64,000 bases of DNA from an uncultured Spirochaetia bacterium (GTDB taxonomy: Bacteria > Spirochaetota > Spirochaetia > CAKZLE01): contig CAKZLE010000020.1 of assembly GCA_937125225.1 (NCBI GenBank), positions 124,001 to 188,000 on the forward strand, read 5' to 3'. The notes beneath the pieces are model-generated. The model was not told the DNA's origin. It saw only the letters and a program-made list of their open reading frames with translations, and searched no databases. This document shows positions 1 to 64,000 of this stretch, piece after piece. Every line of letters starts with the position of its first letter. The first letter of the stretch is position 1. Position numbers and translations under genes: made by a program.

Positions 1-2
1 AG

Positions 3-794
3 GTCTATCTGGAACCCGAAGATATCGATCAGGAGTTCAGTGATCTCCTGAAGTTCTCTGAGTATCGTTATACCATGGGCAAACAGGCCCTGATTAAGAT
101 CGAAGAGATTAAATCTCTCATACATGACCAGGAGTTCAAGTATCCGCAAGAGAAGGAACGCCAATTCTTGGAGGCCTGCAAAGCCCTTGATATCGCAGCA
201 GTGAAGCGTATCAGTCATGAGATGCTCTCTTATGGGAGAGAGTTTGGTCCAGAATGTGCAAAACGGTTAGTCTTACGACTCTCTGCTGCTCAGAGCAATG
301 TCATAGAGCAACTGATACGCAGTTTCAATATAGAACGCGAGGCTTCGGGGTCGACTACCAGGATCCTAGAGATTCAGGGGAGGGAGACTCTTGTAGAGGC
401 TGAAGAGCTACTCTGTTCTGTGATAGAGAATATTATCGAGGTCTGTGATGACAAGCGTCATAACAAACAGGATCAGGTGATCATCAAGATCAAAGAGTTG
501 ATCAAAGAGAACCTCACCGATTTCAACCTGTCTGCAGATATGATCGGAGATGAGTTCAAGCTCTCTGCATCCTATATCAATAGGGTATTCAAGCAGCAGA
601 CTTCGATGAGTATTGCCGGATTCATCAATGACCAACGACTCGTTCGAGCTGATGAGTTGATCCTTGAAGGACATATTACCATCGCGGATGCAGCTGCAGC
701 TGCTGGTTTTGCCAGTACAGGGACCTTCTTCCGTCTCTATAAGAAGAGATTCGGTCAGACTCCCGGAGAACGAGTCTCCGGAATCTTCTCCTAG
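3..794 (+). CDS. AraC-family transcriptional regulator, 5'-truncated by window edge
   Basis: The last ~105 residues form an AraC/XylS double helix-turn-helix DNA-binding domain: a first helix pair around 'LSASYINRVFKQQ' and a second around 'IADAAAAAGFASTGTFFRLYKKRFGQTPGE'. The reading frame stays open upstream of the ORF-track Met at 75 to base 3, so that Met is internal and the real start lies outside the window. The visible N-terminal part is helical with no recognised sensor domain. The gene converges on the URO-D-like gene with a 4-bp overlap of the 3' ends. AraC regulators often sit beside the metabolic gene they control, but the target here is not shown by the sequence. Confidence 0.85.
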   Translation, partial: VYLEPEDIDQEFSDLLKFSEYRYTMGKQALIKIEEIKSLIHDQEFKYPQEKERQFLEACKALDIAAVKRISHEMLSYGREFGPECAKRLVLRLSAAQSNVIEQLIRSFNIEREASGSTTRILEIQGRETLVEAEELLCSVIENIIEVCDDKRHNKQDQVIIKIKELIKENLTDFNLSADMIGDEFKLSASYINRVFKQQTSMSIAGFINDQRLVRADELILEGHITIADAAAAAGFASTGTFFRLYKKRFGQTPGERVSGIFS

Positions 795-1858
795 GAATAG
801 TAGCTCTCAACCTCCCTTTCAAGTCTCTCAGCCTGCTTGAGTGTATCAATGAAGACCATGAGATACATTCCCTGTGGTCCTACAGCATCAAGTAAGGGAA
901 CGACTTCCTCAGGTCTTATCCAGACAGCCTGTACACTTTTCCCTGCCTTTTTGATCTTCTGATACATCTCATACCAGTAAGGGTCTCCTCCCGGTGGAAT
1001 CTGTGGCCCCGGGGTGAATTCTAAAGCTGTGAGTGATTCGATCTCGAGTAAGGGGTCTATCGATCTTATCGCATCAGGGCCATCGACATGGTAGATGGAG
1101 TAATCTAGGTAATCACACTGTTCTCTGAGGTAGGGAACGACGAAATCATTGAACATCTGTGTCCCGATCATCGCTGCAGTATCGCAATGGGTGAGAGCGA
1201 TCTTTCCCGGCCCTCTGACCATGAAGTATCCTTGGGATGTCCACCCTTTCTCATCAATAAGAAGGGGTTGGAACTCCTCATAGACTTCGAAGAAGACTTG
1301 GTTGAGTTCCTTAAGCTTCTCATGTACCCATCCAGGATCAAGGATCATGTCCATCAAAAGATCCTGTACTCCCCGGAGTTCAGCAAGAACATCAAGGTTT
1401 GGAACTAAGGCAGGGAGTCCCACTTGATACCTTCCTCCTGAGATCTGCATCATCTTCTTATAGATCTCCATATGGCTTCTGAACCATCTGTTGTCCTTAT
1501 CGAAGCATAAAGGATAGTCATTCTCCGGAGAGAGGTCACTATGGTCGTACCAGATATTCGAAGATGTGAATGTTGGTTTAGCTCCCAAGTATAGAGCCAA
1601 GGGGAGGGTGTTGATATCAGGGATGGCTATCGATTGGATATCGAGAGGGAAACTCTTTGCCATGATACGATCATGTTCTCTTCTTACCACCGTATTCGGG
1701 TCTGAATAGTATCTCTCAAGATTCACCCCTTCAGGTGCCTCTTTCCCGAAATCATCGATAAGGCCGGTACCCCAGTGACCGATGACCATGTCAGTACCTT
1801 GCCACCATCCTAGCATATGTCTATCAGATATCACAGTGTTTTTCTTGATCAGATTCAT
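791..1858 (-). CDS. Uroporphyrinogen decarboxylase-like (URO-D superfamily) protein
   Basis: A 355-residue protein resembling the URO-D/methyltransferase (MtaA/CmuA-like) fold family. Supporting segments are 'GLPALVPNLDVLAELRG', the C-terminal 'YSIYHVDGPDAIRSIDPLLEIESLTALEFTPGPQIPPGGDP' with its conserved His-Asp-Gly, and an internal 'MVRGPGKIALTHCDTAAMIG'. The superfamily includes heme-pathway decarboxylases and corrinoid methyltransferases. No heme or cobalamin genes are adjacent, so a true HemE role is unlikely and the substrate is unknown. The start Met is followed by a typical soluble N-terminus. Fold-level assignment is fairly safe; function is open. Confidence 0.7.
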   Translation of the reverse strand: MNLIKKNTVISDRHMLGWWQGTDMVIGHWGTGLIDDFGKEAPEGVNLERYYSDPNTVVRREHDRIMAKSFPLDIQSIAIPDINTLPLALYLGAKPTFTSSNIWYDHSDLSPENDYPLCFDKDNRWFRSHMEIYKKMMQISGGRYQVGLPALVPNLDVLAELRGVQDLLMDMILDPGWVHEKLKELNQVFFEVYEEFQPLLIDEKGWTSQGYFMVRGPGKIALTHCDTAAMIGTQMFNDFVVPYLREQCDYLDYSIYHVDGPDAIRSIDPLLEIESLTALEFTPGPQIPPGGDPYWYEMYQKIKKAGKSVQAVWIRPEEVVPLLDAVGPQGMYLMVFIDTLKQAERLEREVESYYS

Positions 1859-2053
1859 CGAGCCTGCTCCTCATGTTGTTATTGCTCAATTGTCAGATGA
1901 TAGGTATGAGATGTATAGCTACAAATGAGGTTATATGTTCTAGATAAGTGATAAGTGATGTATCAAATCTGAGGATTACTGTTAAAAGCTGTTATGAGAG
2001 GATAGTGTTTAATACATAACGTTACTCGACGGAGGATCGTTATACAGAGGGGA

Positions 2054-2611
2054 CTAGGTCCACCTTTTCTCTAGAACTAAAAAGTGATATTCAGAATTAT
2101 TATCGGGATAATCAATATAATCATCATAGATGATATTCCACTCGAATCTTGATTTTTCTATGATGTCTTTAAGTATCATCTCTCTTCTTTTACCTTTTAA
2201 CAGGCAGTTGCAGAAAAACCCTCCATTCTTTAATTGATCTAGAAGTGAGTTTACTAATTCTGTCTCTTTCTGGATATTATTCTTATAGAAATGAAGCATG
2301 GAATCCATCAGAATTATATCAACTCCTGGAGGAATGATATAATTATATATATCTGCCACTTCAAGAGAAATATGTAACTTGAGTTGATTGGCTCTCCTCT
2401 TAACCTGTTCAATCCCAACTGTTGAAAGATCTACTCCTATCATGTTAAAACCCAATTTTGCTAGGAATAATAGATCTCGTCCTTGTCCACATCCTAAATC
2501 TAAGATGGTCTGGTCCCTATCTAATCTTTTAAAAAAATCAACAAGTTCTGGGTATGGTTTGCCAAAATAATCTAGAGATTGATAATGTTGATCATATATG
2601 GTTGTGCTCAT
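2054..2611 (-). CDS. Class I SAM-dependent methyltransferase
   Basis: A 185-residue protein with the SAM-binding motif I 'ILDLGCGQGRDLLFLAKLGF', the acidic end of strand 2 'IGVDLS', and motif post-I/II 'GVDIILMDSMLHF'. This is a UbiE/Tam-like small-molecule methyltransferase fold. It is the last gene of a four-gene minus-strand operon, overlapping the MerR gene by 4 bp (ATGA-type junction). With a MATE exporter and MerR regulator in the same operon, a role in drug or metabolite modification is plausible but inferred. Base composition is AT-rich compared with genes after 9 kb. Confidence 0.85.
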   Translation of the reverse strand: MSTTIYDQHYQSLDYFGKPYPELVDFFKRLDRDQTILDLGCGQGRDLLFLAKLGFNMIGVDLSTVGIEQVKRRANQLKLHISLEVADIYNYIIPPGVDIILMDSMLHFYKNNIQKETELVNSLLDQLKNGGFFCNCLLKGKRREMILKDIIEKSRFEWNIIYDDYIDYPDNNSEYHFLVLEKRWT

Positions 2612-3441
2612 TTATTATCCTTCGTTGCAATTTGAAATTGCATTTCATAGATATTTGTATTCCCATCATAGATTATCGATAATTCTGGGTGTTCCATCTC
2701 AATTACATTTGATCCGATTCTTTGTAAGTGATTTTCAGTAAGGTATTTTTCAATTTCATTGTAGAGGGAAATGAGATCATTTCTTTTAGTATCTGTGTAT
2801 AAATAGAGGATGGATAAATACATCCCTTTTGGAAAAATCTCTACAGATTTGATTCCCTCATTCCTAGGTTTCTTGAGTTCAAGGCATTGAACACCGTTTA
2901 TCTGTAAGGGGGATAAGAGGTCGGAATAAGGGTAAATCATGAGGAATGATCGTTCAGTATATATTTCTTTTTCAATGAAATCTGCAAATAGATCATAATA
3001 CGACTTAGAGTCGAAAGATCTATCTAATTGAGGAGTATTCAGGATCATGTATGACCTCTCCTCCATCATTTGCGCGGTAAAGATTCTGTTGATTGCCTTT
3101 CTTCTTAACAGGGAGATGAGTTTACTGGTCTTTTTTAAATTTTCTTTTTGCAGTTCAACCTTTTCTTTCAAGTTCTTATAGTGGTAATCCAAAAGCTCAA
3201 GGTATGTATCCTGAGATCCTTGCTCAGAGTTCAGCTCTTTGATCTTCTCTAGTGGGATTTCTATCTCTCTTAGATAGAATATCTGCCTGAGTTTTCTCAG
3301 GTCATTATGGTCGTAATAGCGATAATTCTTTACGCCAATCTCTGGCTGGATCAGTCCAAGGTTTTCATAGTGGCGGAGAGTCTCTTTAGTTGTATTGAAT
3401 ATCTTCAAAACCTCACTTTTGATTAATTTTTTCCTTTTCAT
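2608..3441 (-). CDS. MerR-family transcriptional regulator with effector-binding domain
   Basis: Residues ~7-75 are a MerR winged helix: 'SEVLKIFNTTKETLRHYENLGLIQPEIGVKNYRYYDHNDLRKLRQIFYLRE'. A coiled-coil dimerisation helix follows (~85-125), then a ~150-residue C-terminal region of the BmrR/GyrI-like effector type. It overlaps the upstream unknown gene by 29 bp and the downstream methyltransferase by 4 bp. The operon promoter at 5408-5438 has the 19-bp spacer and central dyad expected for MerR-family activation, so this protein probably controls its own operon in response to a ligand. The ligand is unknown. Confidence 0.88.
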   Translation of the reverse strand: MKRKKLIKSEVLKIFNTTKETLRHYENLGLIQPEIGVKNYRYYDHNDLRKLRQIFYLREIEIPLEKIKELNSEQGSQDTYLELLDYHYKNLKEKVELQKENLKKTSKLISLLRRKAINRIFTAQMMEERSYMILNTPQLDRSFDSKSYYDLFADFIEKEIYTERSFLMIYPYSDLLSPLQINGVQCLELKKPRNEGIKSVEIFPKGMYLSILYLYTDTKRNDLISLYNEIEKYLTENHLQRIGSNVIEMEHPELSIIYDGNTNIYEMQFQIATKDNK

Positions 3442-4072
3442 TTGTTCTCCCTTGTTTCTGAAAAATATAATAATCAGCAGATTTAGAATACTTGGGACCT
3501 TTCATTGTATTTTTGACGGTGTCTAGATCTACGGCCATGTTTCTATACCTCCTAAAGTATCTTTCATTTTCTCCTTTTTGGAAACAATACTGTCCCTCAC
3601 ATTCTTTGAGAACTCCCAGAAAGAGGAAATCGGGATCTGAGTTTGCCAGAGTCGCATCTCCATGGCTGTCTCCAGCCAATAAGATTCCCCCGTTTCTAAG
3701 ATATTCTTTTGTATGAATCGAGACGAATCCCGCATACTCGGAAATGAGTAGGTCTATTGAATTCAGGGGAATGTTCATCTCACTTTGGTAATCTCCTGAT
3801 ATAAACTGGAATAGATGCTCTTCTTCATTCTCTTTGAACTGGTTGATATGATCCCAGATTTCTTCTCTACATGAAAAGAACCTTTTAGCCCTTATATCAG
3901 AATCTACAAAAATCACTTCTGGGAAAATCAGGGATGGTGTTAGATGTACATAAGAGCCTGGATAGAGCACTCTTTTGCTCCTAAATTCCCTTCTCACTTC
4001 TCTGAAAACTTCAATTCTGCTTCCAGCTCTTTCAACATATTCCTTATATAATCTCATAGTTTCTTTACTCAT
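3413..4072 (-). CDS. Unknown protein with Rossmann/methyltransferase-like topology
   Basis: A 219-residue protein I do not recognise as a named family. 'KRVLYPGSYVHLTPSLIFPEVIFVDSD' looks like strand-loop-helix-strand ending in Asp, and 'SIDLLISEYAGFVSIHTKEYLRNGGILLAGDSHGDATLA' looks like strands 4 and 5 of a class I methyltransferase fold, but the glycine-rich SAM loop is replaced. It may be a degenerate or non-canonical methyltransferase. It overlaps the MATE gene stop by 8 bp and the MerR gene by 29 bp, so it belongs firmly to this operon. Confidence 0.6.
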   Translation of the reverse strand: MSKETMRLYKEYVERAGSRIEVFREVRREFRSKRVLYPGSYVHLTPSLIFPEVIFVDSDIRAKRFFSCREEIWDHINQFKENEEEHLFQFISGDYQSEMNIPLNSIDLLISEYAGFVSIHTKEYLRNGGILLAGDSHGDATLANSDPDFLFLGVLKECEGQYCFQKGENERYFRRYRNMAVDLDTVKNTMKGPKYSKSADYYIFQKQGRTNEKEKINQK

Positions 4073-5390
4073 AAATTTTAACCTTTGATAAATCCTGGTT
4101 TCTCATAAATATAAAAAGGGCGATGATCAGTAGTATATCAGCTATGATACCCCCTACAGCTATTCCAGGAGCCTGAACCATTTTTATAGCAATAAAGGTA
4201 ATACCTGGAATTAAAAATAATGTTCTAGTAATTGATATTGCTGCCGATTCCATGGGGCGATTGATAGCCGTATAGAACATGCTGACCTGCAATGGGTAGT
4301 TGGAAAACATCGTTGCGATACCTATTGTGAGATAGAATGATCTCCCCATTTGAATAGTAGTCGGGTCTTTAATGAAGAGAAGGAGAATATAGTTGATTGC
4401 TGGTATTAACACCAAGTAAACAGTGAGAGCATATAGCATGGTCTTTTTTACAGAGTAGTACAGGATCTTCTTTAATTCGGTATACTCTTTTCGGCCCATC
4501 ATTTGTGAAAGTATAGGTTGTAAGCCCATTGATGCACCCATATGTATACTATAGAAAATAGTAATAATGATACTAACTGCTGCATAGGCTTCAAAATGTT
4601 TGGGAGTGAGAAACCTGATAAATGCCATGTTGATCACAAATACCATGACGGCTTCAACGAGCATCATTGTGAAATCGCTTAGTCCGTTATAGAGAATCCT
4701 CAGGATTATGCTAATCTTGAAACGAGGATACAGCAGATGAATGGTCTTGGATCTTAATAGAAAGTACATCGTACCTCCCAATAATTCGATTGCCGAACTG
4801 ATAACTGTTGCCCATGCTAAGCCTTCTATTCCCCAACCGAGTATTGCAACGACAATCAGGTTCAGTATCAAGTTTGTTATTGCAACTATCATATTCAAGT
4901 TAAAGCTGTACCTAGGACTCCCATCATTTAAGATTAATACATCCATTCCTTTTCCCAAAAGTAATAGAGGAAAAGAAAGTGCACATATCTTAAGATATGA
5001 TTCGGCTAATTGAAAGAATTCTCCTCTGGCACCTAGAAAATAGGTGACTTTCTCTGAGAACAATATTGAGGGGACTGCCATTAGTAATCCCAATAGCCCC
5101 ATTAGGATAATTATCCCACTAGATATTCGGTTTGCTTTGTCTGATTCTTCTCTACCGATTAATAACCCGACATAGGCTCCCATCCCACTAATGAAGAGAG
5201 AAGAAAAAGCGGCAATCAAGAACATTAATGGACTAATCAATGTTGTTGCAACTAAGGCACTAGCACCTATGAATAGGGCGGCAATCAAGCGGTCTGCTGT
5301 ATACATAATGGTACTAAAGATTGATCTTATAATCATGGGCTTTGCATACTCAGCAAAATGATGTTTGTAGTCAACGTTTTTTTGTATCAT
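4065..5390 (-). CDS. MATE-family multidrug/toxin efflux transporter
   Basis: A 441-residue polytopic inner-membrane protein with about 12 hydrophobic segments in two similar halves, typical of MATE (NorM/DinF-like) cation-coupled exporters of about 440-460 residues. The start is taken as ATG at 5390: AAGGAG lies five bases upstream, whereas the ORF-track GTG at 5393 is too close to it. First gene of the four-gene operon, directly behind the MerR-type promoter. The promoter arrangement, as in the Bmr and Blt systems, suggests inducible export of a toxic compound. Confidence 0.88.
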   Translation of the reverse strand: MIQKNVDYKHHFAEYAKPMIIRSIFSTIMYTADRLIAALFIGASALVATTLISPLMFLIAAFSSLFISGMGAYVGLLIGREESDKANRISSGIIILMGLLGLLMAVPSILFSEKVTYFLGARGEFFQLAESYLKICALSFPLLLLGKGMDVLILNDGSPRYSFNLNMIVAITNLILNLIVVAILGWGIEGLAWATVISSAIELLGGTMYFLLRSKTIHLLYPRFKISIILRILYNGLSDFTMMLVEAVMVFVINMAFIRFLTPKHFEAYAAVSIIITIFYSIHMGASMGLQPILSQMMGRKEYTELKKILYYSVKKTMLYALTVYLVLIPAINYILLLFIKDPTTIQMGRSFYLTIGIATMFSNYPLQVSMFYTAINRPMESAAISITRTLFLIPGITFIAIKMVQAPGIAVGGIIADILLIIALFIFMRNQDLSKVKIYE

Positions 5391-5407
5391 CACAACTCCT
5401 TGATTCT

Positions 5408-5438
5408 AACATAAAGGGTGTTGTGACAACAGAGTCAA
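5408..5438 (-). promoter_or_regulatory. MerR-type promoter of the MATE operon (19-bp spacer with dyad)
   Basis: Reading the minus strand, TTGACT (5433-5438) and TATGTT (5408-5413) are separated by 19 bp, longer than the usual 17. A perfect 13-bp dyad, TGTTGTCACAACA (5419-5431), is centred in the spacer. This geometry is the known signature of MerR-family activated promoters such as bmr, blt and mta. The operon encodes a MerR protein as its third gene. Confidence 0.85.
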
Positions 5439-5590
5439 GGCTGACTTGGTGAAATTGTTAAACTGAGAAGTCCAACTTGGAATCTGATAGTAGAATACAT
5501 AGATCCTAAAACTTGGATCCCAATATCTTGAGTATTTCAGAATGATTCTTTAGGGAGGTTGTCATAAGAAAGTAGAACTTCCAATGATTT

Positions 5591-5614
5591 AACGTCTATT
5601 AATCAATAGACGTT
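5591..5614. repeat. Perfect 10-bp inverted repeat, 4-nt loop
   Basis: AACGTCTATT-AATC-AATAGACGTT in the 480-bp gap between the MATE promoter and the decayed lipoprotein gene. There is no T-tract on either side, so it is not a clear terminator. It could be an operator. Apart from this repeat and the MerR promoter I see nothing else convincing in 5439-5869. Confidence 0.5.
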
Positions 5615-5869
5615 ATTCAAGTGATTGTGAGGATACCCTGCTGCCCCTGAAATAATTTTCAATGTATGTGGTAGACCAATTATATACAAACTAGTACATA
5701 AGAAGCTGAGTATTCTTGGATAGAGTGATCTGTATTTTAATGATACACCTTCATACATTTCTGTAAAAATCTCAGTGACAGGCTATCCTAATATAGTCAC
5801 GAGAGATCCAATGTCTCTTTTTTCTAGTCTGGGTGTAATGAGTATATTTAGCATTGAATCTTCCTACTC

Positions 5870-7037
5870 CTATAGTATCAGGTCACCCCAAGTACATTTC
5901 GCATACAATTCTTCTTTCAGATTTGTAATGATTGCTGTCACGTTTGTATCAAAAGTCTCTTCCCTATACCAGCCCACAAATGAGTAGTCATCTTTAATGG
6001 GATTTGAAAGTATAATTGTATTATCATCTCTTGAGAAAGACGTAGGATTGTTATTCTTAGATCCTCCATTAAGATGATAGGTGATGGTGTAATGGGTTAT
6101 TAACCAGTTTGCGATTAAAATGATATCTCCTGTGAAACCTGAAGAAATAGTCGAGACTTCAGGATTAAATCCTCTAGTTAAGATCACTTTGCTCCATCCT
6201 TTGAACTCATAACCAACTCTTGTCGGTGACCCCAATGTGATGGTATCACTTTCTACGGTATAGGATGTTGGGTTCGCAGTATCATTAGTTCCCCCATTAA
6301 GATAGTAGGTAATCGGATACGTGATAATTGACCATCTAGCAGTAAGTGTTACATCCGAAGTGGTCCCCATAGGAATCGAGGAGACCTGTGAATCGGTATC
6401 ATCATACTCCCCCTCAAAGGTGTATCCACTTCTAGATGGACCCCAGAGCAGGTATTCAGAGGAGTCTTTGTTGAATCCTGAAGAGTTATTCGTATGATTG
6501 ACTCCTCCATACAAGGTATAAGTGACTATGTAATCCTTTGCTACCCATTTTGCATAGAGGTCTACTAAACCAGAAGACCCTGTTGTGATCGATGTGATGG
6601 TGGTGGTCAATGCTTCATCACTATACCAACCATGGAAATTATAACCTATTTGGGAGGGTACTAAAATGTGATTTCAGTAGATTCAACCGTATAGGAATAT
6701 GGGTTTGAGGTATCATTAGTTCCACCGTTCAAGTGGTATAGGACCTCCTACTGATCAATTGACCATTTTGCTTCAAAGGTCATGTCAGAGGGGACAGGGT
6801 TGTTAAAGGCCCAGGGTAGAGAGGTTCCCTTCTGCTGCCAGCCATCAAAACAGTATCCTGAACATGTAGGATCTTTCGGCTCTATCATAGAGTTTCCTTC
6901 AGAGACCCTCTGCATAATGAGAGGAGAATCATTCCCATCTTCAAACATGATGGTGTAGGAGGTAGGGATAAGCATATCACAGGATGTGGAGAGGACTAGG
7001 AGGCCCAATAGGACTGCAAGAACATATTTTTCATCAT
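5870..7037 (-). pseudogene. Decayed lipoprotein with InlB/Listeria-Bacteroides-type repeats
   Basis: The two ORF-track entries (6748-7008 and 5870-6610) are pieces of one gene. The repeats read '...YPITYYLNGGTNDTANPTSYTVESDTITLGSPTRVGYEFKGW...', the InlB B-repeat pattern found in secreted proteins. Three lesions are visible. First, the start ATG at 7037 leads out of frame, because the A-run after it has five A where six would give a lipoprotein signal peptide ending 'LLVLSTSCD'. Second, an in-frame TAG at 6748-6750 sits where a Tyr codon is expected. Third, there is a frameshift near 6660, after which 'PSQIGYNFHGWYSDEALTTT' continues the repeat. A GAGGGT ribosome site still precedes the ATG. 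Confidence 0.8.
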
Positions 7038-7214
7038 ACCCTCACTGGTAATAGGTTTATTGACTCACTAAAGTTAGTAGAGCTTGATCCATATCAGACT
7101 GTTGTTATGTAAGTGATTACTAATTAATATATAAGATGTATTAAAAATACTATTGAGATTCTCTTTAGAATGTAAGATACTGGTAAGTTCTTTGAAGATA
7201 TATTCTGGAGCCAT

Positions 7215-7242
7215 AAAAAACGCTACTCGAATGAGTAGCGTT
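7215..7242 (-). terminator. Rho-independent terminator after the CAU tRNA
   Basis: The 8-bp stem CGCTACTC/GAGTAGCG with an ATTC loop (7221-7240) is followed on the minus strand by six T. It lies just 3' of the tRNA. Confidence 0.9.
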
Positions 7243-7249
7243 CCACGGA

Positions 7250-7323
7250 TGGGCCCACCAGGACTTGAACCTGGGACCCACGGATTATGAGTCCGTTGCT
7301 CTAACCAACTGAGCTATAGGCCC
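7250..7323 (-). tRNA. tRNA with CAU anticodon (Met elongator or Ile2)
   Basis: A 74-nt cloverleaf. Acceptor GGGCCTA pairs with TGGGCCC, the D arm reads GCTCAGTTGGTTAGAGC, the anticodon stem ACGGA/TCCGT encloses loop CTCATAA, and the T loop is GTTCAAGTC. The anticodon is CAT. No CCA is encoded (ATC follows the acceptor). Sequence alone does not tell elongator Met from the lysidine-modified Ile2 isoacceptor. Confidence 0.93.
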
Positions 7324-7581
7324 GTGAGATGTATAGTATTGAAAAAGGGTACTTCATGTCAAGATAGTCTGTTATAACTATGACAAATAGCAGGTAAAAA
7401 ATCAGATTCATTCTGTGGTCTGAGCATCCAATTGATAGCATGCGAATCTGTTTGATTTACCCTTATAAGGCAGATTACTGAAGAATTCATGAAAAAATCC
7501 TTTAAATCGAAGATTTCATCAGGTATACTTATTACACAGTTTTGGTCAATGATGCTTATATATGATAATGGGAGGAATCTG

Positions 7582-8733
7582 ATGGGGAAACGTTTTATAA
7601 TAGTTCTTTTGATTTGTTTGGTGAGTGTCTCAACACTATTTGCAGGGGGAACAGGTTTTGTACTGGATTCCTTCGATACGAATGGTGATGTTCTTATAGG
7701 TTTCTTTCCAACCTATATAACTTCAGGATCGAGGTTCTCGATGCCTTCACTCATAGATGGGAATTCCACAGACCTACTTCTGATAACAGGTGGAGGATAT
7801 ACTCAGAGGCAGCTATGGAGAGATGAGACAGGTGCCGTACTGAATAGCTATGCAGATATTGCAGCAGTCGATGCTGATGAAGACAATAGAAAGTTCAATG
7901 TCATAACTGGTGAATGGAAAGTCCTCTTCGAACAAGGGCTGTTCTGGAGCGAGGCAACAGATCATGATCTGCTTACCATCCAATTAGGATATAAGGGACG
8001 CTATGAACAGTATCAAGAGAATGTTGGAGCAGCACCTAATTCAGCCTATTTCCTAGATGGAACATCTACAGCCTATACTGAAGCTGAGGATCAATTGATC
8101 TCAAATACTCTAACTGGTGAAATTCGATTAGAGACAGTAGTGAGCGAGAAAGTCACTGCTCGTGGTATCGATATCAGTATCGGTGCAGACTATGCTCCGT
8201 TATGGATGCTCAATGAGCTTCTAGGTGATGGAGTAGACTATCTTGCTGCACAGGCAACGATCGAAGGATATCTTCCATTGATGCAGATCAAGAACGATTC
8301 AGAGACAAAGAGTCTCTTCGCTCTCTATGTTGCAGACAGAATCAGAGCAGATTATCTACAGGGTGATTCTGTTCCTGTCTATGCTCAGAAAACCTCATCC
8401 CTTGGACATAAGATGCGAGGGTTCGAATCCTTCAGTTATGCGACTAGCATGAATGCTGTGAACAACTTCGACTTAAGGATCACCGGTCCAGAGATCATCT
8501 CAGGTCTCTTCCCAAGAGCTGCGATCTTCTGTGACGTCGGATACTATATGGGCCATTACAACAATACTCCAGGAAACACTGCAGAGGGATTACTTCTTTC
8601 AGCCGGTGGAGAGTTCGCTGTATCCATCATGGATTTCCTCAATGCAGGAATCAGAGCTAACTATGCGATCCAAGGTGATACTCTGACTACAGAGCCCTTC
8701 AGTACAGACATCTTCTTAGTATTACATTATTAG
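7582..8733 (+). CDS. Exported protein, probable outer-membrane beta-barrel
   Basis: The start is set at ATG 7582 (383 aa), not the track's 7489. GGAGGAA lies directly upstream and a signal peptide begins there ('MGKRFIIVLLICLVSVSTLFAGG', cleavage after AGG or LFA). The mature part is rich in alternating polar/aromatic stretches and ends 'STDIFLVLHY', with the terminal aromatic residue typical of outer-membrane barrels. No named family recognised. It stands alone with a terminator just after the stop. Confidence 0.7.
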   Translation: MGKRFIIVLLICLVSVSTLFAGGTGFVLDSFDTNGDVLIGFFPTYITSGSRFSMPSLIDGNSTDLLLITGGGYTQRQLWRDETGAVLNSYADIAAVDADEDNRKFNVITGEWKVLFEQGLFWSEATDHDLLTIQLGYKGRYEQYQENVGAAPNSAYFLDGTSTAYTEAEDQLISNTLTGEIRLETVVSEKVTARGIDISIGADYAPLWMLNELLGDGVDYLAAQATIEGYLPLMQIKNDSETKSLFALYVADRIRADYLQGDSVPVYAQKTSSLGHKMRGFESFSYATSMNAVNNFDLRITGPEIISGLFPRAAIFCDVGYYMGHYNNTPGNTAEGLLLSAGGEFAVSIMDFLNAGIRANYAIQGDTLTTEPFSTDIFLVLHY

Positions 8734-8754
8734 GATAAACCTATCAGATATCTC

Positions 8755-8785
8755 ACAGGTCCTTCATCAAGAAGGGCCTGTTTTA
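8755..8785 (+). terminator. Rho-independent terminator
   Basis: An 11-bp stem, ACAGGTCCTTC/GAAGGGCCTGT with one G-U pair and loop ATCAA, is followed by TTTTA. It sits between convergent genes and its 3' end touches the rlpA stop region. Confidence 0.85.
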
Positions 8786-9433
8786 TGATAGGTCAGTCAC
8801 ATCCGGAAAAGCGATTGTTCCGGTGAATCCGGCCTCTTCAAGGATTATTCTCACCTGAGAAGCCTCTTCCTGAGTGATCCATCTTGCATAGATGCGGATC
8901 AATCTGTTTTCGGTGACCTCTGCATAGGCTTTGAGTTCTAATGCCTGTAACTGTTCGTATACCTTCAGGGCTGATACTACAGTAGAGAAGGCCCCTACCT
9001 GGATCTTGATATACTCTGCATCTTCGGCCCGATCATAGGCAGACTCAGGAATCTCTGGGAGATAGATGATCTCTAGCGTCACGTTTGAGATACCTCTTTT
9101 GACCATGTCAATCTTAGCTGCGGCAGCTTTTGAGAGGTCTATGATCCTCTCTCCCACGTAGGGACCTCTATCATTGATCCTTACATCGACCTGCAGATCA
9201 TTGGTGAGGTTGGTCACTCTGACGATCGTGCCGAAAGGAAGTACTTTATGGGCCGCTGAGATCTTATTCGTATCGAAGATCTCTCCATTAGCGGTGAGTC
9301 TTCCCTGAAACTCTCCTGCATACCAGGAGGCTATTCCCTGCTGGTAGATGATAGGTGCTTCTGCACTGAGAGTGAAGATTGGGAGGAGCGTGATCAGGAG
9401 GATCATCATAGTAGGTAATCTGTATGTTCTCAT
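8783..9433 (-). CDS. rlpA: RlpA-like septal ring lytic transglycosylase with SPOR domain
   Basis: Residues 1-24 are a signal peptide ('MMILLITLLPIFTLSAEA'). Residues ~30-125 form a double-psi beta-barrel of the RlpA family ('GIASWYAGEFQGRLTANGEIFD', 'AAHKVLPFGTIVRVTNL', 'VRINDRGPYVGERIIDLSKAAA'). This includes the conserved NDRGP and the Glu/Asp positions of glycan-cleaving RlpA. Residues ~138-212 are a SPOR domain ('YIKIQVGAFSTVVSALKVYEQL') that binds denuded septal peptidoglycan. It lacks a lipobox Cys, so it is probably periplasmic rather than lipid-anchored. Confidence 0.9.
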   Translation of the reverse strand: MRTYRLPTMMILLITLLPIFTLSAEAPIIYQQGIASWYAGEFQGRLTANGEIFDTNKISAAHKVLPFGTIVRVTNLTNDLQVDVRINDRGPYVGERIIDLSKAAAAKIDMVKRGISNVTLEIIYLPEIPESAYDRAEDAEYIKIQVGAFSTVVSALKVYEQLQALELKAYAEVTENRLIRIYARWITQEEASQVRIILEEAGFTGTIAFPDVTDLS

Positions 9434-9487
9434 AGCACCATAGTATCTGGAGAAGATAAGAAAATCAAATGAAACGATGAGGGGATG

Positions 9488-9516
9488 TTGCGTAAATCAT
9501 TACAGGTTAGTATAAT
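9488..9516 (+). promoter_or_regulatory. lysS promoter giving a likely leaderless mRNA
   Basis: TTGCGT (9488-9493), 17-bp spacer, TATAAT (9511-9516). The ATG at 9525 begins nine bases after the last base of the -10 box and no Shine-Dalgarno is present (CCGGCAGT), so transcription should start at or within two bases of the start codon. Confidence 0.75.
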
Positions 9517-9524
9517 CCGGCAGT

Positions 9525-11108
9525 ATGAGTGAAAACAAAAAAGTCAAATCAGTACACTGGGCGGATATAAACGCCGATAAGATCATGAGAGAAAAGGGAA
9601 AGAAGGATCACTACACCTGTGCATCAGGAGTAACACCTTCAGGAACCGTTCATATAGGGAACTTCAGAGAGATCATCTCTGTGGAGTTGGTCGCTCGAGC
9701 CCTCAAACAGAAGGGTGAGAATGTCAGATTCATCTTCTCCTGGGATGACTATGATGTGTTTAGGAAGGTCCCAAAGAACATGCCTGAACCGGAGCTTCTT
9801 GAGACCTTCTTAAGAAAACCCATCACCATGGTACCAGATACTCGTGGGAATAATGAGAGCTATGCTCAATTCAATGAGAAAGAGCTTGAAGGACTTCTTC
9901 ATGTGGTAGGAGTCTCTCCTGAATATATCTATCAGGCACCACGTTACCAGTCATCAGAGTATGCAAAGGGTATCAGGACTGCACTGGAGAAGAAAGCTGA
10001 GATCAAGGCCTACCTTGATGAGCATCGAACGACCCCTCTCGCAGATGACTGGTGGCCTGTTTCCGTGTTCAGTTCCTTTACGCAGAAGGATACCACAACC
10101 GTGCTTGGTTGGGATGGTGAATGGGGATTGACCTACAGATGTGATGAGACCGGGAACGAAGAGACTGTGGACCTCAGAGAGACCTCTATCGTAAAACTCC
10201 CCTGGAGGGTTGATTGGCCGATGAGATGGGCATTAGAAGATGTTGATTTCGAACCTGCGGGTAAGGATCACCACTCAGAGGGTGGTTCTTTCGATACCTC
10301 TCGGAATGTCGTCAAGGTCTTCGGTAGTGAAGCTCCCGTGACCTTCCAATATGATTTTATCAGGATAAAGGGCAGGGGTGGTAAGATCTCTTCTTCGACA
10401 GGTGAGGTTATCAGTCTCAGAGATGTTCTTGAGATCTATCAACCAGAGATCATCAGATACCTGTTCGTAGGTACGAGACCGAATACAGAGTTCGCGATAT
10501 CCTTCGATCTTGATGTGCTCAAGATCTATGAGGATTATGATAAATGTGAGAGGATCTATTTTGGACAGCAGCCGATCAATGAGAAGAAGAAGGCTAAAGA
10601 GCTCAGGAACTATGAACTTTCTCAGGTAGGTGAAGTCCCCACAGAGATGCCTTATCAGATTCAGATCAGACACCTGTGCAATATTCTCCAGAGTAATGGT
10701 GGAGATATCGACGCAGTTATAACCTCTCTGCCTGATGTGAAAGCAGACCAGATCCCAAGGCTTCGAAACAGATGCGAATGTGCATGGAACTGGGTGAAGA
10801 ACTTCGCTCCTGAAGATTTCAGGTTCGCACTCAATACTCCAGGAACTGCTACTATAGAGATGACAGAGGCAGAGCTGGCAGCAATAAAGGGATTGACCGA
10901 AGAGGTAAGGAAGATGGACTCTCATACTGAGAAGAGTATGGCAGAGGCTATCTATGTGGTCGCTCATGATCATGAGGTTGAACCAACAGAGCTATTCAGA
11001 CTCGTCTATCAGATCCTGATCAGCAAAGAGAAGGGACCCCGACTTGCCGGTTTCATCATGCTTTGTGGAAAAGATAAAATACTTCCCATATTGGAAGCTG
11101 CATTGTAA
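9525..11108 (+). CDS. lysS: Lysyl-tRNA synthetase, class I
   Basis: A 527-residue class I LysRS, the archaeal-type enzyme also found in spirochaetes, which charges tRNA-Lys. The HIGH signature appears as 'PSGTVHIGNFRE' (residues ~38-49) and KMSKS as 'GGKISSSTG' (~288). It carries the long insert and C-terminal helical anticodon-binding region of this class. No class II LysRS is visible in the window. The start codon is fixed by the promoter, which ends eight bases upstream. A terminator follows at 11156. Confidence 0.95.
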   Translation: MSENKKVKSVHWADINADKIMREKGKKDHYTCASGVTPSGTVHIGNFREIISVELVARALKQKGENVRFIFSWDDYDVFRKVPKNMPEPELLETFLRKPITMVPDTRGNNESYAQFNEKELEGLLHVVGVSPEYIYQAPRYQSSEYAKGIRTALEKKAEIKAYLDEHRTTPLADDWWPVSVFSSFTQKDTTTVLGWDGEWGLTYRCDETGNEETVDLRETSIVKLPWRVDWPMRWALEDVDFEPAGKDHHSEGGSFDTSRNVVKVFGSEAPVTFQYDFIRIKGRGGKISSSTGEVISLRDVLEIYQPEIIRYLFVGTRPNTEFAISFDLDVLKIYEDYDKCERIYFGQQPINEKKKAKELRNYELSQVGEVPTEMPYQIQIRHLCNILQSNGGDIDAVITSLPDVKADQIPRLRNRCECAWNWVKNFAPEDFRFALNTPGTATIEMTEAELAAIKGLTEEVRKMDSHTEKSMAEAIYVVAHDHEVEPTELFRLVYQILISKEKGPRLAGFIMLCGKDKILPILEAAL

Positions 11109-11155
11109 AATAAATACTCATGACAGGATATGTTGTGTGTATGTGTGTATATTCG

Positions 11156-11195
11156 GGTAGGGATGGGCTGTTAGCTCTCTCTACCTGTTTTTTTG
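11156..11195 (+). terminator. Rho-independent terminator of lysS
   Basis: GGTAGGGA pairs with TCTCTACC around an inner GCT/AGC hairpin and is followed by TGTTTTTTT. The rest of the gap 11196-11350 shows no gene I can support. Confidence 0.75.
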
Positions 11196-11354
11196 TGTAA
11201 TTTGAACCTAAAGACACTCAGTCAATCATGAAACTGTGATGAACTATCTCACATGATGAATAGAGTCGTTACTAGAAAGAGATGATATTCGGTCATATAC
11301 CTTTTGCACAAGCTATATCCGAGAAAGGCATAGAGGTCATATCTGTAGAAACGA

Positions 11355-11388
11355 ACAGGAAGGGTCGATAAGTATCAACTCTTCCTGT
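11355..11388. terminator. Strong hairpin between lysS and the antiporter operon
   Basis: The 11-bp stem ACAGGAAGGGT/ACTCTTCCTGT (one G-U), extended by GATA/TATC inside, is followed by CTGTTTT on the plus strand. It lies 35 bp past the antiporter stop codon (minus strand), so it may end that operon despite a weak T-tract in that direction. Confidence 0.5.
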
Positions 11389-11423
11389 CTGTTTTGCATA
11401 GATAAAAGAGACAATATCGTGGG

Positions 11424-12668
11424 TCACTGCTTCTGTGTTGCCAGCTTCATAGGTTTGATCTCCCCTGATTTGGTGAGACCGATCTTCGTGAGGACAGGAC
11501 CTATTATCTCAAAGAAGATACAGGTTGCGGTCACGGTCGTGATGACCGAGCTCCCGATACTCGCTCCATGAGCACTGATCTCTACGAACTCCTGTTTCAC
11601 TACAAGAGCCAAGCCAATAGCAACTCCGGCTTGAGAGAGGATACCCATACCAAGATACCTCTTGATATTGTCATCAAGTTTACCGAGGATAGAGCCGAAG
11701 AAGGCTCCTCCCATCAGACCTGCGGTTCTGCAAAGTACATATACGATACCGAGAACTCCTAGAGCAGGAAGTGCCGCTACATGAAGATTAGCACCTGCAA
11801 GGACGAAGAAGATGACGAATACCATAGGCATGAATGATTCCAATAGTGATTTGAGCGTATGGATGAGTTTAGAACTTTGGGTATTGACGATGATGATTCC
11901 GAAGATCATATTCGTCAGGATCTCTGAGAGACCGAGCAGAGAACAGAGTCCTGCAGTAAGAAGGACCATTGAGATAGTCAGGATGAGGATATCGGTTCGC
12001 TGTTTGAGCATTCTGACAAGGAGACTGAAGAGAAAACCGATAGCCGCTCCGACTAGGATCGATAGGCCGACCTCTTTCAGCGGTTCCCCCAATACTACTA
12101 ACATGTTCATTTGAGCACCTGCTTCTGATCTGAGGAGACTCTGAGCGATAGCGGAAGCGAATCCGAAGATGATGATCCCGAGTCCGTCATCAAAGCCGAC
12201 GACAGCATAGAGTGCGTCGGTGAGTTTTCCTTTTGCCTTATACTCCTGGATAACTGCAACAGTTCCTGCAGGAGCACTCGCTGGAGCTATAGCTCCAAAG
12301 ATGAGAGATAATGGAAGGTCCTTAGTCAGCAGGTAGATACCTCCGGTCACGATGACAAACGCAAGTAGTGATTCAGAGAAGATGACGGTGATGATACCTT
12401 TACCCTGTCTCTTCAGTGAAGTGAAGCTCAATTCCAATCCGATACTGATCGCTACAAGACTCAGAGCGATATCTGTTATGAAGGAGAAACTCTCCTGGAC
12501 TGGTTCTGCTAATATATTAAACAGAGATGGTCCGAGCAGTACTCCTGTGATCATATAGCCGATGATAGACGGTAGGGAGATGAACTTCATCGTCTTCCCG
12601 ATATAGAAGGCTATGAGCATCATAACTCCTACGATAAGCAGGTATGGTATATTCTGTATTAGTTCCAT
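11424..12668 (-). CDS. CPA2-family monovalent cation/proton antiporter
   Basis: A 414-residue inner-membrane protein with about 12 membrane segments of the NhaA/Kef (CPA2) antiporter fold: 'SLPSIIGYMITGVLLGPSLF', 'IALSLVAISIGLELSF' and 'VVGFDDGLGIIIFGFA' with a conserved Asp-Asp in the ion-binding helix. It has no TrkA-N/KTN tail. It lies 10 bp downstream of an EIIA protein and is last in an HTH-EIIA/EIIA/antiporter operon. PTS-type phosphorylation is therefore a likely regulator of ion exchange, as EIIA-Ntr regulates potassium systems in Proteobacteria (inference). Confidence 0.85.
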   Translation of the reverse strand: MELIQNIPYLLIVGVMMLIAFYIGKTMKFISLPSIIGYMITGVLLGPSLFNILAEPVQESFSFITDIALSLVAISIGLELSFTSLKRQGKGIITVIFSESLLAFVIVTGGIYLLTKDLPLSLIFGAIAPASAPAGTVAVIQEYKAKGKLTDALYAVVGFDDGLGIIIFGFASAIAQSLLRSEAGAQMNMLVVLGEPLKEVGLSILVGAAIGFLFSLLVRMLKQRTDILILTISMVLLTAGLCSLLGLSEILTNMIFGIIIVNTQSSKLIHTLKSLLESFMPMVFVIFFVLAGANLHVAALPALGVLGIVYVLCRTAGLMGGAFFGSILGKLDDNIKRYLGMGILSQAGVAIGLALVVKQEFVEISAHGASIGSSVITTVTATCIFFEIIGPVLTKIGLTKSGEIKPMKLATQKQ

Positions 12669-12678
12669 AAGGTTCCCT

Positions 12679-13491
12679 CTAGAAGTCTATTGCGCCAAGA
12701 GCAAATGAGAGATCCTGTACTGTTACGAGTACTCCTCTATTCTGTTCTAAGTCTGGTGCGATCGTCTGTACTCTTCTGAGTACACTGTTTACGGCATCTC
12801 TATCTACTACTGCGATGACCTGTCTACTGAACAGGTTCCTCCGGTCATTCCAGAGAGCTGCGAATATCGGCATGCGGTAGAGGTAGTTGTTTGCATTCTC
12901 TGTCTCAATGACGGTGACTGAACCATCTGCCTCAGAACTGACGGCCTCAAGGATATCATTGAAGTAGTTCTCGTTCTGGATGTATAGGGTGATCTGTGAC
13001 TTTCCCTGTCCACTGACTGAGGGTTCTGAATAGCTGATAGATGTTCTAAAGATCGCTCTGATCGTATCTGCTGATTGAGCATCGATGAGAGCCTCTCGAA
13101 CCTGTTTCTGTTTTACCGATTTCGAGATAGAGGAGAGTAGTCTCACATGAGTGTTCCGGTCATCGGTAGGACCGATGAGGAAGATGAATATCTGAGAAGG
13201 CTTCTCATCAAGTGCATCGAAATCGAGTGGTTTCTCTGTGATGATCGCACCAACGACGAAAGCATCGAGTGAATCGAAACTACAGTGCGGGATGGCTACA
13301 CCATCTGCGAGACCTGTTGAGCTGAGTTTTTCCCGCCTTTGCAATGCTTTGAATATCTCATCTTCACCGATTGCTTTCAGTGAAGGGGATTGGGCTGCAA
13401 GAGATGCGATCTTTCGTAATAGATCGGTCTTTGAATCGATCTGCTGTTTAGCGGCTATGCACTCATTGTGCAGATTGTGCCATAGATTCAT
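12679..13491 (-). CDS. EIIA-Ntr/fructose-type PTS protein with extra C-terminal domain
   Basis: Residues ~1-155 are a fructose/Ntr-type EIIA domain with the phospho-accepting His in 'DGVAIPHCSFD' and the following 'KPLDFDALDEKPSQIFIFLIGP'. Residues ~165-270 are a separate ~105-residue alpha/beta domain ('ITLYIQNENYFNDILEAVSSE' ... 'GVLVTVQDLSFALGAIDF'). Its repeated strand-helix pattern could be PII/ferredoxin-like, which is inference only. It overlaps the upstream HTH-EIIA gene by 29 bp and precedes the antiporter by 10 bp. It is likely a phosphorylation-state sensor rather than a sugar transporter, since no EIIB or EIIC is nearby. Confidence 0.85.
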   Translation of the reverse strand: MNLWHNLHNECIAAKQQIDSKTDLLRKIASLAAQSPSLKAIGEDEIFKALQRREKLSSTGLADGVAIPHCSFDSLDAFVVGAIITEKPLDFDALDEKPSQIFIFLIGPTDDRNTHVRLLSSISKSVKQKQVREALIDAQSADTIRAIFRTSISYSEPSVSGQGKSQITLYIQNENYFNDILEAVSSEADGSVTVIETENANNYLYRMPIFAALWNDRRNLFSRQVIAVVDRDAVNSVLRRVQTIAPDLEQNRGVLVTVQDLSFALGAIDF

Positions 13492-14167
13492 AATCTTCCT
13501 CCAAGAGTATTTTAGTTATGTCTTGCGGGGTATGAGCCCGTAAAAGTTTTTTACGTGTTGTCTCTTTTCTGGTGAACTTGGCTAGTCTCGCCAGTAATCT
13601 CAGGTGTGTAGTCTCTTCATGAGCCAATAACAGAAAGAACAGATGAGTCTTTGACCCATCGAGGCATCCATAATCGACTCCGCTCTGGCTGATACCCATG
13701 ATGAGAGGGGGAAGGTTTCTGCTATTCTCTCGGACGTTCCTGATATGAGGGAAGGCGGTCCCGAATCCGATAGCAGTAGTCACCATCTGCTCTCTAGCCT
13801 GCAGTCCTGATACGAGTGAGGCGGTCTGTTCCATATACCCCTGGCTTTTCAAAGGTGCCGTCAACTCCAACAGTATGTCTTCCATGCTTTGAGCTTTCAG
13901 ATTCATAAGAATGAGGTTCTCAGGGATCAGACGTGATAATTGAATGATCTGGCTGTCCACATCCATGATGGATGCTATGTTGTGCTCTTCTGTGAAGGTC
14001 ATCTTATTATTGAGCCAGGCATCGATAACAGTCTTTCTGAATCTCCACTGTCCGGCGATCTTCATACAGGGGATCTCTCCACGCTGGATCATCCTCGATA
14101 CAGTCTTTGATGCTATTTTTAGGTAGTCAGCTACCTCTTGTAAGGTTAAAATGTCGTTAATGTCCAT
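13463..14167 (-). CDS. HTH (excisionase-type) DNA-binding domain fused to PTS EIIA domain
   Basis: Residues 5-55 are an excisionase/MerR-like helix-turn-helix ('LTLQEVADYLKIASKTVSRMIQRGEIPCMKIAGQWRFRKTVIDAWL'). Residues ~85-232 are an EIIA domain of the fructose/Ntr type with the phosphorylatable His in 'GTAFPHIRNV' and 'FFLLLAHEETTHLRLLARLAKF'. This combination suggests a DNA-binding protein whose activity follows PTS phosphorylation. It is first in the antiporter operon, with GAGGA five bases before the ATG, so autoregulation is plausible. Confidence 0.88.
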   Translation of the reverse strand: MDINDILTLQEVADYLKIASKTVSRMIQRGEIPCMKIAGQWRFRKTVIDAWLNNKMTFTEEHNIASIMDVDSQIIQLSRLIPENLILMNLKAQSMEDILLELTAPLKSQGYMEQTASLVSGLQAREQMVTTAIGFGTAFPHIRNVRENSRNLPPLIMGISQSGVDYGCLDGSKTHLFFLLLAHEETTHLRLLARLAKFTRKETTRKKLLRAHTPQDITKILLEEDYESMAQSAQ

Positions 14168-14217
14168 AATAGTCCTCTAAAGTCTTTATAAAAACGTTAT
14201 AGGCCTTAAGAGGGCAA

Positions 14218-14661
14218 TTGTCAATAGTAAAAATGAAACATAGTGTAATCTTTTTTATTAGTATTGCATATATCTCTATATGTAGTATGATACTGAGCAT
14301 GAAAGATGAAAGTATGCACATCATGTTTAAAAGCTTCAGAATACAACTTGCAATCCTTATAGCTCTAGAGATCCTCTATTACCTCATCTACAAGGTGAGC
14401 CAATTCGCTATGATCCCTCATTTTCCAGCTATGCTCATCTGTATGGGGTCTTTCTGCTATACCATGATCGTCTTCTGGAACTCACCAGCTGATCGATCGA
14501 ATCGAGATCACTCCAGGGTCCTTTTTGGAGATGAGCAAGAGAGTACTCCATCTCAGAAGAAATATATGAAGAGGTATTCGCGGGGCCTAGCAGCATTCCT
14601 GATAGGACTGATCGCGATGGCTTATGTGATGGGTTCCTACTATTTCGGGTTCTGGTACTAG
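14218..14661 (+). CDS. Small membrane protein of unknown function
   Basis: A 147-residue protein with four hydrophobic stretches ('VIFFISIAYISICSMIL', 'LAILIALEILYYLIY', 'FPAMLICMGSFCYTMIVFW', 'GLAAFLIGLIAMAYVMGSYYFGFWY') and a charged loop between the third and fourth. The start is uncertain: a TTG at 14218 sits three bases after GAGGG, while an ATG at 14233 has no ribosome site at proper distance. Family not recognised. It runs divergently from the HTH-EIIA gene and its stop overlaps the era stop by 4 bp. Confidence 0.65.
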   Translation: MSIVKMKHSVIFFISIAYISICSMILSMKDESMHIMFKSFRIQLAILIALEILYYLIYKVSQFAMIPHFPAMLICMGSFCYTMIVFWNSPADRSNRDHSRVLFGDEQESTPSQKKYMKRYSRGLAAFLIGLIAMAYVMGSYYFGFWY

Positions 14662-15533
14662 TAGATCAGTTTATTGAGAATATTGGATTTTTTCTTCCAC
14701 TTAGCCTGAGATTTTACTCGCACATCAAGATGGATATCATAGGGGAAGAGGTGTTTTAACTCTTTCTGAGCCTCTTTTCTTATTGCCTGGATCCCTGATC
14801 CCTTCTTTCCGACGACAATACCTACCTGTGACTCCCTTTCAACGATGATGAATGCACGTATCCAGAGTTTACCAGTCTTCTCATCTATCTCCATGTCTGC
14901 GATATCGACATAGAGCGCATGAGGAAGTTCCTGGCTGACTCGGTTCACTACCTTCTCTCGAATGATCTCTGCAGCTCTGAATTCTGGAGGTTGGTCGGTA
15001 TAGAACTCCTCAGGATAGAGTTGTTCCCCTTCTGGTGCGGTCTTGAAGAGTAGGGTAAGCAGTTCGGTCACTCCATCTCTCGATGCAGCTGAAAGTGGTA
15101 GAATCCCCTTGATAGATGGATCATAGGAGAGAAACTCCTCCACATCGGAGACAGAACTCTCTTTCATATCGGTCTTGTTCGCTGCTACGATGATGGGTAC
15201 ATTGATTGTCCTGAGAATCGAGAGGATCTTCTCTTCTTCGGCTCCCGGAGGTCTTGTCGTATCGACAACATAGAGTATGATATCTGATTCGGAGAGGGAG
15301 GCTTGAGCCACCTCGACCAATCGTTGATTGAAACTCTTATCTGAGAGGTGGTATCCGGGGGTGTCGATGAATATAAGCTGTCCCCGATCTTCTGTGAAGA
15401 TACCACGAATGGCATTCCTCGTCGTCTGAGGGGAGGGAGCGGTGATAGACACCTTTTCCTTACAGATAGTATTGAGTAATGTTGATTTACCTGCAGATGG
15501 TCTGCCTATGATTGATACGATTGCACATTTCAT
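14658..15533 (-). CDS. era: GTPase Era
   Basis: A 291-residue ribosome-assembly GTPase acting on the 30S subunit. G1 'GRPSAGKSTLLN', G2 'TTRNAIRG', G3 'DTPGYH', G4 'AANKTDM', and the C-terminal KH RNA-binding domain with 'GIVVGKKGSGIQAIRKEAQKEL'. Length matches the family. There is no Shine-Dalgarno sequence before the ATG. A TACAAT box (15540-15545) ends seven bases before it, so the transcript is probably leaderless, though the -35 is weak. Confidence 0.96.
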   Translation of the reverse strand: MKCAIVSIIGRPSAGKSTLLNTICKEKVSITAPSPQTTRNAIRGIFTEDRGQLIFIDTPGYHLSDKSFNQRLVEVAQASLSESDIILYVVDTTRPPGAEEEKILSILRTINVPIIVAANKTDMKESSVSDVEEFLSYDPSIKGILPLSAASRDGVTELLTLLFKTAPEGEQLYPEEFYTDQPPEFRAAEIIREKVVNRVSQELPHALYVDIADMEIDEKTGKLWIRAFIIVERESQVGIVVGKKGSGIQAIRKEAQKELKHLFPYDIHLDVRVKSQAKWKKKSNILNKLIY

Positions 15534-15643
15534 AGCTGCATTGTACCGATATTCCTTATGAAGTTATACCCCTGAAAAAACATATCTTTTCTTTTCCTCT
15601 GATAATGAGTATACTTCATTAGAAGAACGAGACGGAGTGATAT

Positions 15644-16216
15644 ATGGCCGAAGAAAAAGAGACTAAGAAGGGTACAGAAAACCCAATAACTGAAAAATTA
15701 CTAGCAACAAGATCTATCCTCATTTCAGGCGAGATCAATAAGGAACTCTCTGAGCGCGTAGTGAAACAGATGCTTCTCCTTGAGGCAGATAATGACGAAC
15801 CTATCAAGATATTCATCGACTCCCCCGGAGGAGATGCTGATGCAGGTTATGCCATATTCGATATGGTACGATTCGTGAAACCTCGAGTGATCATGATCGG
15901 TATGGGCCTCGTTGCATCTGCAGCGGCTCTTATCCTCCTTGCATCACCGAAAGAGGACAGGATCGGACTACCGAATTCGAACTATCTGATTCACCAGCCC
16001 CTGAGTACTATACGGGGTGTTGCGACCGAGATCGAGATTCATGCAAAACAGATCGAGAAGTTGCGATTGAAGATCAATCTCCTGATCAGTGAAGAGACCG
16101 GGACTGCTCTCGAGCAGGTAGGAAAGGATACTGATAGAGACTGCTGGTTAGATGCTAAAGAATCTATCAGCTATGGTCTTATCTCGAAGATCGTTACCTC
16201 ACGTGATGATCTATAA
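15644..16216 (+). CDS. ClpP-family serine protease, divergent
   Basis: A 190-residue ClpP-fold protein. The catalytic triad is recognisable: Ser in 'GMGLVASAAALILLA', where typical ClpP has GQAASMGA, His in 'YLIHQPL', and Asp in 'KDTDRDCWLDAKE'. The oxyanion strand 'IDSPGGDADAGYAIFD' is conserved. The N-terminus lacks the usual loop for ATPase docking, and no clpX, clpA or tig lies beside it. It may therefore be a second ClpP paralogue rather than the housekeeping enzyme. A GGAG site precedes the ATG and a terminator overlaps the stop codon. Confidence 0.85.
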   Translation: MAEEKETKKGTENPITEKLLATRSILISGEINKELSERVVKQMLLLEADNDEPIKIFIDSPGGDADAGYAIFDMVRFVKPRVIMIGMGLVASAAALILLASPKEDRIGLPNSNYLIHQPLSTIRGVATEIEIHAKQIEKLRLKINLLISEETGTALEQVGKDTDRDCWLDAKESISYGLISKIVTSRDDL

Positions 16217-16234
16217 CTCCTGATAGGAGTTTTT
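16215..16234 (+). terminator. Rho-independent terminator of the ClpP-like gene
   Basis: AACTCCT-GAT-AGGAGTT followed by TTT. The 5' arm begins inside the TAA stop codon. Confidence 0.75.
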
Positions 16235-16254
16235 CATACAGAGTAAAAGTCTCA

Positions 16255-16295
16255 TTGTCACATATGACACGATATGGTATTATCGTGTCATATGT
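16255..16295 (+). promoter_or_regulatory. Promoter embedded in a 15-bp-arm perfect inverted repeat covering the start codon
   Basis: The arms ACATATGACACGATA (16260-16274) and its exact complement (16281-16295) are separated by six bases. A promoter fits inside: TTGTCA (16255-16260), 17-bp spacer, TATTAT (16278-16283). The right arm contains ATG 16292, nine bases after the -10 end. A protein bound here would block both RNA polymerase and any start on the message. The next gene begins with a SorC-type DNA-binding domain, which makes autoregulation the simplest reading. Confidence 0.8.
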
Positions 16296-18247
16296 TATTT
16301 ATTGAAGAAGAAGATGACCGAGAACTCCTCAAGGAGATTTCTCGACTCTATTATAGTGAAGGCCGTTCTCAGGCCGAGATAGCAAGAAGATTCTCCATCT
16401 CAAGATCACTCATTTCGAAACTCCTCAAGCGTTCTCGAGAGGAGGGCATCGTCAGGATATCGATAGATACCCCAAAGAACTCTGCCCTCTCCTATGAGAC
16501 TAGGCTGTTAGATCGATTCACTCTTGAACATTGTTGTGTCGTTGCCTCTCAGGCTGCAGGTGATGAGATCAGCAGCATCGTCGGTGCTCGTGCTGCAGCT
16601 TACCTGAAGACTCAGATCAAAGAGGAGAGCCATATCGGACTTGATTGGGGGACCTCTCTCTATCAGATGATTAAGCAGTTCTCCTCGAATGACCTTCATG
16701 AGGGGGTTGAGATCGTTCAGCTACACGGTGTGATCGAATCGGCCTCTCTCGATATCGAGGGATTCTCACTGGCCAAGGCGCTCGGTCAAAAACTGGATGC
16801 GAGAATTCGGCTATTACAGGCTCCCATGATCGTTGGTGATGTAAAACTCAAAGAACGGCTAGTCTCGGAGCAGAAGATATCAGAGGTCTTGGAGGCTGCC
16901 TCCTCTCTTGATATCGCCTGTATCGGTATCGGGACGAACCTCTCTGGCAGTAATGTCCTCACAAGGGCAGGATACCTCTCTGATGAGGAATCTCTAAAGG
17001 TGATGAGATCAGGTGGTACTGCTATGATCAGTGGCTGGTTCATCGATTCTGAAGGAGAACTGATCCCCTCATCGGTGAATGACCGGATCATTGGTCTGAA
17101 TCCTGAGAGCTATAAAGATATCCCCTTGGTCATTGCAGTGGCCCATGGCCGAGAGAAGGGTGCTGCGATCCATGCAGCTCTTATCGGGGGATATATCGAT
17201 GCACTTATCACCGATTCAGATGCTGCAAGAGAGATCCTTCGAGTCGATGCACAGAGAAAAGCTCAATTGAGACATCCCTCACTAGAGAGGGGAACTGTCC
17301 TGAACATCTATTCACAGATGATCATGACACGTCTTACAGAACAGCGGATCGATGAACTGTTTCAGGAGGGAGCCCTCTATGGGACGACTCATCTGTGTGT
17401 AGGCCAGGAGGCCTCCTCTACGATATCTGCCTATGCGTTAGAGAAAGGGGACCTGATCTTCGGTACTCATCGTGGGCACGGTCAGGCTCTTGGGAAGGGG
17501 CTTTCTGTCGAATCATTGTTTGCAGAGATGTTCGGAAAGGAAACTGGCTGTTCAAAGGGGCTCGGGGGAAGTATGCATCTCTATGATGCTGACCATGGGA
17601 TCATGGGTATGAATGGTATTGTCGCCGGAGCTGTACCTATAGCAGTGGGGGCGGCACTCTCTTTGAAGAGAAGGGGCTCTGATCTCATATCTGCAGTCTA
17701 TTTCGGAGATGGGGCGATCCACGAGGGAGCCTTTCATGAAGCTGCGAACATCGCAGCACTCTGGGATCTCCCGGTTTTGTTTCTCTGTGAGAACAATCAA
17801 TATGGCTTCTCTAAGAGACCTGTCGAGGTGATGGGCCATGACGATATCGCATCGAAGATTCGTTCCTATGGGATAGAGACAGAGGTGATCGATGGGAATG
17901 ATGCCCTAGCAGTCTATACGAAAGTCAAGAGTATGAGAGAACGCGTCTCTCAGGGGGGGGCGAAATGTCTCGTTCTTGAGACCTATCGAGTCTCCGGACA
18001 CTCTAAGAGTGATAAGAATCGCTATCGATGCGATGAGGAGATATCGGTGTGGCAGTCCCGCTGTCCTATCGCGACACTTGGGCGGTTGTTGATCGAAGAG
18101 TATCGCGTAACAGAGGACGAGTTAGAAGGTCTTGAGATAGCATGCAGGAGGGGCATCGAGATCTCTGAAGAGAGAGCCCGATCAGCTGCTGATGCAGACT
18201 ATGAGCTTAGTGACTCACTTGTCTATAAAGGAGTCAGCCATGAGTGA
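16292..18247 (+). CDS. Fusion: SorC-family transcription regulator + thiamine-diphosphate dehydrogenase E1 alpha
   Basis: One uninterrupted 651-residue frame. Residues ~8-55 are a SorC/DeoR-type HTH ('LLKEISRLYYSEGRSQAEIARRFSISRSLISKLLKRS'). Residues ~60-320 are a SorC sugar-binding domain ending 'ALIGGYIDALITDSDAAREIL'. After a short linker, residues ~335-650 are a complete E1-alpha subunit of the pyruvate/acetoin dehydrogenase type: 'THLCVGQEASSTISAYAL', 'FGTHRGHGQALGKG', and the ThDP motif 'GDGAIHEGAFHEAANIAALWDLPVLFLCENN'. The start is ATG 16292 rather than 16274, because the promoter's -10 box overlaps 16274. It overlaps the E1-beta gene by 8 bp. No lipoyl E2 or E3 gene is nearby. A metabolite-sensing repressor fused to its own enzyme is the evident hypothesis. 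Confidence 0.9.
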   Translation: MLFIEEEDDRELLKEISRLYYSEGRSQAEIARRFSISRSLISKLLKRSREEGIVRISIDTPKNSALSYETRLLDRFTLEHCCVVASQAAGDEISSIVGARAAAYLKTQIKEESHIGLDWGTSLYQMIKQFSSNDLHEGVEIVQLHGVIESASLDIEGFSLAKALGQKLDARIRLLQAPMIVGDVKLKERLVSEQKISEVLEAASSLDIACIGIGTNLSGSNVLTRAGYLSDEESLKVMRSGGTAMISGWFIDSEGELIPSSVNDRIIGLNPESYKDIPLVIAVAHGREKGAAIHAALIGGYIDALITDSDAAREILRVDAQRKAQLRHPSLERGTVLNIYSQMIMTRLTEQRIDELFQEGALYGTTHLCVGQEASSTISAYALEKGDLIFGTHRGHGQALGKGLSVESLFAEMFGKETGCSKGLGGSMHLYDADHGIMGMNGIVAGAVPIAVGAALSLKRRGSDLISAVYFGDGAIHEGAFHEAANIAALWDLPVLFLCENNQYGFSKRPVEVMGHDDIASKIRSYGIETEVIDGNDALAVYTKVKSMRERVSQGGAKCLVLETYRVSGHSKSDKNRYRCDEEISVWQSRCPIATLGRLLIEEYRVTEDELEGLEIACRRGIEISEERARSAADADYELSDSLVYKGVSHE

Positions 18248-19220
18248 TATGAGAGAGATTACCTATGCCCAGGCTATCAGAGAGGCAATAGCCTCTGAGA
18301 TGAGAAGAGATGAGTCAGTGATCCTTCTAGGAGAGGATATCGGAGTCTATGGGGGGAGTTTTCATGTTCTTGAGGGACTCTTCGATGAGTTCGGTTGTGA
18401 GAGGATGTTAGAGACTCCGATCGCTGAAGAGGGCTTCACCGGTGTTGCTATCGGTGCTGCATTGACCGGTTCTCGACCTATAGTCGAATTCATGTTCAGT
18501 GACTTTCTTGCAGTGGCAATGGATCAGATCGTCAATCAAGCGGCGAAGTATCGGTTCATGTTCGGAGGAGTAGGTTCTGTACCTCTCGTGATTCGTACAC
18601 CGGGAGGTTCCGGTACGGGTGCTGCTGCTCAGCACTCCCAGTCTCTTGAGGCTTGGTTCACTCATATCCCGGGATTGAAGGTGGTGGCTCCTTCGAATGG
18701 GTATGATGCCAAAGGGCTGCTTATCTCTGCCATTCGTGATCCCAATCCGGTACTGTTCTTCGAGCAGAAGACACTCTATCCGAGTAAATCGGTCGTCCCT
18801 GAGGAGTCCTATGCGATACCTTTAGGAGAGGCCCATATACTCAGTGAAGGGGATGAACTTACGATCGTCTCCTATGGTCGGATGGTAGGGATGGTCCTTG
18901 AGTGCCTCAGTTTCTTTCCTAGAAAGATCGAACTCATAGATCTAAGGACCCTCTCTCCCCTTGATATGGCTACCGTTCATGCGAGTGTCCGTAAGACCGG
19001 AGGTCTGTTGATCGTACATGAGGCTGTCAAGAATGGTGGTATTGGGGCGGAGGTCTCGGCACGGGTTGCCGAGGATCAGGAGACTTTCAATTCACTGAAG
19101 AGCCCAATAAGGCGAGTCTGTGGTAAAGATGTTCCCATCCCCTTCGCGAAAAAGCTCGAGGCTGCTGCGGTACCGAATGAAGAAGATATCAGAAAAGCCA
19201 TTGCGGAGTTCTTGCAATAG
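18240..19220 (+). CDS. 2-oxoacid/acetoin dehydrogenase E1 beta subunit
   Basis: A 326-residue E1-beta of the pyruvate/acetoin/branched-chain dehydrogenase family: 'EDIGVYGGSFHVLEGL', 'RMLETPIAEEGFTGVAIGAAL', 'SGTGAAAQHSQSLEAWFTHIPGLKVVAPS', and a transketolase C-terminal domain from ~190. It partners the upstream E1-alpha half to form the ThDP-dependent decarboxylase. The start is ATG 18240, with AAAGGAG nine bases upstream, overlapping the fusion gene stop. The track's 18192 start lies inside the upstream gene. Confidence 0.93.
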   Translation: MSDMREITYAQAIREAIASEMRRDESVILLGEDIGVYGGSFHVLEGLFDEFGCERMLETPIAEEGFTGVAIGAALTGSRPIVEFMFSDFLAVAMDQIVNQAAKYRFMFGGVGSVPLVIRTPGGSGTGAAAQHSQSLEAWFTHIPGLKVVAPSNGYDAKGLLISAIRDPNPVLFFEQKTLYPSKSVVPEESYAIPLGEAHILSEGDELTIVSYGRMVGMVLECLSFFPRKIELIDLRTLSPLDMATVHASVRKTGGLLIVHEAVKNGGIGAEVSARVAEDQETFNSLKSPIRRVCGKDVPIPFAKKLEAAAVPNEEDIRKAIAEFLQ

Positions 19221-19248
19221 GGAAGACGGGAGGTTAGACTGTCACACT

Positions 19249-21432
19249 ATGAGAACCAAATACCTGACTCGTGAAGAGAAACTTCTTGGACAGAAACACT
19301 ATAACAGGTTTCAAAAGCTCAATGGCGCCGGATACAACTTCCTAGGAGATACGATCGTATATCTTCTGGCGATCTATTTTGGTGCGAGTAATATCCAATT
19401 GGGGTATATCTCCTCTGCAGGATTCCTGATGGGGATCTTCCTTCCTGTGATTCCCAGACTCGTAAGAGGAAAGAATCTAGTGACCCTTCAGGCCATCTCT
19501 TGGCTGTTCAGAGGTCTGGCTGGGCTCGGTTATGGGCTCCTGTTCTTCTTCTCAGGGGAGCAGGCTGTCTGGTTGATCCTCTTCCTCTACTCCTGTTTCA
19601 GTTTATTCAGATTAGTCGGAGTCGTTGTCATCAATCCTCTAATAAACCATATATCCTCCTCTGGTAACCGAGGGCAGATCATCGCTCAGGTGAATATCTC
19701 CTTTCAATCAGTCTCGATCTTGGCAAAGATCGTCAGTGCGATCATCATCTCGATCCAGCAGCTTTCTGGTTATATCGGACTGATCTTCATCGAGATCCTA
19801 GGCTTTTTAGTAAACTCTCTTTCTGTCGTCCAACTGCGAAAGGTCCCCTGTCGTGCTACTGTCGAGACAGTGAAGGGGAGGAATCTCTTCGTACTGTTCA
19901 AAGAGGCTATGAAGAAGAGGAACGAGAGGATCGTTCTTTTTCTCGTCTGGCTCAATGTCATGATGTTCGTCCTTCTCGGGCTGATCATTCCCTTCCTACG
20001 GAAGGAGTTCGGCTTTGAGAACTATCTTGTCATCCTCTATTCTGCCCTTTCGGGTATATCATTCGTTCTTGCAAGTATGTATACAAAAGCGGTCGGTGAT
20101 CGTATAGGAAGTAGACCCTTCCTGCTCGTAGGTGGGATGATCCTTCTTGTCTGTCTGCTTGGGTGGATACTCATCCCAGTCTCCATCTCTCCTGTTGTCG
20201 TCTTCATCCTCGGTTTCTTTACCAGCTTCTTTCTCTTTTCCAACAATCTCTTCATCAGTAGACTGTTACTGTTACAGATCCCAGAAGATGAGGGCTTTGT
20301 CTATAATACGATGAGTAACTTCTGTATCGCTATCATATCGCTTATCAGTGGAATCGCCGGTGGTCTTCTTATTGATATTGGGACGACCCATTATGCTCAG
20401 TGGATCACCATTCCCATTGGGAATAATCATCTACTGCTATTCGGATTCACTATTCTCATCACTTTCGTCATGTTGTTATTAGCCCTGCAGATCAAAGAAA
20501 CAGAGGGAGATACCTCCGCCTCTGCGAGTATGCTCTTCTCCTTCCAGGGATTGAAAGCATATGTCGACATCTCACGACTAGAAAAGATCAAGAACCCTAT
20601 CAAGAAGAAGACGGTCCTCTTCGCTATCAGTGACAATGCGAATGGGATGGCCACCGATGAGATCAAGAAACTCATGGCCTCTCCACTCTCTTCAGATAAG
20701 ACACCGGTACTGCAGTCACTGTTTCATCACCGTAGGCCTTCGTTACTGAGACCTCTCATAGATATCGCACTTGATCCTGACTCCTACCATCAACTCGAGG
20801 CTGTCTTCGCTTTAGGCGCCTATAGGAATGAAGCGAGTAAAGATGCTCTGCTCGAGATCTTCAATACCTATGAGGATCCCCGGTTCAGATCGAGCGCTGC
20901 AAAGGCACTCGGAAGGATCGGGAATAGGGAGATAGTCGATGAGGTGAAAGAACTCCTCTCTCTTGATAATCCTATTTGGGTACAAATGAACTACATCATC
21001 GCTTTGAAGAATATGGATGTCCGATCCCTCTTCAAAGAGGGGCTATTCAGAGCACTCGAGAAGGGGAGGTCTAGGACCTATCGGCAGACCATATATTCTC
21101 TGTATGCCAAGATCATGAACTTCAGCCCTTCCTTGTCAGAAATCTATCAGGGAAGGAATACCCGTCAAGGGAAGGGGCTTCGAGAGTTCTTAGAGGATGC
21201 TCGTGATACGAATGAGGTCTTCGAGTCCTATGATAAGCTTAATCGGTGGTTCATTGATGAGGAATGGTCTGAACTAGTCAGGTGGTGTATAACCTCTGTA
21301 GAGGATAAGAGGCTCAAAGGGGTAGAGGAGTCCATCCGACAAGCTGTCTTGAGTACTGATAGTCTCAAAGACTCTTTCGACTATGATGACGCACTTGCCT
21401 GTTTCTACTTCTCCTACCAGATCATGAGATGA
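19249..21432 (+). CDS. MFS transporter with C-terminal HEAT-like repeat domain
   Basis: A 727-residue protein. Residues ~20-430 contain about 12 membrane segments of a major facilitator ('NGAGYNFLGDTIVYLLAIYFGASNIQLGYISSAGFLMG', 'TKAVGDRIGSRPFLLVGGMIL'). Residues ~440-727 are soluble, with HEAT-like helical repeats ('YHQLEAVFALGAYRNEASKDALLEIFNTYEDPRFRSSAAKALGRIGNREIVDEVKELL'). The start is ATG 19249, after GGGAGG. The track's upstream extension overlaps the E1-beta gene. It is third in the SorC-E1 locus, so it may move a related substrate or simply be co-located. Confidence 0.82.
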   Translation: MRTKYLTREEKLLGQKHYNRFQKLNGAGYNFLGDTIVYLLAIYFGASNIQLGYISSAGFLMGIFLPVIPRLVRGKNLVTLQAISWLFRGLAGLGYGLLFFFSGEQAVWLILFLYSCFSLFRLVGVVVINPLINHISSSGNRGQIIAQVNISFQSVSILAKIVSAIIISIQQLSGYIGLIFIEILGFLVNSLSVVQLRKVPCRATVETVKGRNLFVLFKEAMKKRNERIVLFLVWLNVMMFVLLGLIIPFLRKEFGFENYLVILYSALSGISFVLASMYTKAVGDRIGSRPFLLVGGMILLVCLLGWILIPVSISPVVVFILGFFTSFFLFSNNLFISRLLLLQIPEDEGFVYNTMSNFCIAIISLISGIAGGLLIDIGTTHYAQWITIPIGNNHLLLFGFTILITFVMLLLALQIKETEGDTSASASMLFSFQGLKAYVDISRLEKIKNPIKKKTVLFAISDNANGMATDEIKKLMASPLSSDKTPVLQSLFHHRRPSLLRPLIDIALDPDSYHQLEAVFALGAYRNEASKDALLEIFNTYEDPRFRSSAAKALGRIGNREIVDEVKELLSLDNPIWVQMNYIIALKNMDVRSLFKEGLFRALEKGRSRTYRQTIYSLYAKIMNFSPSLSEIYQGRNTRQGKGLREFLEDARDTNEVFESYDKLNRWFIDEEWSELVRWCITSVEDKRLKGVEESIRQAVLSTDSLKDSFDYDDALACFYFSYQIMR

Positions 21433-21469
21433 TATCGAGCTACCGGTGGGCAGCTCGATATGATTGTCT

Positions 21470-21853
21470 TCAGGCTATGATACTGATTGCTTCGATCTCT
21501 ACTTTAGCTCCTAGAGGAAGAGCTGAGACCTCTACACATAATCGTGCAGGTGGCTCATCGGTGAAATAGCCGGCATAGATGCCGTTGACTGTAGCGAAAT
21601 CACCCATATCGGTAAGATAGATCTTAACCTTCACGGCCTGTTCGAGCGCACTACCAGCCTCAAGAAGGACTGCTTTGAGGTTCTCGAGACATTGAGTAGT
21701 CTGAGCCTCGATCCCTCCTTCGACGAATTTTCCTGTTGCAGGATCTATTGGGATCTGTCCTGAACAGAAGACAAGATTACCGGTCTTCACGGCCTGTGAG
21801 TAGGGTCCTGCTGCTGCAGGTGCTGAATCTGATGATATGATTACTCGATCCAT
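21470..21853 (-). CDS. ridA: RidA family enamine/imine deaminase
   Basis: A 127-residue RidA (YjgF/YER057c/UK114) protein that hydrolyses reactive 2-iminobutanoate and 2-aminoacrylate made by PLP enzymes. Signature: 'SDSAPAAAGPYSQAVKTGNLVFCSGQIPIDPATGKFVEGG' and C-terminal 'PPARLCVEVSALPLGAKVEIEAIS' with the conserved Arg that binds the substrate carboxylate. Full length and single-domain. It is a single gene preceded by a GAGGT ribosome site. Confidence 0.93.
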   Translation of the reverse strand: MDRVIISSDSAPAAAGPYSQAVKTGNLVFCSGQIPIDPATGKFVEGGIEAQTTQCLENLKAVLLEAGSALEQAVKVKIYLTDMGDFATVNGIYAGYFTDEPPARLCVEVSALPLGAKVEIEAISIIA

Positions 21854-21949
21854 GGTATGTACCTCATGTTTTTTTAGTTACTCCCATCATATACCTCAAT
21901 AATGACTTTGCCAATAATCTAAAACATTTGAAGCATATGGAGGGATCTT

Positions 21950-22957
21950 GTGTTTATCTTTCATATGAACATCAAGATGATCTCTCTTTTAGTGCTTCTC
22001 TCCCTCTTTGCCTTGGGTTGTATGCTCAGTGGCTGTGAGGAATCCTCAGAGGAGATCATCATCATGACCTGGAATGTTGAGAATCTCTTCGATGGTAAGG
22101 ACGATGGACATGAGTATATTGAATACGATCCCTCCCGAAGTGACTGGAATCAAGCTGCATATCATACCCGTTTGAGAATCCTCACAGACATCATGTCCGA
22201 TAGCAACGCTGATATCATCATGGTTCAGGAGATCGAGGGAGAAGATGTACTCTCTGATATAGGTAAGATCCTAGGATTCCCCTATCATGTGGCTACTCAA
22301 GATGAGTATTCAGCGATCCAATGCGGTATAGTCAGTAGGTTTCCCATCTCTGAGGTAAGGATTCACCACGCCTTAGACACGATTGTTCAGAATAACAGAT
22401 CGATCCTTCAGGCCGTGATAGATCTACATGGACAAAGACTAGTCCTCTTCGTCAATCATTGGAAATCGAGGATTGGTGGAGTCGTAGAGACAGAGGCTTC
22501 ACGTATACTGGCAGCACGGCTTCTCTCCCTACAGATCTCCTCTGAGGTGAGTTCCCATCCTGGATCCTTGATTATCTGTGGGGGGGATCTCAATACCAGT
22601 ATCAAGGATGCACCAGAAGGCAATAGTGCAATATATGATATCTCAGATCCTGAGAGGATAGAAGGACGTCTTCTCGTAAGTAGTGTGATAGCTGAAGTCT
22701 CAGGTAGCATACTGTATGACTTCTGGGGAACCCTTGGTGAAGATACTGGTTCCTATCGATATGATGGACAGTGGTATCATTTTGACCATCTTCTCTGTAA
22801 CAAGAGTCTCTTCGATGATAAAGGGATAGAGTTTGAGACTGCCGGGGTATATATGAGTGATGCCCTCGCAGATTCTGCGGGGTATCCTGATTCATGGTCA
22901 CGATATAAGATGAAGGGTGTATCGGATCACTTCCCTCTATTGATGAGGCTGAAATGA
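21950..22957 (+). CDS. Endonuclease/exonuclease/phosphatase-family lipoprotein
   Basis: The N-terminus 'MISLLVLLSLFALGCMLSGCEES' is a lipoprotein signal with a Cys lipobox (LSGC, with LGC as an alternative), so the protein is probably membrane-anchored outside the cytoplasm. Residues ~38-335 are an EEP (DNase I-like) fold: 'MTWNVENLFDG', the metal-binding Glu in 'MVQEIEG', 'VNHWKSR', 'ICGGDLN' and terminal 'GVSDHFPLLMRL'. Substrate is unknown. The GTG start at 21950 is supported by GGAGGG six bases upstream. Confidence 0.85.
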   Translation: MFIFHMNIKMISLLVLLSLFALGCMLSGCEESSEEIIIMTWNVENLFDGKDDGHEYIEYDPSRSDWNQAAYHTRLRILTDIMSDSNADIIMVQEIEGEDVLSDIGKILGFPYHVATQDEYSAIQCGIVSRFPISEVRIHHALDTIVQNNRSILQAVIDLHGQRLVLFVNHWKSRIGGVVETEASRILAARLLSLQISSEVSSHPGSLIICGGDLNTSIKDAPEGNSAIYDISDPERIEGRLLVSSVIAEVSGSILYDFWGTLGEDTGSYRYDGQWYHFDHLLCNKSLFDDKGIEFETAGVYMSDALADSAGYPDSWSRYKMKGVSDHFPLLMRLK

Positions 22958-22959
22958 TT

Positions 22960-23601
22960 CTAGAGCATATGGTTGTCTGAGATATTCAATTCGTAGAAGA
23001 TCTGCTCCAACTCTAGCGCGATATTCACATTATGGATGATAATGTGTTTGTCTTCCTCATCCTTGGAGGCCTTCAACCCGATTGGGGTGAAGTTGAGGAA
23101 ACCTCTGACACCGGCTTCACATAGTCGTCTGAACAAATCTGAAGCCTCCTGCTCTGGTACGGTCAGGATCGCGACTTGAATATTCTTCTTCTTCACGATC
23201 TCCTCGAGTTGTTCGAGTGGGTATATGGGTATCGGACACTCCTGCTCATCACAGACATGGGTGTTGATATCGAGACCTGCTACGATCTTTATTCCATCGC
23301 TTGCGAAACCACGGTAGCGCATAAGAGCTCCACCGATCCTTCCACAACCGACGATGATAGCCTCCTGTGGTTTATCCTTTCCTAAAATCTTATCAAGGCT
23401 TGCGATGAGATTATCGATCTCATAGCCACCTCGTTTCTGTCCTATGATCTTCAACAGTGAGAAATCTTTTCTCACAACAGTGGCATTCACCCCTGCCGCA
23501 TCGCCAAGATTATTGGCAAAGACACGTTCTAATCCTAATGATTTGAGCTTATGGAGTATTCGATAATACTTTGTGATTCTTATAATCATGTCACCGTGCA
23601 T
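22960..23601 (-). CDS. rex: Redox-sensing transcriptional repressor Rex
   Basis: A 213-residue Rex protein. Residues ~1-75 are a winged helix ('YYRILHKLKSLGLERVFANNLGDAAGVNATVVRKDFSLL'). Residues ~80-205 are a Rossmann NAD(H)-binding domain with 'AIIVGCGRIGGALMRYRG' and the 'GFLNFTPIGL' segment. High NADH/NAD+ lowers DNA affinity and derepresses fermentative and hydrogen-evolving genes. It is divergent from the hydrogenase operon, which is a natural target. Confidence 0.95.
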   Translation of the reverse strand: MHGDMIIRITKYYRILHKLKSLGLERVFANNLGDAAGVNATVVRKDFSLLKIIGQKRGGYEIDNLIASLDKILGKDKPQEAIIVGCGRIGGALMRYRGFASDGIKIVAGLDINTHVCDEQECPIPIYPLEQLEEIVKKKNIQVAILTVPEQEASDLFRRLCEAGVRGFLNFTPIGLKASKDEEDKHIIIHNVNIALELEQIFYELNISDNHML

Positions 23602-23619
23602 AACAACCGCCTTTATTAA

Positions 23620-23633
23620 GTGAAACTGTTCAC
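23620..23633. promoter_or_regulatory. Inverted repeat resembling a Rex operator upstream of rex
   Basis: GTGAA-ACTG-TTCAC (plus strand) lies 18 bp upstream of the rex ATG in the rex/hydrogenase divergent region. It resembles the TTGTGAA...TTCACAA style of Rex boxes. Confidence 0.55.
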
Positions 23634-23699
23634 ATTAACTATAATAAAAAAAATTAATAAAATCAACATGTTTTTTTATATCATACTCGAAGTTCTTTA

Positions 23700-23728
23700 T
23701 TGAATAAATTTGTTAATTAATTTATTAT
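23700..23728 (+). promoter_or_regulatory. Hydrogenase operon promoter with candidate Rex box in the spacer
   Basis: TTGAAT (23700-23705), 17-bp spacer, TATTAT (23723-23728). The sequence TTGTTAATTAATTTATTA (23710-23727) lies across the spacer and -10. Its left half matches the Rex consensus TTGTTAA...TTAACAA exactly and its right half partly. Binding would block RNA polymerase. Confidence 0.65.
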
Positions 23729-23766
23729 TCCCGAAACAATGACCTTAATTGGGATTCGGAGGTTCC

Positions 23767-24243
23767 ATGTCTGTAAAGAACGATACTATTAAGTTTTCCG
23801 ATGAGCTCACGAAGTTCATCATGGAGTGGAAAGAGAAACCCGGCAATCTGATCATGATCCTGCACAAGGTTCAAGAGGAATTTGGCTATATTCCTCGTGA
23901 TGCTGCCGACAAGGTTTCTGAGATGATCAAGGTACCCCTAGCGAAAATCTATGGAGTAATCACATTCTACCATTTCTTCAAGCTCACAAAACCAGGAGAT
24001 TTCAATATCCAGGTTTGTATGGGAACAGCTTGCTACCTTAAAGGTGGAGACGGGCTTATCGAAGAGATTGAAAGTCTTTTGGGAATCAAGACGAATGAAG
24101 TCACTAAAGATGGGAAATTCTCCATCGAGGCTGTTCGTTGTGTTGGATGCTGTGGTTTAGCCCCAGTGTTAGTTGTTGGTGAAGAGGTCTTCGGAAAAGT
24201 TACCAAAGATCAGCTTCCTGGAATTATTTCTAAGTTCAACTAA
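23767..24243 (+). CDS. hndA: NuoE-like [2Fe-2S] subunit of NAD-linked [FeFe] hydrogenase
   Basis: A 158-residue thioredoxin-like ferredoxin of the NuoE/HndA/HydC type. The four cluster cysteines appear in 'VCMGTACYLKGG' and 'RCVGCCGLAPV'. The start is ATG 23767 with GGAGG four bases upstream; the track's TTG start is unsupported. First gene of the operon hndA-ATPase-hndB-hndC-hndD. In this complex it passes electrons between the flavin subunit and the hydrogenase subunit. Confidence 0.93.
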   Translation: MSVKNDTIKFSDELTKFIMEWKEKPGNLIMILHKVQEEFGYIPRDAADKVSEMIKVPLAKIYGVITFYHFFKLTKPGDFNIQVCMGTACYLKGGDGLIEEIESLLGIKTNEVTKDGKFSIEAVRCVGCCGLAPVLVVGEEVFGKVTKDQLPGIISKFN

Positions 24244-24248
24244 GCGGT

Positions 24249-24818
24249 ATGCATGAATCAATCTGTGACTTCCTGTTGGATATTATCCAGAATGCTATAG
24301 AGGCACGATCAAGTGTCATCACTATTATAGTAGAGGATACCAGCGACTCGTTCACCTGCAAGGTGATCGATAATGGGAAGGGCATGAGTGAATCAGAGTT
24401 GGAACGTATACGAGATCCTTTCTATACCGATGGTGTGAAACATACCAAACGGAAGGTTGGATTAGGGATACCATTCTTAGAGCAGGCTGTGAGTATGTCA
24501 GATGGTGATTCTTCTATAGAATCTGTGAAGGGTGAAGGAACAACGATCACGTTCTCCTTTCCTTTTGATCATATTGATACTCCACCGATCGGGAATATCC
24601 CCTCAACGTTCTTTGCTGCTATGACATATCCTGGAGATTTTGAGATGCATATTCACTATGCAATATCTCGGGATTCAGGAGCTGATGGATATGAACTGCA
24701 TAGGAATGAGTTGATTGATATCCTTGGAGATCTCTCCATGAGTCAATCCTTGATCCTATTACGGGATTTCATCAGATCACAGGATGAAGATTTAGAAGAG
24801 TTACGGAAGAACCGATAA
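24249..24818 (+). CDS. GHKL (histidine-kinase-type) ATPase domain protein in the hydrogenase operon
   Basis: A 189-residue protein. The N-terminal ~105 residues form a HATPase_c fold: N box 'LLDIIQNAIEA', G1 box 'VIDNGKGMSESEL', and G2 'KVGLGIPFLEQAVSM'. There is no dimerisation/His-phosphotransfer domain, no sensor and no membrane segment, so it is not an ordinary histidine kinase. The remaining ~80 residues are not recognised. It sits five bases after hndA and before hndB. The position is inside a multimeric hydrogenase operon, but its role (assembly, regulation or kinase) is unknown. Confidence 0.85.
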   Translation: MHESICDFLLDIIQNAIEARSSVITIIVEDTSDSFTCKVIDNGKGMSESELERIRDPFYTDGVKHTKRKVGLGIPFLEQAVSMSDGDSSIESVKGEGTTITFSFPFDHIDTPPIGNIPSTFFAAMTYPGDFEMHIHYAISRDSGADGYELHRNELIDILGDLSMSQSLILLRDFIRSQDEDLEELRKNR

Positions 24819-24838
24819 ACAAGAAGGAGGCCACTTAC

Positions 24839-25240
24839 ATGGCAAAGATGACTTTGGAGGCGCTAAGGGCGCTTCGTGAAGAGAAGAAGAGCGCATTGAA
24901 CAAGCGTGATGTAGAAGGTAAGACTGCACAAATCGTCGTTGGTATGGGGACTTGTGGAATCGCTGCTGGAGCTAAAGGTGCTCTAGATGGATTCCTTGCA
25001 GCTATTGATGAATATAAGTTAGATAATGTTGCTGTCACACAGACAGGCTGTATGGGACTGTGTTATGTAGAACCAACAGTTGAAGTTATCGTAGAAGGCA
25101 TGCCTAATGTCATCTATGGAAAGGTTGATGCAGAAGTGGCAAAGAAGATCGTAAAAGATCATGTCATGCATAAGCAGATGGTCTCTGAGCATGTATTCGA
25201 TCGACCAGCAGCTGACATTTTCAATGGTGGAGGCAAATAA
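24839..25240 (+). CDS. hndB: HndB-like [2Fe-2S] thioredoxin-fold ferredoxin
   Basis: A 133-residue small ferredoxin-like subunit. Cysteines in 'GMGTCGIAAGAKGALDG' and 'TQTGCMGLCYVEPTVEV' match the NuoE/NuoF N-terminal type of [2Fe-2S] fold. The family member is HndB of the NADP-reducing hydrogenase of Desulfovibrio and similar clostridial operons. A GGAGG site precedes the ATG, and its stop overlaps the next ATG by one base (TAATG). Confidence 0.88.
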   Translation: MAKMTLEALRALREEKKSALNKRDVEGKTAQIVVGMGTCGIAAGAKGALDGFLAAIDEYKLDNVAVTQTGCMGLCYVEPTVEVIVEGMPNVIYGKVDAEVAKKIVKDHVMHKQMVSEHVFDRPAADIFNGGGK

Positions 25241-27027
25241 TGGCATTAAGAAACTATATACTTGTCTGCGGTGGTACTGGTTGTGAATCAGCCGGAGCAG
25301 ATAGCATTTATAAAAACCTGATCTCTGAGTGTGAACTTCAGGGAGTCGCTGATGAAGTACAGATCATCAAGACTGGTTGTTTTGGATTCTGTGAACAGGG
25401 ACCGATCGTAAAGATCCTTCCTGAAGACTCTTTCTATGTTCAGGTCAAACCTGAAGATGCAAAAGAGCTTGTCAGTGAACATATCGTCAAGGGACGAGAG
25501 GTTGCTCGACTCCTCTATAACAAGAACGAATCCAAGAAACATGCTAAGGTCGAAGATATCGAATTCTACCAGAAACAGTTCAGAATCGTCCTGAGAAACT
25601 GTGGTTTCATCAATCCTGAGAACATTGACGAGTATGTTGCTCGTGAAGGTTATGCAGCGTTGGAGAAGGTCCTGTTCGAGATGACACCAGACGATGTCAT
25701 CAATGAACTCAAGGTAGCCGGACTCCGAGGCCGTGGTGGGGCAGGTTTCCCATCCTGGATGAAGTGGAATTTCACAAAACAGGTTGAAGATGATGTAAAA
25801 TATGTCGTATGTAATGCTGATGAGGGAGACCCCGGTGCATACATGGACAGATCTACACTCGAAGGTGACCCTCACTCTATCTTAGAGGCAATGACTATCG
25901 CAGGTTATACTTGTGGAGCTTCAAAGGGTTACATCTATATTCGAGCTGAATATCCCCTGGCGATCAAGAGACTCGAGATCGCGATGGGACAGGCTAGAGA
26001 ATATGGTCTACTCGGTGAAGATATCCTAGGCAGTGGCTTTGGATTCGACATTGAGATAAGACTTGGTGCCGGCGCATTCGTTTGTGGTGAGGAGACAGCT
26101 CTTCTTGCATCGATCGAAGGTGAACGAGGAATGCCAAGACCAAGACCACCTTTCCCTGCAGTCAAGGGACTTTGGGGAAGACCTACTGTCATCAACAATG
26201 TTGAGACTTGGGCTAACATCCCTGTGATCCTCCTTAAAGGTGGAGAGTGGTTCTCTAAGATCGGTACTGACGACTCAAAGGGTACAAAAGTATTCGCTCT
26301 CACTGGTAAGATCAGAAACTCTGGTCTCGTCGAGGTTCCAATGGGAACCACATTACGAGAGATCATCTTCGATATCGGTGGTGGTATCGCTAATGGTAGA
26401 GAGTTCAAAGCAGTACAGACTGGTGGACCTTCTGGTGGTGTAATCACCAAAGAACACCTTGATACTCCAATCGACTACGGTTCATTGACAGGCCTTGGTT
26501 CCATGATGGGATCAGGTGGAATGATCGTAATGGATGAGGATGACTGTATCGTTGACGTTACAAAATTCTATCTTGGTTTCTCTGTAGATGAATCATGTGG
26601 AAAGTGTTCTCCCTGTAGGATCGGTGGACGATCCCTTTATAACCTTTTAGACAAGATCACTAAGGGTGATGGGGAGATGGAAGATATCGATAAGATGAAA
26701 GAGATCGGGGCTGCAATGAAGAAAGCTTCATTATGTGGACTTGGACAGACTGCACCGAACCCGATTCTGTCAACTCTTCACTATTTCGAGAAAGAGTACC
26801 TTGCGCATATCAAAGATAAGAGATGTCCTGCTGGAAAGTGTAAAGAACTCATCTCTTACAACATCCTTGCTGATAAATGTATTGGATGTACAGCATGTGC
26901 AAGAAAATGTCCGGTTGATGCGATCATTGGTGAGAGACGTCAACTTCATAGAATCGACCCAGATCTCTGTATCAAATGCGGGGTTTGTCTCGAAACATGT
27001 AAATTCGGAGCAGTCTTCGTTCGTTAG
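25240..27027 (+). CDS. hndC: NuoF-like flavin/NADH-binding subunit of [FeFe] hydrogenase
   Basis: 595 residues. Residues ~1-90 are a thioredoxin-like [2Fe-2S] domain ('GGTGCESAGADSIYK', 'KTGCFGFCEQGP'). Residues ~130-520 are the NuoF/51-kDa core, with NADH/FMN motifs 'GLRGRGGAGFPSWMKW', 'CNADEGDPGAYMDR' and 'GAGAFVCGEETALLASIEG', and a [4Fe-4S] site 'ESCGKCSPCRIGG...CGLGQ'. A C-terminal 2[4Fe-4S] ferredoxin reads 'CIGCTACARKCPVDAI...CIKCGVCLETC'. This is the HydB/HndC architecture of NAD(P)-dependent, in many cases electron-bifurcating, hydrogenases. Confidence 0.95.
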   Translation: MALRNYILVCGGTGCESAGADSIYKNLISECELQGVADEVQIIKTGCFGFCEQGPIVKILPEDSFYVQVKPEDAKELVSEHIVKGREVARLLYNKNESKKHAKVEDIEFYQKQFRIVLRNCGFINPENIDEYVAREGYAALEKVLFEMTPDDVINELKVAGLRGRGGAGFPSWMKWNFTKQVEDDVKYVVCNADEGDPGAYMDRSTLEGDPHSILEAMTIAGYTCGASKGYIYIRAEYPLAIKRLEIAMGQAREYGLLGEDILGSGFGFDIEIRLGAGAFVCGEETALLASIEGERGMPRPRPPFPAVKGLWGRPTVINNVETWANIPVILLKGGEWFSKIGTDDSKGTKVFALTGKIRNSGLVEVPMGTTLREIIFDIGGGIANGREFKAVQTGGPSGGVITKEHLDTPIDYGSLTGLGSMMGSGGMIVMDEDDCIVDVTKFYLGFSVDESCGKCSPCRIGGRSLYNLLDKITKGDGEMEDIDKMKEIGAAMKKASLCGLGQTAPNPILSTLHYFEKEYLAHIKDKRCPAGKCKELISYNILADKCIGCTACARKCPVDAIIGERRQLHRIDPDLCIKCGVCLETCKFGAVFVR

Positions 27028-27052
27028 AACGTAGATGCCAAGGAGGAAACAG

Positions 27053-28804
27053 TTGAGTACTGTACAAATGAAAATAAACGGTAACCCGGTAGAAGTACCA
27101 GCAGATTACACTCTGCTCGCTGCTGCTAAGATGGTTAATGTGAATATTCCAACTCTCTGTTATCACCCAGATCTACCAGCATGGGCTGCATGTGGTATCT
27201 GCGTGGTAAAACTAGAGAATTCACCCAAGATGGTTCGTGCCTGTGCTACACCAGTAGCTGAAGGTATGAGTATCATCACTCATGATCCTGAACTGCATCA
27301 GATCAGAAAGACCGTTCTTGAGTTGATCCTATCGACTCACCCGAACTCATGTCTGACCTGTGGTCGAAATGGATCTTGTGAGCTTCAGAGACTTGCCGCT
27401 GAATTCGGTATCCGAGAGCAGCCGTATGAGATTCGATTGAAAGACCTTCCCAAAGATGATTCTACTCCCTCGATCGTTCTCAATCCTGAGAAATGTATCA
27501 ACTGTGGTCGATGTGCGATCGTCTGTCAGCAGGTACAGGGTGTATGGGCATTAGAGTTCGTCGGTCGTGGAGATGGTACGGTTATCGCACCTGCTGCGAA
27601 CCTGACACTTGATGATAGTCCATGTATCAAATGTGGTCAGTGTTCAGCACACTGCCCAGTCGGAGCTATCTTCGAGAAAGACCAGACAAGGAACTTCCTG
27701 AATGCTGTGAATGATGAGAAGAAGCATGTTGTCGTGCAGATCGCTCCAGCAGTTCGAGTCGCTATCGGTGAAGGATTCGATACGGATCCAGGTTGTGTCT
27801 GTACCAAGAAGACCTATGCTGCTCTACGAAGACTCGGAGCAGATGCGGTATTCGATACGAACTTCGCAGCTGACCTCACCATCATGGAAGAGGGATCAGA
27901 GCTTGTCCAGAGACTCACTGAAGGATCGGGGCCATTGCCACAGATCACCAGTTGTTGTCCAGCTTGGACAGATTATATGGAAAAGTATTACTATGATATG
28001 ATTCCTAACTTCTCTACAGCAAAATCTCCAATGATGATGCAGGGTGCGATGACTAAGACCTACTATGCTGAGAAAGCTAATGTGGATCCCAAGGATATCT
28101 TCTCTGTGGCGATCATGCCTTGTACTGCTAAGAAGTACGAGATCACACGAGATGACAATATGTTTGCCTCAGGTCAGCAGGATGTGGACCTCGTTCTTAC
28201 CACAAGAGAGCTCATCCGATTGATCAAGGCTTCAGGTATCGATTTCAAGATGCTTCCTGATGAAGATGCAGATTCCCCTATCGGAGAGTATGCAGGTGCA
28301 GGAACTATCTTCGGTAACACTGGTGGTGTAATGGAAGCTGCTATTAGAACAGCTTATGCCCTAGTTACCGGTGAAGAGATGGAGAACTATGATATCGAAG
28401 CTGTTCGTGGAATGGACGGAGTAAGACGAGGAGTCGTAGACTTCAAGGGTACTCCAGTCAAGGTAGCGGTGGCTCACGGTATGGGTAATGTAAAAGAACT
28501 TCTTGATGAGGTTCGTGCAGCACGAGATGCAGGAGAGGAACCTCCATATCACTTCATTGAAGTAATGGCATGTCGTGGTGGTTGTATTGCAGGTGGTGGT
28601 CAACCATATGCTACGACTGATGAGATCCGAGAGAGACGAATCGCAGGTCTCTACGCAGATGATAAGGCTTCAGAGGTTCGATGTTCACATCAGAACCCAG
28701 CGATCACAAAGATCTATTCTGACTTCTTAGGTGCTCCACTGAGTGAGAAGTCTCATCACTTGCTCCATACGACATATCAACCAAGACCTCTTTACAAAAA
28801 ATAG
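27053..28804 (+). CDS. hndD: [FeFe] hydrogenase catalytic subunit
   Basis: 583 residues. An N-terminal [2Fe-2S] plant-type domain (Cys in 'CYHPDLPAWAACGICVVKL') is followed by a His/Cys cluster region 'THPNSCLTCGRNGSCELQ', two [4Fe-4S] sites ('CINCGRCAIVCQ', 'CIKCGQCSAHCPVG') and the three H-cluster motifs 'TSCCPAWTDY', 'IMPCTAKKYE' and 'EVMACRGGCIAGGGQP'. The start is taken as TTG 27053: AGGAGG lies six bases before it, whereas the track's ATG 27035 has no ribosome site and includes this AGGAGG. HydEFG maturases are not in the window. Confidence 0.95.
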   Translation: MSTVQMKINGNPVEVPADYTLLAAAKMVNVNIPTLCYHPDLPAWAACGICVVKLENSPKMVRACATPVAEGMSIITHDPELHQIRKTVLELILSTHPNSCLTCGRNGSCELQRLAAEFGIREQPYEIRLKDLPKDDSTPSIVLNPEKCINCGRCAIVCQQVQGVWALEFVGRGDGTVIAPAANLTLDDSPCIKCGQCSAHCPVGAIFEKDQTRNFLNAVNDEKKHVVVQIAPAVRVAIGEGFDTDPGCVCTKKTYAALRRLGADAVFDTNFAADLTIMEEGSELVQRLTEGSGPLPQITSCCPAWTDYMEKYYYDMIPNFSTAKSPMMMQGAMTKTYYAEKANVDPKDIFSVAIMPCTAKKYEITRDDNMFASGQQDVDLVLTTRELIRLIKASGIDFKMLPDEDADSPIGEYAGAGTIFGNTGGVMEAAIRTAYALVTGEEMENYDIEAVRGMDGVRRGVVDFKGTPVKVAVAHGMGNVKELLDEVRAARDAGEEPPYHFIEVMACRGGCIAGGGQPYATTDEIRERRIAGLYADDKASEVRCSHQNPAITKIYSDFLGAPLSEKSHHLLHTTYQPRPLYKK

Positions 28805-28828
28805 TATAGTCGTTCTACGATGATATAT

Positions 28829-28863
28829 GGATCACTGCTTTCGGGCAGTGATCCTATTTTTTT
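28829..28863 (+). terminator. Rho-independent terminator of the hydrogenase operon
   Basis: The 10-bp perfect stem GGATCACTGC/GCAGTGATCC with loop TTTCGG is followed by TATTTTTTTT. Confidence 0.95.
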
Positions 28864-28943
28864 ATCCCAAATACTAGTTGGAAATGTTCACCTTTTTTAC
28901 CAGTTTTCTACCATAAGTGTTATATTAGAGATAGGAGGAATGC

Positions 28944-30263
28944 ATGGTAAAATATGAGAAGACTTTTGTGATCGATACCAACGTGTTTATTCATAGATCA
29001 GATGCTATTCTCTCATTCAAGGAGAGTGAAGTCGTTATTCCACTCTGGGTGCTTGAAGAGCTCGACAAGCTCAAGACCTTCTCAGATGAACGTGGTAGGA
29101 ATGCACGTCATGCTATTCGTTTCATCGAAGAGCGTGCAAAGAGGGGTAAATTGGCTGAAGGGGTAAAGATCGAAAATGGATCGCTACTCAGAGTCGAGAT
29201 GGATTTCAATAGAAAATATGCTAATGAACTCTCCCTTGATCGGAATGATAATAAGATCATCCTCTGTGCGCTCACGCTACAGGCAAAGTATCAATGGGAT
29301 AAGAGCGGAGGACAGGTCTTCTTCGTCTCAAAAGATATCAATGCAAGGGTCAAGGCGAGAGCTCTTGGTCTACATGCGGTAGATTATGAGAAGCAGAAGG
29401 CATCCATGTCTACCCTCTATCCAGGGTATAAAGAGGCCTCGATCACATTTGAGCATGCTGATAGGTTTCGAATAGATGGGAGCATGGCTTGGCCGGAAGA
29501 ACTTATTCGCAACCAGTATGTCCTATTCACCGTATCTGATCATGATATGACGGTATTAGGCAGGTATGATAAGGACCTGGGAATGCTTCGCTATGTTGAA
29601 CCTCGGATCGAAGGGGTCTGTGGTATTCATCCTCTCAATCCCCAGCAGGAGATGGCTTTTGACCTGCTTCTCGATGATTCTATCTCTTTAGTGACTCTTG
29701 TGGGTAAGGCTGGAACAGGTAAGACACTATTAGCCCTAGCAGCAGGATTCAAGAAGATCTTTGATACGAAGGTCTATACCAAGATGCTTGCTAGCAGACC
29801 GGTCATGCCGCTTGGAAAGGATATTGGATTTCTTCCCGGTGATAAAGAGGAAAAACTCTCCCATTGGATGAAGCCTCTCTATGACAATATGGAGCTCATC
29901 GCATCTCAGAATACGAGAGCTGAGTTCAAGAGCGTGGAGACGATATTGAAGAGTACGAAGATCGAGATCGAGGCGATCACCTATATTCGTGGTCGTTCTC
30001 TCCCTAAACAGTTCATCATCGTCGATGAGGCTCAAAACCTCTCCCCTCATGAGATCAAGACGATCGTAAGCAGGGCCGGTAAGGATACCAAAGTCGTGAT
30101 GACTGGTGACCCCTATCAGATCGACAGCCCTTATCTCGATAGTGATTCTAATGGATTGACCTTCTTAGTCGAATCCTTCAAGGATCAGCAACTATTCGGG
30201 CACGTGACTCTAGCAAAATCTGAACGAAGTATATTAGCTGAATTAGCAGCGGAGTTATTGTAA
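28944..30263 (+). CDS. PhoH-family protein with N-terminal PIN domain
   Basis: 439 residues. The N-terminal ~140 residues are a PIN nuclease domain ('FVIDTNVFIH', 'EELDKLKTF', 'DRNDNKIILCALTL', 'FVSKDINARVKARALG'). The C-terminal half is a PhoH ATPase with Walker A 'GKAGTGKTLLALAAG' and Walker B 'FIIVDEAQNLSPHEIKTI'. PIN-PhoH (PhoH2/YlaK type) proteins are linked to RNA unwinding and cleavage. AGGAGGA precedes the ATG. The stop overlaps the next ATG by one base. Confidence 0.93.
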   Translation: MVKYEKTFVIDTNVFIHRSDAILSFKESEVVIPLWVLEELDKLKTFSDERGRNARHAIRFIEERAKRGKLAEGVKIENGSLLRVEMDFNRKYANELSLDRNDNKIILCALTLQAKYQWDKSGGQVFFVSKDINARVKARALGLHAVDYEKQKASMSTLYPGYKEASITFEHADRFRIDGSMAWPEELIRNQYVLFTVSDHDMTVLGRYDKDLGMLRYVEPRIEGVCGIHPLNPQQEMAFDLLLDDSISLVTLVGKAGTGKTLLALAAGFKKIFDTKVYTKMLASRPVMPLGKDIGFLPGDKEEKLSHWMKPLYDNMELIASQNTRAEFKSVETILKSTKIEIEAITYIRGRSLPKQFIIVDEAQNLSPHEIKTIVSRAGKDTKVVMTGDPYQIDSPYLDSDSNGLTFLVESFKDQQLFGHVTLAKSERSILAELAAELL

Positions 30264-30946
30264 TGGATAGTATCTATAATGAACTGGTCTCTTGTCCTCT
30301 CTTCTCGGCCTTCACAGCACAGGAGCTTGCAAAGCTCCTCACGCAGGACCTGTTTGTGATCGAGACCTTCACAAAGGGGGAGGTCGTTAGGATGCAGGGG
30401 GATAAGTATGAGGCTCTGATGGTATTACTCCAGGGGAAACTCAATGCACGTTTCCATGAGTATTCTGGAAAGACGATGCTTGTGGAGACTCTTTCAGCTC
30501 CTGACCCTATTGCAGCTGGGGTCCTGTTCTCCGATGTGAACTACCTCCCCGTGACCACAGAGGCAGTTGGAGATGTGAGGATCATAACCATCAAGAAGAG
30601 CGGGATTCTGAAACTCTTTCAAGCTAATGCAGAGATGTTGCGAAGATTCCTCTTGGAGTCGGGGTCTAAGGTGGTCTTCTTAGCTGAGAAGGTCCGACTT
30701 GCCGGACTTGCGAATCTGCGTCAGAAGATCTCTGATTACCTTCTTCGAATGAGAGATCAGTTCAACTGCAACGAGTTCACCATTCCCTACAATAGAGAGA
30801 AGATGGCTGAACTACTGAGTGTAGCTAGACCATCTCTCTCTCGAGAATTATCAAAGATGGTCGAGGCGGGACTCCTCGAACTAAATGGAAGGGAAGTACG
30901 TATCCTGGAGCCTGAAGAGCTTCAGGATACGCTTATGTCCCTATAG
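30263..30946 (+). CDS. Crp/Fnr-family transcriptional regulator
   Basis: 227 residues. Residues ~12-130 are a cyclic-nucleotide-binding-type beta barrel ('FTKGEVVRMQGDKYEALMVLLQGKLNARF'). Residues ~165-225 are an HTH_Crp winged helix ('YNREKMAELLSVARPSLSRELSKMVEAGLLEL'). No Fnr-type N-terminal cysteine cluster is present, so it is not an oxygen sensor of the FNR kind. Translationally coupled to the PhoH gene. The 3' end overlaps the convergent lipoprotein gene by 6 bp. Confidence 0.92.
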   Translation: MDSIYNELVSCPLFSAFTAQELAKLLTQDLFVIETFTKGEVVRMQGDKYEALMVLLQGKLNARFHEYSGKTMLVETLSAPDPIAAGVLFSDVNYLPVTTEAVGDVRIITIKKSGILKLFQANAEMLRRFLLESGSKVVFLAEKVRLAGLANLRQKISDYLLRMRDQFNCNEFTIPYNREKMAELLSVARPSLSRELSKMVEAGLLELNGREVRILEPEELQDTLMSL

Positions 30947-33019
30947 AGAGAATCTATAGAGTTGCAGTGTATCATCTGTTGATGATCCTACTAATAGAAA
31001 ACTATTATCTATAGATACTGCACAGGTATCAGGGACTAGGTCATCTGTTGTCGCGAACGAATCGTAAGACATCAGATTGGTCGTAGTATCATGGCTGAGC
31101 TGTACGATCCCTTTTCCCGTAGAGGTCACAATGAACAGCTTTGAAAGGTCACTTGTACCGCAGATATCCTTCGGGCTGAAATCTACCGGTATGTTCGTAT
31201 CCTCCTTCAGGCGAGAACTCTGGGTGAAAGTCGGGACACCAAAGACCGAATCACTCAGAAGATACTCACTGATCGTATCTCCTGCGAGGAGAAAGATCGT
31301 CCTAGTATCAGGAAAGAAGACCTGAGAGGCATTAGAGAGACCATAATAACCTCCCTGACCATAATCGATTGAATATGATATGGAGAGCGCTCCATCAGAT
31401 TCGATCTTGAGAAGATGCATAGAGTTCGTATCATATGATGCGAGTGCTAGGACTTCGTCATCGTATCCAACAGCTATTGATCTTATCGCTTCGATATCAG
31501 GGGTAGGGGTGAAAGAGTAGTTGCCTTTGAATGAGAAAGATGCACCCGAACGTGTGAAGACGATGATCTGATCGGTACTCTTATCAGCGACGAAGAGCAT
31601 GGATCCATCACTGTTGAGAGCTATCCCCCCGAAGATATTGAACTGATAACTCCCGTTGGCATTCGTCCCTGTCTGTAACAGAGTCTGGTATTGGGATATC
31701 GTATCTGTTCCGGTACTGTGGTCGTAGATCGTCACAGTCTTAGCGTTCTCCGATGCGACAGCGATGAAGGTCCCATCTGCTGAACTAGAGATCTTCGATG
31801 CACCATCCAACAGGTTTGTGGCATCGGTATCCACGGTCTGCTTGAGTGCAAGAGTATCTGATTCTATCCTCATGACCTGGAGAGAATCTGAATACTTCGC
31901 AGCTGTGACGATCAACCCATCAGGGAGTACTGCGATATCAGAAATACCATCTAATTGAAGATCATCCTGTTCTCCCTCGACATATTCAGCATAGAGTAGA
32001 GGTGCTCCAGTGGCTGCTGATTCAACGGCCTGAATGCTCTGACCGGCAGAACCGGTACTTCCGAGATTTGCTGAAGTGACAACGACATCGATCCGATGTT
32101 TCCCACTTGGTGATACGAAGGTGATAGGGTTCCCTTGGTTGAGGAACTGACCATCAAGATACCAGGTACAGGTCAATCCTGTCTGAATGGATCCTGGTGA
32201 TGGAACGAAGGATATCTCCATTGGCTGGTTAGCTGTTATCGTCAACGGGATCCCTGTTATACTCCCTTCGATAGGAGCTGCGGAGTCATCGATAAGGCTC
32301 ATCCCCAGGTCGAGTTGAAGATCATTGAACTCCATGGTGATGGTATCACTGGTTGTCGTGTCATCAACGATACGGAGAATCTCAGTCGCTCCTGCTATCA
32401 TGAGACTGTCTGAATAGAGTTCACTCATGATCAGGTATGCCCCTGCGGGTAGGTCAGGAAGTGAGTAGGTGACCTCTCCCTCTGTTGCTGTTGATGCCGT
32501 GAGTTCTTGTGGTGAGTCTAATGAACCACAGAGAAGCATGTAGGTGGTCACACTTGGGGAGATCGTCTGGCTTGAATCCCACGCTATCGTCAAGGCGGCA
32601 CTACCGACTCCATAGAACTCATCCATGGAGATCTGTCCTGAACTAGTCGAATTAGATAGCGTGATCACTGAGGTCCCTTCGACAAGTCCCACTCCATCAC
32701 TAGAGAACCCGATAGCAGAGACATCCCAATCTCCCGTCAGAAGACCGGATACTGTGATCTGGGTATCATCGGTGGTGATGGTAAAACTCGTACCATCAGG
32801 TCCAGCTCCTGATACCTGATAGGATGCGACGGTCAACGGCTCGTCAGGGGCGATGGTCCTATCGGAAGGTTGATAGTGTTCAAGACAGATATGAAGATCA
32901 GCAGTCTGGGATACCGGTTGGCAGCCTGTGAGAATAGTGAGGAGACAGAGCATGGATATCATGATGACTCTTGTAGAAAGATTCTGGGGTTTCTTTAGAT
33001 TGTAAAAAGTATGTTTCAT
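30941..33019 (-). CDS. Large lipoprotein with Ig-like and beta-propeller-like regions
   Basis: 692 residues. The N-terminus 'VIMISMLCLLTILTGCQ' is a lipoprotein signal with lipobox LTGC. Residues ~40-330 contain several beta-sandwich-like segments; 'ITITANQPMEISFVPSPGS...CTWYLDGQFLNQG' is similar to PKD/Ig-like modules. Residues ~340-690 contain repeated 'ISSSADGTFIAVASENAKTVTIYD', 'ALNSDGSMLFVADKSTDQIIVF' units, a beta-propeller pattern of the WD40/YVTN/lactonase type. Catalytic function not assigned. A GGAGGAAGTA ribosome site precedes the ATG. Confidence 0.75.
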   Translation of the reverse strand: MKHTFYNLKKPQNLSTRVIMISMLCLLTILTGCQPVSQTADLHICLEHYQPSDRTIAPDEPLTVASYQVSGAGPDGTSFTITTDDTQITVSGLLTGDWDVSAIGFSSDGVGLVEGTSVITLSNSTSSGQISMDEFYGVGSAALTIAWDSSQTISPSVTTYMLLCGSLDSPQELTASTATEGEVTYSLPDLPAGAYLIMSELYSDSLMIAGATEILRIVDDTTTSDTITMEFNDLQLDLGMSLIDDSAAPIEGSITGIPLTITANQPMEISFVPSPGSIQTGLTCTWYLDGQFLNQGNPITFVSPSGKHRIDVVVTSANLGSTGSAGQSIQAVESAATGAPLLYAEYVEGEQDDLQLDGISDIAVLPDGLIVTAAKYSDSLQVMRIESDTLALKQTVDTDATNLLDGASKISSSADGTFIAVASENAKTVTIYDHSTGTDTISQYQTLLQTGTNANGSYQFNIFGGIALNSDGSMLFVADKSTDQIIVFTRSGASFSFKGNYSFTPTPDIEAIRSIAVGYDDEVLALASYDTNSMHLLKIESDGALSISYSIDYGQGGYYGLSNASQVFFPDTRTIFLLAGDTISEYLLSDSVFGVPTFTQSSRLKEDTNIPVDFSPKDICGTSDLSKLFIVTSTGKGIVQLSHDTTTNLMSYDSFATTDDLVPDTCAVSIDNSFLLVGSSTDDTLQLYRFSL

Positions 33020-33092
33020 TACTTCCTCCTGTAAAGCTTGAACACGTTTTACTCATGATTGATTCAATCTAAAGAAGATATTATGATGACTC

Positions 33093-33923
33093 ATGGTTTC
33101 AGTTATCATCCCTACCTATAATCGTTATGAATATCTCTGTGAAGCTGTGGACTCTGTGCTTGCACAGACCTACACAGAACTTGAGATCATCATCATCGAT
33201 GATGGCTCGACTGAGAATATCAGGGAGATAACACAGAGAAGTGAACGTATCCGGTATATTCCCATTGAACATTCAGGGATGCCTGGCTATGTCCGTAATC
33301 GGGGAGTCGAATATTCCCAGGGGGAGTTTCTTGCATTCCTCGACTCTGATGACCTGTGGTTCCCGACAAAACTCGAAACACAGATGGTATTCTTAGCAGC
33401 GAACCCGGAGATTCCTCTTGTCTATACGAAAGAAAGATGGCTCAGAGGGGAGAAGATCATTCGGCAACGGAAGTTCAAACAGGCCTCCGGTGATATCTTC
33501 GATCTTGCCCTGAAGCGATGTATGGTAGGCCCATCCACAGTAGTGATGAGAAGCAAGCTTTTTTCAGACTTCGGGGGATTCAGAGAGGATCTTGAGGTTG
33601 CAGAGGATTATGAACTCTGGTTGAGAATAACGGCCCTCCATGAGATCGGGTTCATCGAAGAGCCCTTGATCACGAAACGGGCAGGACATGGGGACCAACT
33701 ATCAGAGAAATATGGCTATATCGAACAATTCAGGATACATGCTTTGCAGGGCCTTGTAGATTCATGCTGGTTTGAGAAATATGCAGATCCTTCCTATCAA
33801 TCTCGAGCAATAGAAGAACTTGCGAGAAAGTATCAGATCTGTGCATCAGGTGCGAAGAGACGCGGCCTTGATGAAACGTATGAAGAGTATCAAAGGATGT
33901 ATGAGAGATACCAAGGGGTATGA
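33093..33923 (+). CDS. Family 2 glycosyltransferase
   Basis: A 276-residue GT-A fold enzyme: 'VSVIIPTYNRYEYLCEAVDSVLAQTYTELEIIIIDDGSTENI', the DXD-like 'AFLDSDDLW' and 'EDYELWLRITAL'. It transfers a sugar from a nucleotide donor, probably onto a cell-surface polysaccharide or lipid. No membrane segments. A TATTAT box (33079-33084) ends eight bases before the ATG and no Shine-Dalgarno is seen. GalU, maker of UDP-glucose, is convergent nearby. Confidence 0.9.
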   Translation: MVSVIIPTYNRYEYLCEAVDSVLAQTYTELEIIIIDDGSTENIREITQRSERIRYIPIEHSGMPGYVRNRGVEYSQGEFLAFLDSDDLWFPTKLETQMVFLAANPEIPLVYTKERWLRGEKIIRQRKFKQASGDIFDLALKRCMVGPSTVVMRSKLFSDFGGFREDLEVAEDYELWLRITALHEIGFIEEPLITKRAGHGDQLSEKYGYIEQFRIHALQGLVDSCWFEKYADPSYQSRAIEELARKYQICASGAKRRGLDETYEEYQRMYERYQGV

Positions 33924-33925
33924 AT

Positions 33926-34002
33926 TGGTTTAGGTAAGAGGAGTTGAACCCCTGACCTCTTGAATGGCATTCAAGCGCTCTAGCCAACTGAGCTAGAGCA
34001 CG
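33926..34002 (-). pseudogene. tRNA-like element, anticodon GCC, acceptor stem not paired
   Basis: The D arm (GCTC-AGTTGGCTA-GAGC), anticodon arm (CTTGA-ATGCCAT-TCAAG), variable loop and T arm (AGGGG-TTCAACT-CCTCT) are all well formed, and CCA is encoded after TACCTAA-A. The 5' acceptor strand CGTGCTC can pair with TACCTAA at only two of seven positions. By position 33 the anticodon is GCC (Gly). The arm differs by one base from the common tRNA-Ala(GGC) arm. It is probably a tRNA pseudogene or a recombined fragment. It lies nine bases after the galU stop on the same strand. Confidence 0.65.
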
Positions 34003-34011
34003 ATGTACTAT

Positions 34012-34851
34012 CTATAGATGGATAGATGCAGATTCCTCTTTTAGGATCTTTGCAAGAGTCGGGTCCTGCTTTGCATAGGCAATGATCGTTCTCAGGTACC
34101 CTTCAGGTGAACCGGTATCCAGACGCTCTCCTTCGATCGGAGTGAAGACCACTTTCTTCTGGGCCATGAGTTTCTGTAGTGCATATACATGGAAGTATTC
34201 ACCCGTTGTATGTTTGTCCCAGCCCTCCTGGAGAAAGTCGAAGATATCTGGTGTATAGAGGTATCGACCGATTGTCGCCTCTTTACTAGGTTCTTTTCCC
34301 GGTTCTGGTTTCTCAATGATCCCAGTCACATGTAGTTGATCATCATCGAGCGCAAGCACTCCGTATCGTTCAAGATTGGGTGGATTATGCATGGTTGCCA
34401 TGACTGAACATCCAGTCTTGTCATACATATCAATAAGCTGTCTACTCAAGGGTGTCTTGCCTCTATGAAGGTCATCTGGATAGGCTACGATGAAAGGTTC
34501 ATCCCCGATAGCCTCTTTTGCTTGCAGCAGGGCATGGCCGGTACCGAGCATCCTGCTCTGTCTGACAGTGATGATATTTACGGCTGGTGGTTCGATGAGT
34601 TTGAGTTTTTCTTGGTTATTCTCACTTGTGAAGAGCGTCTCGAGCTCGATCTCTCGATCGAAGTAATCATCAAGGACCTTCTTTCTTCGTGAAGTCATCA
34701 AGACGATATCGGTGATACCTGAAGCGATGAACTCCTCTATGATGAAATCGATCGATGGTTTATTGATGATCGGTAGCATCTCTTTGGGGATAGTCTTGGT
34801 AACTGGTAGAAAACGTGTTCCGTATCCTGCTGCTATGATAAGTCCCTTCAT
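34012..34851 (-). CDS. galU: UTP-glucose-1-phosphate uridylyltransferase
   Basis: A 279-residue nucleotidyltransferase making UDP-glucose: 'LIIAAGYGTRFLPVTKTIPKEMLPIINKPSIDFIIEEFI' (nucleotide-binding GxGTRxLPxTK), 'PFIVAYPDDLHRG', 'GIIEKPEPGKEPS', and 'IEGERLDTGSPEGYLRTIIAYA'. Length and motifs match GalU rather than GlmU or RfbA. It feeds cell-envelope glycan synthesis and is consistent with the neighbouring GT2 gene. Confidence 0.94.
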   Translation of the reverse strand: MKGLIIAAGYGTRFLPVTKTIPKEMLPIINKPSIDFIIEEFIASGITDIVLMTSRRKKVLDDYFDREIELETLFTSENNQEKLKLIEPPAVNIITVRQSRMLGTGHALLQAKEAIGDEPFIVAYPDDLHRGKTPLSRQLIDMYDKTGCSVMATMHNPPNLERYGVLALDDDQLHVTGIIEKPEPGKEPSKEATIGRYLYTPDIFDFLQEGWDKHTTGEYFHVYALQKLMAQKKVVFTPIEGERLDTGSPEGYLRTIIAYAKQDPTLAKILKEESASIHL

Positions 34852-34949
34852 GATCTTGAGCTCCTTGGTGTGATGATTATTGCCTTCTTTAGAGTACTCA
34901 GTGATGCAGGAAAAATCAACACTATAAGGACGCTCTTTAAGACCTCTCC

Positions 34950-34978
34950 TTGAAGAGATATAGGCATTCTGCTAGGAT
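34950..34978 (+). promoter_or_regulatory. Promoter of the EIIA/antiporter pair, likely leaderless
   Basis: TTGAAG (34950-34955), 17-bp spacer, TAGGAT (34973-34978). The ATG at 34985 is exactly seven bases after the -10 end, the usual start-site distance. Confidence 0.6.
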
Positions 34979-34984
34979 GGTGGG

Positions 34985-35431
34985 ATGAAACTAAAAAACG
35001 TATTATCAACTAGTGTAGTGAATGTATCACTCAATGGTGAGTCAAAAGAGGAGATCCTAGAGGAGCTCCTTGATATTCTCATGAAGACTGGAAAAGTATC
35101 TGATAGGGATGAGGCTCTCAAAGGCCTTTATGCTAGAGAGAAGAAGATGTCCACAGGGATACAATATGGTGTGGCAATCCCACACGCTAAGACCAAAGCG
35201 GTCAAAGAGCTTATCGCCTGTATCGGGATCAAGAAAGAGGGAGTGGATTTCGCTGCTCTTGATGGGGTAGATAGTAAGATATTCTTCATGACCCTCTCAC
35301 CTGTCGATAAGACCGGTCCTCATGTACAGTTTCTTGCAGAGATCAGTATGGTCGTGAAGACTGAAGAGGCTAGAAGCAAACTTCTGGAAGCGAGCACTGC
35401 TGAAGAAGTCCTTGCGGTATTCGGATTATAA
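34985..35431 (+). CDS. EIIA-Ntr/fructose-type PTS protein
   Basis: A 148-residue single EIIA domain: 'EILEELLDILMKTGKVSDRDEALKGLYAREKKMSTGIQYGVAIPHAKTKAV', with the phospho-accepting His in IPHAK, and 'GVDFAALDGVDSKIFFMTLSPVDKTGPHVQFLAEI'. No transport EIIB/EIIC partner is near, so it is probably a regulatory PtsN-like protein. It is followed after 13 bp by a CPA2 antiporter, repeating the arrangement at 11.4-14.2 kb. Confidence 0.9.
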   Translation: MKLKNVLSTSVVNVSLNGESKEEILEELLDILMKTGKVSDRDEALKGLYAREKKMSTGIQYGVAIPHAKTKAVKELIACIGIKKEGVDFAALDGVDSKIFFMTLSPVDKTGPHVQFLAEISMVVKTEEARSKLLEASTAEEVLAVFGL

Positions 35432-35444
35432 ATAGGAAAATCAG

Positions 35445-37067
35445 ATGACACATAAGATGCTTTTACTCTCATTACAATTAGGGATCATCGTAGTTGCTGC
35501 GAAATTCTTTGGTTGGCTCTTCGCTAAGAAACTAAAACAACCTCAAGTACTCGGTGAATTGATCGCCGGTATGCTTATTGGACCCTATACCTTAGGGGCA
35601 ATCAGTATTCATGCGCTGGAGGGACCATTATTTCCTCACAGTGGTGAAGCTATACCGGTATCTGCTGAACTCTATGGTATTGCTACCCTAGGTTCCATTA
35701 TCCTTCTGTTCGTCTCAGGACTAGAGACGGACTTGAAGACCTTCTTGAAGTTCTCTGCAAAGGGATCTGTCGTAGGGATCGGTGGTATCATCATCTCATT
35801 CCTTCTTGGTAGTGGAGTGACGGTACTTCTTAATCCAAGTGTCCATTCGATCATGGATCCTGCTGCACTATTCTTAGGGACGATATCTACTGCGACTTCG
35901 GTAGGTATCACTGCAAGGATCTTGAGTGAGAAGAAGAAACTATCGACACCGGAGGGTGTGACCATATTAGCTGCCGCAGTCCTCGATGATGTATTGAGTA
36001 TCATATTACTTTCAGTCGTAGTCGGGATCGCAGCTGTCAGTGCTGCCGGAGGTAGCATCGAATGGGGTGCAATCGGAGGAGTGGCTTTAAAAGCGATAGG
36101 CTTCTTCATCATCTGTACCGTTCTTGGTATTCTCTTAGCTCCACGGATCGTCAAAGGTCTGAAGTGGTTCAAATCATTGGATATCATCATTGGAGCCTCT
36201 ATCGGTATCGCTCTCCTATTGGCAGGGCTTTCTGAGATGGTAGGACTCGCAATGATCATTGGTGCCTATATCACCGGATTATCCTTCTCTCAAACAGATG
36301 TCTCACATGAGATCAGAGAAAAGATCGAGGGGATATATGAGTTTCTCGTACCCATATTCTTCTGTGTTATGGGTATGATGGTCAATTTCGAAGCAATGGC
36401 TGGTGTCATCTGGTTCGGTCTTGCGTTCACGGTAGTCGCCTTCATCGGTAAACTCGTTGGTTGTGGACTGCCATCGCTCTTTGTAGGTTTCAATATGCGT
36501 GGTGCCTTCAGGATCGGTGCAGGTATGCTTCCTAGAGGGGAAGTCACCCTTATCGTTGCAGGCATCGGGCTTTCCAGTGGTGCAATCGGACATGATATGT
36601 TCGGAGTAGCTATTATGACGATGCTATTTGCCAGCATTGCAGCACCCCCACTACTGATCAAGAGTTTCTCAGGTGGTTCCGGCTATCGGACGACCCTCGA
36701 GGAGAAGGACGAGGCGGTCTCCATCGAATTGGAGTTCCCCTCCAAGATGGCAGCCGATTTTATGAGAAGATCATTAGCTGATGGTTTCAGGACTGAGGGC
36801 TTCTTTGTGAATAGGCTAGATCATAACGCCCATGTCTATCAGTTGAGAATGGATATGATCGTACTGACTCTCATTCAGGACAAAGAGCATATCGTCCTAA
36901 ATACTCCTCCAGAGCATGAACAGTTCGTCAGACTCATGATGATGGAACAGTTGTTAACGTTCAAGGACTTCCTGTCAGGTCTTGAATCAATGAAAAGTCC
37001 TGATATGATGGGAGCAGAGCTTCTCATGGGTATGTTCGCCCAAGAAGACAGTAAGAAGAATAAGTAA
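35445..37067 (+). CDS. CPA2-family cation/proton antiporter with soluble C-terminal domain
   Basis: 540 residues. About 12 membrane segments over residues ~1-400 ('LKQPQVLGELIAGMLIGPYTLGAIS', 'LFVSGLETDLKTFLKFS', 'AAVLDDVLSIILLSVVVGI' with the conserved Asp-Asp of the ion site). It ends in a ~125-residue soluble tail ('AVSIELEFPSKMAADFMRRSLADGFRTEGFFVNRLDHNAHVYQLRMDMIVLTL') that is not a TrkA-N domain. The tail may be where the cognate EIIA acts (inference). A paralogue lies at 11424. Confidence 0.88.
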   Translation: MTHKMLLLSLQLGIIVVAAKFFGWLFAKKLKQPQVLGELIAGMLIGPYTLGAISIHALEGPLFPHSGEAIPVSAELYGIATLGSIILLFVSGLETDLKTFLKFSAKGSVVGIGGIIISFLLGSGVTVLLNPSVHSIMDPAALFLGTISTATSVGITARILSEKKKLSTPEGVTILAAAVLDDVLSIILLSVVVGIAAVSAAGGSIEWGAIGGVALKAIGFFIICTVLGILLAPRIVKGLKWFKSLDIIIGASIGIALLLAGLSEMVGLAMIIGAYITGLSFSQTDVSHEIREKIEGIYEFLVPIFFCVMGMMVNFEAMAGVIWFGLAFTVVAFIGKLVGCGLPSLFVGFNMRGAFRIGAGMLPRGEVTLIVAGIGLSSGAIGHDMFGVAIMTMLFASIAAPPLLIKSFSGGSGYRTTLEEKDEAVSIELEFPSKMAADFMRRSLADGFRTEGFFVNRLDHNAHVYQLRMDMIVLTLIQDKEHIVLNTPPEHEQFVRLMMMEQLLTFKDFLSGLESMKSPDMMGAELLMGMFAQEDSKKNK

Positions 37068-37099
37068 CCCTCTTCTGTAGAGGGATAAGGAATCATAGA

Positions 37100-37585
37100 A
37101 TGAAGAATGCACTCAGATTCGCAATATTGGTTTGTTTCTTTGTCGTTGTATTCATACCAATCAAGATTGAGTATGAATGGATCGTTTGGACTCTGATCCT
37201 CGCTATGTTAGGGCTTGTCGGTGCATACTTCTGGGCTTTGTACGGAGTCAGTGAGAAGCAGGCAGCACAGCTTGTCGATGGGGATGAGGAGATAAGATAC
37301 TCCAAGTTCTCAGGGATCGTGACCGGCTATGGAAAAGCTCAGGACCTGATCAGAGGTCGTCTTCTCATCACAGACAAACGGCTTGTCTTCATCAAGAAAG
37401 AGGATAAGAGTTATGAGATCTCAGAATCTCTCTCTCTAGAGCTCCTGTCTGAATACAGTACTGCTAAACTGTTATCCTTCCGTAAAGGGCTCATCGTCAC
37501 CCTGACAGATGAGACTGAATACCGTCTTGTGATAACAGGATTGAAGAAAGAGGAGAGTCGTATCCGTACTGCTCTCGGTTGGTAG
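37100..37585 (+). CDS. Membrane protein with PH/GRAM-like cytoplasmic domain
   Basis: 161 residues with two N-terminal membrane helices ('FAILVCFFVVVFIPI', 'IVWTLILAMLGLVGAYFWALYGV'). A ~100-residue beta-rich domain, 'GRLLITDKRLVFIKKEDKSYEISESLSLELLSEY', resembles bacterial PH/GRAM domains. 32 bp after the antiporter, so possibly the third gene of that operon. No specific function recognised. Confidence 0.65.
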   Translation: MKNALRFAILVCFFVVVFIPIKIEYEWIVWTLILAMLGLVGAYFWALYGVSEKQAAQLVDGDEEIRYSKFSGIVTGYGKAQDLIRGRLLITDKRLVFIKKEDKSYEISESLSLELLSEYSTAKLLSFRKGLIVTLTDETEYRLVITGLKKEESRIRTALGW

Positions 37586-37702
37586 TTTCCCTAACAGGTA
37601 AAGATATACCTCATAGATATTCCATGAACTCATAATTGTTCGAATTCATACACCACTCTAAAGTATAGTCAGATTCACTGCAGGAATCATTAGGAGAGAT
37701 GT

Positions 37703-38251
37703 ATGAAAATGAAACGGTCGATCTCTATAGTGTTGATGTTACTGGTCTGTATGAACCTCCTCGCTGAAGAGGGGAGCACTCAGGTCAGGATAGGTCTGTT
37801 CTCAGACCTATCGGTCATCGATACCTTATGGACAGATCATTGGTATCTCCATGGGGGTATCAGGCTCGGGTTCGAGGACTCATTGGTCCTCGAGTTGCCG
37901 CTGACCTTCGTCTCAGGGGTTGATGGACATCAACTCCTCGATACGGGGCTTCTCTGCAAGTACTATCCGTTTGATTCACGCTTCTGGTTGGGTGCTACGC
38001 TCTTTCAAGGTATCACCCTCTTAGGTGATGAGAGACCGAATGATTGGTATCTCTACCTACAGGAGTTCTCTAGTGGGTATACAATACCGATCACTGAGGG
38101 CCTTTATCTTGAACCCTCGATAAATCTTCGTGATCCGAACGGTATCTTTCATGACAGTCTCTCCTCAGTCTCAGAATACCTTCCAGGTTATTCCCGGTTG
38201 CGTTTCTGTCTAAATCTCGGCTGGAGAGGAGTCTCTCTGACTCTTCGGTAA
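37703..38251 (+). CDS. Exported protein of unknown function
   Basis: A 182-residue protein with a signal peptide 'MKMKRSISIVLMLLVCMNLLAEEG' and a beta-rich mature region with alternating aromatic residues, ending 'RFCLNLGWRGVSLTLR'. Possibly a small outer-membrane barrel. AGGAGAG lies just before the ATG. The lipoprotein gene follows after 24 bp. Confidence 0.6.
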   Translation: MKMKRSISIVLMLLVCMNLLAEEGSTQVRIGLFSDLSVIDTLWTDHWYLHGGIRLGFEDSLVLELPLTFVSGVDGHQLLDTGLLCKYYPFDSRFWLGATLFQGITLLGDERPNDWYLYLQEFSSGYTIPITEGLYLEPSINLRDPNGIFHDSLSSVSEYLPGYSRLRFCLNLGWRGVSLTLR

Positions 38252-38275
38252 TGCCACGTTGAAAAAAGGAGTCAT

Positions 38276-39139
38276 ATGAACAATCTATTGAACAAGTGTA
38301 TTTCGATTATTCTGCTTATCTCTTTTACCGGATGTACTTTGATTACTCCTGAAGCTATCAGGCTCATCGATCATGTCAGTGATGATGAGTTAGAGGATGC
38401 TGTAGAGAAGATCATCGTCGAACATTGGGATTCGATCGAAGAATTCGTTGAGGAACCACCAGATGGGAGTAGAAGTGTCAGAGAACTCGATGCTCGAACG
38501 ATAGTCGAGAATGCCATGGGCGAGGAGCAGGGCCGTGAGTATATGGAGTTCTGTTATTCAGTAGCGAATGGTGCAGATGTCGACACCGTCCTCTATCAGG
38601 CCGAAGGGCTACTCTCTGATGAGAATTATGCTCTACTGATGGAAAAGGTCGATGAGAATAGCAGGATGCTCAGATCTCAGTATGCTACGAGAATCTTTGA
38701 GGTCGATGAGGAAAACCAGATCGAGTTCTACAATGATCTGGAAAAACTTGTTGTCACCACTACGGTTCTCCTGACTGCTGCGATCATCTACTCCTTTATG
38801 CCTCATGCCTTCTATTGGGGAAAGATCACAGCCCTTGCTGCGATCAGTGTCTCTGCAGGAGCCGTCGCAGCGACTATTATGTCGATCTACTCCTGGTACC
38901 AGACAGATCAGGATCCATTCTTGGCCTTCAAGGATTGGTTAGGTATGGTCACAGAAGAACCCTATGCTGCCTATCTTATGGTCTGCTCTGTACTTACTTT
39001 GGGACAATCAATGAAGTTCAGCCCGATAAGTACTGGTGCTATTATCGGGGTCTTTGCTATCTATAATGCTTTGAGCATCTTCAAAGAGATGCTTGAAGCC
39101 TATGGAGAGGATGGCTTCGGATCTGAAGGAGAGGACTAG
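38276..39139 (+). CDS. Lipoprotein with C-terminal membrane segments, unknown function
   Basis: 287 residues. The N-terminus 'CISIILLISFTGCTLITPEAI' has lipobox FTGC. Residues ~30-160 are acidic and helical. Residues ~155-275 contain three or four hydrophobic segments ('VVTTTVLLTAAIIYSFM', 'ITALAAISVSAGAVAATIMSIYSWY', 'AAYLMVCSVLTLG', 'STGAIIGVFAIYNALSIF'). A lipid-anchored protein that is also polytopic is uncommon. AAAGGAG precedes the ATG. No family recognised. Confidence 0.6.
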   Translation: MNNLLNKCISIILLISFTGCTLITPEAIRLIDHVSDDELEDAVEKIIVEHWDSIEEFVEEPPDGSRSVRELDARTIVENAMGEEQGREYMEFCYSVANGADVDTVLYQAEGLLSDENYALLMEKVDENSRMLRSQYATRIFEVDEENQIEFYNDLEKLVVTTTVLLTAAIIYSFMPHAFYWGKITALAAISVSAGAVAATIMSIYSWYQTDQDPFLAFKDWLGMVTEEPYAAYLMVCSVLTLGQSMKFSPISTGAIIGVFAIYNALSIFKEMLEAYGEDGFGSEGED

Positions 39140-39150
39140 AGATGAGAGGA

Positions 39151-39173
39151 GACAGGGGGGATCCCCCTCTGTC
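39151..39173 (+). terminator. Possible terminator hairpin
   Basis: GACAGGGGGGATCCCCCTCTGTC forms a strong GC-rich hairpin 12 bp after the lipoprotein stop. The following T-tract is interrupted (CTTCTTCATGTTTGTTT). Confidence 0.5.
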
Positions 39174-39270
39174 TGACTCCTTCTTCATGTTTGTTTATCC
39201 TATTCAAAGAGTGCATTACATACTACGATGTATATGATGCGTCACATGATCAGAGAATAGGAGAGTGAGT

Positions 39271-40431
39271 ATGAAGAGGATGCGAATAGGGATCATAGGT
39301 CATCAGTTCATGGGGAGAGCTCATAGTAATGCTTGGCTACAGGCACCGAGATTCTTCGATCTCGATATCGAACCGGTATTGCAGATAGCCTGTGGAAGAA
39401 GGCTGCTCCCACTCAAGGAGTTTGCCGAAAATTGGGGATGGAAGGAGATCGAGACTGATTGGAGAAGAGTCGTTGATAGGGATGATATTGATATCATCGA
39501 TATCGCAGCACCGCAATATCTTCATCATGAGATAGCAGTAGCTGCATTAAAGGCTGGAAAGCATGTATTTCTAGAGAAACCGATGGCGATGACAGTCGAA
39601 CAGGCTCAGGAGATGGAGGCAACTGCTCTCATCTCTGGAAAGGTACATTATCTCAATCACAACTATCGCAGGTGTCCGGCTGTAAGGTTGGCTAAGAATA
39701 TGATTGATGAGGGTAAGATCGGTCGTATCTTCCACTGGAGAGGCGCCTATCTTCAGGATTGGTTAACAGATCCTGAATTCCCTCTCACCTGGCAGCTCGA
39801 AAAAGAGAAGGCGGGATCTGGAGCCCAGGCGGATCTGAACTCTCATAGTATAGACCTCGCTCGATATCTTGTTGGAGAGATCTCTCAAGTGACGGGAATG
39901 ACCGCACAGTTCGTTTCAGAACGTCCTCTGCCGAATAAGAACGCTGCTGCATTCAAAGGTGGCTCAAGTGGTGAGGGAATGGGAAAGGTGACTGTCGAAG
40001 ATGCCTCTTTTATGACAGTTCGGTTCGTAAACGGTGCATTAGGATCATTTGAAGCCTCACGATTCGCTGTGGGACGAAAGAATTATAACCTCTTTGAGAT
40101 CTATGGTTCAAAGGGATCAGTGAGCTTCAATCTAGAGAGGATGAATGAGCTGCAGTATTACAATAATGATGATCAATATGGGGAGAAGGGCTTCCGTACA
40201 ATACTCGCGACTGATCCTAGCCATGATTATATTACTAATTGGTGGCCACCTGGACATATCATCGGTTATGAACATGAGTTCGTACATGCAATGGTGGATT
40301 TTCTAGGTGCAATCAGTAAAGGACAAGAGATTCATCCGAACTTTACCGATGGAGTCAGAGAGATGGAGATTCTCGAAGCGGGCTTACGGTCGGCTGAAGA
40401 GGGTAGGATGATCGAGCTGGAAACTTTATGA
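39271..40431 (+). CDS. Gfo/Idh/MocA-family NAD(P)-dependent oxidoreductase
   Basis: 386 residues. N-terminal Rossmann domain 'RIGIIGHQFMGRAHSNAW'. The family's catalytic-loop signature reads 'GKHVFLEKPMAMTVEQAQEM' (EKP), and the C-terminal GFO_IDH domain includes 'GSGAQADLNSHSIDLARYLVGEISQVTGM' with the conserved Asp/His. Members act on sugars, inositols and related polyols. ATG 39271 is favoured: AGGAG is seven bases upstream, too near to the track's GTG 39265. Confidence 0.92.
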   Translation: MKRMRIGIIGHQFMGRAHSNAWLQAPRFFDLDIEPVLQIACGRRLLPLKEFAENWGWKEIETDWRRVVDRDDIDIIDIAAPQYLHHEIAVAALKAGKHVFLEKPMAMTVEQAQEMEATALISGKVHYLNHNYRRCPAVRLAKNMIDEGKIGRIFHWRGAYLQDWLTDPEFPLTWQLEKEKAGSGAQADLNSHSIDLARYLVGEISQVTGMTAQFVSERPLPNKNAAAFKGGSSGEGMGKVTVEDASFMTVRFVNGALGSFEASRFAVGRKNYNLFEIYGSKGSVSFNLERMNELQYYNNDDQYGEKGFRTILATDPSHDYITNWWPPGHIIGYEHEFVHAMVDFLGAISKGQEIHPNFTDGVREMEILEAGLRSAEEGRMIELETL

Positions 40432-40456
40432 TTTGATTGTTTCTATAAATAGTAAC

Positions 40457-40485
40457 TTGACATATTGACTCCTCTTTGCTATTCT
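40457..40485 (+). promoter_or_regulatory. trp operon promoter
   Basis: TTGACA (40457-40462), 17-bp spacer, TATTCT (40480-40485). The transcript would start near 40492, upstream of the leader peptide. Confidence 0.85.
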
Positions 40486-40526
40486 CTACCTGATGTTTCT
40501 TTTGATAGAAACAAGGAGAGTAGGAC

Positions 40527-40586
40527 ATGCTGAGAGAAAAACAGATTATTCCGACCCATACCAATTGGTGGCACACCTCAAGATAG
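40527..40586 (+). CDS. trpL: trp leader peptide with tandem Trp codons
   Basis: A 19-codon ORF, MLREKQIIPTHTNWWHTSR, between promoter and trpE with its own ribosome site (AAGGAG). Codons 14-15 (40566-40571) are TGG TGG, the classic arrangement by which ribosome stalling senses low charged tRNA-Trp. It is too short for the ORF track. The downstream terminator and the trpE start complete the attenuation layout. Confidence 0.93.
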   Translation: MLREKQIIPTHTNWWHTSR

Positions 40587-40621
40587 CTCTGAAGATAGTT
40601 CAGGGCTCATTGTTGTGCTCT

Positions 40622-40672
40622 GGATGGTGATAATGAATATTATACAGATCCTGGGAACGGGGTCTTTTTTTT
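40622..40672 (+). terminator. trp attenuator (terminator with candidate antiterminator)
   Basis: Terminator: AGATCC (40646-40651) pairs with GGGTCT (40660-40665, one G-U), followed by eight T. Candidate antiterminator: GGAT (40622-40625) pairs with ATCC (40648-40651), enclosing ATAAT/ATTAT, and would sequester the 5' arm of the terminator. A further 9-bp hairpin lies at 40585-40607. Pairing choices were made by eye. Confidence 0.8.
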
Positions 40673-40685
40673 ATGGGAGAGAAAG

Positions 40686-42080
40686 ATGAGAACAGATAGT
40701 ATATTACGGATGGTAGGAGGAGAGCGGTTCACCCCTTGCGGACTGGCTGGTAAGTTCGCGGCGAAGGTCCTATTGGAATCCTCTTCGCTCATGAGTGGTA
40801 GAGAACGGTACTCGATGCTGGTCCTCGATGAGGCCTTCAGTGTCGTTCAGGACGGTGATGATGTATGTATGATAGAAGGTGAGAATAAGTCAATCATCGG
40901 TGAACCTGGAGAGGATATCCTTGATGTCCTTCCGAAATTCGCCAAACAGAATCCCATCCTTCATGACTTCCCTTGTCCCACAGGTGGTGTAGGATACCTC
41001 TCATATGAGTTCTCAAGACTCTGTGATACGATATCATTCAGAGAGAAGAAGGATCCTTTAGGAATCTATGATGCCCATTTCCTCTTTGGTCATATCTATG
41101 TGATCTTTGATCATGCGACTGATCTTATCTATATCCTCGGGGTCAACTATCATGAATCGGTCATAGACCTAGAAGCGGCAGTAGATCATGTGATCAGCAG
41201 GATGAATGATCTGGACTTCAACTATCTTGCGACACCTGAACCCCCGAAGGTCATGAGACTGCTCAAGGATGAGGAGACAGACAGGGCCTTCCTCGAAGGA
41301 GTCGGAGTTCTTCGAGATGAGATCATCAAAGGGAATCTCTTACAGGGAGTACTCTCTAGAAGACTCTATGTAGAGACTGACCTCTCTGCTTTTGATGCCT
41401 TCAAGCAGTTGCGTACTATCAATCCTTCACCCTATATGTTTTATCTTGATTTCTCCTCTTTCGAGATCTTCGGGGCCTCTCCAGAGGTCATGGTGAAGGT
41501 CCGAGGAGATAAGGCGATCGTAAGACCTATTGCGGGGACCCGACGTAGAGGAAAGGATGCCGAACAGGATGCCGCTTTGGAGAAAGACCTTCTATCTGAC
41601 CCAAAAGAGCGTGCAGAGCATGTGATGCTCATAGACCTGGCAAGGAATGACCTCGGACGAGTCTGTCGAACAGGGTCGATCGAACTGACTGAGAACATGG
41701 GGATCGAGAGATACTCACATGTGATGCATATCGTATCAGAGGTCGAAGGAACGACCAAAGATTCGGTAACTGCTGCAGATGTCATCAGAGCCACGTTCCC
41801 TGCAGGTACGGTATCAGGAGCCCCTAAGATCCAGGCGATCAAGACAGTCGATGCTCTCGAACCGGAGAAGAGGACCTTCTATGCAGGTCTGATCGGTTAT
41901 ATGGAGGGAGATGGTAATCTAGATACTTGTATCTCGATCCGTACGGCTTTGAAGAAAGATAATAAGATCATCCTGCAGAGTGGTGCAGGGATAGTGTATG
42001 ACTCAGTTCCTGAGAGAGAGCTGGAAGAGACCAATGAGAAACTCAGAGCCATGGCTAAGAGCCTTGGACTGGAGGTGTGA
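40686..42080 (+). CDS. trpE: Anthranilate synthase component I
   Basis: 464 residues, converting chorismate and ammonia (from TrpG) to anthranilate. Chorismate-binding core: 'RDEIIKGNLLQGVLSRRL', 'SPEVMVKVRGDKAIVRPIAGTRRRG', 'EHVMLIDLARNDLGRVCRTGSIEL', 'TFPAGTVSGAPKIQAI'. PabB is similar, but position as first trp gene behind a Trp-rich leader peptide decides TrpE. One base separates its stop from the trpGD ATG. Confidence 0.95.
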   Translation: MRTDSILRMVGGERFTPCGLAGKFAAKVLLESSSLMSGRERYSMLVLDEAFSVVQDGDDVCMIEGENKSIIGEPGEDILDVLPKFAKQNPILHDFPCPTGGVGYLSYEFSRLCDTISFREKKDPLGIYDAHFLFGHIYVIFDHATDLIYILGVNYHESVIDLEAAVDHVISRMNDLDFNYLATPEPPKVMRLLKDEETDRAFLEGVGVLRDEIIKGNLLQGVLSRRLYVETDLSAFDAFKQLRTINPSPYMFYLDFSSFEIFGASPEVMVKVRGDKAIVRPIAGTRRRGKDAEQDAALEKDLLSDPKERAEHVMLIDLARNDLGRVCRTGSIELTENMGIERYSHVMHIVSEVEGTTKDSVTAADVIRATFPAGTVSGAPKIQAIKTVDALEPEKRTFYAGLIGYMEGDGNLDTCISIRTALKKDNKIILQSGAGIVYDSVPERELEETNEKLRAMAKSLGLEV

Positions 42081-42081
42081 T

Positions 42082-43677
42082 ATGTATATCATGATAGATA
42101 ACTATGATTCCTTTACCTATAATATCGTTCAGTATCTGTCAGAACTGACAGATGAAGAGATTGCAGTCTACCGTAATGATACTATTACCATCGATCAGAT
42201 CAGGGAGATGAATCCCTCCGGTATCATCGTATCCCCGGGGCCGGGGAGACCTTATGGCGCAGGGATCTCTTTAGAGACCATCAAAGTTCTTGGTAGTGTC
42301 TACCCCATCCTTGGAGTCTGTCTAGGTCATCAGAGTATCGGGCAGGCCTTCGGGGGTAAGGTCGTCCGATCCGTGAGGATCATGCATGGGATGACCGACA
42401 CGATCTCTCATGATGGAAAAGGACTCTTTAGGACTATCCCGCAGCAGTTCGAAGTGACACGGTATCACTCCTTGTGCGTTGAGGAGTCCTCTCTGCCGGA
42501 CAGTCTGGAGATCACCGCAAGATCATCAGATGGACAGATCATGGGACTCCGGCATAAAGAGTTATTGATCGAAGGGGTCCAGTTCCATCCCGAATCTATC
42601 GCAAGTCAGTTCGGAAAGAAAATCCTTCAAAACTTCTTGAGTTACCGGAGGAAGTCCTATCCTGTAGTAGAGACATTGACAAGAGTCATGAATCGAGAGA
42701 ATCTCTCCTATGAAGAGGCTGCAGAGTTCATGGATGAACTCACCGACGGAAATCTTGAAGATATGCAGATAGCAGCATTCCTAACAGCCTTCAATATGAA
42801 GGGTTTCACTGCTCAGGAGATAGCAGGCTGTGCCTCTATTCTTAGAAAGAAACGTGTACCCTTGCAGCATGACAAACCGATGCTTGATACTTGTGGTACC
42901 GGAGGTGATGGTCTTGGGACCTTCAATATATCATCCTACGTCGCTCTCACCTGTGCTGCTTGCGGAGCTACTGTCGCAAAACATGGGAATAGGGCTATCA
43001 GTTCAAAGAGCGGGAGTGCAGATTTCTATGAAGCACTCGGTATCAATATCAATATGGCACCAGAAGAGGCGACTCAGTTACTAAAAGAGAGTTCCTTTAC
43101 CTTTATGTTCGCACCAAGGTACCATGGAGCTATGAGATTCGCAGGACCTGCTAGAAGATCTCTTCGGGTGAAGACGATCATGAATGTTCTTGGTCCACTT
43201 GCCAATCCTGCCTCAAGTGATTATCAGATAATCGGGGTCTTCGACAGATCCTTATTGAAGAAGGTCGCTCGGGCTGCGAAGCTGTTAGGAGTAAAACGGG
43301 TCATGACGGTCCATGGACTCGATGGAGAGGATGAGATCTCAGTAACAGGTGAAACAGAACTCTTTATCATAGATGAGAACGGGATCGAAGAATCCAAGAC
43401 TATCTCTCCTGAGGATTTCGGATTAGCACTCTTTGGCCCTGAAGATCTCAAGGGTGGGACTGCTTTAGAGAATGCTGCGATCGCCTATGATCTTGATCGG
43501 TTCTCCGCAGTGAAGAGTGCCGTCATCCTCAATAGTGGAGCTGCACTGTTCATAGCTAATGAGGCTCCCTCCATTGCTGCTGGGATCGAGAAAGCTCAGA
43601 AAGTGATTGAAGAGGGTCTAGTCAATGACAAGATCAAAGAGATCATCAGAATCTCAAGACGATACATCAAAGGATAG
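42082..43677 (+). CDS. trpGD: Fused anthranilate synthase glutaminase / anthranilate phosphoribosyltransferase
   Basis: 531 residues. Residues ~1-190 are a class I glutamine amidotransferase: 'VSPGPGRPYGAG', nucleophile in 'GVCLGHQSIGQAFGG', and 'GVQFHPESI'. Residues ~200-531 are TrpD: 'LDTCGTGGDGLGTFNISSYVALTCAACGATVAKHGNRAISSKSGSADFYEALG' and 'RSLRVKTIMNVLGPLANPA'. The GD fusion occurs in several bacterial groups. Start is ATG 42082 after GGAGGTG; the track's earlier start lies inside trpE. Confidence 0.95.
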   Translation: MYIMIDNYDSFTYNIVQYLSELTDEEIAVYRNDTITIDQIREMNPSGIIVSPGPGRPYGAGISLETIKVLGSVYPILGVCLGHQSIGQAFGGKVVRSVRIMHGMTDTISHDGKGLFRTIPQQFEVTRYHSLCVEESSLPDSLEITARSSDGQIMGLRHKELLIEGVQFHPESIASQFGKKILQNFLSYRRKSYPVVETLTRVMNRENLSYEEAAEFMDELTDGNLEDMQIAAFLTAFNMKGFTAQEIAGCASILRKKRVPLQHDKPMLDTCGTGGDGLGTFNISSYVALTCAACGATVAKHGNRAISSKSGSADFYEALGININMAPEEATQLLKESSFTFMFAPRYHGAMRFAGPARRSLRVKTIMNVLGPLANPASSDYQIIGVFDRSLLKKVARAAKLLGVKRVMTVHGLDGEDEISVTGETELFIIDENGIEESKTISPEDFGLALFGPEDLKGGTALENAAIAYDLDRFSAVKSAVILNSGAALFIANEAPSIAAGIEKAQKVIEEGLVNDKIKEIIRISRRYIKG

Positions 43678-43683
43678 GAGCTT

Positions 43684-45153
43684 ATGGAAGAGCGTTGTGA
43701 AGATATTCGATTGGCTATATTCAATAGACGTAGGCGTCGAATCGAATCAGAAGGTCAGTCCTTGGGAATAGATATACCGATTGATAGGATCCTGCCGGCT
43801 GTCGATGCCATGGGAATCCTTGAGGAACCTTCCCTGATCTGTGAGATCAAACGATCATCCCCCTCGAAGGGGGTCATCTCCGGTGATCTCGATCCGGTAG
43901 CACAGGCTGGAATCTATCATGAGAAGGGGGTCAGAATCGTCTCAGTCCTTACAGAGGAAGACTACTTCAACGGTTCTCTCAAGGATCTGATGGATGTCAA
44001 AGAGGCCTATCCGGACCTGTCTGTTCTGAGAAAGGACTTTCTTTATTGCCGAGAGGATATAGACATCTCTTTTAGGGCTGGGGCAGATCTTGTTCTGTTG
44101 ATAGCCTCCCTTCTTACCGTAAGTGAGATTACAGATCTCTATGAGTATACCCTGTCCAAGGGGATGACTCCTTTAGTTGAACTCCATGGAGATGATGATA
44201 TCGTTAAGGTGCGGGACCTGAAGCCCTTACTCACTGGGATCAACTGCCGGAACTTGAAGAACTTCACTATAGACAGGCTCTTCCCCATAAGACAGAAACA
44301 GAAGATCGATTGGGATCCTATACTGGTTTATGAGTCGGGGATATGGGGCGAGGAGGATGCCTATCTTGCCGGTAATCATGGATTTCAGGCTCTACTCATT
44401 GGTGAGTCCGTCGTCAGGGACCCAAAGAGGATACCTCAGATCATCACAGGTCTGCAGGGTGGTGTTCGAAGTGATGAGGGGCAGAAACGGTTCTGGGAGA
44501 CGATCACCGCTAGAGGGAAGCTTTCATACCCTCTCGTGAAGATCTGCGGGATAACCAATAGAGCGGATGCTGAATATGCAGTTGAGCTCGGAGCTGATAT
44601 TCTGGGGTTCATTTTCGCAGATTCTCCGAGAGAGACTTCCAAAGAATTATTGAAGACTCTCGATGATATTGATGTCCTGAAGGTCGCTGTCGTCGTGAAT
44701 GCCCATAGGGATACACGACGATATGAAAAAGTGAGACAACTACTTGAAGAGGGGTCTATTGATGCGATACAGTTCCATGGTGAAGAGGATCCGGAACGTT
44801 GTTTTAGATTGGGATTCCCCTATTATAAGGCTGTAAGGCTCAAGGATAGGAAAAGTGTCGAGAGCATGGGTGAATACCATGCTCCAAGAGTACTCATCGA
44901 TGCCTATCATCCTACCCAACACGGGGGTACCGGTAAGCAGATAGATGCCGAATTAGTCGAAGCAGCAGCAGAAAAGCATCATCTTTGGCTTGCAGGTGGG
45001 ATCGAACCAGAGAATATAGCTGATCTGTTGAAGAGGTTCGAACCGGAACTCATTGATATCTCGAGTGGTGTGGAAGCATTTCCAGGGAAGAAGGATCATA
45101 TGAGATTGAAGATGTTATTTGAAGAGATAGAGGGATATTATGAACACAAGTGA
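43684..45153 (+). CDS. trpCF: Fused indole-3-glycerol-phosphate synthase / phosphoribosylanthranilate isomerase
   Basis: 489 residues. Residues ~1-255 are TrpC: 'LICEIKRSSPSKGVISGDLDP', 'VSVLTEEDYFNGSLKDL', 'LRKDFLYCREDI', 'LVYESGI'. Residues ~275-489 are TrpF: 'LVKICGITNRADAEYAVELGADILGFIFA', 'DAIQFHGEED', 'VLIDAYHPTQHGGTGKQID' and 'LAGGIEPENI'. Two consecutive TIM barrels catalysing steps 3 and 4 of the pathway in non-textbook order (F before C). It overlaps trpB by 14 bp. Confidence 0.95.
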   Translation: MEERCEDIRLAIFNRRRRRIESEGQSLGIDIPIDRILPAVDAMGILEEPSLICEIKRSSPSKGVISGDLDPVAQAGIYHEKGVRIVSVLTEEDYFNGSLKDLMDVKEAYPDLSVLRKDFLYCREDIDISFRAGADLVLLIASLLTVSEITDLYEYTLSKGMTPLVELHGDDDIVKVRDLKPLLTGINCRNLKNFTIDRLFPIRQKQKIDWDPILVYESGIWGEEDAYLAGNHGFQALLIGESVVRDPKRIPQIITGLQGGVRSDEGQKRFWETITARGKLSYPLVKICGITNRADAEYAVELGADILGFIFADSPRETSKELLKTLDDIDVLKVAVVVNAHRDTRRYEKVRQLLEEGSIDAIQFHGEEDPERCFRLGFPYYKAVRLKDRKSVESMGEYHAPRVLIDAYHPTQHGGTGKQIDAELVEAAAEKHHLWLAGGIEPENIADLLKRFEPELIDISSGVEAFPGKKDHMRLKMLFEEIEGYYEHK

Positions 45154-46354
45154 TAACGGTTTCTTTGGTGAATTCGGGGGTATGTATGTTGCTGAAGTAC
45201 TCCGTTCTCCATTAGAAGAGCTCAAAAGTGCCTTCAATGAGGCTAAAGACGATCCTGTCTTCCAGTCAGCATTTGCCGAAGAGGCTAAAACCTATATTGG
45301 ACGACCGACCCCACTTCTTCATGCGAAGAGAGCTTCGAAAGCATTAGGTGGGGCTCAGATCTATATCAAACTCGAAGGGCTTGCGAACACAGGAGCTCAT
45401 AAGATAAACAATGCTCTAGGACAGGGTCTTCTGGCAAAGCGCATGGGGAAGAGGCGGATCATCGCTGAGACCGGTGCGGGACAGCATGGAGTAGCGACTG
45501 CAGCAGTCTGTGCGAGGTTGGGACTTGAATGTATCATCTATATGGGTGAAGTCGATATAAAACGGCAGCATCCCAATGTCTTCTGGATGGAGCAGTATGG
45601 TGCGACAGTAGTTCCTGTCTCCTCTGGATCAAGGACTCTCAAAGATGCGGTGAATGAGGCCTTGAGAGACTGGGCGAGAAACTATGATACGACCCATTAT
45701 CTTCTCGGTTCAGCCCTTGGGCCAACTCCATATCCTGATATGGTCAGGGAGTTCCAGAGTGTCATTGGTAACGAAGTCTTAGAGCAGACGAGGGACCTCG
45801 AGATAGAGGCTATGATAGCCTGTGTCGGTGGTGGTTCGAATGCCATGGGCTTTTTCTCTCCCTTTATCGGTGAGAAGAGACCAAGATTGATCGGTGTGGA
45901 GGCCGGTGGTAACGGTATTGCCCCGGGTGAACATGCGGTGAGAATGGATGGAAGTGGAGCTGTAAGTGTCGTTCAGGGGTATAAGAGCTATTTTCTCCTA
46001 GATGGGGAGGGGCAGGTCCAAAATACGCACTCAGTCTCAGCTGGTCTCGATTATCCGGGGATCGGTCCCCAACTAGCCCACCTAGGGAAAGAGGGCAGAG
46101 TGGAGTTCGAAAGAGTCTCTGATGAACAGGCTATTGATGCGGTGAAGTTCTTTGCCCGGAATGAGGGACTCTGTTTCGCATTGGAGTCAGCGCATGCAGG
46201 AGCCTATGCTATGAGATTGGCACCGACTCTTACTGAAGATAAGAGGATCATCGTGAATATGTCAGGGCGTGGTGATAAGGATATTTTCATCACAGCAAGG
46301 GCGATCGATGAAGATAACTGGATATCATTCCTGGAACAGGAGGCAGTAAGATGA
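45140..46354 (+). CDS. trpB: Tryptophan synthase beta chain
   Basis: A 404-residue PLP enzyme condensing indole with serine. The PLP lysine lies in 'TGAHKINNALGQGLLAKRMGK', with 'AETGAGQHGVATAAVCARLGL' and the phosphate-binding 'CVGGGSNAMGFF'. 'HSVSAGLDYPGIGPQLAHL' marks the TrpB1 class that works with TrpA. Overlaps both neighbours (14 bp with trpCF, 4 bp with trpA). Confidence 0.97.
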   Translation: MNTSDNGFFGEFGGMYVAEVLRSPLEELKSAFNEAKDDPVFQSAFAEEAKTYIGRPTPLLHAKRASKALGGAQIYIKLEGLANTGAHKINNALGQGLLAKRMGKRRIIAETGAGQHGVATAAVCARLGLECIIYMGEVDIKRQHPNVFWMEQYGATVVPVSSGSRTLKDAVNEALRDWARNYDTTHYLLGSALGPTPYPDMVREFQSVIGNEVLEQTRDLEIEAMIACVGGGSNAMGFFSPFIGEKRPRLIGVEAGGNGIAPGEHAVRMDGSGAVSVVQGYKSYFLLDGEGQVQNTHSVSAGLDYPGIGPQLAHLGKEGRVEFERVSDEQAIDAVKFFARNEGLCFALESAHAGAYAMRLAPTLTEDKRIIVNMSGRGDKDIFITARAIDEDNWISFLEQEAVR

Positions 46355-47091
46355 ACTATTCAATCATGTCACATATGATCGCTTCATATCCTGATGAGAG
46401 AACCGCTATGCAGGTAGCAAAGGGATTATCACGAGGAGGAGCCTCCTATCTGGAGATCCAGTTCCCCTTCTCAGACCCGACTGCTGATGGTCCAGTGATA
46501 CAGGAAGCCTGTACCAAGGCGATAGAGAACGGGTTCACCCTTGATAGGGGATTCACCTTTATCACTGAGCTTATGAAGATCATCGATACTCCAGTTTATA
46601 TCATGACCTATGCAGCTCCTGTAGTCTATATTGGGGTTGCAGAATATCTGAGAAGAGCTAAGGCTTCCGGTGCGGCAGGCTGTATCATCCCTGATCTTCC
46701 TGTAGGAAGTGATGAAGGGATGTATCAGATCTCATCAGAGCTTGGCCTCGATTGTGTTCCGGTCATAGCTCCCAATACCTCAATCGCAAGGTTACAGGAG
46801 ATCCTGAATGTAGGGCCAAAGCATATATATGCCGCTCTGCGAGCAGGTATCACCGGCACGAAGACGGAACTGACTGAAGATTCACTCTCTTTTTTAGCAG
46901 AGGTCTTGAAGTATGAGGTGAAGGTCCTCGGAGGCTTCGGGATCAGGACGAGAGAACAAGTTTCAGCCCTTGATGAGAGAGGAGTAGCATCGGTTATCGG
47001 CTCTTACTTTGTGGAGAGACTTGAGAGCCTTATTGAGACTGATGCTGATATCGAACAGGGGATGAGTGATGCCATCTCCTCTCTTGTCTAG
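46351..47091 (+). CDS. trpA: Tryptophan synthase alpha chain
   Basis: A 246-residue TIM barrel that cleaves indole-3-glycerol phosphate. Catalytic Glu and Asp appear in 'SYLEIQFPFSDPTADGPVIQEA'. 'PDLPVGSD', 'VPVIAPNTS' and 'VKVLGGFGIRTREQV' are conserved. Slightly shorter than the usual ~265 residues but with no missing core motif. Last trp gene; no clear terminator follows before the next promoter at 47120. Confidence 0.95.
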   Translation: MNYSIMSHMIASYPDERTAMQVAKGLSRGGASYLEIQFPFSDPTADGPVIQEACTKAIENGFTLDRGFTFITELMKIIDTPVYIMTYAAPVVYIGVAEYLRRAKASGAAGCIIPDLPVGSDEGMYQISSELGLDCVPVIAPNTSIARLQEILNVGPKHIYAALRAGITGTKTELTEDSLSFLAEVLKYEVKVLGGFGIRTREQVSALDERGVASVIGSYFVERLESLIETDADIEQGMSDAISSLV

Positions 47092-47119
47092 CTGTGAACT
47101 GAGTATTGCCTATATCTCT

Positions 47120-47148
47120 TTGACAAATGTAGTACAGACTGCTATCTT
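47120..47148 (+). promoter_or_regulatory. Promoter of the NusG-domain gene, likely leaderless
   Basis: TTGACA (47120-47125), 17-bp spacer, TATCTT (47143-47148). The second ATG (47155) is exactly seven bases past the -10 end; the first (47152) is four past. No Shine-Dalgarno. Confidence 0.75.
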
Positions 47149-47154
47149 CAAATG

Positions 47155-47529
47155 ATGAAGAAACTCCACCTAGGTGACATGGTTATAGCTCTCTTAGTAA
47201 TCTGCGTGATCACTTTCATCACGATACATGCCTATGAACAGGGTGATGGACAGATCGAAGTCCATATCGAATCTGCAGATGGGGAATGGATATATCCAAT
47301 CGATTCCACACAGGATCTCCACATGGCAGGACCTCTCGGTGATACCCATATCATCATCACTGATGGACATGTCCATGTATCTGATTCTCCCTGTAGTGAG
47401 AAGATCTGTATCGCTGCCGGGGAGATTGCCTCACCAGGCCAATGGATAGCCTGTCTTCCGAATAGGATAGCAATCACGATCAGAGGTGGTGATGACCAGT
47501 CAGGGGAGGTGGATGATGTCGTCTTCTGA
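47155..47529 (+). CDS. NusG domain II-like membrane-anchored protein
   Basis: ~124 residues. One N-terminal membrane anchor ('GDMVIALLVICVITFITIHAY') is followed by a beta-rich NusG-domain-II-like region with 'SDSPCSEKICIAAGEIASPGQWIACLPNRIAITI', the conserved Cys pair of this extracytoplasmic family. Such proteins are often found with a Gx transporter and ApbE near Rnf or flavin-dependent electron-transfer genes. Start 47155 is chosen from the promoter; 47152 is the alternative. The downstream Gx gene begins before its stop. Confidence 0.85.
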   Translation: MKKLHLGDMVIALLVICVITFITIHAYEQGDGQIEVHIESADGEWIYPIDSTQDLHMAGPLGDTHIIITDGHVHVSDSPCSEKICIAAGEIASPGQWIACLPNRIAITIRGGDDQSGEVDDVVF

Positions 47530-48643
47530 TAGAGGTCTTCTCCCATATCGACTCATCGCACGATTGGGTGCTATCGCACTGTTTCTTTCAACGATCGAGT
47601 ATATGATACCAAAGCCAGTCCCCTTCATGAGGCTAGGACTTGCGAACATCCCGATCATGATCTCTTTAGAGCTGCTGAGTCCTCTTGGGGTCGCACTCCT
47701 CGTTCTGATGAAGGTGATCGGTCAGGCCCTGGTGAATGGTACCCTGTTCTCCTATGTCGCAATCTTCTCCTTGTCGGGGACTCTCGCAAGTAGTCTGATC
47801 ATGTTCATGATCGTAAAGCTGCTCAGAAGACATGTCTCCTATGTAGGGATCAGTCTAGCCGGAGCTCTCTGCAGTAATCTCGTACAATTGACCCTCTCAC
47901 GTTATATGATATTCGGTCAGACTGCATGGCTGTTGGCACCGCCCTTCCTGATCATGGGTGGAATATCCTCTTTGCTCCTGGGTCTCTTCACTGAGAGATT
48001 CATCAATACCTCTCGATGGTATATGAGTCATCTGCAGGGAATCTCTCAGGAAGAAGAGTTACTCAGTACGTCGAGCTCCTTTGCCTTAGATCCTCGCTTG
48101 ATCACAGGCCTGTTGATACTTCCTGCCTTCCTACTGCAGGAGAGTCTAATTGGGGTGATCATCATCGCAGTCATCGCTCTGACACTCGCGAGACTGCATG
48201 GGCGACGAATCAGGCTAGTCCCGAATGTGCTCATCTTCATATCTGTGGTAACTGCCAATCTCCTGCAGAAGAATGGTCTCGTAATTACTGAGTTTTTTGG
48301 CTTTGAGGTGACCTCAGGGGCTCTTGAACTGGGAATCAAGAAGGCTGTCACGCTCATAGGCCTTATCTATATCTCACAGTTCATGGTGTCGAAGAGACCT
48401 GCTCTTCCGGGACGTTTTGGTAGTCTGGTTTCCTTGCAGCTCTACTATTTCGAGCAGGTGCTAGAACGATGGAAAGAGACTAATGAGGACTCGCTGTTCT
48501 CACGTATTGATTCACTGATGATCCTGCTTGAGGAGACGACGCTCGTGGACTCTAGGATTCCAGACCGGGAAGAGTCGAAAGATCTACTTCCACTTTATGT
48601 GATAATCATCTCGGTTTGTTGGACCCTCTTATTCATTCTGTAA
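47516..48643 (+). CDS. Gx transporter family membrane protein
   Basis: 375 residues with a hydrophobic N-terminal half containing about five to six membrane segments of the Gx/HepT-component-I type ('IPKPVPFMRLGLANIPIMISLELLSPLGVALLVLMKVIGQALVNGTLFSYV'), an ECF S-component-like family. The second half carries further hydrophobic stretches ('LLILPAFLLQESLIGVIIIAVIALTLARL'). Start is ATG 47516 with GGAGG six bases upstream; the track's GTG lies in the previous gene. Overlaps the NusG-domain gene by 14 bp and the convergent apbE by 15 bp. Possibly imports a quinone or flavin precursor (inference). Confidence 0.82.
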   Translation: MSSSDRGLLPYRLIARLGAIALFLSTIEYMIPKPVPFMRLGLANIPIMISLELLSPLGVALLVLMKVIGQALVNGTLFSYVAIFSLSGTLASSLIMFMIVKLLRRHVSYVGISLAGALCSNLVQLTLSRYMIFGQTAWLLAPPFLIMGGISSLLLGLFTERFINTSRWYMSHLQGISQEEELLSTSSSFALDPRLITGLLILPAFLLQESLIGVIIIAVIALTLARLHGRRIRLVPNVLIFISVVTANLLQKNGLVITEFFGFEVTSGALELGIKKAVTLIGLIYISQFMVSKRPALPGRFGSLVSLQLYYFEQVLERWKETNEDSLFSRIDSLMILLEETTLVDSRIPDREESKDLLPLYVIIISVCWTLLFIL

Positions 48644-49669
48644 TACATAGGAATCATCGACGATACTGAAAGGGATCTTCCCTTCAGAAAGACCCGAGGT
48701 GACATAGACCCTCTTATCTTTCGTAATGAAAATAGCCTCAACATCTTCGAACTGCTCTATAAGAGCTCTTCCTTCATTGATCCCTGACGCGAAGGCTGCA
48801 GTCGAGAGCCCATCTGCCAGAAGCGAGATAGGAGATATGATACTCACACTCGAGAGTGTGTTCACAACCGGATACCCCGTCTTCGTATCGAGGATATGGT
48901 GGTAGAAACCGCTCTCATCCTCGAAGAACCGCTCATAGATTCCTGAGGTCACAACTGAGAGGTCCGATATATTCACGATTCCCATATATTCACCACGGGT
49001 AGATTCAGGGTCCTGGATTCCGATCTTCCAGAGAGAGCCATCTGTCTTCTTACCCATGGCGAAGATATTACCACCAAGATTTATCAGCGCACTCGTAACC
49101 CCATTCTGCTCGAGAATCTCAACAGTCTTATCTGCTGCATACCCTTTGGCGATACCTCCGAGGTCTATCTCCATCTCAGGATCTGCTAGGCTTATAGTCC
49201 CCTTGAGTGGATCGATCAGGATATTTTGATAGTCCACATGGGAAAGTAGTGTGTTGAGCTCTGTTGTTGTAGGTATACGTGCATCATCGGTACCTATCCC
49301 CCAGGCCTCGACCACAGGGCCGATGGAGGGGTCGAAACGACCATCACTGATCTGAGCGATCTCCAGGGCCTCTTTGATGACAGTCATCGTCTGAGAATCT
49401 ACGAAAGTCGCTGAATCAGAGGTGCTGATCTTCGAGACATCACTAGTCTTAATCTCTCGACTCATCAGCTGTTCTATTTTTTCGATAGTGAGGAACGCTT
49501 TTTGGATGATCTGCTCGTCATCACTGTCGAACAGAGTGATCGAACAAATCGTTCCCAATAGGAGCTTACTGTCTGTTATCTTTTCAATCGTTGACGACTC
49601 TTTCCGTGTACAGGATAGTGAGAGGAGGGTGAGTATTATGATCAATAGTGTCGGTAGGGTCTTTCTCAT
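48629..49669 (-). CDS. apbE: FAD:protein FMN transferase, lipoprotein
   Basis: 346 residues. Lipoprotein signal 'LLIIILTLLSLSC'. The ApbE fold carries 'LGTICSITLFD', 'ISDGRFDPSIGPVVEAWGIG', 'EIDLGGIAKGYAADKTVEIL', 'ALINLGGNIFAMGKK' and 'HHILDTKTGYPV', with the Mg-binding Asp/Thr residues. It attaches FMN covalently to Thr/Ser of exported flavoproteins such as RnfG/RnfD or NqrB/C. Its target is not in the window. Convergent with the Gx transporter and probably part of the same functional unit. Confidence 0.93.
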   Translation of the reverse strand: MRKTLPTLLIIILTLLSLSCTRKESSTIEKITDSKLLLGTICSITLFDSDDEQIIQKAFLTIEKIEQLMSREIKTSDVSKISTSDSATFVDSQTMTVIKEALEIAQISDGRFDPSIGPVVEAWGIGTDDARIPTTTELNTLLSHVDYQNILIDPLKGTISLADPEMEIDLGGIAKGYAADKTVEILEQNGVTSALINLGGNIFAMGKKTDGSLWKIGIQDPESTRGEYMGIVNISDLSVVTSGIYERFFEDESGFYHHILDTKTGYPVVNTLSSVSIISPISLLADGLSTAAFASGINEGRALIEQFEDVEAIFITKDKRVYVTSGLSEGKIPFSIVDDSYVLQNE

Positions 49670-49774
49670 AGGGTATTATCATAAGAATCAGAAGAATGTT
49701 CAATAGATTATTTCCTTTACGATTGCCACTGCAAACTGCTATATTTTAAAGGATAGGAAAAAAAGGAGACTGCT

Positions 49775-51244
49775 ATGGTAAAACGTGCTGATATTGGATT
49801 GATCGGATTGGCTGTCATGGGACAGAATCTGGTACTTAATATGAATGATCATGGTTATACGGTAGCTGTCTATAATAGAACTACCTCGAAAGTAGATGAC
49901 TTCATGAATAATGCTGCAGCAGGAAGAGATACGATAATCCCTGCTCACAGTATCGAAGAGTTCATAGGGACCTTAGAACGACCACGGAAAGTAATGCTCA
50001 TGGTCAAAGCAGGTAGGGTCGTAGACCTATTCATAGAACAGTTACTCCCTCACCTCGAACCCGGTGATATCATCATAGATGGGGGGAACTCCCAGTTCAA
50101 TGATACTGACAGAAGGACAAAAGAGCTTAGAGAGAAGGGGATTCTCTATATTGGCAGTGGTATCTCAGGTGGTGAAGAGGGTGCGAGACGAGGCCCCTCG
50201 ATCATGCCGGGAGGAAATGCAGATGCATGGCCGCTAGTTAAAGATATCTTTCAAGACATCGCAGCCAAGACAGCTACCGGCGAGGCCTGCTGTGACTGGG
50301 TTGGTTCTGATGGGGCTGGACACTATGTGAAGATGGTCCATAATGGGATCGAATATGGTGATATCCAATTGATCGGAGAGGCCTATCAGCTTCTCTACAA
50401 GGGGCTTGGACTCTCCTATGATGAGATGCATGATATCTTCTCTTCCTGGAACGAGAGTGAACTCGATAGTTATCTTATCGAGATCACTAGAGATATTTTG
50501 GCATTCAAGGATAGTGATGGGTCCCCTTTAGTCGAGAAGATTCTCGATACTGCAGGACAGAAGGGAACCGGTAAGTGGACAGGTATCAGCTCCCTGGATC
50601 TAGGAGTACCCGTATCACTGATCTCAGAGGCTGTCTATGCCCGATGTCTCTCAGCTATGAAAGACGAGAGAGTCGAAGCTGCCCGATCGTATGGTGAGAA
50701 AGATACGAGTGTATCGATTCCTGCAGGTATGAGTCGAGAATCTCTTATCGAAGATATGAGAGAGGCTCTCCTTGCCTCAAAGATCATCTCCTATGCTCAA
50801 GGATATATGCTCATGAGAGAGGCTGCTCTGCAGAATGGATGGGACCTCAATTATGGTGGTATCGCATTGATGTGGAGAGAAGGCTGTATTATCCGTAGTG
50901 CCTTCCTGGAACATATCAGGGATGCCTATGCCAATGACCCTGAGTTGAAGAGTCTGTTGCTTGATCCCTATTTCAAGGATATCCTTCAACGATCAGAGGC
51001 TGCCTGGAGAAGGATAGCGATCTTTGCGATAGGGGCCGGCATCCCTATCCCTGCGATCTCATCAGCTTTGATGTTCTTCGATGGGTATAAGACCGAACGG
51101 TCTCCTGCGAATCTTCTACAGGCTCAGAGAGACTATTTTGGTGCTCATACCTATGAACGTGTTGATGGGAAGAGGGGTGAATTCCATCATACCAATTGGA
51201 CTGGGACCGGTGGAGATGTCTCTTCTAGTACCTATGATGTCTAA
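49775..51244 (+). CDS. gnd: 6-phosphogluconate dehydrogenase, decarboxylating
   Basis: 489 residues, oxidising 6-phosphogluconate to ribulose 5-phosphate with NADP+. 'IGLIGLAVMGQNLVLNMNDHGYTVAVYNRTTSKVDDFM' (Rossmann), 'ILYIGSGISGGEEGARRGPSIMPGG', catalytic 'GAGHYVKMVHNGIEYGDIQLIGEAY', 'LDTAGQKGTGKWT' and C-terminal 'TYERVDGKRGEFHHTNW'. Full-length long-chain Gnd. GGAG before the ATG. A bidirectional hairpin follows the stop. Confidence 0.97.
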   Translation: MVKRADIGLIGLAVMGQNLVLNMNDHGYTVAVYNRTTSKVDDFMNNAAAGRDTIIPAHSIEEFIGTLERPRKVMLMVKAGRVVDLFIEQLLPHLEPGDIIIDGGNSQFNDTDRRTKELREKGILYIGSGISGGEEGARRGPSIMPGGNADAWPLVKDIFQDIAAKTATGEACCDWVGSDGAGHYVKMVHNGIEYGDIQLIGEAYQLLYKGLGLSYDEMHDIFSSWNESELDSYLIEITRDILAFKDSDGSPLVEKILDTAGQKGTGKWTGISSLDLGVPVSLISEAVYARCLSAMKDERVEAARSYGEKDTSVSIPAGMSRESLIEDMREALLASKIISYAQGYMLMREAALQNGWDLNYGGIALMWREGCIIRSAFLEHIRDAYANDPELKSLLLDPYFKDILQRSEAAWRRIAIFAIGAGIPIPAISSALMFFDGYKTERSPANLLQAQRDYFGAHTYERVDGKRGEFHHTNWTGTGGDVSSSTYDV

Positions 51245-51246
51245 AT

Positions 51247-51289
51247 GAAAAAAGGGATATAACAACTGTTGTCGTCATATCCCCTTCAT
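51247..51289. terminator. Bidirectional terminator between gnd and the SAP-like gene
   Basis: GGGATAT (51254-51260) pairs with ATATCCC (51277-51283) around a partly paired inner stem. On the minus strand six T follow, fitting the end of the 51290 gene. On the plus strand it can serve gnd, with a weaker tract. Confidence 0.75.
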
Positions 51290-51472
51290 TTAGGCTTTCT
51301 GGCAATCAGAAAACCAAAGACAGTCTGTAAGACCGCAATTGGTCAGGCCACTATCGAAACAAGTGGCATTTCCTTCTGCTTCCTGAATTGCAAGGATCAG
51401 TTCCTTCTTCTTCTTCTTACCCACTGGCACATTGAGTGCCTTTGCCATTACTTTGATATCTTTTACTAACAT
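51290..51472 (-). CDS. Small SAP/Rho-N-like protein with four-cysteine tail
   Basis: 60 residues. The N-terminal half is a SAP/Rho-N-type helical motif ('VKDIKVMAKALNVPVGKKKKKELILAIQEAEGN'), and the tail has four Cys ('ATCFDSGLTNCGLTDCLWFSDC'), a possible metal site. Small proteins with this 'IQ..EGN..CF...CLW..DC' pattern are widespread and unstudied as far as I recall. A good promoter (TTGACA, 18-bp spacer, TAAGAT) ends seven bases before the ATG, so the mRNA is likely leaderless. The opposite-strand ORF 51269-51469 is a shadow. Confidence 0.8.
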   Translation of the reverse strand: MLVKDIKVMAKALNVPVGKKKKKELILAIQEAEGNATCFDSGLTNCGLTDCLWFSDCQKA

Positions 51473-51478
51473 ATATGA

Positions 51479-51519
51479 ATCTTAGAGAAAAACCGGTAAT
51501 TGTGTCAACAATACCGGTT
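51479..51519 (-). promoter_or_regulatory. Terminator of the ABC operon overlapping the SAP gene promoter
   Basis: On the minus strand, AACCGGTATTGT-TGAC-ACAATTACCGGTT (51491-51519) followed by TTTCTC is a terminator for the upstream ABC permease gene. The -35 TTGACA (51503-51508) spans the apex of the hairpin, and the -10 TAAGAT (51479-51484) follows its 3' flank. Confidence 0.75.
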
Positions 51520-51558
51520 GTCTCTAGGTGAAGAATGTTCAGAAACCCTGTTTTAATG

Positions 51559-52731
51559 CTAATTGACTGCGCTATCAAGGATTCTTTCTGAATTATAGAG
51601 TTTTGAAGTGGCTATGATCAGCAGTGAGATCACTACTGATAATGAGATCACTGTCAAGAGTAATTGTAGTAAAGTCGCATTTCCTAGGATTGCCCCTTTC
51701 ATGAGAATGATGGAGTTGAGAAAGGGGATCAGGAACAGCAGTGGCTTCGATGAGGGGTCAAGACTCATGGTAAGGACACCGAGTAAGACCACGATGATGT
51801 AGATAGGCATCACATAACTTGTCGCCTCTTTCACTGTCTTGGCAAGTGAGCCTAACAAGACAATGATCGATGCTGCAAGCATACTCGTGAAGATCAATAC
51901 CAGAAGTAAGATGACCAGTGATGAAGCTGCAAAACCGGAGAACGAGGATTCTCCCATCAGACCTCCTGTAGCAGTGAAGGCTATGAGAAGTCCACTAAAA
52001 GTCATGATACTCGATGCTACACCCATAGAAAGAACATAGCATACCTTCCCGAGAGCGATCGATGTCCGTGATATCTGATTGACGAGGATGATAGAGATAC
52101 TCCCTCGCTCCTTCTCTCCTGCTGTGGTATCGATACCGACACTCATCGCACCTGCAAAGGTATAGATGATGATGAGGTAGGGGACCATCATCACGAGGAA
52201 CTCGGTACCCTGGGACTCTTCTGGCGCTGTATCGACCCTGAAAGTCTTGATGGTGTAGAGTGACTCGAGGTCAAGATCGAACTCGGTGAGTTTCTTGTTC
52301 GCAAGTATCCTGTCGTATTCCTGAAGCGCCCGTATGAGTCTTTCAGAGGCGAATGTGATTGACTGAGAGGTGGAGTCATAGTAGATATTCACATCAGTCT
52401 CATCACCCATGGAATACCCGTTTGGGAACTCTATGATCAGAGACCCCACAACCGGTTCATCGATGATATCGATGAAGAGTTGCTGCTCAATCACAGCTAT
52501 CAGTTGAGGATCATCGTTGTTCCTGATGACTAAGGTATAGGTCTTCTCTCGTACCTGATCCATCTGTCGTCCCATGACGGTATCCATACCGATGAAAATG
52601 ACTGGCATAAGAAGCAATGGGAGTATCAGCGTCGCAAAAAGAGTCCTCTTGTCTTTGATGAGATTACGGATCTCTTTCCGGTAGATGATCATTGCATCAC
52701 TTAACATCGTGTTCTTTTCCCTGTCTTTCAT
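51559..52731 (-). CDS. ABC-2 type transporter permease (NatB-like)
   Basis: 390 residues. An N-terminal membrane helix (~25-45), a ~150-residue extracytoplasmic region, then five or six membrane segments ('FLVMMVPYLIIIYTFAGAMSVGIDTTAGEKERGSISIILVNQI' is the ABC-2 signature loop). Resembles NatB of the Na+-efflux ABC system. It overlaps the ATPase gene by 4 bp and forms the NatAB-like pair. Substrate by homology is sodium or a cationic toxin; not certain. Confidence 0.85.
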   Translation of the reverse strand: MKDREKNTMLSDAMIIYRKEIRNLIKDKRTLFATLILPLLLMPVIFIGMDTVMGRQMDQVREKTYTLVIRNNDDPQLIAVIEQQLFIDIIDEPVVGSLIIEFPNGYSMGDETDVNIYYDSTSQSITFASERLIRALQEYDRILANKKLTEFDLDLESLYTIKTFRVDTAPEESQGTEFLVMMVPYLIIIYTFAGAMSVGIDTTAGEKERGSISIILVNQISRTSIALGKVCYVLSMGVASSIMTFSGLLIAFTATGGLMGESSFSGFAASSLVILLLVLIFTSMLAASIIVLLGSLAKTVKEATSYVMPIYIIVVLLGVLTMSLDPSSKPLLFLIPFLNSIILMKGAILGNATLLQLLLTVISLSVVISLLIIATSKLYNSERILDSAVN

Positions 52732-53471
52732 GATACGATCCCCCTCTCCTTGGCAAGAGCGAAGAACACATCATCAAGCCTTCCACTCTCTTGAGTTGCG
52801 AGAATATCCTCTTTCTTCCCATTCACCGCGAGTATCCCATCGAGTAATATCCCGATATCATCGCAGAGCATCTCCGCCTCAGACAATACATGAGTGGATA
52901 GAATAACGGTCTTTCCCTCTGCTTTAGCATCAAGGAGAAAGTCATTGACGACTTTTGTCGCGAGAATATCAAGATTGCTCGTAGGCTCATCAAAGATGAT
53001 GACTTGCGGATCATGTATGATACTCACAGCGATCGAAGTCTTCTGTTTCATTCCAGAGGATAGCTTATCAATGGGTCTGTCAATATAATCATCCATACCG
53101 AGTTTCTTTGAGATCATATCGATTCGTTGGTCGACATACTCTCGTCTCATATGGTTGAGCTCTCCAAAGAATCTGAGAGACTCTCTTGAGGAGAGGTTTC
53201 CAGATAGTTTCATCTCTCCTGTCAATAATCCGATCTTATCACGTACTGCTCTGCTTTCCTTTACCGTATCAAGACCATCGATCCGTATAGAACCCTGATC
53301 CGGTTTGAGAAGGGTAGAGATCAATCTGAGAGTGGTGGTCTTTCCTGCACCATTGGGCCCTAACAATCCATAGATCCTACCTGGTTCAGCAGTGAATGAG
53401 AGACCTGAAAGGACTTGCTTGCTCTGTTTCTTAGCACGAAATGCCTTATGCAGATTCGATACTTCTACCAT
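52728..53471 (-). CDS. ABC transporter ATP-binding protein (NatA-like)
   Basis: A 247-residue ATPase: Walker A 'GLLGPNGAGKTTTLRLISTLL', signature 'KLSSGMKQKTSIAVSIIHDP', Walker B 'VIIFDEPTSNLD', H-loop 'ILSTHVLSE'. The closest familiar type is NatA/ABC-2 exporters. Followed immediately by its permease; the pair ends at the terminator near 51500. Confidence 0.92.
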   Translation of the reverse strand: MVEVSNLHKAFRAKKQSKQVLSGLSFTAEPGRIYGLLGPNGAGKTTTLRLISTLLKPDQGSIRIDGLDTVKESRAVRDKIGLLTGEMKLSGNLSSRESLRFFGELNHMRREYVDQRIDMISKKLGMDDYIDRPIDKLSSGMKQKTSIAVSIIHDPQVIIFDEPTSNLDILATKVVNDFLLDAKAEGKTVILSTHVLSEAEMLCDDIGILLDGILAVNGKKEDILATQESGRLDDVFFALAKERGIVS

Positions 53472-53665
53472 ATGAATTCTCCATTCGTTTATTACTAGGG
53501 ATTATGATAACATCATAGTGTTGGTTGTAGATAGACTCAAAAGTGATTAATTATTCGTAAGTGTTTAGCAGAATCTGTTTTGTATGGTCTCTCATTGTGA
53601 TATATACTACGTATAGGTAATCGAAGGATGCTAATCAGATCCTGTTATGTATGGAGTTAACTTAT

Positions 53666-53860
53666 ATGGATGTAAACGTTCTTTCAATAATAGTCATGAC
53701 GGCCCTTCTTGGGGCCTATTTCATCTTCTTAGGGTATAAACCTGATATGTTGAGATGGAAGAATGCTGAACTCAGGAAGATATTTGTCCCTCTCATGAAG
53801 ATCGGAGGATTAGCTCTTATCATCTTCTCGATCATACGGTTGATCATGAACCTGAGTTAA
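53666..53860 (+). CDS. Small membrane protein
   Basis: 64 residues with two membrane helices ('VLSIIVMTALLGAYFIFLGY' and 'LMKIGGLALIIFSIIRLIM') and a short basic loop. Start ATG 53666 is preceded by GGAG nine bases before; the track's 53651 start contains that GGAG. Standalone, convergent with fhs. Function unknown. Confidence 0.55.
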   Translation: MDVNVLSIIVMTALLGAYFIFLGYKPDMLRWKNAELRKIFVPLMKIGGLALIIFSIIRLIMNLS

Positions 53861-53876
53861 ATATCTATTTCAATCA

Positions 53877-55481
53877 CTAGAACAATCCCGATATAGTCCC
53901 ATCTTCTGTGATATCAATATCACAGGCAGAAGGTCTCTTCGGTAGTCCCGGCATCGTCATGATCTCTCCTGTATAGGCAACAATAAATCCAGCTCCAGTC
54001 TTTGCCTCGATCTTAGATATAGAGATTGGGAACCCTTTTGGACAGCCAGTGAGTTTCGGATTATCAGAGAGAGAGGATTGAGTCTTAGCCATACAGATGG
54101 GTAGATGACCGAAACCTGCAGTCTCTAACTGTTTCATTTTAGTCCTGACTCCCTTTGCATACACTACAGACCCGGCTCCATATACATCAGAACAGATCCT
54201 TTCGATCTTCTCTTTGATAGGAAGTTCATTCTTATAGAGATGATGGAAGGTATTAGGTTCTTCACATAATGCGATGATCTTATGAGCCAAGACAGTCCCT
54301 CCCTGACCTCCTGATTCTCTGAAGTCTGTTATGATTGCATCAACACCTGACTCTGCTAGCTTCTCTTGGAGCGAGGTGAGTTCCTCAATCGGATCATCGA
54401 GGAACTTGTTGATCGAAATGACAGCCTTCACTCCATGAGTCCTGATATTCTCGACATGTTTTAAGATGTTCTCGATTCCATGAATCTCGTATGCTCGTAA
54501 GGTCACCACGAGAACAGCAACGTCTGGTCTGAAACCACCGATCCTGCTTGTGATGTTAAAGAACTTCTCTGCACCGAGCTCTGAGGCAAAACCTGCCTCT
54601 GTGATAGTATAATCTGCAAGATTCAAGGCAGTTTTGGTGGCTATGATGGAGTTCGATCCATGCGCGATGTTTGCGAACGGTCCACCATGGATGAGGATTG
54701 GGACTCCTTCGATACTCTGAACCAGATTTGGTTCGATTGCCTGTTTGAGAAGAGCTGCCATAGCTCCTTCTGCCCCGATATCATGTGCTGTCACATATTC
54801 ACCGGTAAACGTACGACCGATCGTGATCTTACCAAGACGGTATTTGAGATCCTTGATATCCTCTGCCAGACATAGGATAGCCATGATCTCGGATGATGCA
54901 GTTATCTGGAATCCATCCATCCTAGCAATACCATTCTCTCCATGGTCACTGAGACCTATCGTTATGGATCTTAAAGAGCGATCATTCATATCGATGACAC
55001 GATTCCATATGACCTTTGCAGGATGAATCATGGGTTCGAGTCTTTGATGGATATGGTTATCGATCATAGCCGAAAGTAAGTTATGTGCGATTGTGACTGC
55101 ATGTATATCCCCGGTGAAGTGGAGATTGATCTCCTCCATTGGAAGGACTTGTGAGTACCCACCTCCTGCTGCTCCACCTTTTATCCCCATGCAGGGCCCT
55201 AATGAGGGTTCTCTTATTGCGGCCATCGAAGAGGCTCCCACAGCTTGTAGTGCCTGAGCAAGACCTATGGTATTGGTGGTCTTTCCCTCTCCATAGCGGG
55301 TAGGGGTCATCGCAGTGACCAATACAAGATGGCCATGTCCCCCTTTCTTGGAATAGGAGGTCGGAATCTTTGCGATATACTTTCCGAATGGATTTATATC
55401 CTGTGCTATTCCTAATCTCTCAGCTATCTCGAAGATCTCTCTTAACTCTGCCTGTTGAGCGATTGTAATATCAGATATCAT
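53877..55481 (-). CDS. fhs: Formate-tetrahydrofolate ligase
   Basis: 534 residues, ATP-dependent formation of 10-formyl-THF from formate. P-loop 'TPTRYGEGKTTNTIGLAQAL', 'IREPSLGPCMGIKGGAAGGGYSQVLPMEEINLHFTGDIHA', 'VPILIHGGPFANIAHGSNSIIAT' and 'AGAGFIVAYTGEIMTMPGLPKRP'. Slightly shorter than the common ~555 residues but all core motifs are present. AGGAGG before the ATG. Serves C1 supply for purine synthesis, or formate assimilation in an anaerobe. Confidence 0.96.
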   Translation of the reverse strand: MISDITIAQQAELREIFEIAERLGIAQDINPFGKYIAKIPTSYSKKGGHGHLVLVTAMTPTRYGEGKTTNTIGLAQALQAVGASSMAAIREPSLGPCMGIKGGAAGGGYSQVLPMEEINLHFTGDIHAVTIAHNLLSAMIDNHIHQRLEPMIHPAKVIWNRVIDMNDRSLRSITIGLSDHGENGIARMDGFQITASSEIMAILCLAEDIKDLKYRLGKITIGRTFTGEYVTAHDIGAEGAMAALLKQAIEPNLVQSIEGVPILIHGGPFANIAHGSNSIIATKTALNLADYTITEAGFASELGAEKFFNITSRIGGFRPDVAVLVVTLRAYEIHGIENILKHVENIRTHGVKAVISINKFLDDPIEELTSLQEKLAESGVDAIITDFRESGGQGGTVLAHKIIALCEEPNTFHHLYKNELPIKEKIERICSDVYGAGSVVYAKGVRTKMKQLETAGFGHLPICMAKTQSSLSDNPKLTGCPKGFPISISKIEAKTGAGFIVAYTGEIMTMPGLPKRPSACDIDITEDGTISGLF

Positions 55482-55686
55482 ATGATTGCCTCCTGAATTC
55501 GAAGTCTCTCTATATTAAATATACTACTGCCGAACTCTGCATACAATGAATAAATAAAATATAGAATATAGAGTAGAGGGATTTGAAAAGTATTTTTGAC
55601 AGATAGCATAAACCAAAATATAGTAGAAAGAGGTAAATAGAGGAACTATAATAGTTTGATTTCCTGGTAAAGGGCAAAGGATACAT

Positions 55687-56865
55687 ATGAATACGTTTTA
55701 TCAGAATCATGAAACACTCCCTGTCATCGATGAGTACGATGTGATAGTCACCGGTGGTGGGATGGCAGGCATCAGTGCAGCGGTCGCTGCATCCAGACTG
55801 GGAGTAAAAGTACTCCTGTTAGAGAGGCATATAGGCCTTGGAGGGTTGGCTACCAGTGGTTTGATCGCCTACTTTCTTCCTATCTGTGATGGAGAAGGAA
55901 CGATCGTAAGTACAGGGATCTGTCAGGAACTCTATGAATTGGCAGTACAGGACTCCGATAAAGAGGGGCCGTTCAACAAACGTTCCCGTTCCTTTGGCAA
56001 TGAAGAGGGGAGATATGAGGTCCAGTTCTATCCCATGAACTATCAACTATCTCTCAGTCAGTACCTTCATGATAATTCTGTTGATAGATTATATGGGGTC
56101 ATCGCATCTACACCTGTTATCGAAGAGGGTACCTGTGTTGGTCTTATCGTGGAGCAGAGTGAGGGGCGTATCTGTTATGCTGCTACTTCTTATATTGATG
56201 CTTCCGGAGAGTGTTCGTTGTTCTCAAGGACGGGGGTAGAGACGGTAGCGGGCAGTAATACCATGTCGAGTTGGTATTATACATCATCTTCTGCTAATCC
56301 ATATGAACTACATAGCATCGGGGCGGATGCTCCTACATCATTCGATCTGGTAGAGCGAGGAAATGTTAAAGCCTATTGCGGAGCAACCTCAACAGACTTG
56401 ACAGAATTTATATTGGATTCTGAGAATCTGATTAGAAATAATGAGAACAATACGGAGAATCAATACCGAAACATCGCAATACTCCCATCGATCGCTCAAT
56501 TACGGACTATCCGCAGGATCAAAGGAACCTCTGAGCTGACTGAAGACTCTATTAACAGCCCCTGTAACAGTTCTATAGGATGTGTGAGTGATTGGATGAC
56601 CTGCGGCAAGATCTTTGAAGTCCCTGCAGGCATTCTTTATTCTGAACAAATCAGTAATATCATAGCAGCAGGAAGATGTGTATCTGCCACCGGCTATGCC
56701 TATGAGATATTACGTTGTATCCCTCAGGCTTGTATGACGGGCCAAGCGGCTGGGACTATTGCTGGTCTGATGGTGAACAATGATATGAAAAGCATCTCAG
56801 ACCTGTCTATAGTGGTGCTACAGGACCAGTTAGTACGAGATGGTGTTAAGCTTCATTACCTTTGA
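55687..56865 (+). CDS. FAD-dependent oxidoreductase (FAD_oxidored family)
   Basis: 392 residues. The N-terminal dinucleotide-binding motif 'YDVIVTGGGMAGISAAVAASRLGVKVLLLERHIGLGGLATSGLI' and C-terminal 'IIAAGRCVSATGYAYEILRCIPQACMTGQAAGTIAGL' are typical of FAD_oxidored (PF12831-like) proteins, many of them exported or in glycan-related loci. Substrate unknown. AAAGGA before the ATG. It opens an AT-rich segment that runs to 59.4 kb. Confidence 0.85.
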   Translation: MNTFYQNHETLPVIDEYDVIVTGGGMAGISAAVAASRLGVKVLLLERHIGLGGLATSGLIAYFLPICDGEGTIVSTGICQELYELAVQDSDKEGPFNKRSRSFGNEEGRYEVQFYPMNYQLSLSQYLHDNSVDRLYGVIASTPVIEEGTCVGLIVEQSEGRICYAATSYIDASGECSLFSRTGVETVAGSNTMSSWYYTSSSANPYELHSIGADAPTSFDLVERGNVKAYCGATSTDLTEFILDSENLIRNNENNTENQYRNIAILPSIAQLRTIRRIKGTSELTEDSINSPCNSSIGCVSDWMTCGKIFEVPAGILYSEQISNIIAAGRCVSATGYAYEILRCIPQACMTGQAAGTIAGLMVNNDMKSISDLSIVVLQDQLVRDGVKLHYL

Positions 56866-57095
56866 TACTAACTGATTCATAGAGTTGATTCCTGTAATAT
56901 TCTATATTTGTCTTTTATTTGTTACTGAATTATCTAGTAGAGCTTTTTGTTGCAGAATTATTTCTTATTTCCAGTATGCACGGTGAATCCACGATGTGCA
57001 AACTGGAGGTTCCTTCATATTGTATTTCTTTAGTTCTTTTAAGTCTATTTATGGAACTATATTCGTAATGTTATTTATAGAGCGAAGACACTCTA

Positions 57096-57131
57096 TTGAC
57101 ATGCTTGTTCGATACGACTACACTGTAATAG
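57096..57131 (+). promoter_or_regulatory. Promoter of the LuxR-type gene with TGTAATAG motif
   Basis: TTGACA (57096-57101), 17-bp spacer, TACACT (57119-57124). TGTAATAG (57124-57131) immediately follows and is also present in the 59250-59297 repeat cluster. The rest of the 310-bp gap 56866-57175 is AT-rich with nothing else I can support. Confidence 0.7.
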
Positions 57132-57175
57132 AACGTTTATAATAAGTAAAAACTATAAAATGAGGTTAAGGACAA

Positions 57176-57766
57176 ATGAAAACAAAAACTCTTGCTATAA
57201 TTGATACCCATAAACTATTCAGTGGTTTGCTCATCAGAGAACTTGAATGCTGTTATGGTTATATGACTATTCATTGCTCAGATAGTGGATCTGAATTCTT
57301 GAATACTCTGTCATCCATAGACCCTGATTTAGTCATAGTCTCGCTATCACTAACGGATATGTCAGCTTATGATCTCATTTGCCGATTAAAGAAAAGGGGT
57401 AGTGCTAGTCCCATAATTGTCATCAATCATGGAGGGGATGATAATCAGGTTAATAGGATTCTTGAATTAGGACCTTTATCAGTAATCAATTATCACGATG
57501 ATATTGAGACGGTATTTGGTTGCCTTCAGGATGCCCTCTTGAAAACTAAAAATAACCGGATAGCTTTGAGTGATCGGGAGAAACTTGTTCTACAGTATAT
57601 GCATAATGGGTATACTTCTAAGCAGATTGCTGAGGCCTTAGTGATATCAAGTAACACGGTAACCACGTATAGAAAAAGACTCCGTACTAAGACTCATTCA
57701 AAGAATACTGCTGAATTAATGAGCAATACTAATAGGTATACTAGAGCGACTTGGTCAATAAAGTAA
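57176..57766 (+). CDS. LuxR/NarL-type regulator with degenerate receiver domain
   Basis: 196 residues. Residues ~1-120 have a receiver fold ('TLAIIDTHKLFSGLLIRELE', 'PDLVIVSLSLTDMSAYDLICRLKK', 'SPIIVIN'), but the phosphoacceptor position reads Ser (VSLSL in place of VLLDL) and only one acidic-pocket Asp remains. Residues ~130-190 are a LuxR HTH ('LSDREKLVLQYMHNGYTSKQIAEALVISSNTVTTYRKRLRTK'). It probably works without phosphorylation. No histidine kinase is adjacent. AAGGA before the ATG. A terminator follows at 57929. Confidence 0.85.
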   Translation: MKTKTLAIIDTHKLFSGLLIRELECCYGYMTIHCSDSGSEFLNTLSSIDPDLVIVSLSLTDMSAYDLICRLKKRGSASPIIVINHGGDDNQVNRILELGPLSVINYHDDIETVFGCLQDALLKTKNNRIALSDREKLVLQYMHNGYTSKQIAEALVISSNTVTTYRKRLRTKTHSKNTAELMSNTNRYTRATWSIK

Positions 57767-57928
57767 TCTAATAGTGTCTTTCACGGCATTGGCGCTGGGA
57801 AAATCACTTGGTAAATTTATAGATCATAAACAACGTAGATTGACCTATCGTTCGATTATTAACATGTATTGTATAACAAACAGAAGATGTACGGGTATTG
57901 AGATCAGCCGAATAGAAAGGAGTCTAGT

Positions 57929-57959
57929 GTATGTCTATAATACTATAGACATACATTTT
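57929..57959 (+). terminator. Terminator hairpin after the LuxR-type gene
   Basis: A perfect 11-bp stem GTATGTCTATA/TATAGACATAC with loop ATAC, then ATTTTG. It lies inside the doubtful ORF 57774-57986, which argues against that ORF. Confidence 0.75.
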
Positions 57960-58017
57960 GATATGTGTTGGCTCCAGCAAAGATGAATGTTGGAATAATA
58001 TTATTTGTTCTAGAATT

Positions 58018-58034
58018 GATTCTATGATAGAATC
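58018..58034. repeat. Inverted repeat GATTCTA-TGA-TAGAATC
   Basis: A perfect 7-bp-arm repeat 72 bp upstream of the 58106 gene, in its probable promoter region. Possible operator. Confidence 0.5.
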
Positions 58035-58077
58035 TTATACATGATTACTTACATATCACAGAGCAACTCCTCCTAAC

Positions 58078-58101
58078 ACACCTCATTTTAAAATGAGGTG
58101 T
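58078..58101. promoter_or_regulatory. 24-bp perfect palindrome containing the ribosome-binding site
   Basis: Each arm is 12 bp (ACACCTCATTTT and its complement) with no spacer. The right arm supplies GAGGTG, the ribosome-binding site five bases before ATG 58106. It could be a protein operator, or as RNA a hairpin that hides the ribosome site. Confidence 0.7.
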
Positions 58102-58105
58102 TATA

Positions 58106-59206
58106 ATGAAAAACGCAATAGCTACGGATAAATTACAGAATTGGATCAACTTTGATTCTGTTGAAGAACTGTTACAATTTCTCTGTGAAGACATGCACTT
58201 GGTTGGGCGAATGCTCAAAGCTCATGGGGTACTCACCGTGGATACTCTGCTGGTCTTCCGTCATATGCGATATAGAGGGGATACCAAACGGGAGTTGATC
58301 TGGATCATGATTGATGACGGTTTACTGTTATTTGAATGGGAAAGAGCATGGACTTTCGATGCATATCATAGCTTTTCACAACCATCGGTACTCTGGATCC
58401 CTGATTATGAGAAAGACAACTCTCCCCTGGCAGAGTTCTGTAGATTTAGTATCTCAATAGCAGAGAAAGGAAGAATCTCAAAGGAATATAGAAAAGGGAA
58501 TATTAAGCAGGAAATAGGTCTTCATATCAATGAAATACTATTCTTGAGGGATGATTTAGGGTTATATGCTATTCCCTTTGATGAATTTCCCGATGAGTAC
58601 TTCTTAGATGGTATATCGTCCTACCCGATGCGGGCTCTAGGTTTCTTATTCAGGGAGAGCAATGATACTGGTTTTCTTGATCTGATAAATTGTGAACTGT
58701 TCATACAAGGACCTGAGTGGCAGTACAGCAGATCATTCTGGTTCAAAAAAGAACCTCAATTAGCAACTGGACTGTATGCTTATTTTATTCTTTTGGCAGG
58801 AGATCCCAAAGGTTGGATCGATTGTGATAGTGATTATGATCATGAGTGTATCTTCATTAAGTATCATAATGGACCCGTAGAAACTATAATCTTCGACCTT
58901 GTTAACTGCGCAGCGTTGGTGGGAGGTATGCCATTTGAGGTTTGGTTCACACCCCAAGAGGATTGGAAACAGGCCATGAAGGACTGGAGGTTGATCCTGC
59001 AAGCAGAGAGTTGGGAAGACCTGTTTGTAAGCTTAAGCTATATTGATCGAGAGGATTATTATTTAGATAGGCACTGGAAGCGGTTTACCCATAGATATAA
59101 AACAGTTGATCTATCCATAGTAAAGCAAGCTGTTCGATACCTGTATGAATGGGTGGAATATATCATTGATATCTATGGAGGAATATCGACTTATTCAATA
59201 TTTTGA
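58106..59206 (+). CDS. Unknown cytoplasmic protein, no recognised family
   Basis: 366 residues, rich in Trp, Tyr and acidic residues. Segments such as 'TKRELIWIMIDDGLLLFEWERAWTFDAYHSFSQPSVLWIPDYEKDN' and 'DHECIFIKYHNGPVETIIFDLVNCAALVGGMPFEVWFTPQEDWKQAMKDW' suggest an alpha/beta soluble protein. No signal peptide or membrane helix is visible. It lies in an AT-rich stretch 340 bp after the LuxR-type gene, with a palindrome over its ribosome site. I do not recognise the family and assign no function. Confidence 0.7.
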   Translation: MKNAIATDKLQNWINFDSVEELLQFLCEDMHLVGRMLKAHGVLTVDTLLVFRHMRYRGDTKRELIWIMIDDGLLLFEWERAWTFDAYHSFSQPSVLWIPDYEKDNSPLAEFCRFSISIAEKGRISKEYRKGNIKQEIGLHINEILFLRDDLGLYAIPFDEFPDEYFLDGISSYPMRALGFLFRESNDTGFLDLINCELFIQGPEWQYSRSFWFKKEPQLATGLYAYFILLAGDPKGWIDCDSDYDHECIFIKYHNGPVETIIFDLVNCAALVGGMPFEVWFTPQEDWKQAMKDWRLILQAESWEDLFVSLSYIDREDYYLDRHWKRFTHRYKTVDLSIVKQAVRYLYEWVEYIIDIYGGISTYSIF

Positions 59207-59249
59207 CACTAGAAGTTCAGTGTGATCTTTCTGATATCTTTCGGAGTTC

Positions 59250-59297
59250 CTATTACACAACTATTACATTCCTTTGATTTTCACGAGGGTGTAATAG
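59250..59297. repeat. Cluster of three CTATTACA/TGTAATAG motifs
   Basis: CTATTACA at 59250-59257 and 59261-59268 as direct repeats, and its complement TGTAATAG at 59290-59297. They lie in the 220-bp gap between the unknown gene and the GH20 gene. Confidence 0.6.
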
Positions 59298-59426
59298 CTC
59301 TCCATTAGTACGGGAAATCTTTCTCTTACAAGATAAGTTGAAGAAGATCTTTCACTAGTTAACCTAGAGGAATTTGGCTTCAAAAGAGATTCTGTGGTAT
59401 CATACTTGTTTAAAGGGGAACCCTAA

Positions 59427-61022
59427 ATGAGCTTTGGTATTATTCCAAGACCAAAAGATATCGAAGGTCTTTCTGAGACTCAGATACTGGTCACTTCTAT
59501 AATGCATCCCTCCTATAATATTCAAGGATTGGATCCTGCCGATTCAATCCTCATCTATGCGCTGGATGAGCTGACTATACTATTCCCAGGCATCTCTGAA
59601 TCTGAATCTGAGGATGGTGCTACCTGTATCATCACAGGTGGTATGGATTCGAACCTCCCTGACGATTGGTATCAGCTAGAACTACAGGAAAAAGTATGGA
59701 AGATTGACTGTAATCAAACATTGGGGCTCCTTTATGCCATCCAAACGATCAAACAGATCGTTCATTCCAAGACGTTCTACCCTGCGATCATCACTGACTA
59801 CAGTAGCTTTGAATGGCGGGGGTTCATGTTGGATTGTTCTCGACATTTTGTACCGGTCGATGGGGTGAAGAGGATTCTCGATAGTATGGTCCTCCATAAG
59901 ATGAATAGATTCCATTGGCACCTTACAGATGATCAAGGATGGCGAGTCCAGATAGATGCCTATCCCCTCCTGACTGAGGTAGGTGCGAAGAGGTCTGATA
60001 CCCAGATCGGTGGTAGATTCTCAAAGGATCGGGAAGGGTGTACTCATGAAGGGTTCTATTCCAAAGATAATATCAGAGAGATCGTCGTCTATGCCTTAGA
60101 AAGAGGGATAGAGGTCATCCCTGAGATAGAGATCCTCGGTCATGCAACGGCAGCTGCAGCAGCCTATCCTTTCCTTACTTGCCATAAAGGAGAACTATCA
60201 GTACCAGAGACTTTTGGGATCTTTACTGATGTGATGTGTGCCGGATCTCAACAGACTATGAGATTTGTTAAAGAAGTCTTACGTGAGATTGCTGAACTCT
60301 TCCCCTCTCCCTGGATCCATATCGGAGGGGATGAGGTTCCCCGGAAACAATGGAAGAGCTGTGAAGTATGTAGAGATTATCTTGAAAAAGAGGGTTCCGA
60401 TGATATTGAGGATCTGCAGCAGATATTCCTCCATCATGTCTATCAATACATAACAGGACTGGGGAAGACCCCTATCGGATGGAATGAGATCCTAGATGGG
60501 AACAGAGTCGACACGACTCCCATCGTCCAGTATTGGACGCCCTATCCCTGGAAGCGAAAGAAGATAAGAAAAACGCTTTTAGAAGGTAGAAAGATAATAG
60601 TCTCTGACTATTTCCACTCCTATCTCGATCAGTCCCATGCAGTGATCCCCTTGAAGAGTGCTTATAGATTACTGCCAGACTTCGTCAGAAAGATGGAATA
60701 TGAACTAATCCTAGGCTTCGAAGCCCCCCTGTGGAGTGAATGGGTGGCGAATGAAGAACACCTAGATTGGCAGGTCTTTCCACGCCTGACAGCTATGGCT
60801 GACAGGATGTGGGCAGGATTAGAGAGGGATGATTATGAAGATTTTCTCAAACGACTTGAAAGGTTCATCCCCATCATGCAGAATATGGGTATCAGACCTT
60901 CAGATCCTTCTGCCTGGAGTCCTTCTCTGATCAGAAGATTCATAGGGTTATTTCACCTGTCAGATGATACTCATGATGAATTGATACGCTATAGTAAGAA
61001 TAATGATTATACAGGAGCATGA
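59427..61022 (+). CDS. Beta-N-acetylhexosaminidase, GH20
   Basis: 531 residues. GH20b N-terminal domain to ~125, then the catalytic TIM barrel: 'FEWRGFMLDCSRHFVPVDGVKRILDSMVLHKMNRFHWHLTDDQGWRVQIDAYPLLTEVGA', 'GIEVIPEIEILGHATAAAAAYP', and the catalytic Asp-Glu in 'WIHIGGDEVPRKQW'. It removes terminal GlcNAc/GalNAc from chitin or peptidoglycan-type oligosaccharides. No signal peptide is seen, so it may act on imported oligosaccharides in the cytoplasm. AAGGGG before the ATG. Peptidase T follows three bases after its stop. Confidence 0.94.
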   Translation: MSFGIIPRPKDIEGLSETQILVTSIMHPSYNIQGLDPADSILIYALDELTILFPGISESESEDGATCIITGGMDSNLPDDWYQLELQEKVWKIDCNQTLGLLYAIQTIKQIVHSKTFYPAIITDYSSFEWRGFMLDCSRHFVPVDGVKRILDSMVLHKMNRFHWHLTDDQGWRVQIDAYPLLTEVGAKRSDTQIGGRFSKDREGCTHEGFYSKDNIREIVVYALERGIEVIPEIEILGHATAAAAAYPFLTCHKGELSVPETFGIFTDVMCAGSQQTMRFVKEVLREIAELFPSPWIHIGGDEVPRKQWKSCEVCRDYLEKEGSDDIEDLQQIFLHHVYQYITGLGKTPIGWNEILDGNRVDTTPIVQYWTPYPWKRKKIRKTLLEGRKIIVSDYFHSYLDQSHAVIPLKSAYRLLPDFVRKMEYELILGFEAPLWSEWVANEEHLDWQVFPRLTAMADRMWAGLERDDYEDFLKRLERFIPIMQNMGIRPSDPSAWSPSLIRRFIGLFHLSDDTHDELIRYSKNNDYTGA

Positions 61023-61025
61023 ACA

Positions 61026-62270
61026 ATGAATAAGAATGATATTAAGAATGAGGTCGTAGAGAGATTCCTTACCTATGTAAAGATTGATACGAGGTCTGAT
61101 GAGCATGGTAGTGCTAAACCAACGACCCAGAATCAATGGGATCTATTGAACCTTCTTGTACAAGAGTTGACTGATCTCGGTATTGAGGATACACAGATCA
61201 ATGATGATGGGTTCATCATCTCACGTATACCCTCAACGATGAGAGCAGGGAAGACCCCTCCCGCAATCGGGTTCATGGCTCATGTAGATACCTCTCCTGA
61301 TATGCCTGGGAATGATGTCAAACCACAGATTATCAATGACTATGATGGTAAAGATATCAAACTGAATGATGAATTCACCTTGAGTGTGAAAGAGAACCCA
61401 CATCTTCTCGATTATATCGGTAAGACCATCATCACCACAGATGGTACGACATTGCTTGGAGCTGATGATAAGGCCGGGGTAGCTGAGATCATGACGATGG
61501 CCAACTACTATATGAACCATCCTGAGATAGAGCATGGGGAGATAGAGATCGTTTTTACCGCAGATGAGGAGACCGGTCATGGAATGGATGGGTTCCCCCT
61601 AGAGAGACTCAACTCTCGTTGCTGTTACACCATCGATGGTGGGCGATTAGGTGAGATCGAGTATGAATGCTTCAATGCCTATAAAGTCGATATCACCTTT
61701 ACCGGTGTGATGATCCATCCGGGAGCTGCACGGGGAAGGATGATCAATGCGATGACTATGGCGACACGATATTTGAGTATGCTTCCACAATCTGAGAGTC
61801 CCGAGACTACAGATGGACGAGAGGGTTACTACTATCCGAATGAGATCAATGGAGATGCTGAGAGTTGCAGATTACAGATCAATCTTAGAGATTTCGATTC
61901 TGCAGGTATGCAACGAAGGATCGCTGTACTTAAATCGATCGGGGAGACCGTCTCAGCAAGTTTCGGTGGAGGTTCAGTAGAGCAGGAAGTGACGAAACAG
62001 TATATAAACATGAGCGAGTATGTTCAGAAGGACCCCTTAGTGATGGAGAAGCTCATAGCTGTGATCGATGAACTGGAAATCGAACCCGTCATGAAACCCA
62101 TCCGTGGTGGTACCGATGGTGCTAGGCTCAGTGAGATGGGCATCCCTGCTCCCAATATCTTCGGTGGAGGTTTCAACTTTCATAGCAGATTCGAATGGGT
62201 CGCCGTTGATGGAATGGTAGCTGCTGTCACTGTGATCGAAAGACTCGTGAATAGCTGGAGTAGGGCTTAA
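61026..62270 (+). CDS. pepT: Peptidase T (tripeptide aminopeptidase)
   Basis: A 414-residue M20 zinc metallopeptidase releasing N-terminal residues from tripeptides. Metal ligands and catalytic residues lie in 'IGFMAHVDTSPDMPG', 'TTLLGADDKAGVAEIMTM', 'IVFTADEETGHG' and 'CYTIDGGRLGEIEYECFNA', with C-terminal 'PIRGGTDGARLSEMGIPAPNIFGGGFNFHSRFEW'. Near-standard length. Three bases after the GH20 stop, so co-expressed; together they degrade glycan and peptide fragments. Confidence 0.96.
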   Translation: MNKNDIKNEVVERFLTYVKIDTRSDEHGSAKPTTQNQWDLLNLLVQELTDLGIEDTQINDDGFIISRIPSTMRAGKTPPAIGFMAHVDTSPDMPGNDVKPQIINDYDGKDIKLNDEFTLSVKENPHLLDYIGKTIITTDGTTLLGADDKAGVAEIMTMANYYMNHPEIEHGEIEIVFTADEETGHGMDGFPLERLNSRCCYTIDGGRLGEIEYECFNAYKVDITFTGVMIHPGAARGRMINAMTMATRYLSMLPQSESPETTDGREGYYYPNEINGDAESCRLQINLRDFDSAGMQRRIAVLKSIGETVSASFGGGSVEQEVTKQYINMSEYVQKDPLVMEKLIAVIDELEIEPVMKPIRGGTDGARLSEMGIPAPNIFGGGFNFHSRFEWVAVDGMVAAVTVIERLVNSWSRA

Positions 62271-62272
62271 TC

Positions 62273-63475
62273 ATGCAAAGGAGTCTTCGAACTCTCCTGA
62301 TCATCATGTTTCTCTTTGTCCTGGGAGGCGTCTCTGCGAATGGGGATATCAACTTTCCGACTCTCTATATCAGTGATGTGACGATAGAGGAGGAGGAACT
62401 CCCCTCATTCGATATCGATCTTTCCTTTGCCTTCAATGAGATGAATCTCAAGGCTATAGAAGAGCTTTATCGATTCAGAGTGGTGGCAGGTCCCTCAGCC
62501 GATATATCGATCTTTCCGAATATCGAGAAGATCAGCTACTCCCATGATTCAGTGAATGAGGTCGAAGTCCTTGAACTGCTCATCCGTTGGGATGTAACGG
62601 GGAAATACGGGAATGGTACACTCTCCTTCGATATCCTCGGAGCTGCAGGGACCATCAATGGTGCACTGCTCAGCGGGCTTGAACTCTATCGAGAGTCCAT
62701 TGGGTATGAGGTCGTCTCTCAGTTGTCAGGTGGTGATTCTTTTATGGTTGATAGTACCTTCAATGATTATGTGACCGGGATCATTCCAGAATCAGCTACA
62801 GCCTCAATAGGTGATGAGTTTCTCATCTATGATCCTATGAGTACAAAAGAGCTGGCACTTCTCACCTTAGCCTCCTTACGAGAACCTGAGGAGGGTGAAC
62901 GTCTCAGCGGTGAGTATTATATCAACTATAGTGATGTATCTATACAACCAGGCATCCCTCTGTTTCAACAAAGTGACAATAAGAACATATCGATCAAACT
63001 CAGTGAGATTCAGACGTTGGGCCTCACCGGCCTGTCTTCAAAAGTCTATTTCAGAGGGGCTACCGGAGCTCTGCAGTATTCAGCAGGAGTTGATCTCGGG
63101 TATTGCTGGAATGATTCAGTTCTATCCTTAACTTGGCCTATAGAGGCTAAGGGTTTCCACTTTGGGATCAATCAAGGTTTTCTCGTTCGATTCGATCAGG
63201 GGCTTAAGTTGCAAGAGGCCTCTTCACGCACCCGCTATGCCATGTTCCTCGATATCGGAGCCGATCTTGGTCTCGGCTATTATGTAGACACCTCCGGAGG
63301 TGCCTCTGACTGGATCTACTATGGCTCCTACCACGCAGGACTCGGCTGGTACAGCTCGAGTACTACTGAGTTCGGGGTCGATCTTGGCTACCAACTGACC
63401 TATGGTTTTAGTGATGGGAGTATTCCCTTGCGATCTACACCTTATATCTCTCCACATGTAACCTTTCGATTATAA
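62273..63475 (+). CDS. Exported protein, probable outer-membrane or periplasmic beta protein
   Basis: 400 residues. Signal peptide 'LRTLLIIMFLFVLGGVSANG'. Residues ~25-140 are beta-rich. Residues ~255-400 contain repeated amphipathic strands ('LQYSAGVDLGYCWNDSVLSLTWPIEAKGFHFGINQGFLVRFDQ', 'GVDLGYQLTYGFSDGS') and the protein ends 'ISPHVTFRL', a barrel-like C-terminus. Only two bases after pepT, so in the same transcript. Family not recognised. Confidence 0.65.
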   Translation: MQRSLRTLLIIMFLFVLGGVSANGDINFPTLYISDVTIEEEELPSFDIDLSFAFNEMNLKAIEELYRFRVVAGPSADISIFPNIEKISYSHDSVNEVEVLELLIRWDVTGKYGNGTLSFDILGAAGTINGALLSGLELYRESIGYEVVSQLSGGDSFMVDSTFNDYVTGIIPESATASIGDEFLIYDPMSTKELALLTLASLREPEEGERLSGEYYINYSDVSIQPGIPLFQQSDNKNISIKLSEIQTLGLTGLSSKVYFRGATGALQYSAGVDLGYCWNDSVLSLTWPIEAKGFHFGINQGFLVRFDQGLKLQEASSRTRYAMFLDIGADLGLGYYVDTSGGASDWIYYGSYHAGLGWYSSSTTEFGVDLGYQLTYGFSDGSIPLRSTPYISPHVTFRL

Positions 63476-63549
63476 TAGGGTATATGTTTATAGGATAATG
63501 TGTATATTATATCTAATTGTTTATGATTATTGCTTAGTAGAGGTTTGAA

Positions 63550-64000
63550 ATGAGATTACAGAAATTCATTGTTACATTACTGGTACTCGTGCTGCTCTTG
63601 GTCTTCACGAGTTGTGCCACATCCGTCTATCGAGGACCAAGGTATGATCTGGTCACAGATGGCGATACCCCTGAATCAGTTATTCCTGAAGGATCAGTTC
63701 TTCCCCTGTTCTATGGGCTGGGAATCGGATCAGATGAGGAAGATGCGCAGGAGAATGGTATTCGTGACGCTCTAAATAGAGCATCAACTATAGCTCTTCA
63801 AGACAGTGGGTTGATCTACAAGGATCAAGTCGCTCGAATCATCGATAAGATCGGAGACCTTGACCCCTATATACTCCACTCTTCTTTGAAACAGCTAGAT
63901 TGGGATTATGACAGGGGACGATATACCTCATTGATCTCCGTAAGACTGCAGATGTCAAAGCTCTCAGATCTTTTGAGAAAAGAGGGGATCTATGGAGGTC
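63550..64000 (+). CDS. Lipoprotein, 3'-truncated by window end
   Basis: 150 codons are visible with no stop before the window edge, so the ORF track omits it. Signal 'FIVTLLVLVLLLVFTSCATS' with lipobox FTSC. Mature part: 'LPLFYGLGIGSDEEDAQENGIRDALNRASTIAL...', which resembles LPP20/FlgP-like small lipoproteins where 'G...A...A...A' helices follow a short strand. Function unknown. Confidence 0.75.
   Translation, partial: MRLQKFIVTLLVLVLLLVFTSCATSVYRGPRYDLVTDGDTPESVIPEGSVLPLFYGLGIGSDEEDAQENGIRDALNRASTIALQDSGLIYKDQVARIIDKIGDLDPYILHSSLKQLDWDYDRGRYTSLISVRLQMSKLSDLLRKEGIYGG

Follow-up and report, generated by a model that had tools for sequence, protein, structure and literature searches.

Genes at the locus

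The window analysed here comprises 64,000 nucleotides of a contig from an uncultured Spirochaetia bacterium. A single stop-free frame on its forward strand runs from an ATG at 16274 (657 amino acids) or 16292 (651 amino acids) to a stop at 18247, and genes for an E1-beta subunit and a transporter follow (Table 1). The initial annotation, made from the sequence alone, had read this frame as a SorC-type repressor (HTH plus sugar-binding domain) joined to a full E1-alpha subunit, and domain searches agree. PF04198 matches the chain with 195 bits (cut-off 27) over profile positions 6-257 of 257, and PF00676 (E1_dh) matches the same chain with 222 bits (cut-off 22). Several Pfam HTH models match the N-terminus at E-values of 5e-5 to 2e-4, just below their cut-offs, and the protein aligns without a break to DeoR (8r7y) and LsrR (4go1) from residue 8-10 to 317, HTH included. 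The second half has the features of a complete E1-alpha, with GDG...NN and GHSKSD kept and an E1-beta gene adjacent; it is alignable with human PDH E1-alpha, and the ThDP/Mg and His-loop residues are retained. The annotation's claim that the HTH and GDG...NN motifs persist therefore holds. THRGHG, GGSMH, GHSKSD, and GDG...ENN occur in every full-length fusion we found, and the linker between the halves is short, with a sequence that varies. A structure model computed from two sequences had low confidence (mean pLDDT 37.5). Both halves of this conserved repressor-enzyme fusion are apparently intact, judged by their profiles and motifs. Production of free E1-alpha from an internal start was considered and rejected: no internal ribosome site or start is conserved across the fusions, and a good candidate is present only in genome G017.

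Table 1. Features of the fusion locus, with positions in the window
Feature	Position	Strand	Basis or remark
Putative operator, TTGTCACATATG-N-CATATGT	16253..16298	+	Place and sequence conserved in six fusion promoters
Sigma-70-like promoter, TTGTCA-17-TATTAT, TG before -10	16255..16283	+	10/12 matches; inside operator
SorC-E1alpha fusion protein, 651 aa	16292..18247	+	Alternative start ATG 16274
HTH DNA-binding domain, residues ~10-58	16319..16465	+	HTH profile matches and alignment
SorC effector-binding domain PF04198, residues ~65-317	16484..17242	+	Pfam and alignment
Short inter-domain linker, residues ~318-330	17243..17281	+	
E1-alpha domain, residues ~331-632	17282..18187	+	Pfam PF00676 and motifs
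GDG...ENN ThDP/Mg motif	17705-17797	+	Inside E1-alpha domain of fusion
GHSKSD loop with catalytic-type His	17996-18013	+	Inside E1-alpha domain of fusion
E1-beta, 326 aa	18240..19220	+	8-nt overlap with fusion stop; SD AAAGGAG
MFS transporter with C-terminal HEAT repeats	19249..21432	+	28 nt downstream of E1-beta

The E1-beta gene overlaps the end of the fusion, as had been noted earlier, and it overlaps or abuts the fusion in all fusion genomes with readable flanks. Its product passes the NCBI subfamily cut-off (NF006667) and retains the motifs EEGF and AAQHSQ. The MFS transporter with HEAT repeats adjoins the fusion in three of the five genomes with readable flanks, G001 and G057 being among those that keep it. 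Gene order is mostly retained, with losses in single genomes: clpP lies upstream, and the transporter, RidA-like, nuclease-like, Rex, and NADH-hydrogenase genes are also part of the conserved neighborhood. In the window, positions 22960-28804 hold a Rex-like redox sensor and then what are apparently the genes of an NADH-dependent [FeFe]-hydrogenase, in an order shared by the fusion genomes. The window also encodes a second DNA-binding fusion (13463-14167, reverse strand), in which an excisionase-type HTH_17 domain is joined to a PTS EIIA-2 domain; its neighbors are a second EIIA-2 protein (12679-13491) and a cation/proton-antiporter-like gene.

Distribution of the fusion

A search for other chains with SorC and E1-alpha domains, as the initial annotation had proposed, covered 60 relatives and 395 class genomes and found the same fusion in six genomes of two families. 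It is full length and in a single frame in the window's genome (G000) and in G001, G057, G017, and G040; in G072 the match ends at a contig end and spans the SorC-E1-alpha junction. The two spirochaete families belong to different orders, the fusion is present in all six of their genomes that were examined, and the proteins share 47-54% identity. That the second family belongs to a different order follows from the window's order having just two genomes in the sample. The fusion was absent from the other ~389 class genomes sampled, and in a phylum-wide sample of 393 genomes it occurred in the window's genome alone. A contig scan recovered a 54%-identical full-length fusion in the metagenome-assembled genome Spirochaetia bacterium Tobar13m-G40, apparently the same as G001. 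The seventh match, in G054, consists of adjacent but separate sorC and acoA genes with a TGA between them.

Two separate genes joined by a missed stop would also appear as one frame, and such separate neighbors do exist in G054 and in Clostridioides difficile. The frame, however, runs through the junction without a stop in six genomes that were assembled independently and differ in DNA sequence, so we rule out an assembly or sequencing artefact, to which we assign almost no probability. The concern raised with the annotation, that close relatives might always have separate halves, is thereby removed. No SorC-E1 fusion was reported in the literature we searched, which included few subscription papers. 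The SorC and E1-alpha families are known and enzyme-repressors are known as a kind; it is their combination that was not found in this literature.

Putative operator and promoter

The repeat that had been noted at 16260-16295 is a real palindrome with perfect 15-bp arms (16260-16274 and 16281-16295) and lies inside the putative operator. The element TTGTCACATATGTTC...AAATGTGACA is found in register in all six fusion promoters. Aligned without gaps, these promoters have 134 identities and 13 invariant columns, whereas 200 dinucleotide shuffles never exceeded 100 and four, respectively; of the six operators, the window's departs furthest from the rest. The two halves of the conserved element are what would be expected of a SorC/DeoR-class operator. 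Promoter-like sites also arise in shuffled sequence, so the weight of the promoter assignment comes from conservation. The predicted transcription start is at or beside the ATG at 16292, and the fusion mRNA may thus be leaderless. The fusions of family f17 have purine-rich, Shine-Dalgarno-like stretches between operator and ATG, unlike the fusion in the window.

A scan of seven genomes with the operator pattern returned the fusion promoters in five genomes and three isolated sites, a rate matched by the reversed-pattern control. We therefore reject a wider regulon, since the scan yields almost only fusion promoters. Because the operator is conserved in register and nearly unique genome-wide, we predict that the fused repressor probably acts on its own promoter. 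The half-site of the fusion operator matches the published Bacillus subtilis DeoR half-site ...TTTACATATGTTCAA, and in several fusion genomes the left half is identical to the ACATATGTTC of the DeoR operator (PMC11229326). The core ACAWWTGT is present upstream of six of seven unfused SorC-type aco operons (shuffle P ~5e-9). The conserved operator points to the probable target DNA of the fusion, and the shared half-site hints at the binding sites of the SorC regulators that are common in aco operons.

Unfused relatives and origin

The fusions form one clade in trees of the SorC part (100/100), E1-alpha (100/99), and E1-beta (99/96). The fused SorC part is nearest, with moderate support (87/85), to the sorC gene directly before acoA in G054. 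In that genome sorC and acoA lie side by side as separate genes (L040, 919-2865, reverse strand), and the fusion could have arisen from such a layout. Many Spirochaetia (L035, L041-L045) encode acoA-acoB-E2-E3-sorC operons of separate genes, and G000, G001, and G017 have both the fusion and an ordinary aco operon. On C. difficile plasmids a complete sorC-E1a-E1b-E2-E3 operon (L050, 6986-12906) lies beside a sigma-54 activator gene; in the plasmid search sorC and acoA were found as separate neighbors only. Since unfused sorC genes with acoABCL are common, it is understandable that a regulator should have merged with the gene that opens its own operon. The single clade of the fusions in each tree is explained if neighboring genes merged once and the product was then inherited or transferred whole; by these trees the fusion has a single origin. 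A different fused gene occurs in G052 (L021, 1483-3456), where a 658-amino-acid frame unites E1-alpha and E1-beta in one chain.

Sensor half

Regulators of the SorC/DeoR class bind DNA as tetramers and are released by a (phospho)sugar. In DeoR the pocket lysine is Lys141, which we take to be the covalent effector site, and the residue aligned with it in the fusion is His145. With this replacement the effector of DeoR cannot be assumed for the fusion, and deoxyribose-5-phosphate is an unlikely ligand. The pocket stretch reads QLHG or QMHG in the whole fusion clade, QLHGG in the G054 regulator, and QLMGG in the aco regulators. The fusion may share the kind of effector with the aco regulators.

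Enzyme half

The fusion scores 285.5 bits against TIGR03182, the equivalog model for PDH E1-alpha, below the cut-off of 393.85; a stand-alone aco E1-alpha is also below it, at 367.1. By motifs and trees the fused E1 groups with aco-type E1s and not with the class's E1s of PDH type. The trees contained no biochemically characterised AcoA, which leaves us to guess at the substrate: our first choice would be acetoin or diacetyl, our second pyruvate. The fused E1-alpha is evolving faster than its stand-alone counterpart (53% identity between G000 and G001, versus 78%), which could reflect a changed or relaxed function. In family f1, to which the window's genome belongs, the stretch after ENN is rewritten to SKRPxEVMxHD.

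No fusion genome has E2 or E3 in the fusion operon. The initial annotation stated that no E2 or E3 is nearby; this is correct for the neighborhood in the window, and does not extend to the genome, where a search for these components found a complete E1a-E1b-E2-E3-SorC operon ~330 kb from the fusion, at ~466-472 kb of its contig. An aco-type E2 is encoded in G000, G001, and G017. Besides the fusion, no aco-type E1 or E2 was found in G040, G057, and G072, whose assemblies are 81-89% complete, and reliance on a shared E2 is thus doubtful there. With an aco-type E2 found in three of the six fusion genomes, the E1 either draws on a shared E2 or functions without any. An AcoAB-type E1 alone can perform carboligation in vitro (PMC12247030).

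Possible roles of the fusion

We consider it rather likely that the fusion is an autoregulated AcoA-type E1 subunit, which represses its operon through its own SorC domain, obtains E2/E3 from elsewhere, and arose by a single merger. The SorC domain would bind the operator over its own promoter, where the two half-sites straddle the -35, the -10, and the start, and would thereby shut off the operon for the fusion and E1-beta, perhaps including the transporter. A small metabolite in the SorC pocket would release the fusion. The released E1-alpha could then form, with E1-beta, a ThDP-dependent acyl-cleaving enzyme of the acetoin dehydrogenase kind that uses E2/E3 made elsewhere in the genome. Such a protein would have originated when sorC merged once with the adjoining acoA, and the fusion would have been kept since. 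The putative binding site in the promoter of the fusion gene suggests that the enzyme probably governs its own synthesis. That the fusion binds DNA and represses is inferred, as are its effector, its activity as an enzyme, and the substrate, and any link between catalysis and DNA binding is likewise a matter of inference. A stronger form of autoregulation, in which an active alpha/beta enzyme is held as a SorC tetramer on its own promoter and its catalytic or assembly state is coupled to operator occupancy, would make the fusion a trigger enzyme; this is conceivable, and we hold it to be doubtful.

The E1 part could instead serve mainly as a sensor or oligomerisation module, so that the regulator reads a ThDP-dependent reaction or ligand, with little flux and no need for E2. 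Consistent with this are the missing E2/E3 in the operon of every fusion genome, the three of six genomes in which aco-type E2 was not found, the fast evolution of the fused E1-alpha, and the rewritten stretch after ENN in family f1. Yet all ThDP/Mg and His-loop residues remain, and an E1-beta with its active-site motifs is kept, overlapping or abutting the fusion, wherever flanks are readable, and we regard a mainly sensory role as unlikely. The halves might also be independent, joined in one chain for stoichiometry or convenience without regulatory meaning. Regulator and enzyme are already side by side in G054 and on the C. difficile plasmid, and the short, variable linker would suit a plain joining of this sort. 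We nevertheless think it improbable, as the fusion has never been split again in six genomes diverged to ~50% identity and lacks a conserved internal start that would give free E1-alpha.

Comparison with known systems

The regulator half has the same HTH and effector domain, at full length, as the DeoR subclass of the SorC family (B. subtilis DeoR, E. coli LsrR, SorC), and the operator half-site ACATATGTTC is common to DeoR and the fusion (PMC11229326). Known members of the family end after the effector domain, whereas the fusion continues into E1-alpha; compared with DeoR it also has a histidine for the pocket lysine and an operator that covers its own promoter and start codon. With AcoA/AcoB (acetoin:DCPIP oxidoreductase) of acoABCL the fusion shares THRGHG, GHSKSDxN, and GDG...NN, but its alpha subunit has an N-terminal repressor, evolves faster, and is encoded in an operon without E2/E3. 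The sorC-acoA-acoB-E2-E3 operon of the C. difficile plasmid and the acoA-acoB-E2-E3-sorC operons of Spirochaetia have the same components and a related operator core. There, unlike in the fusion, regulator and enzyme are separate proteins, with sorC and acoA adjacent in G054 and C. difficile.

Trigger enzymes such as PutA and BirA combine DNA-binding and catalytic parts in one chain and control their own genes, and in them the catalytic domain itself is the sensor. A trigger enzyme is one whose catalytic state or substrate alters the DNA binding of the same protein. The fusion, in contrast to PutA and BirA, adds a separate, ready-made effector domain, and is a candidate for this class; to our knowledge no dehydrogenase-complex subunit carries its own repressor. 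If it belongs there, a single chain would bind DNA, sense a metabolite in the SorC pocket, and catalyse C-C cleavage, and a trigger enzyme would have been built from a 2-oxoacid or acetoin dehydrogenase subunit. With its possible control over its own gene, the fusion is a clean case that lends itself to testing, for which the unfused relatives in the same genomes are natural controls.
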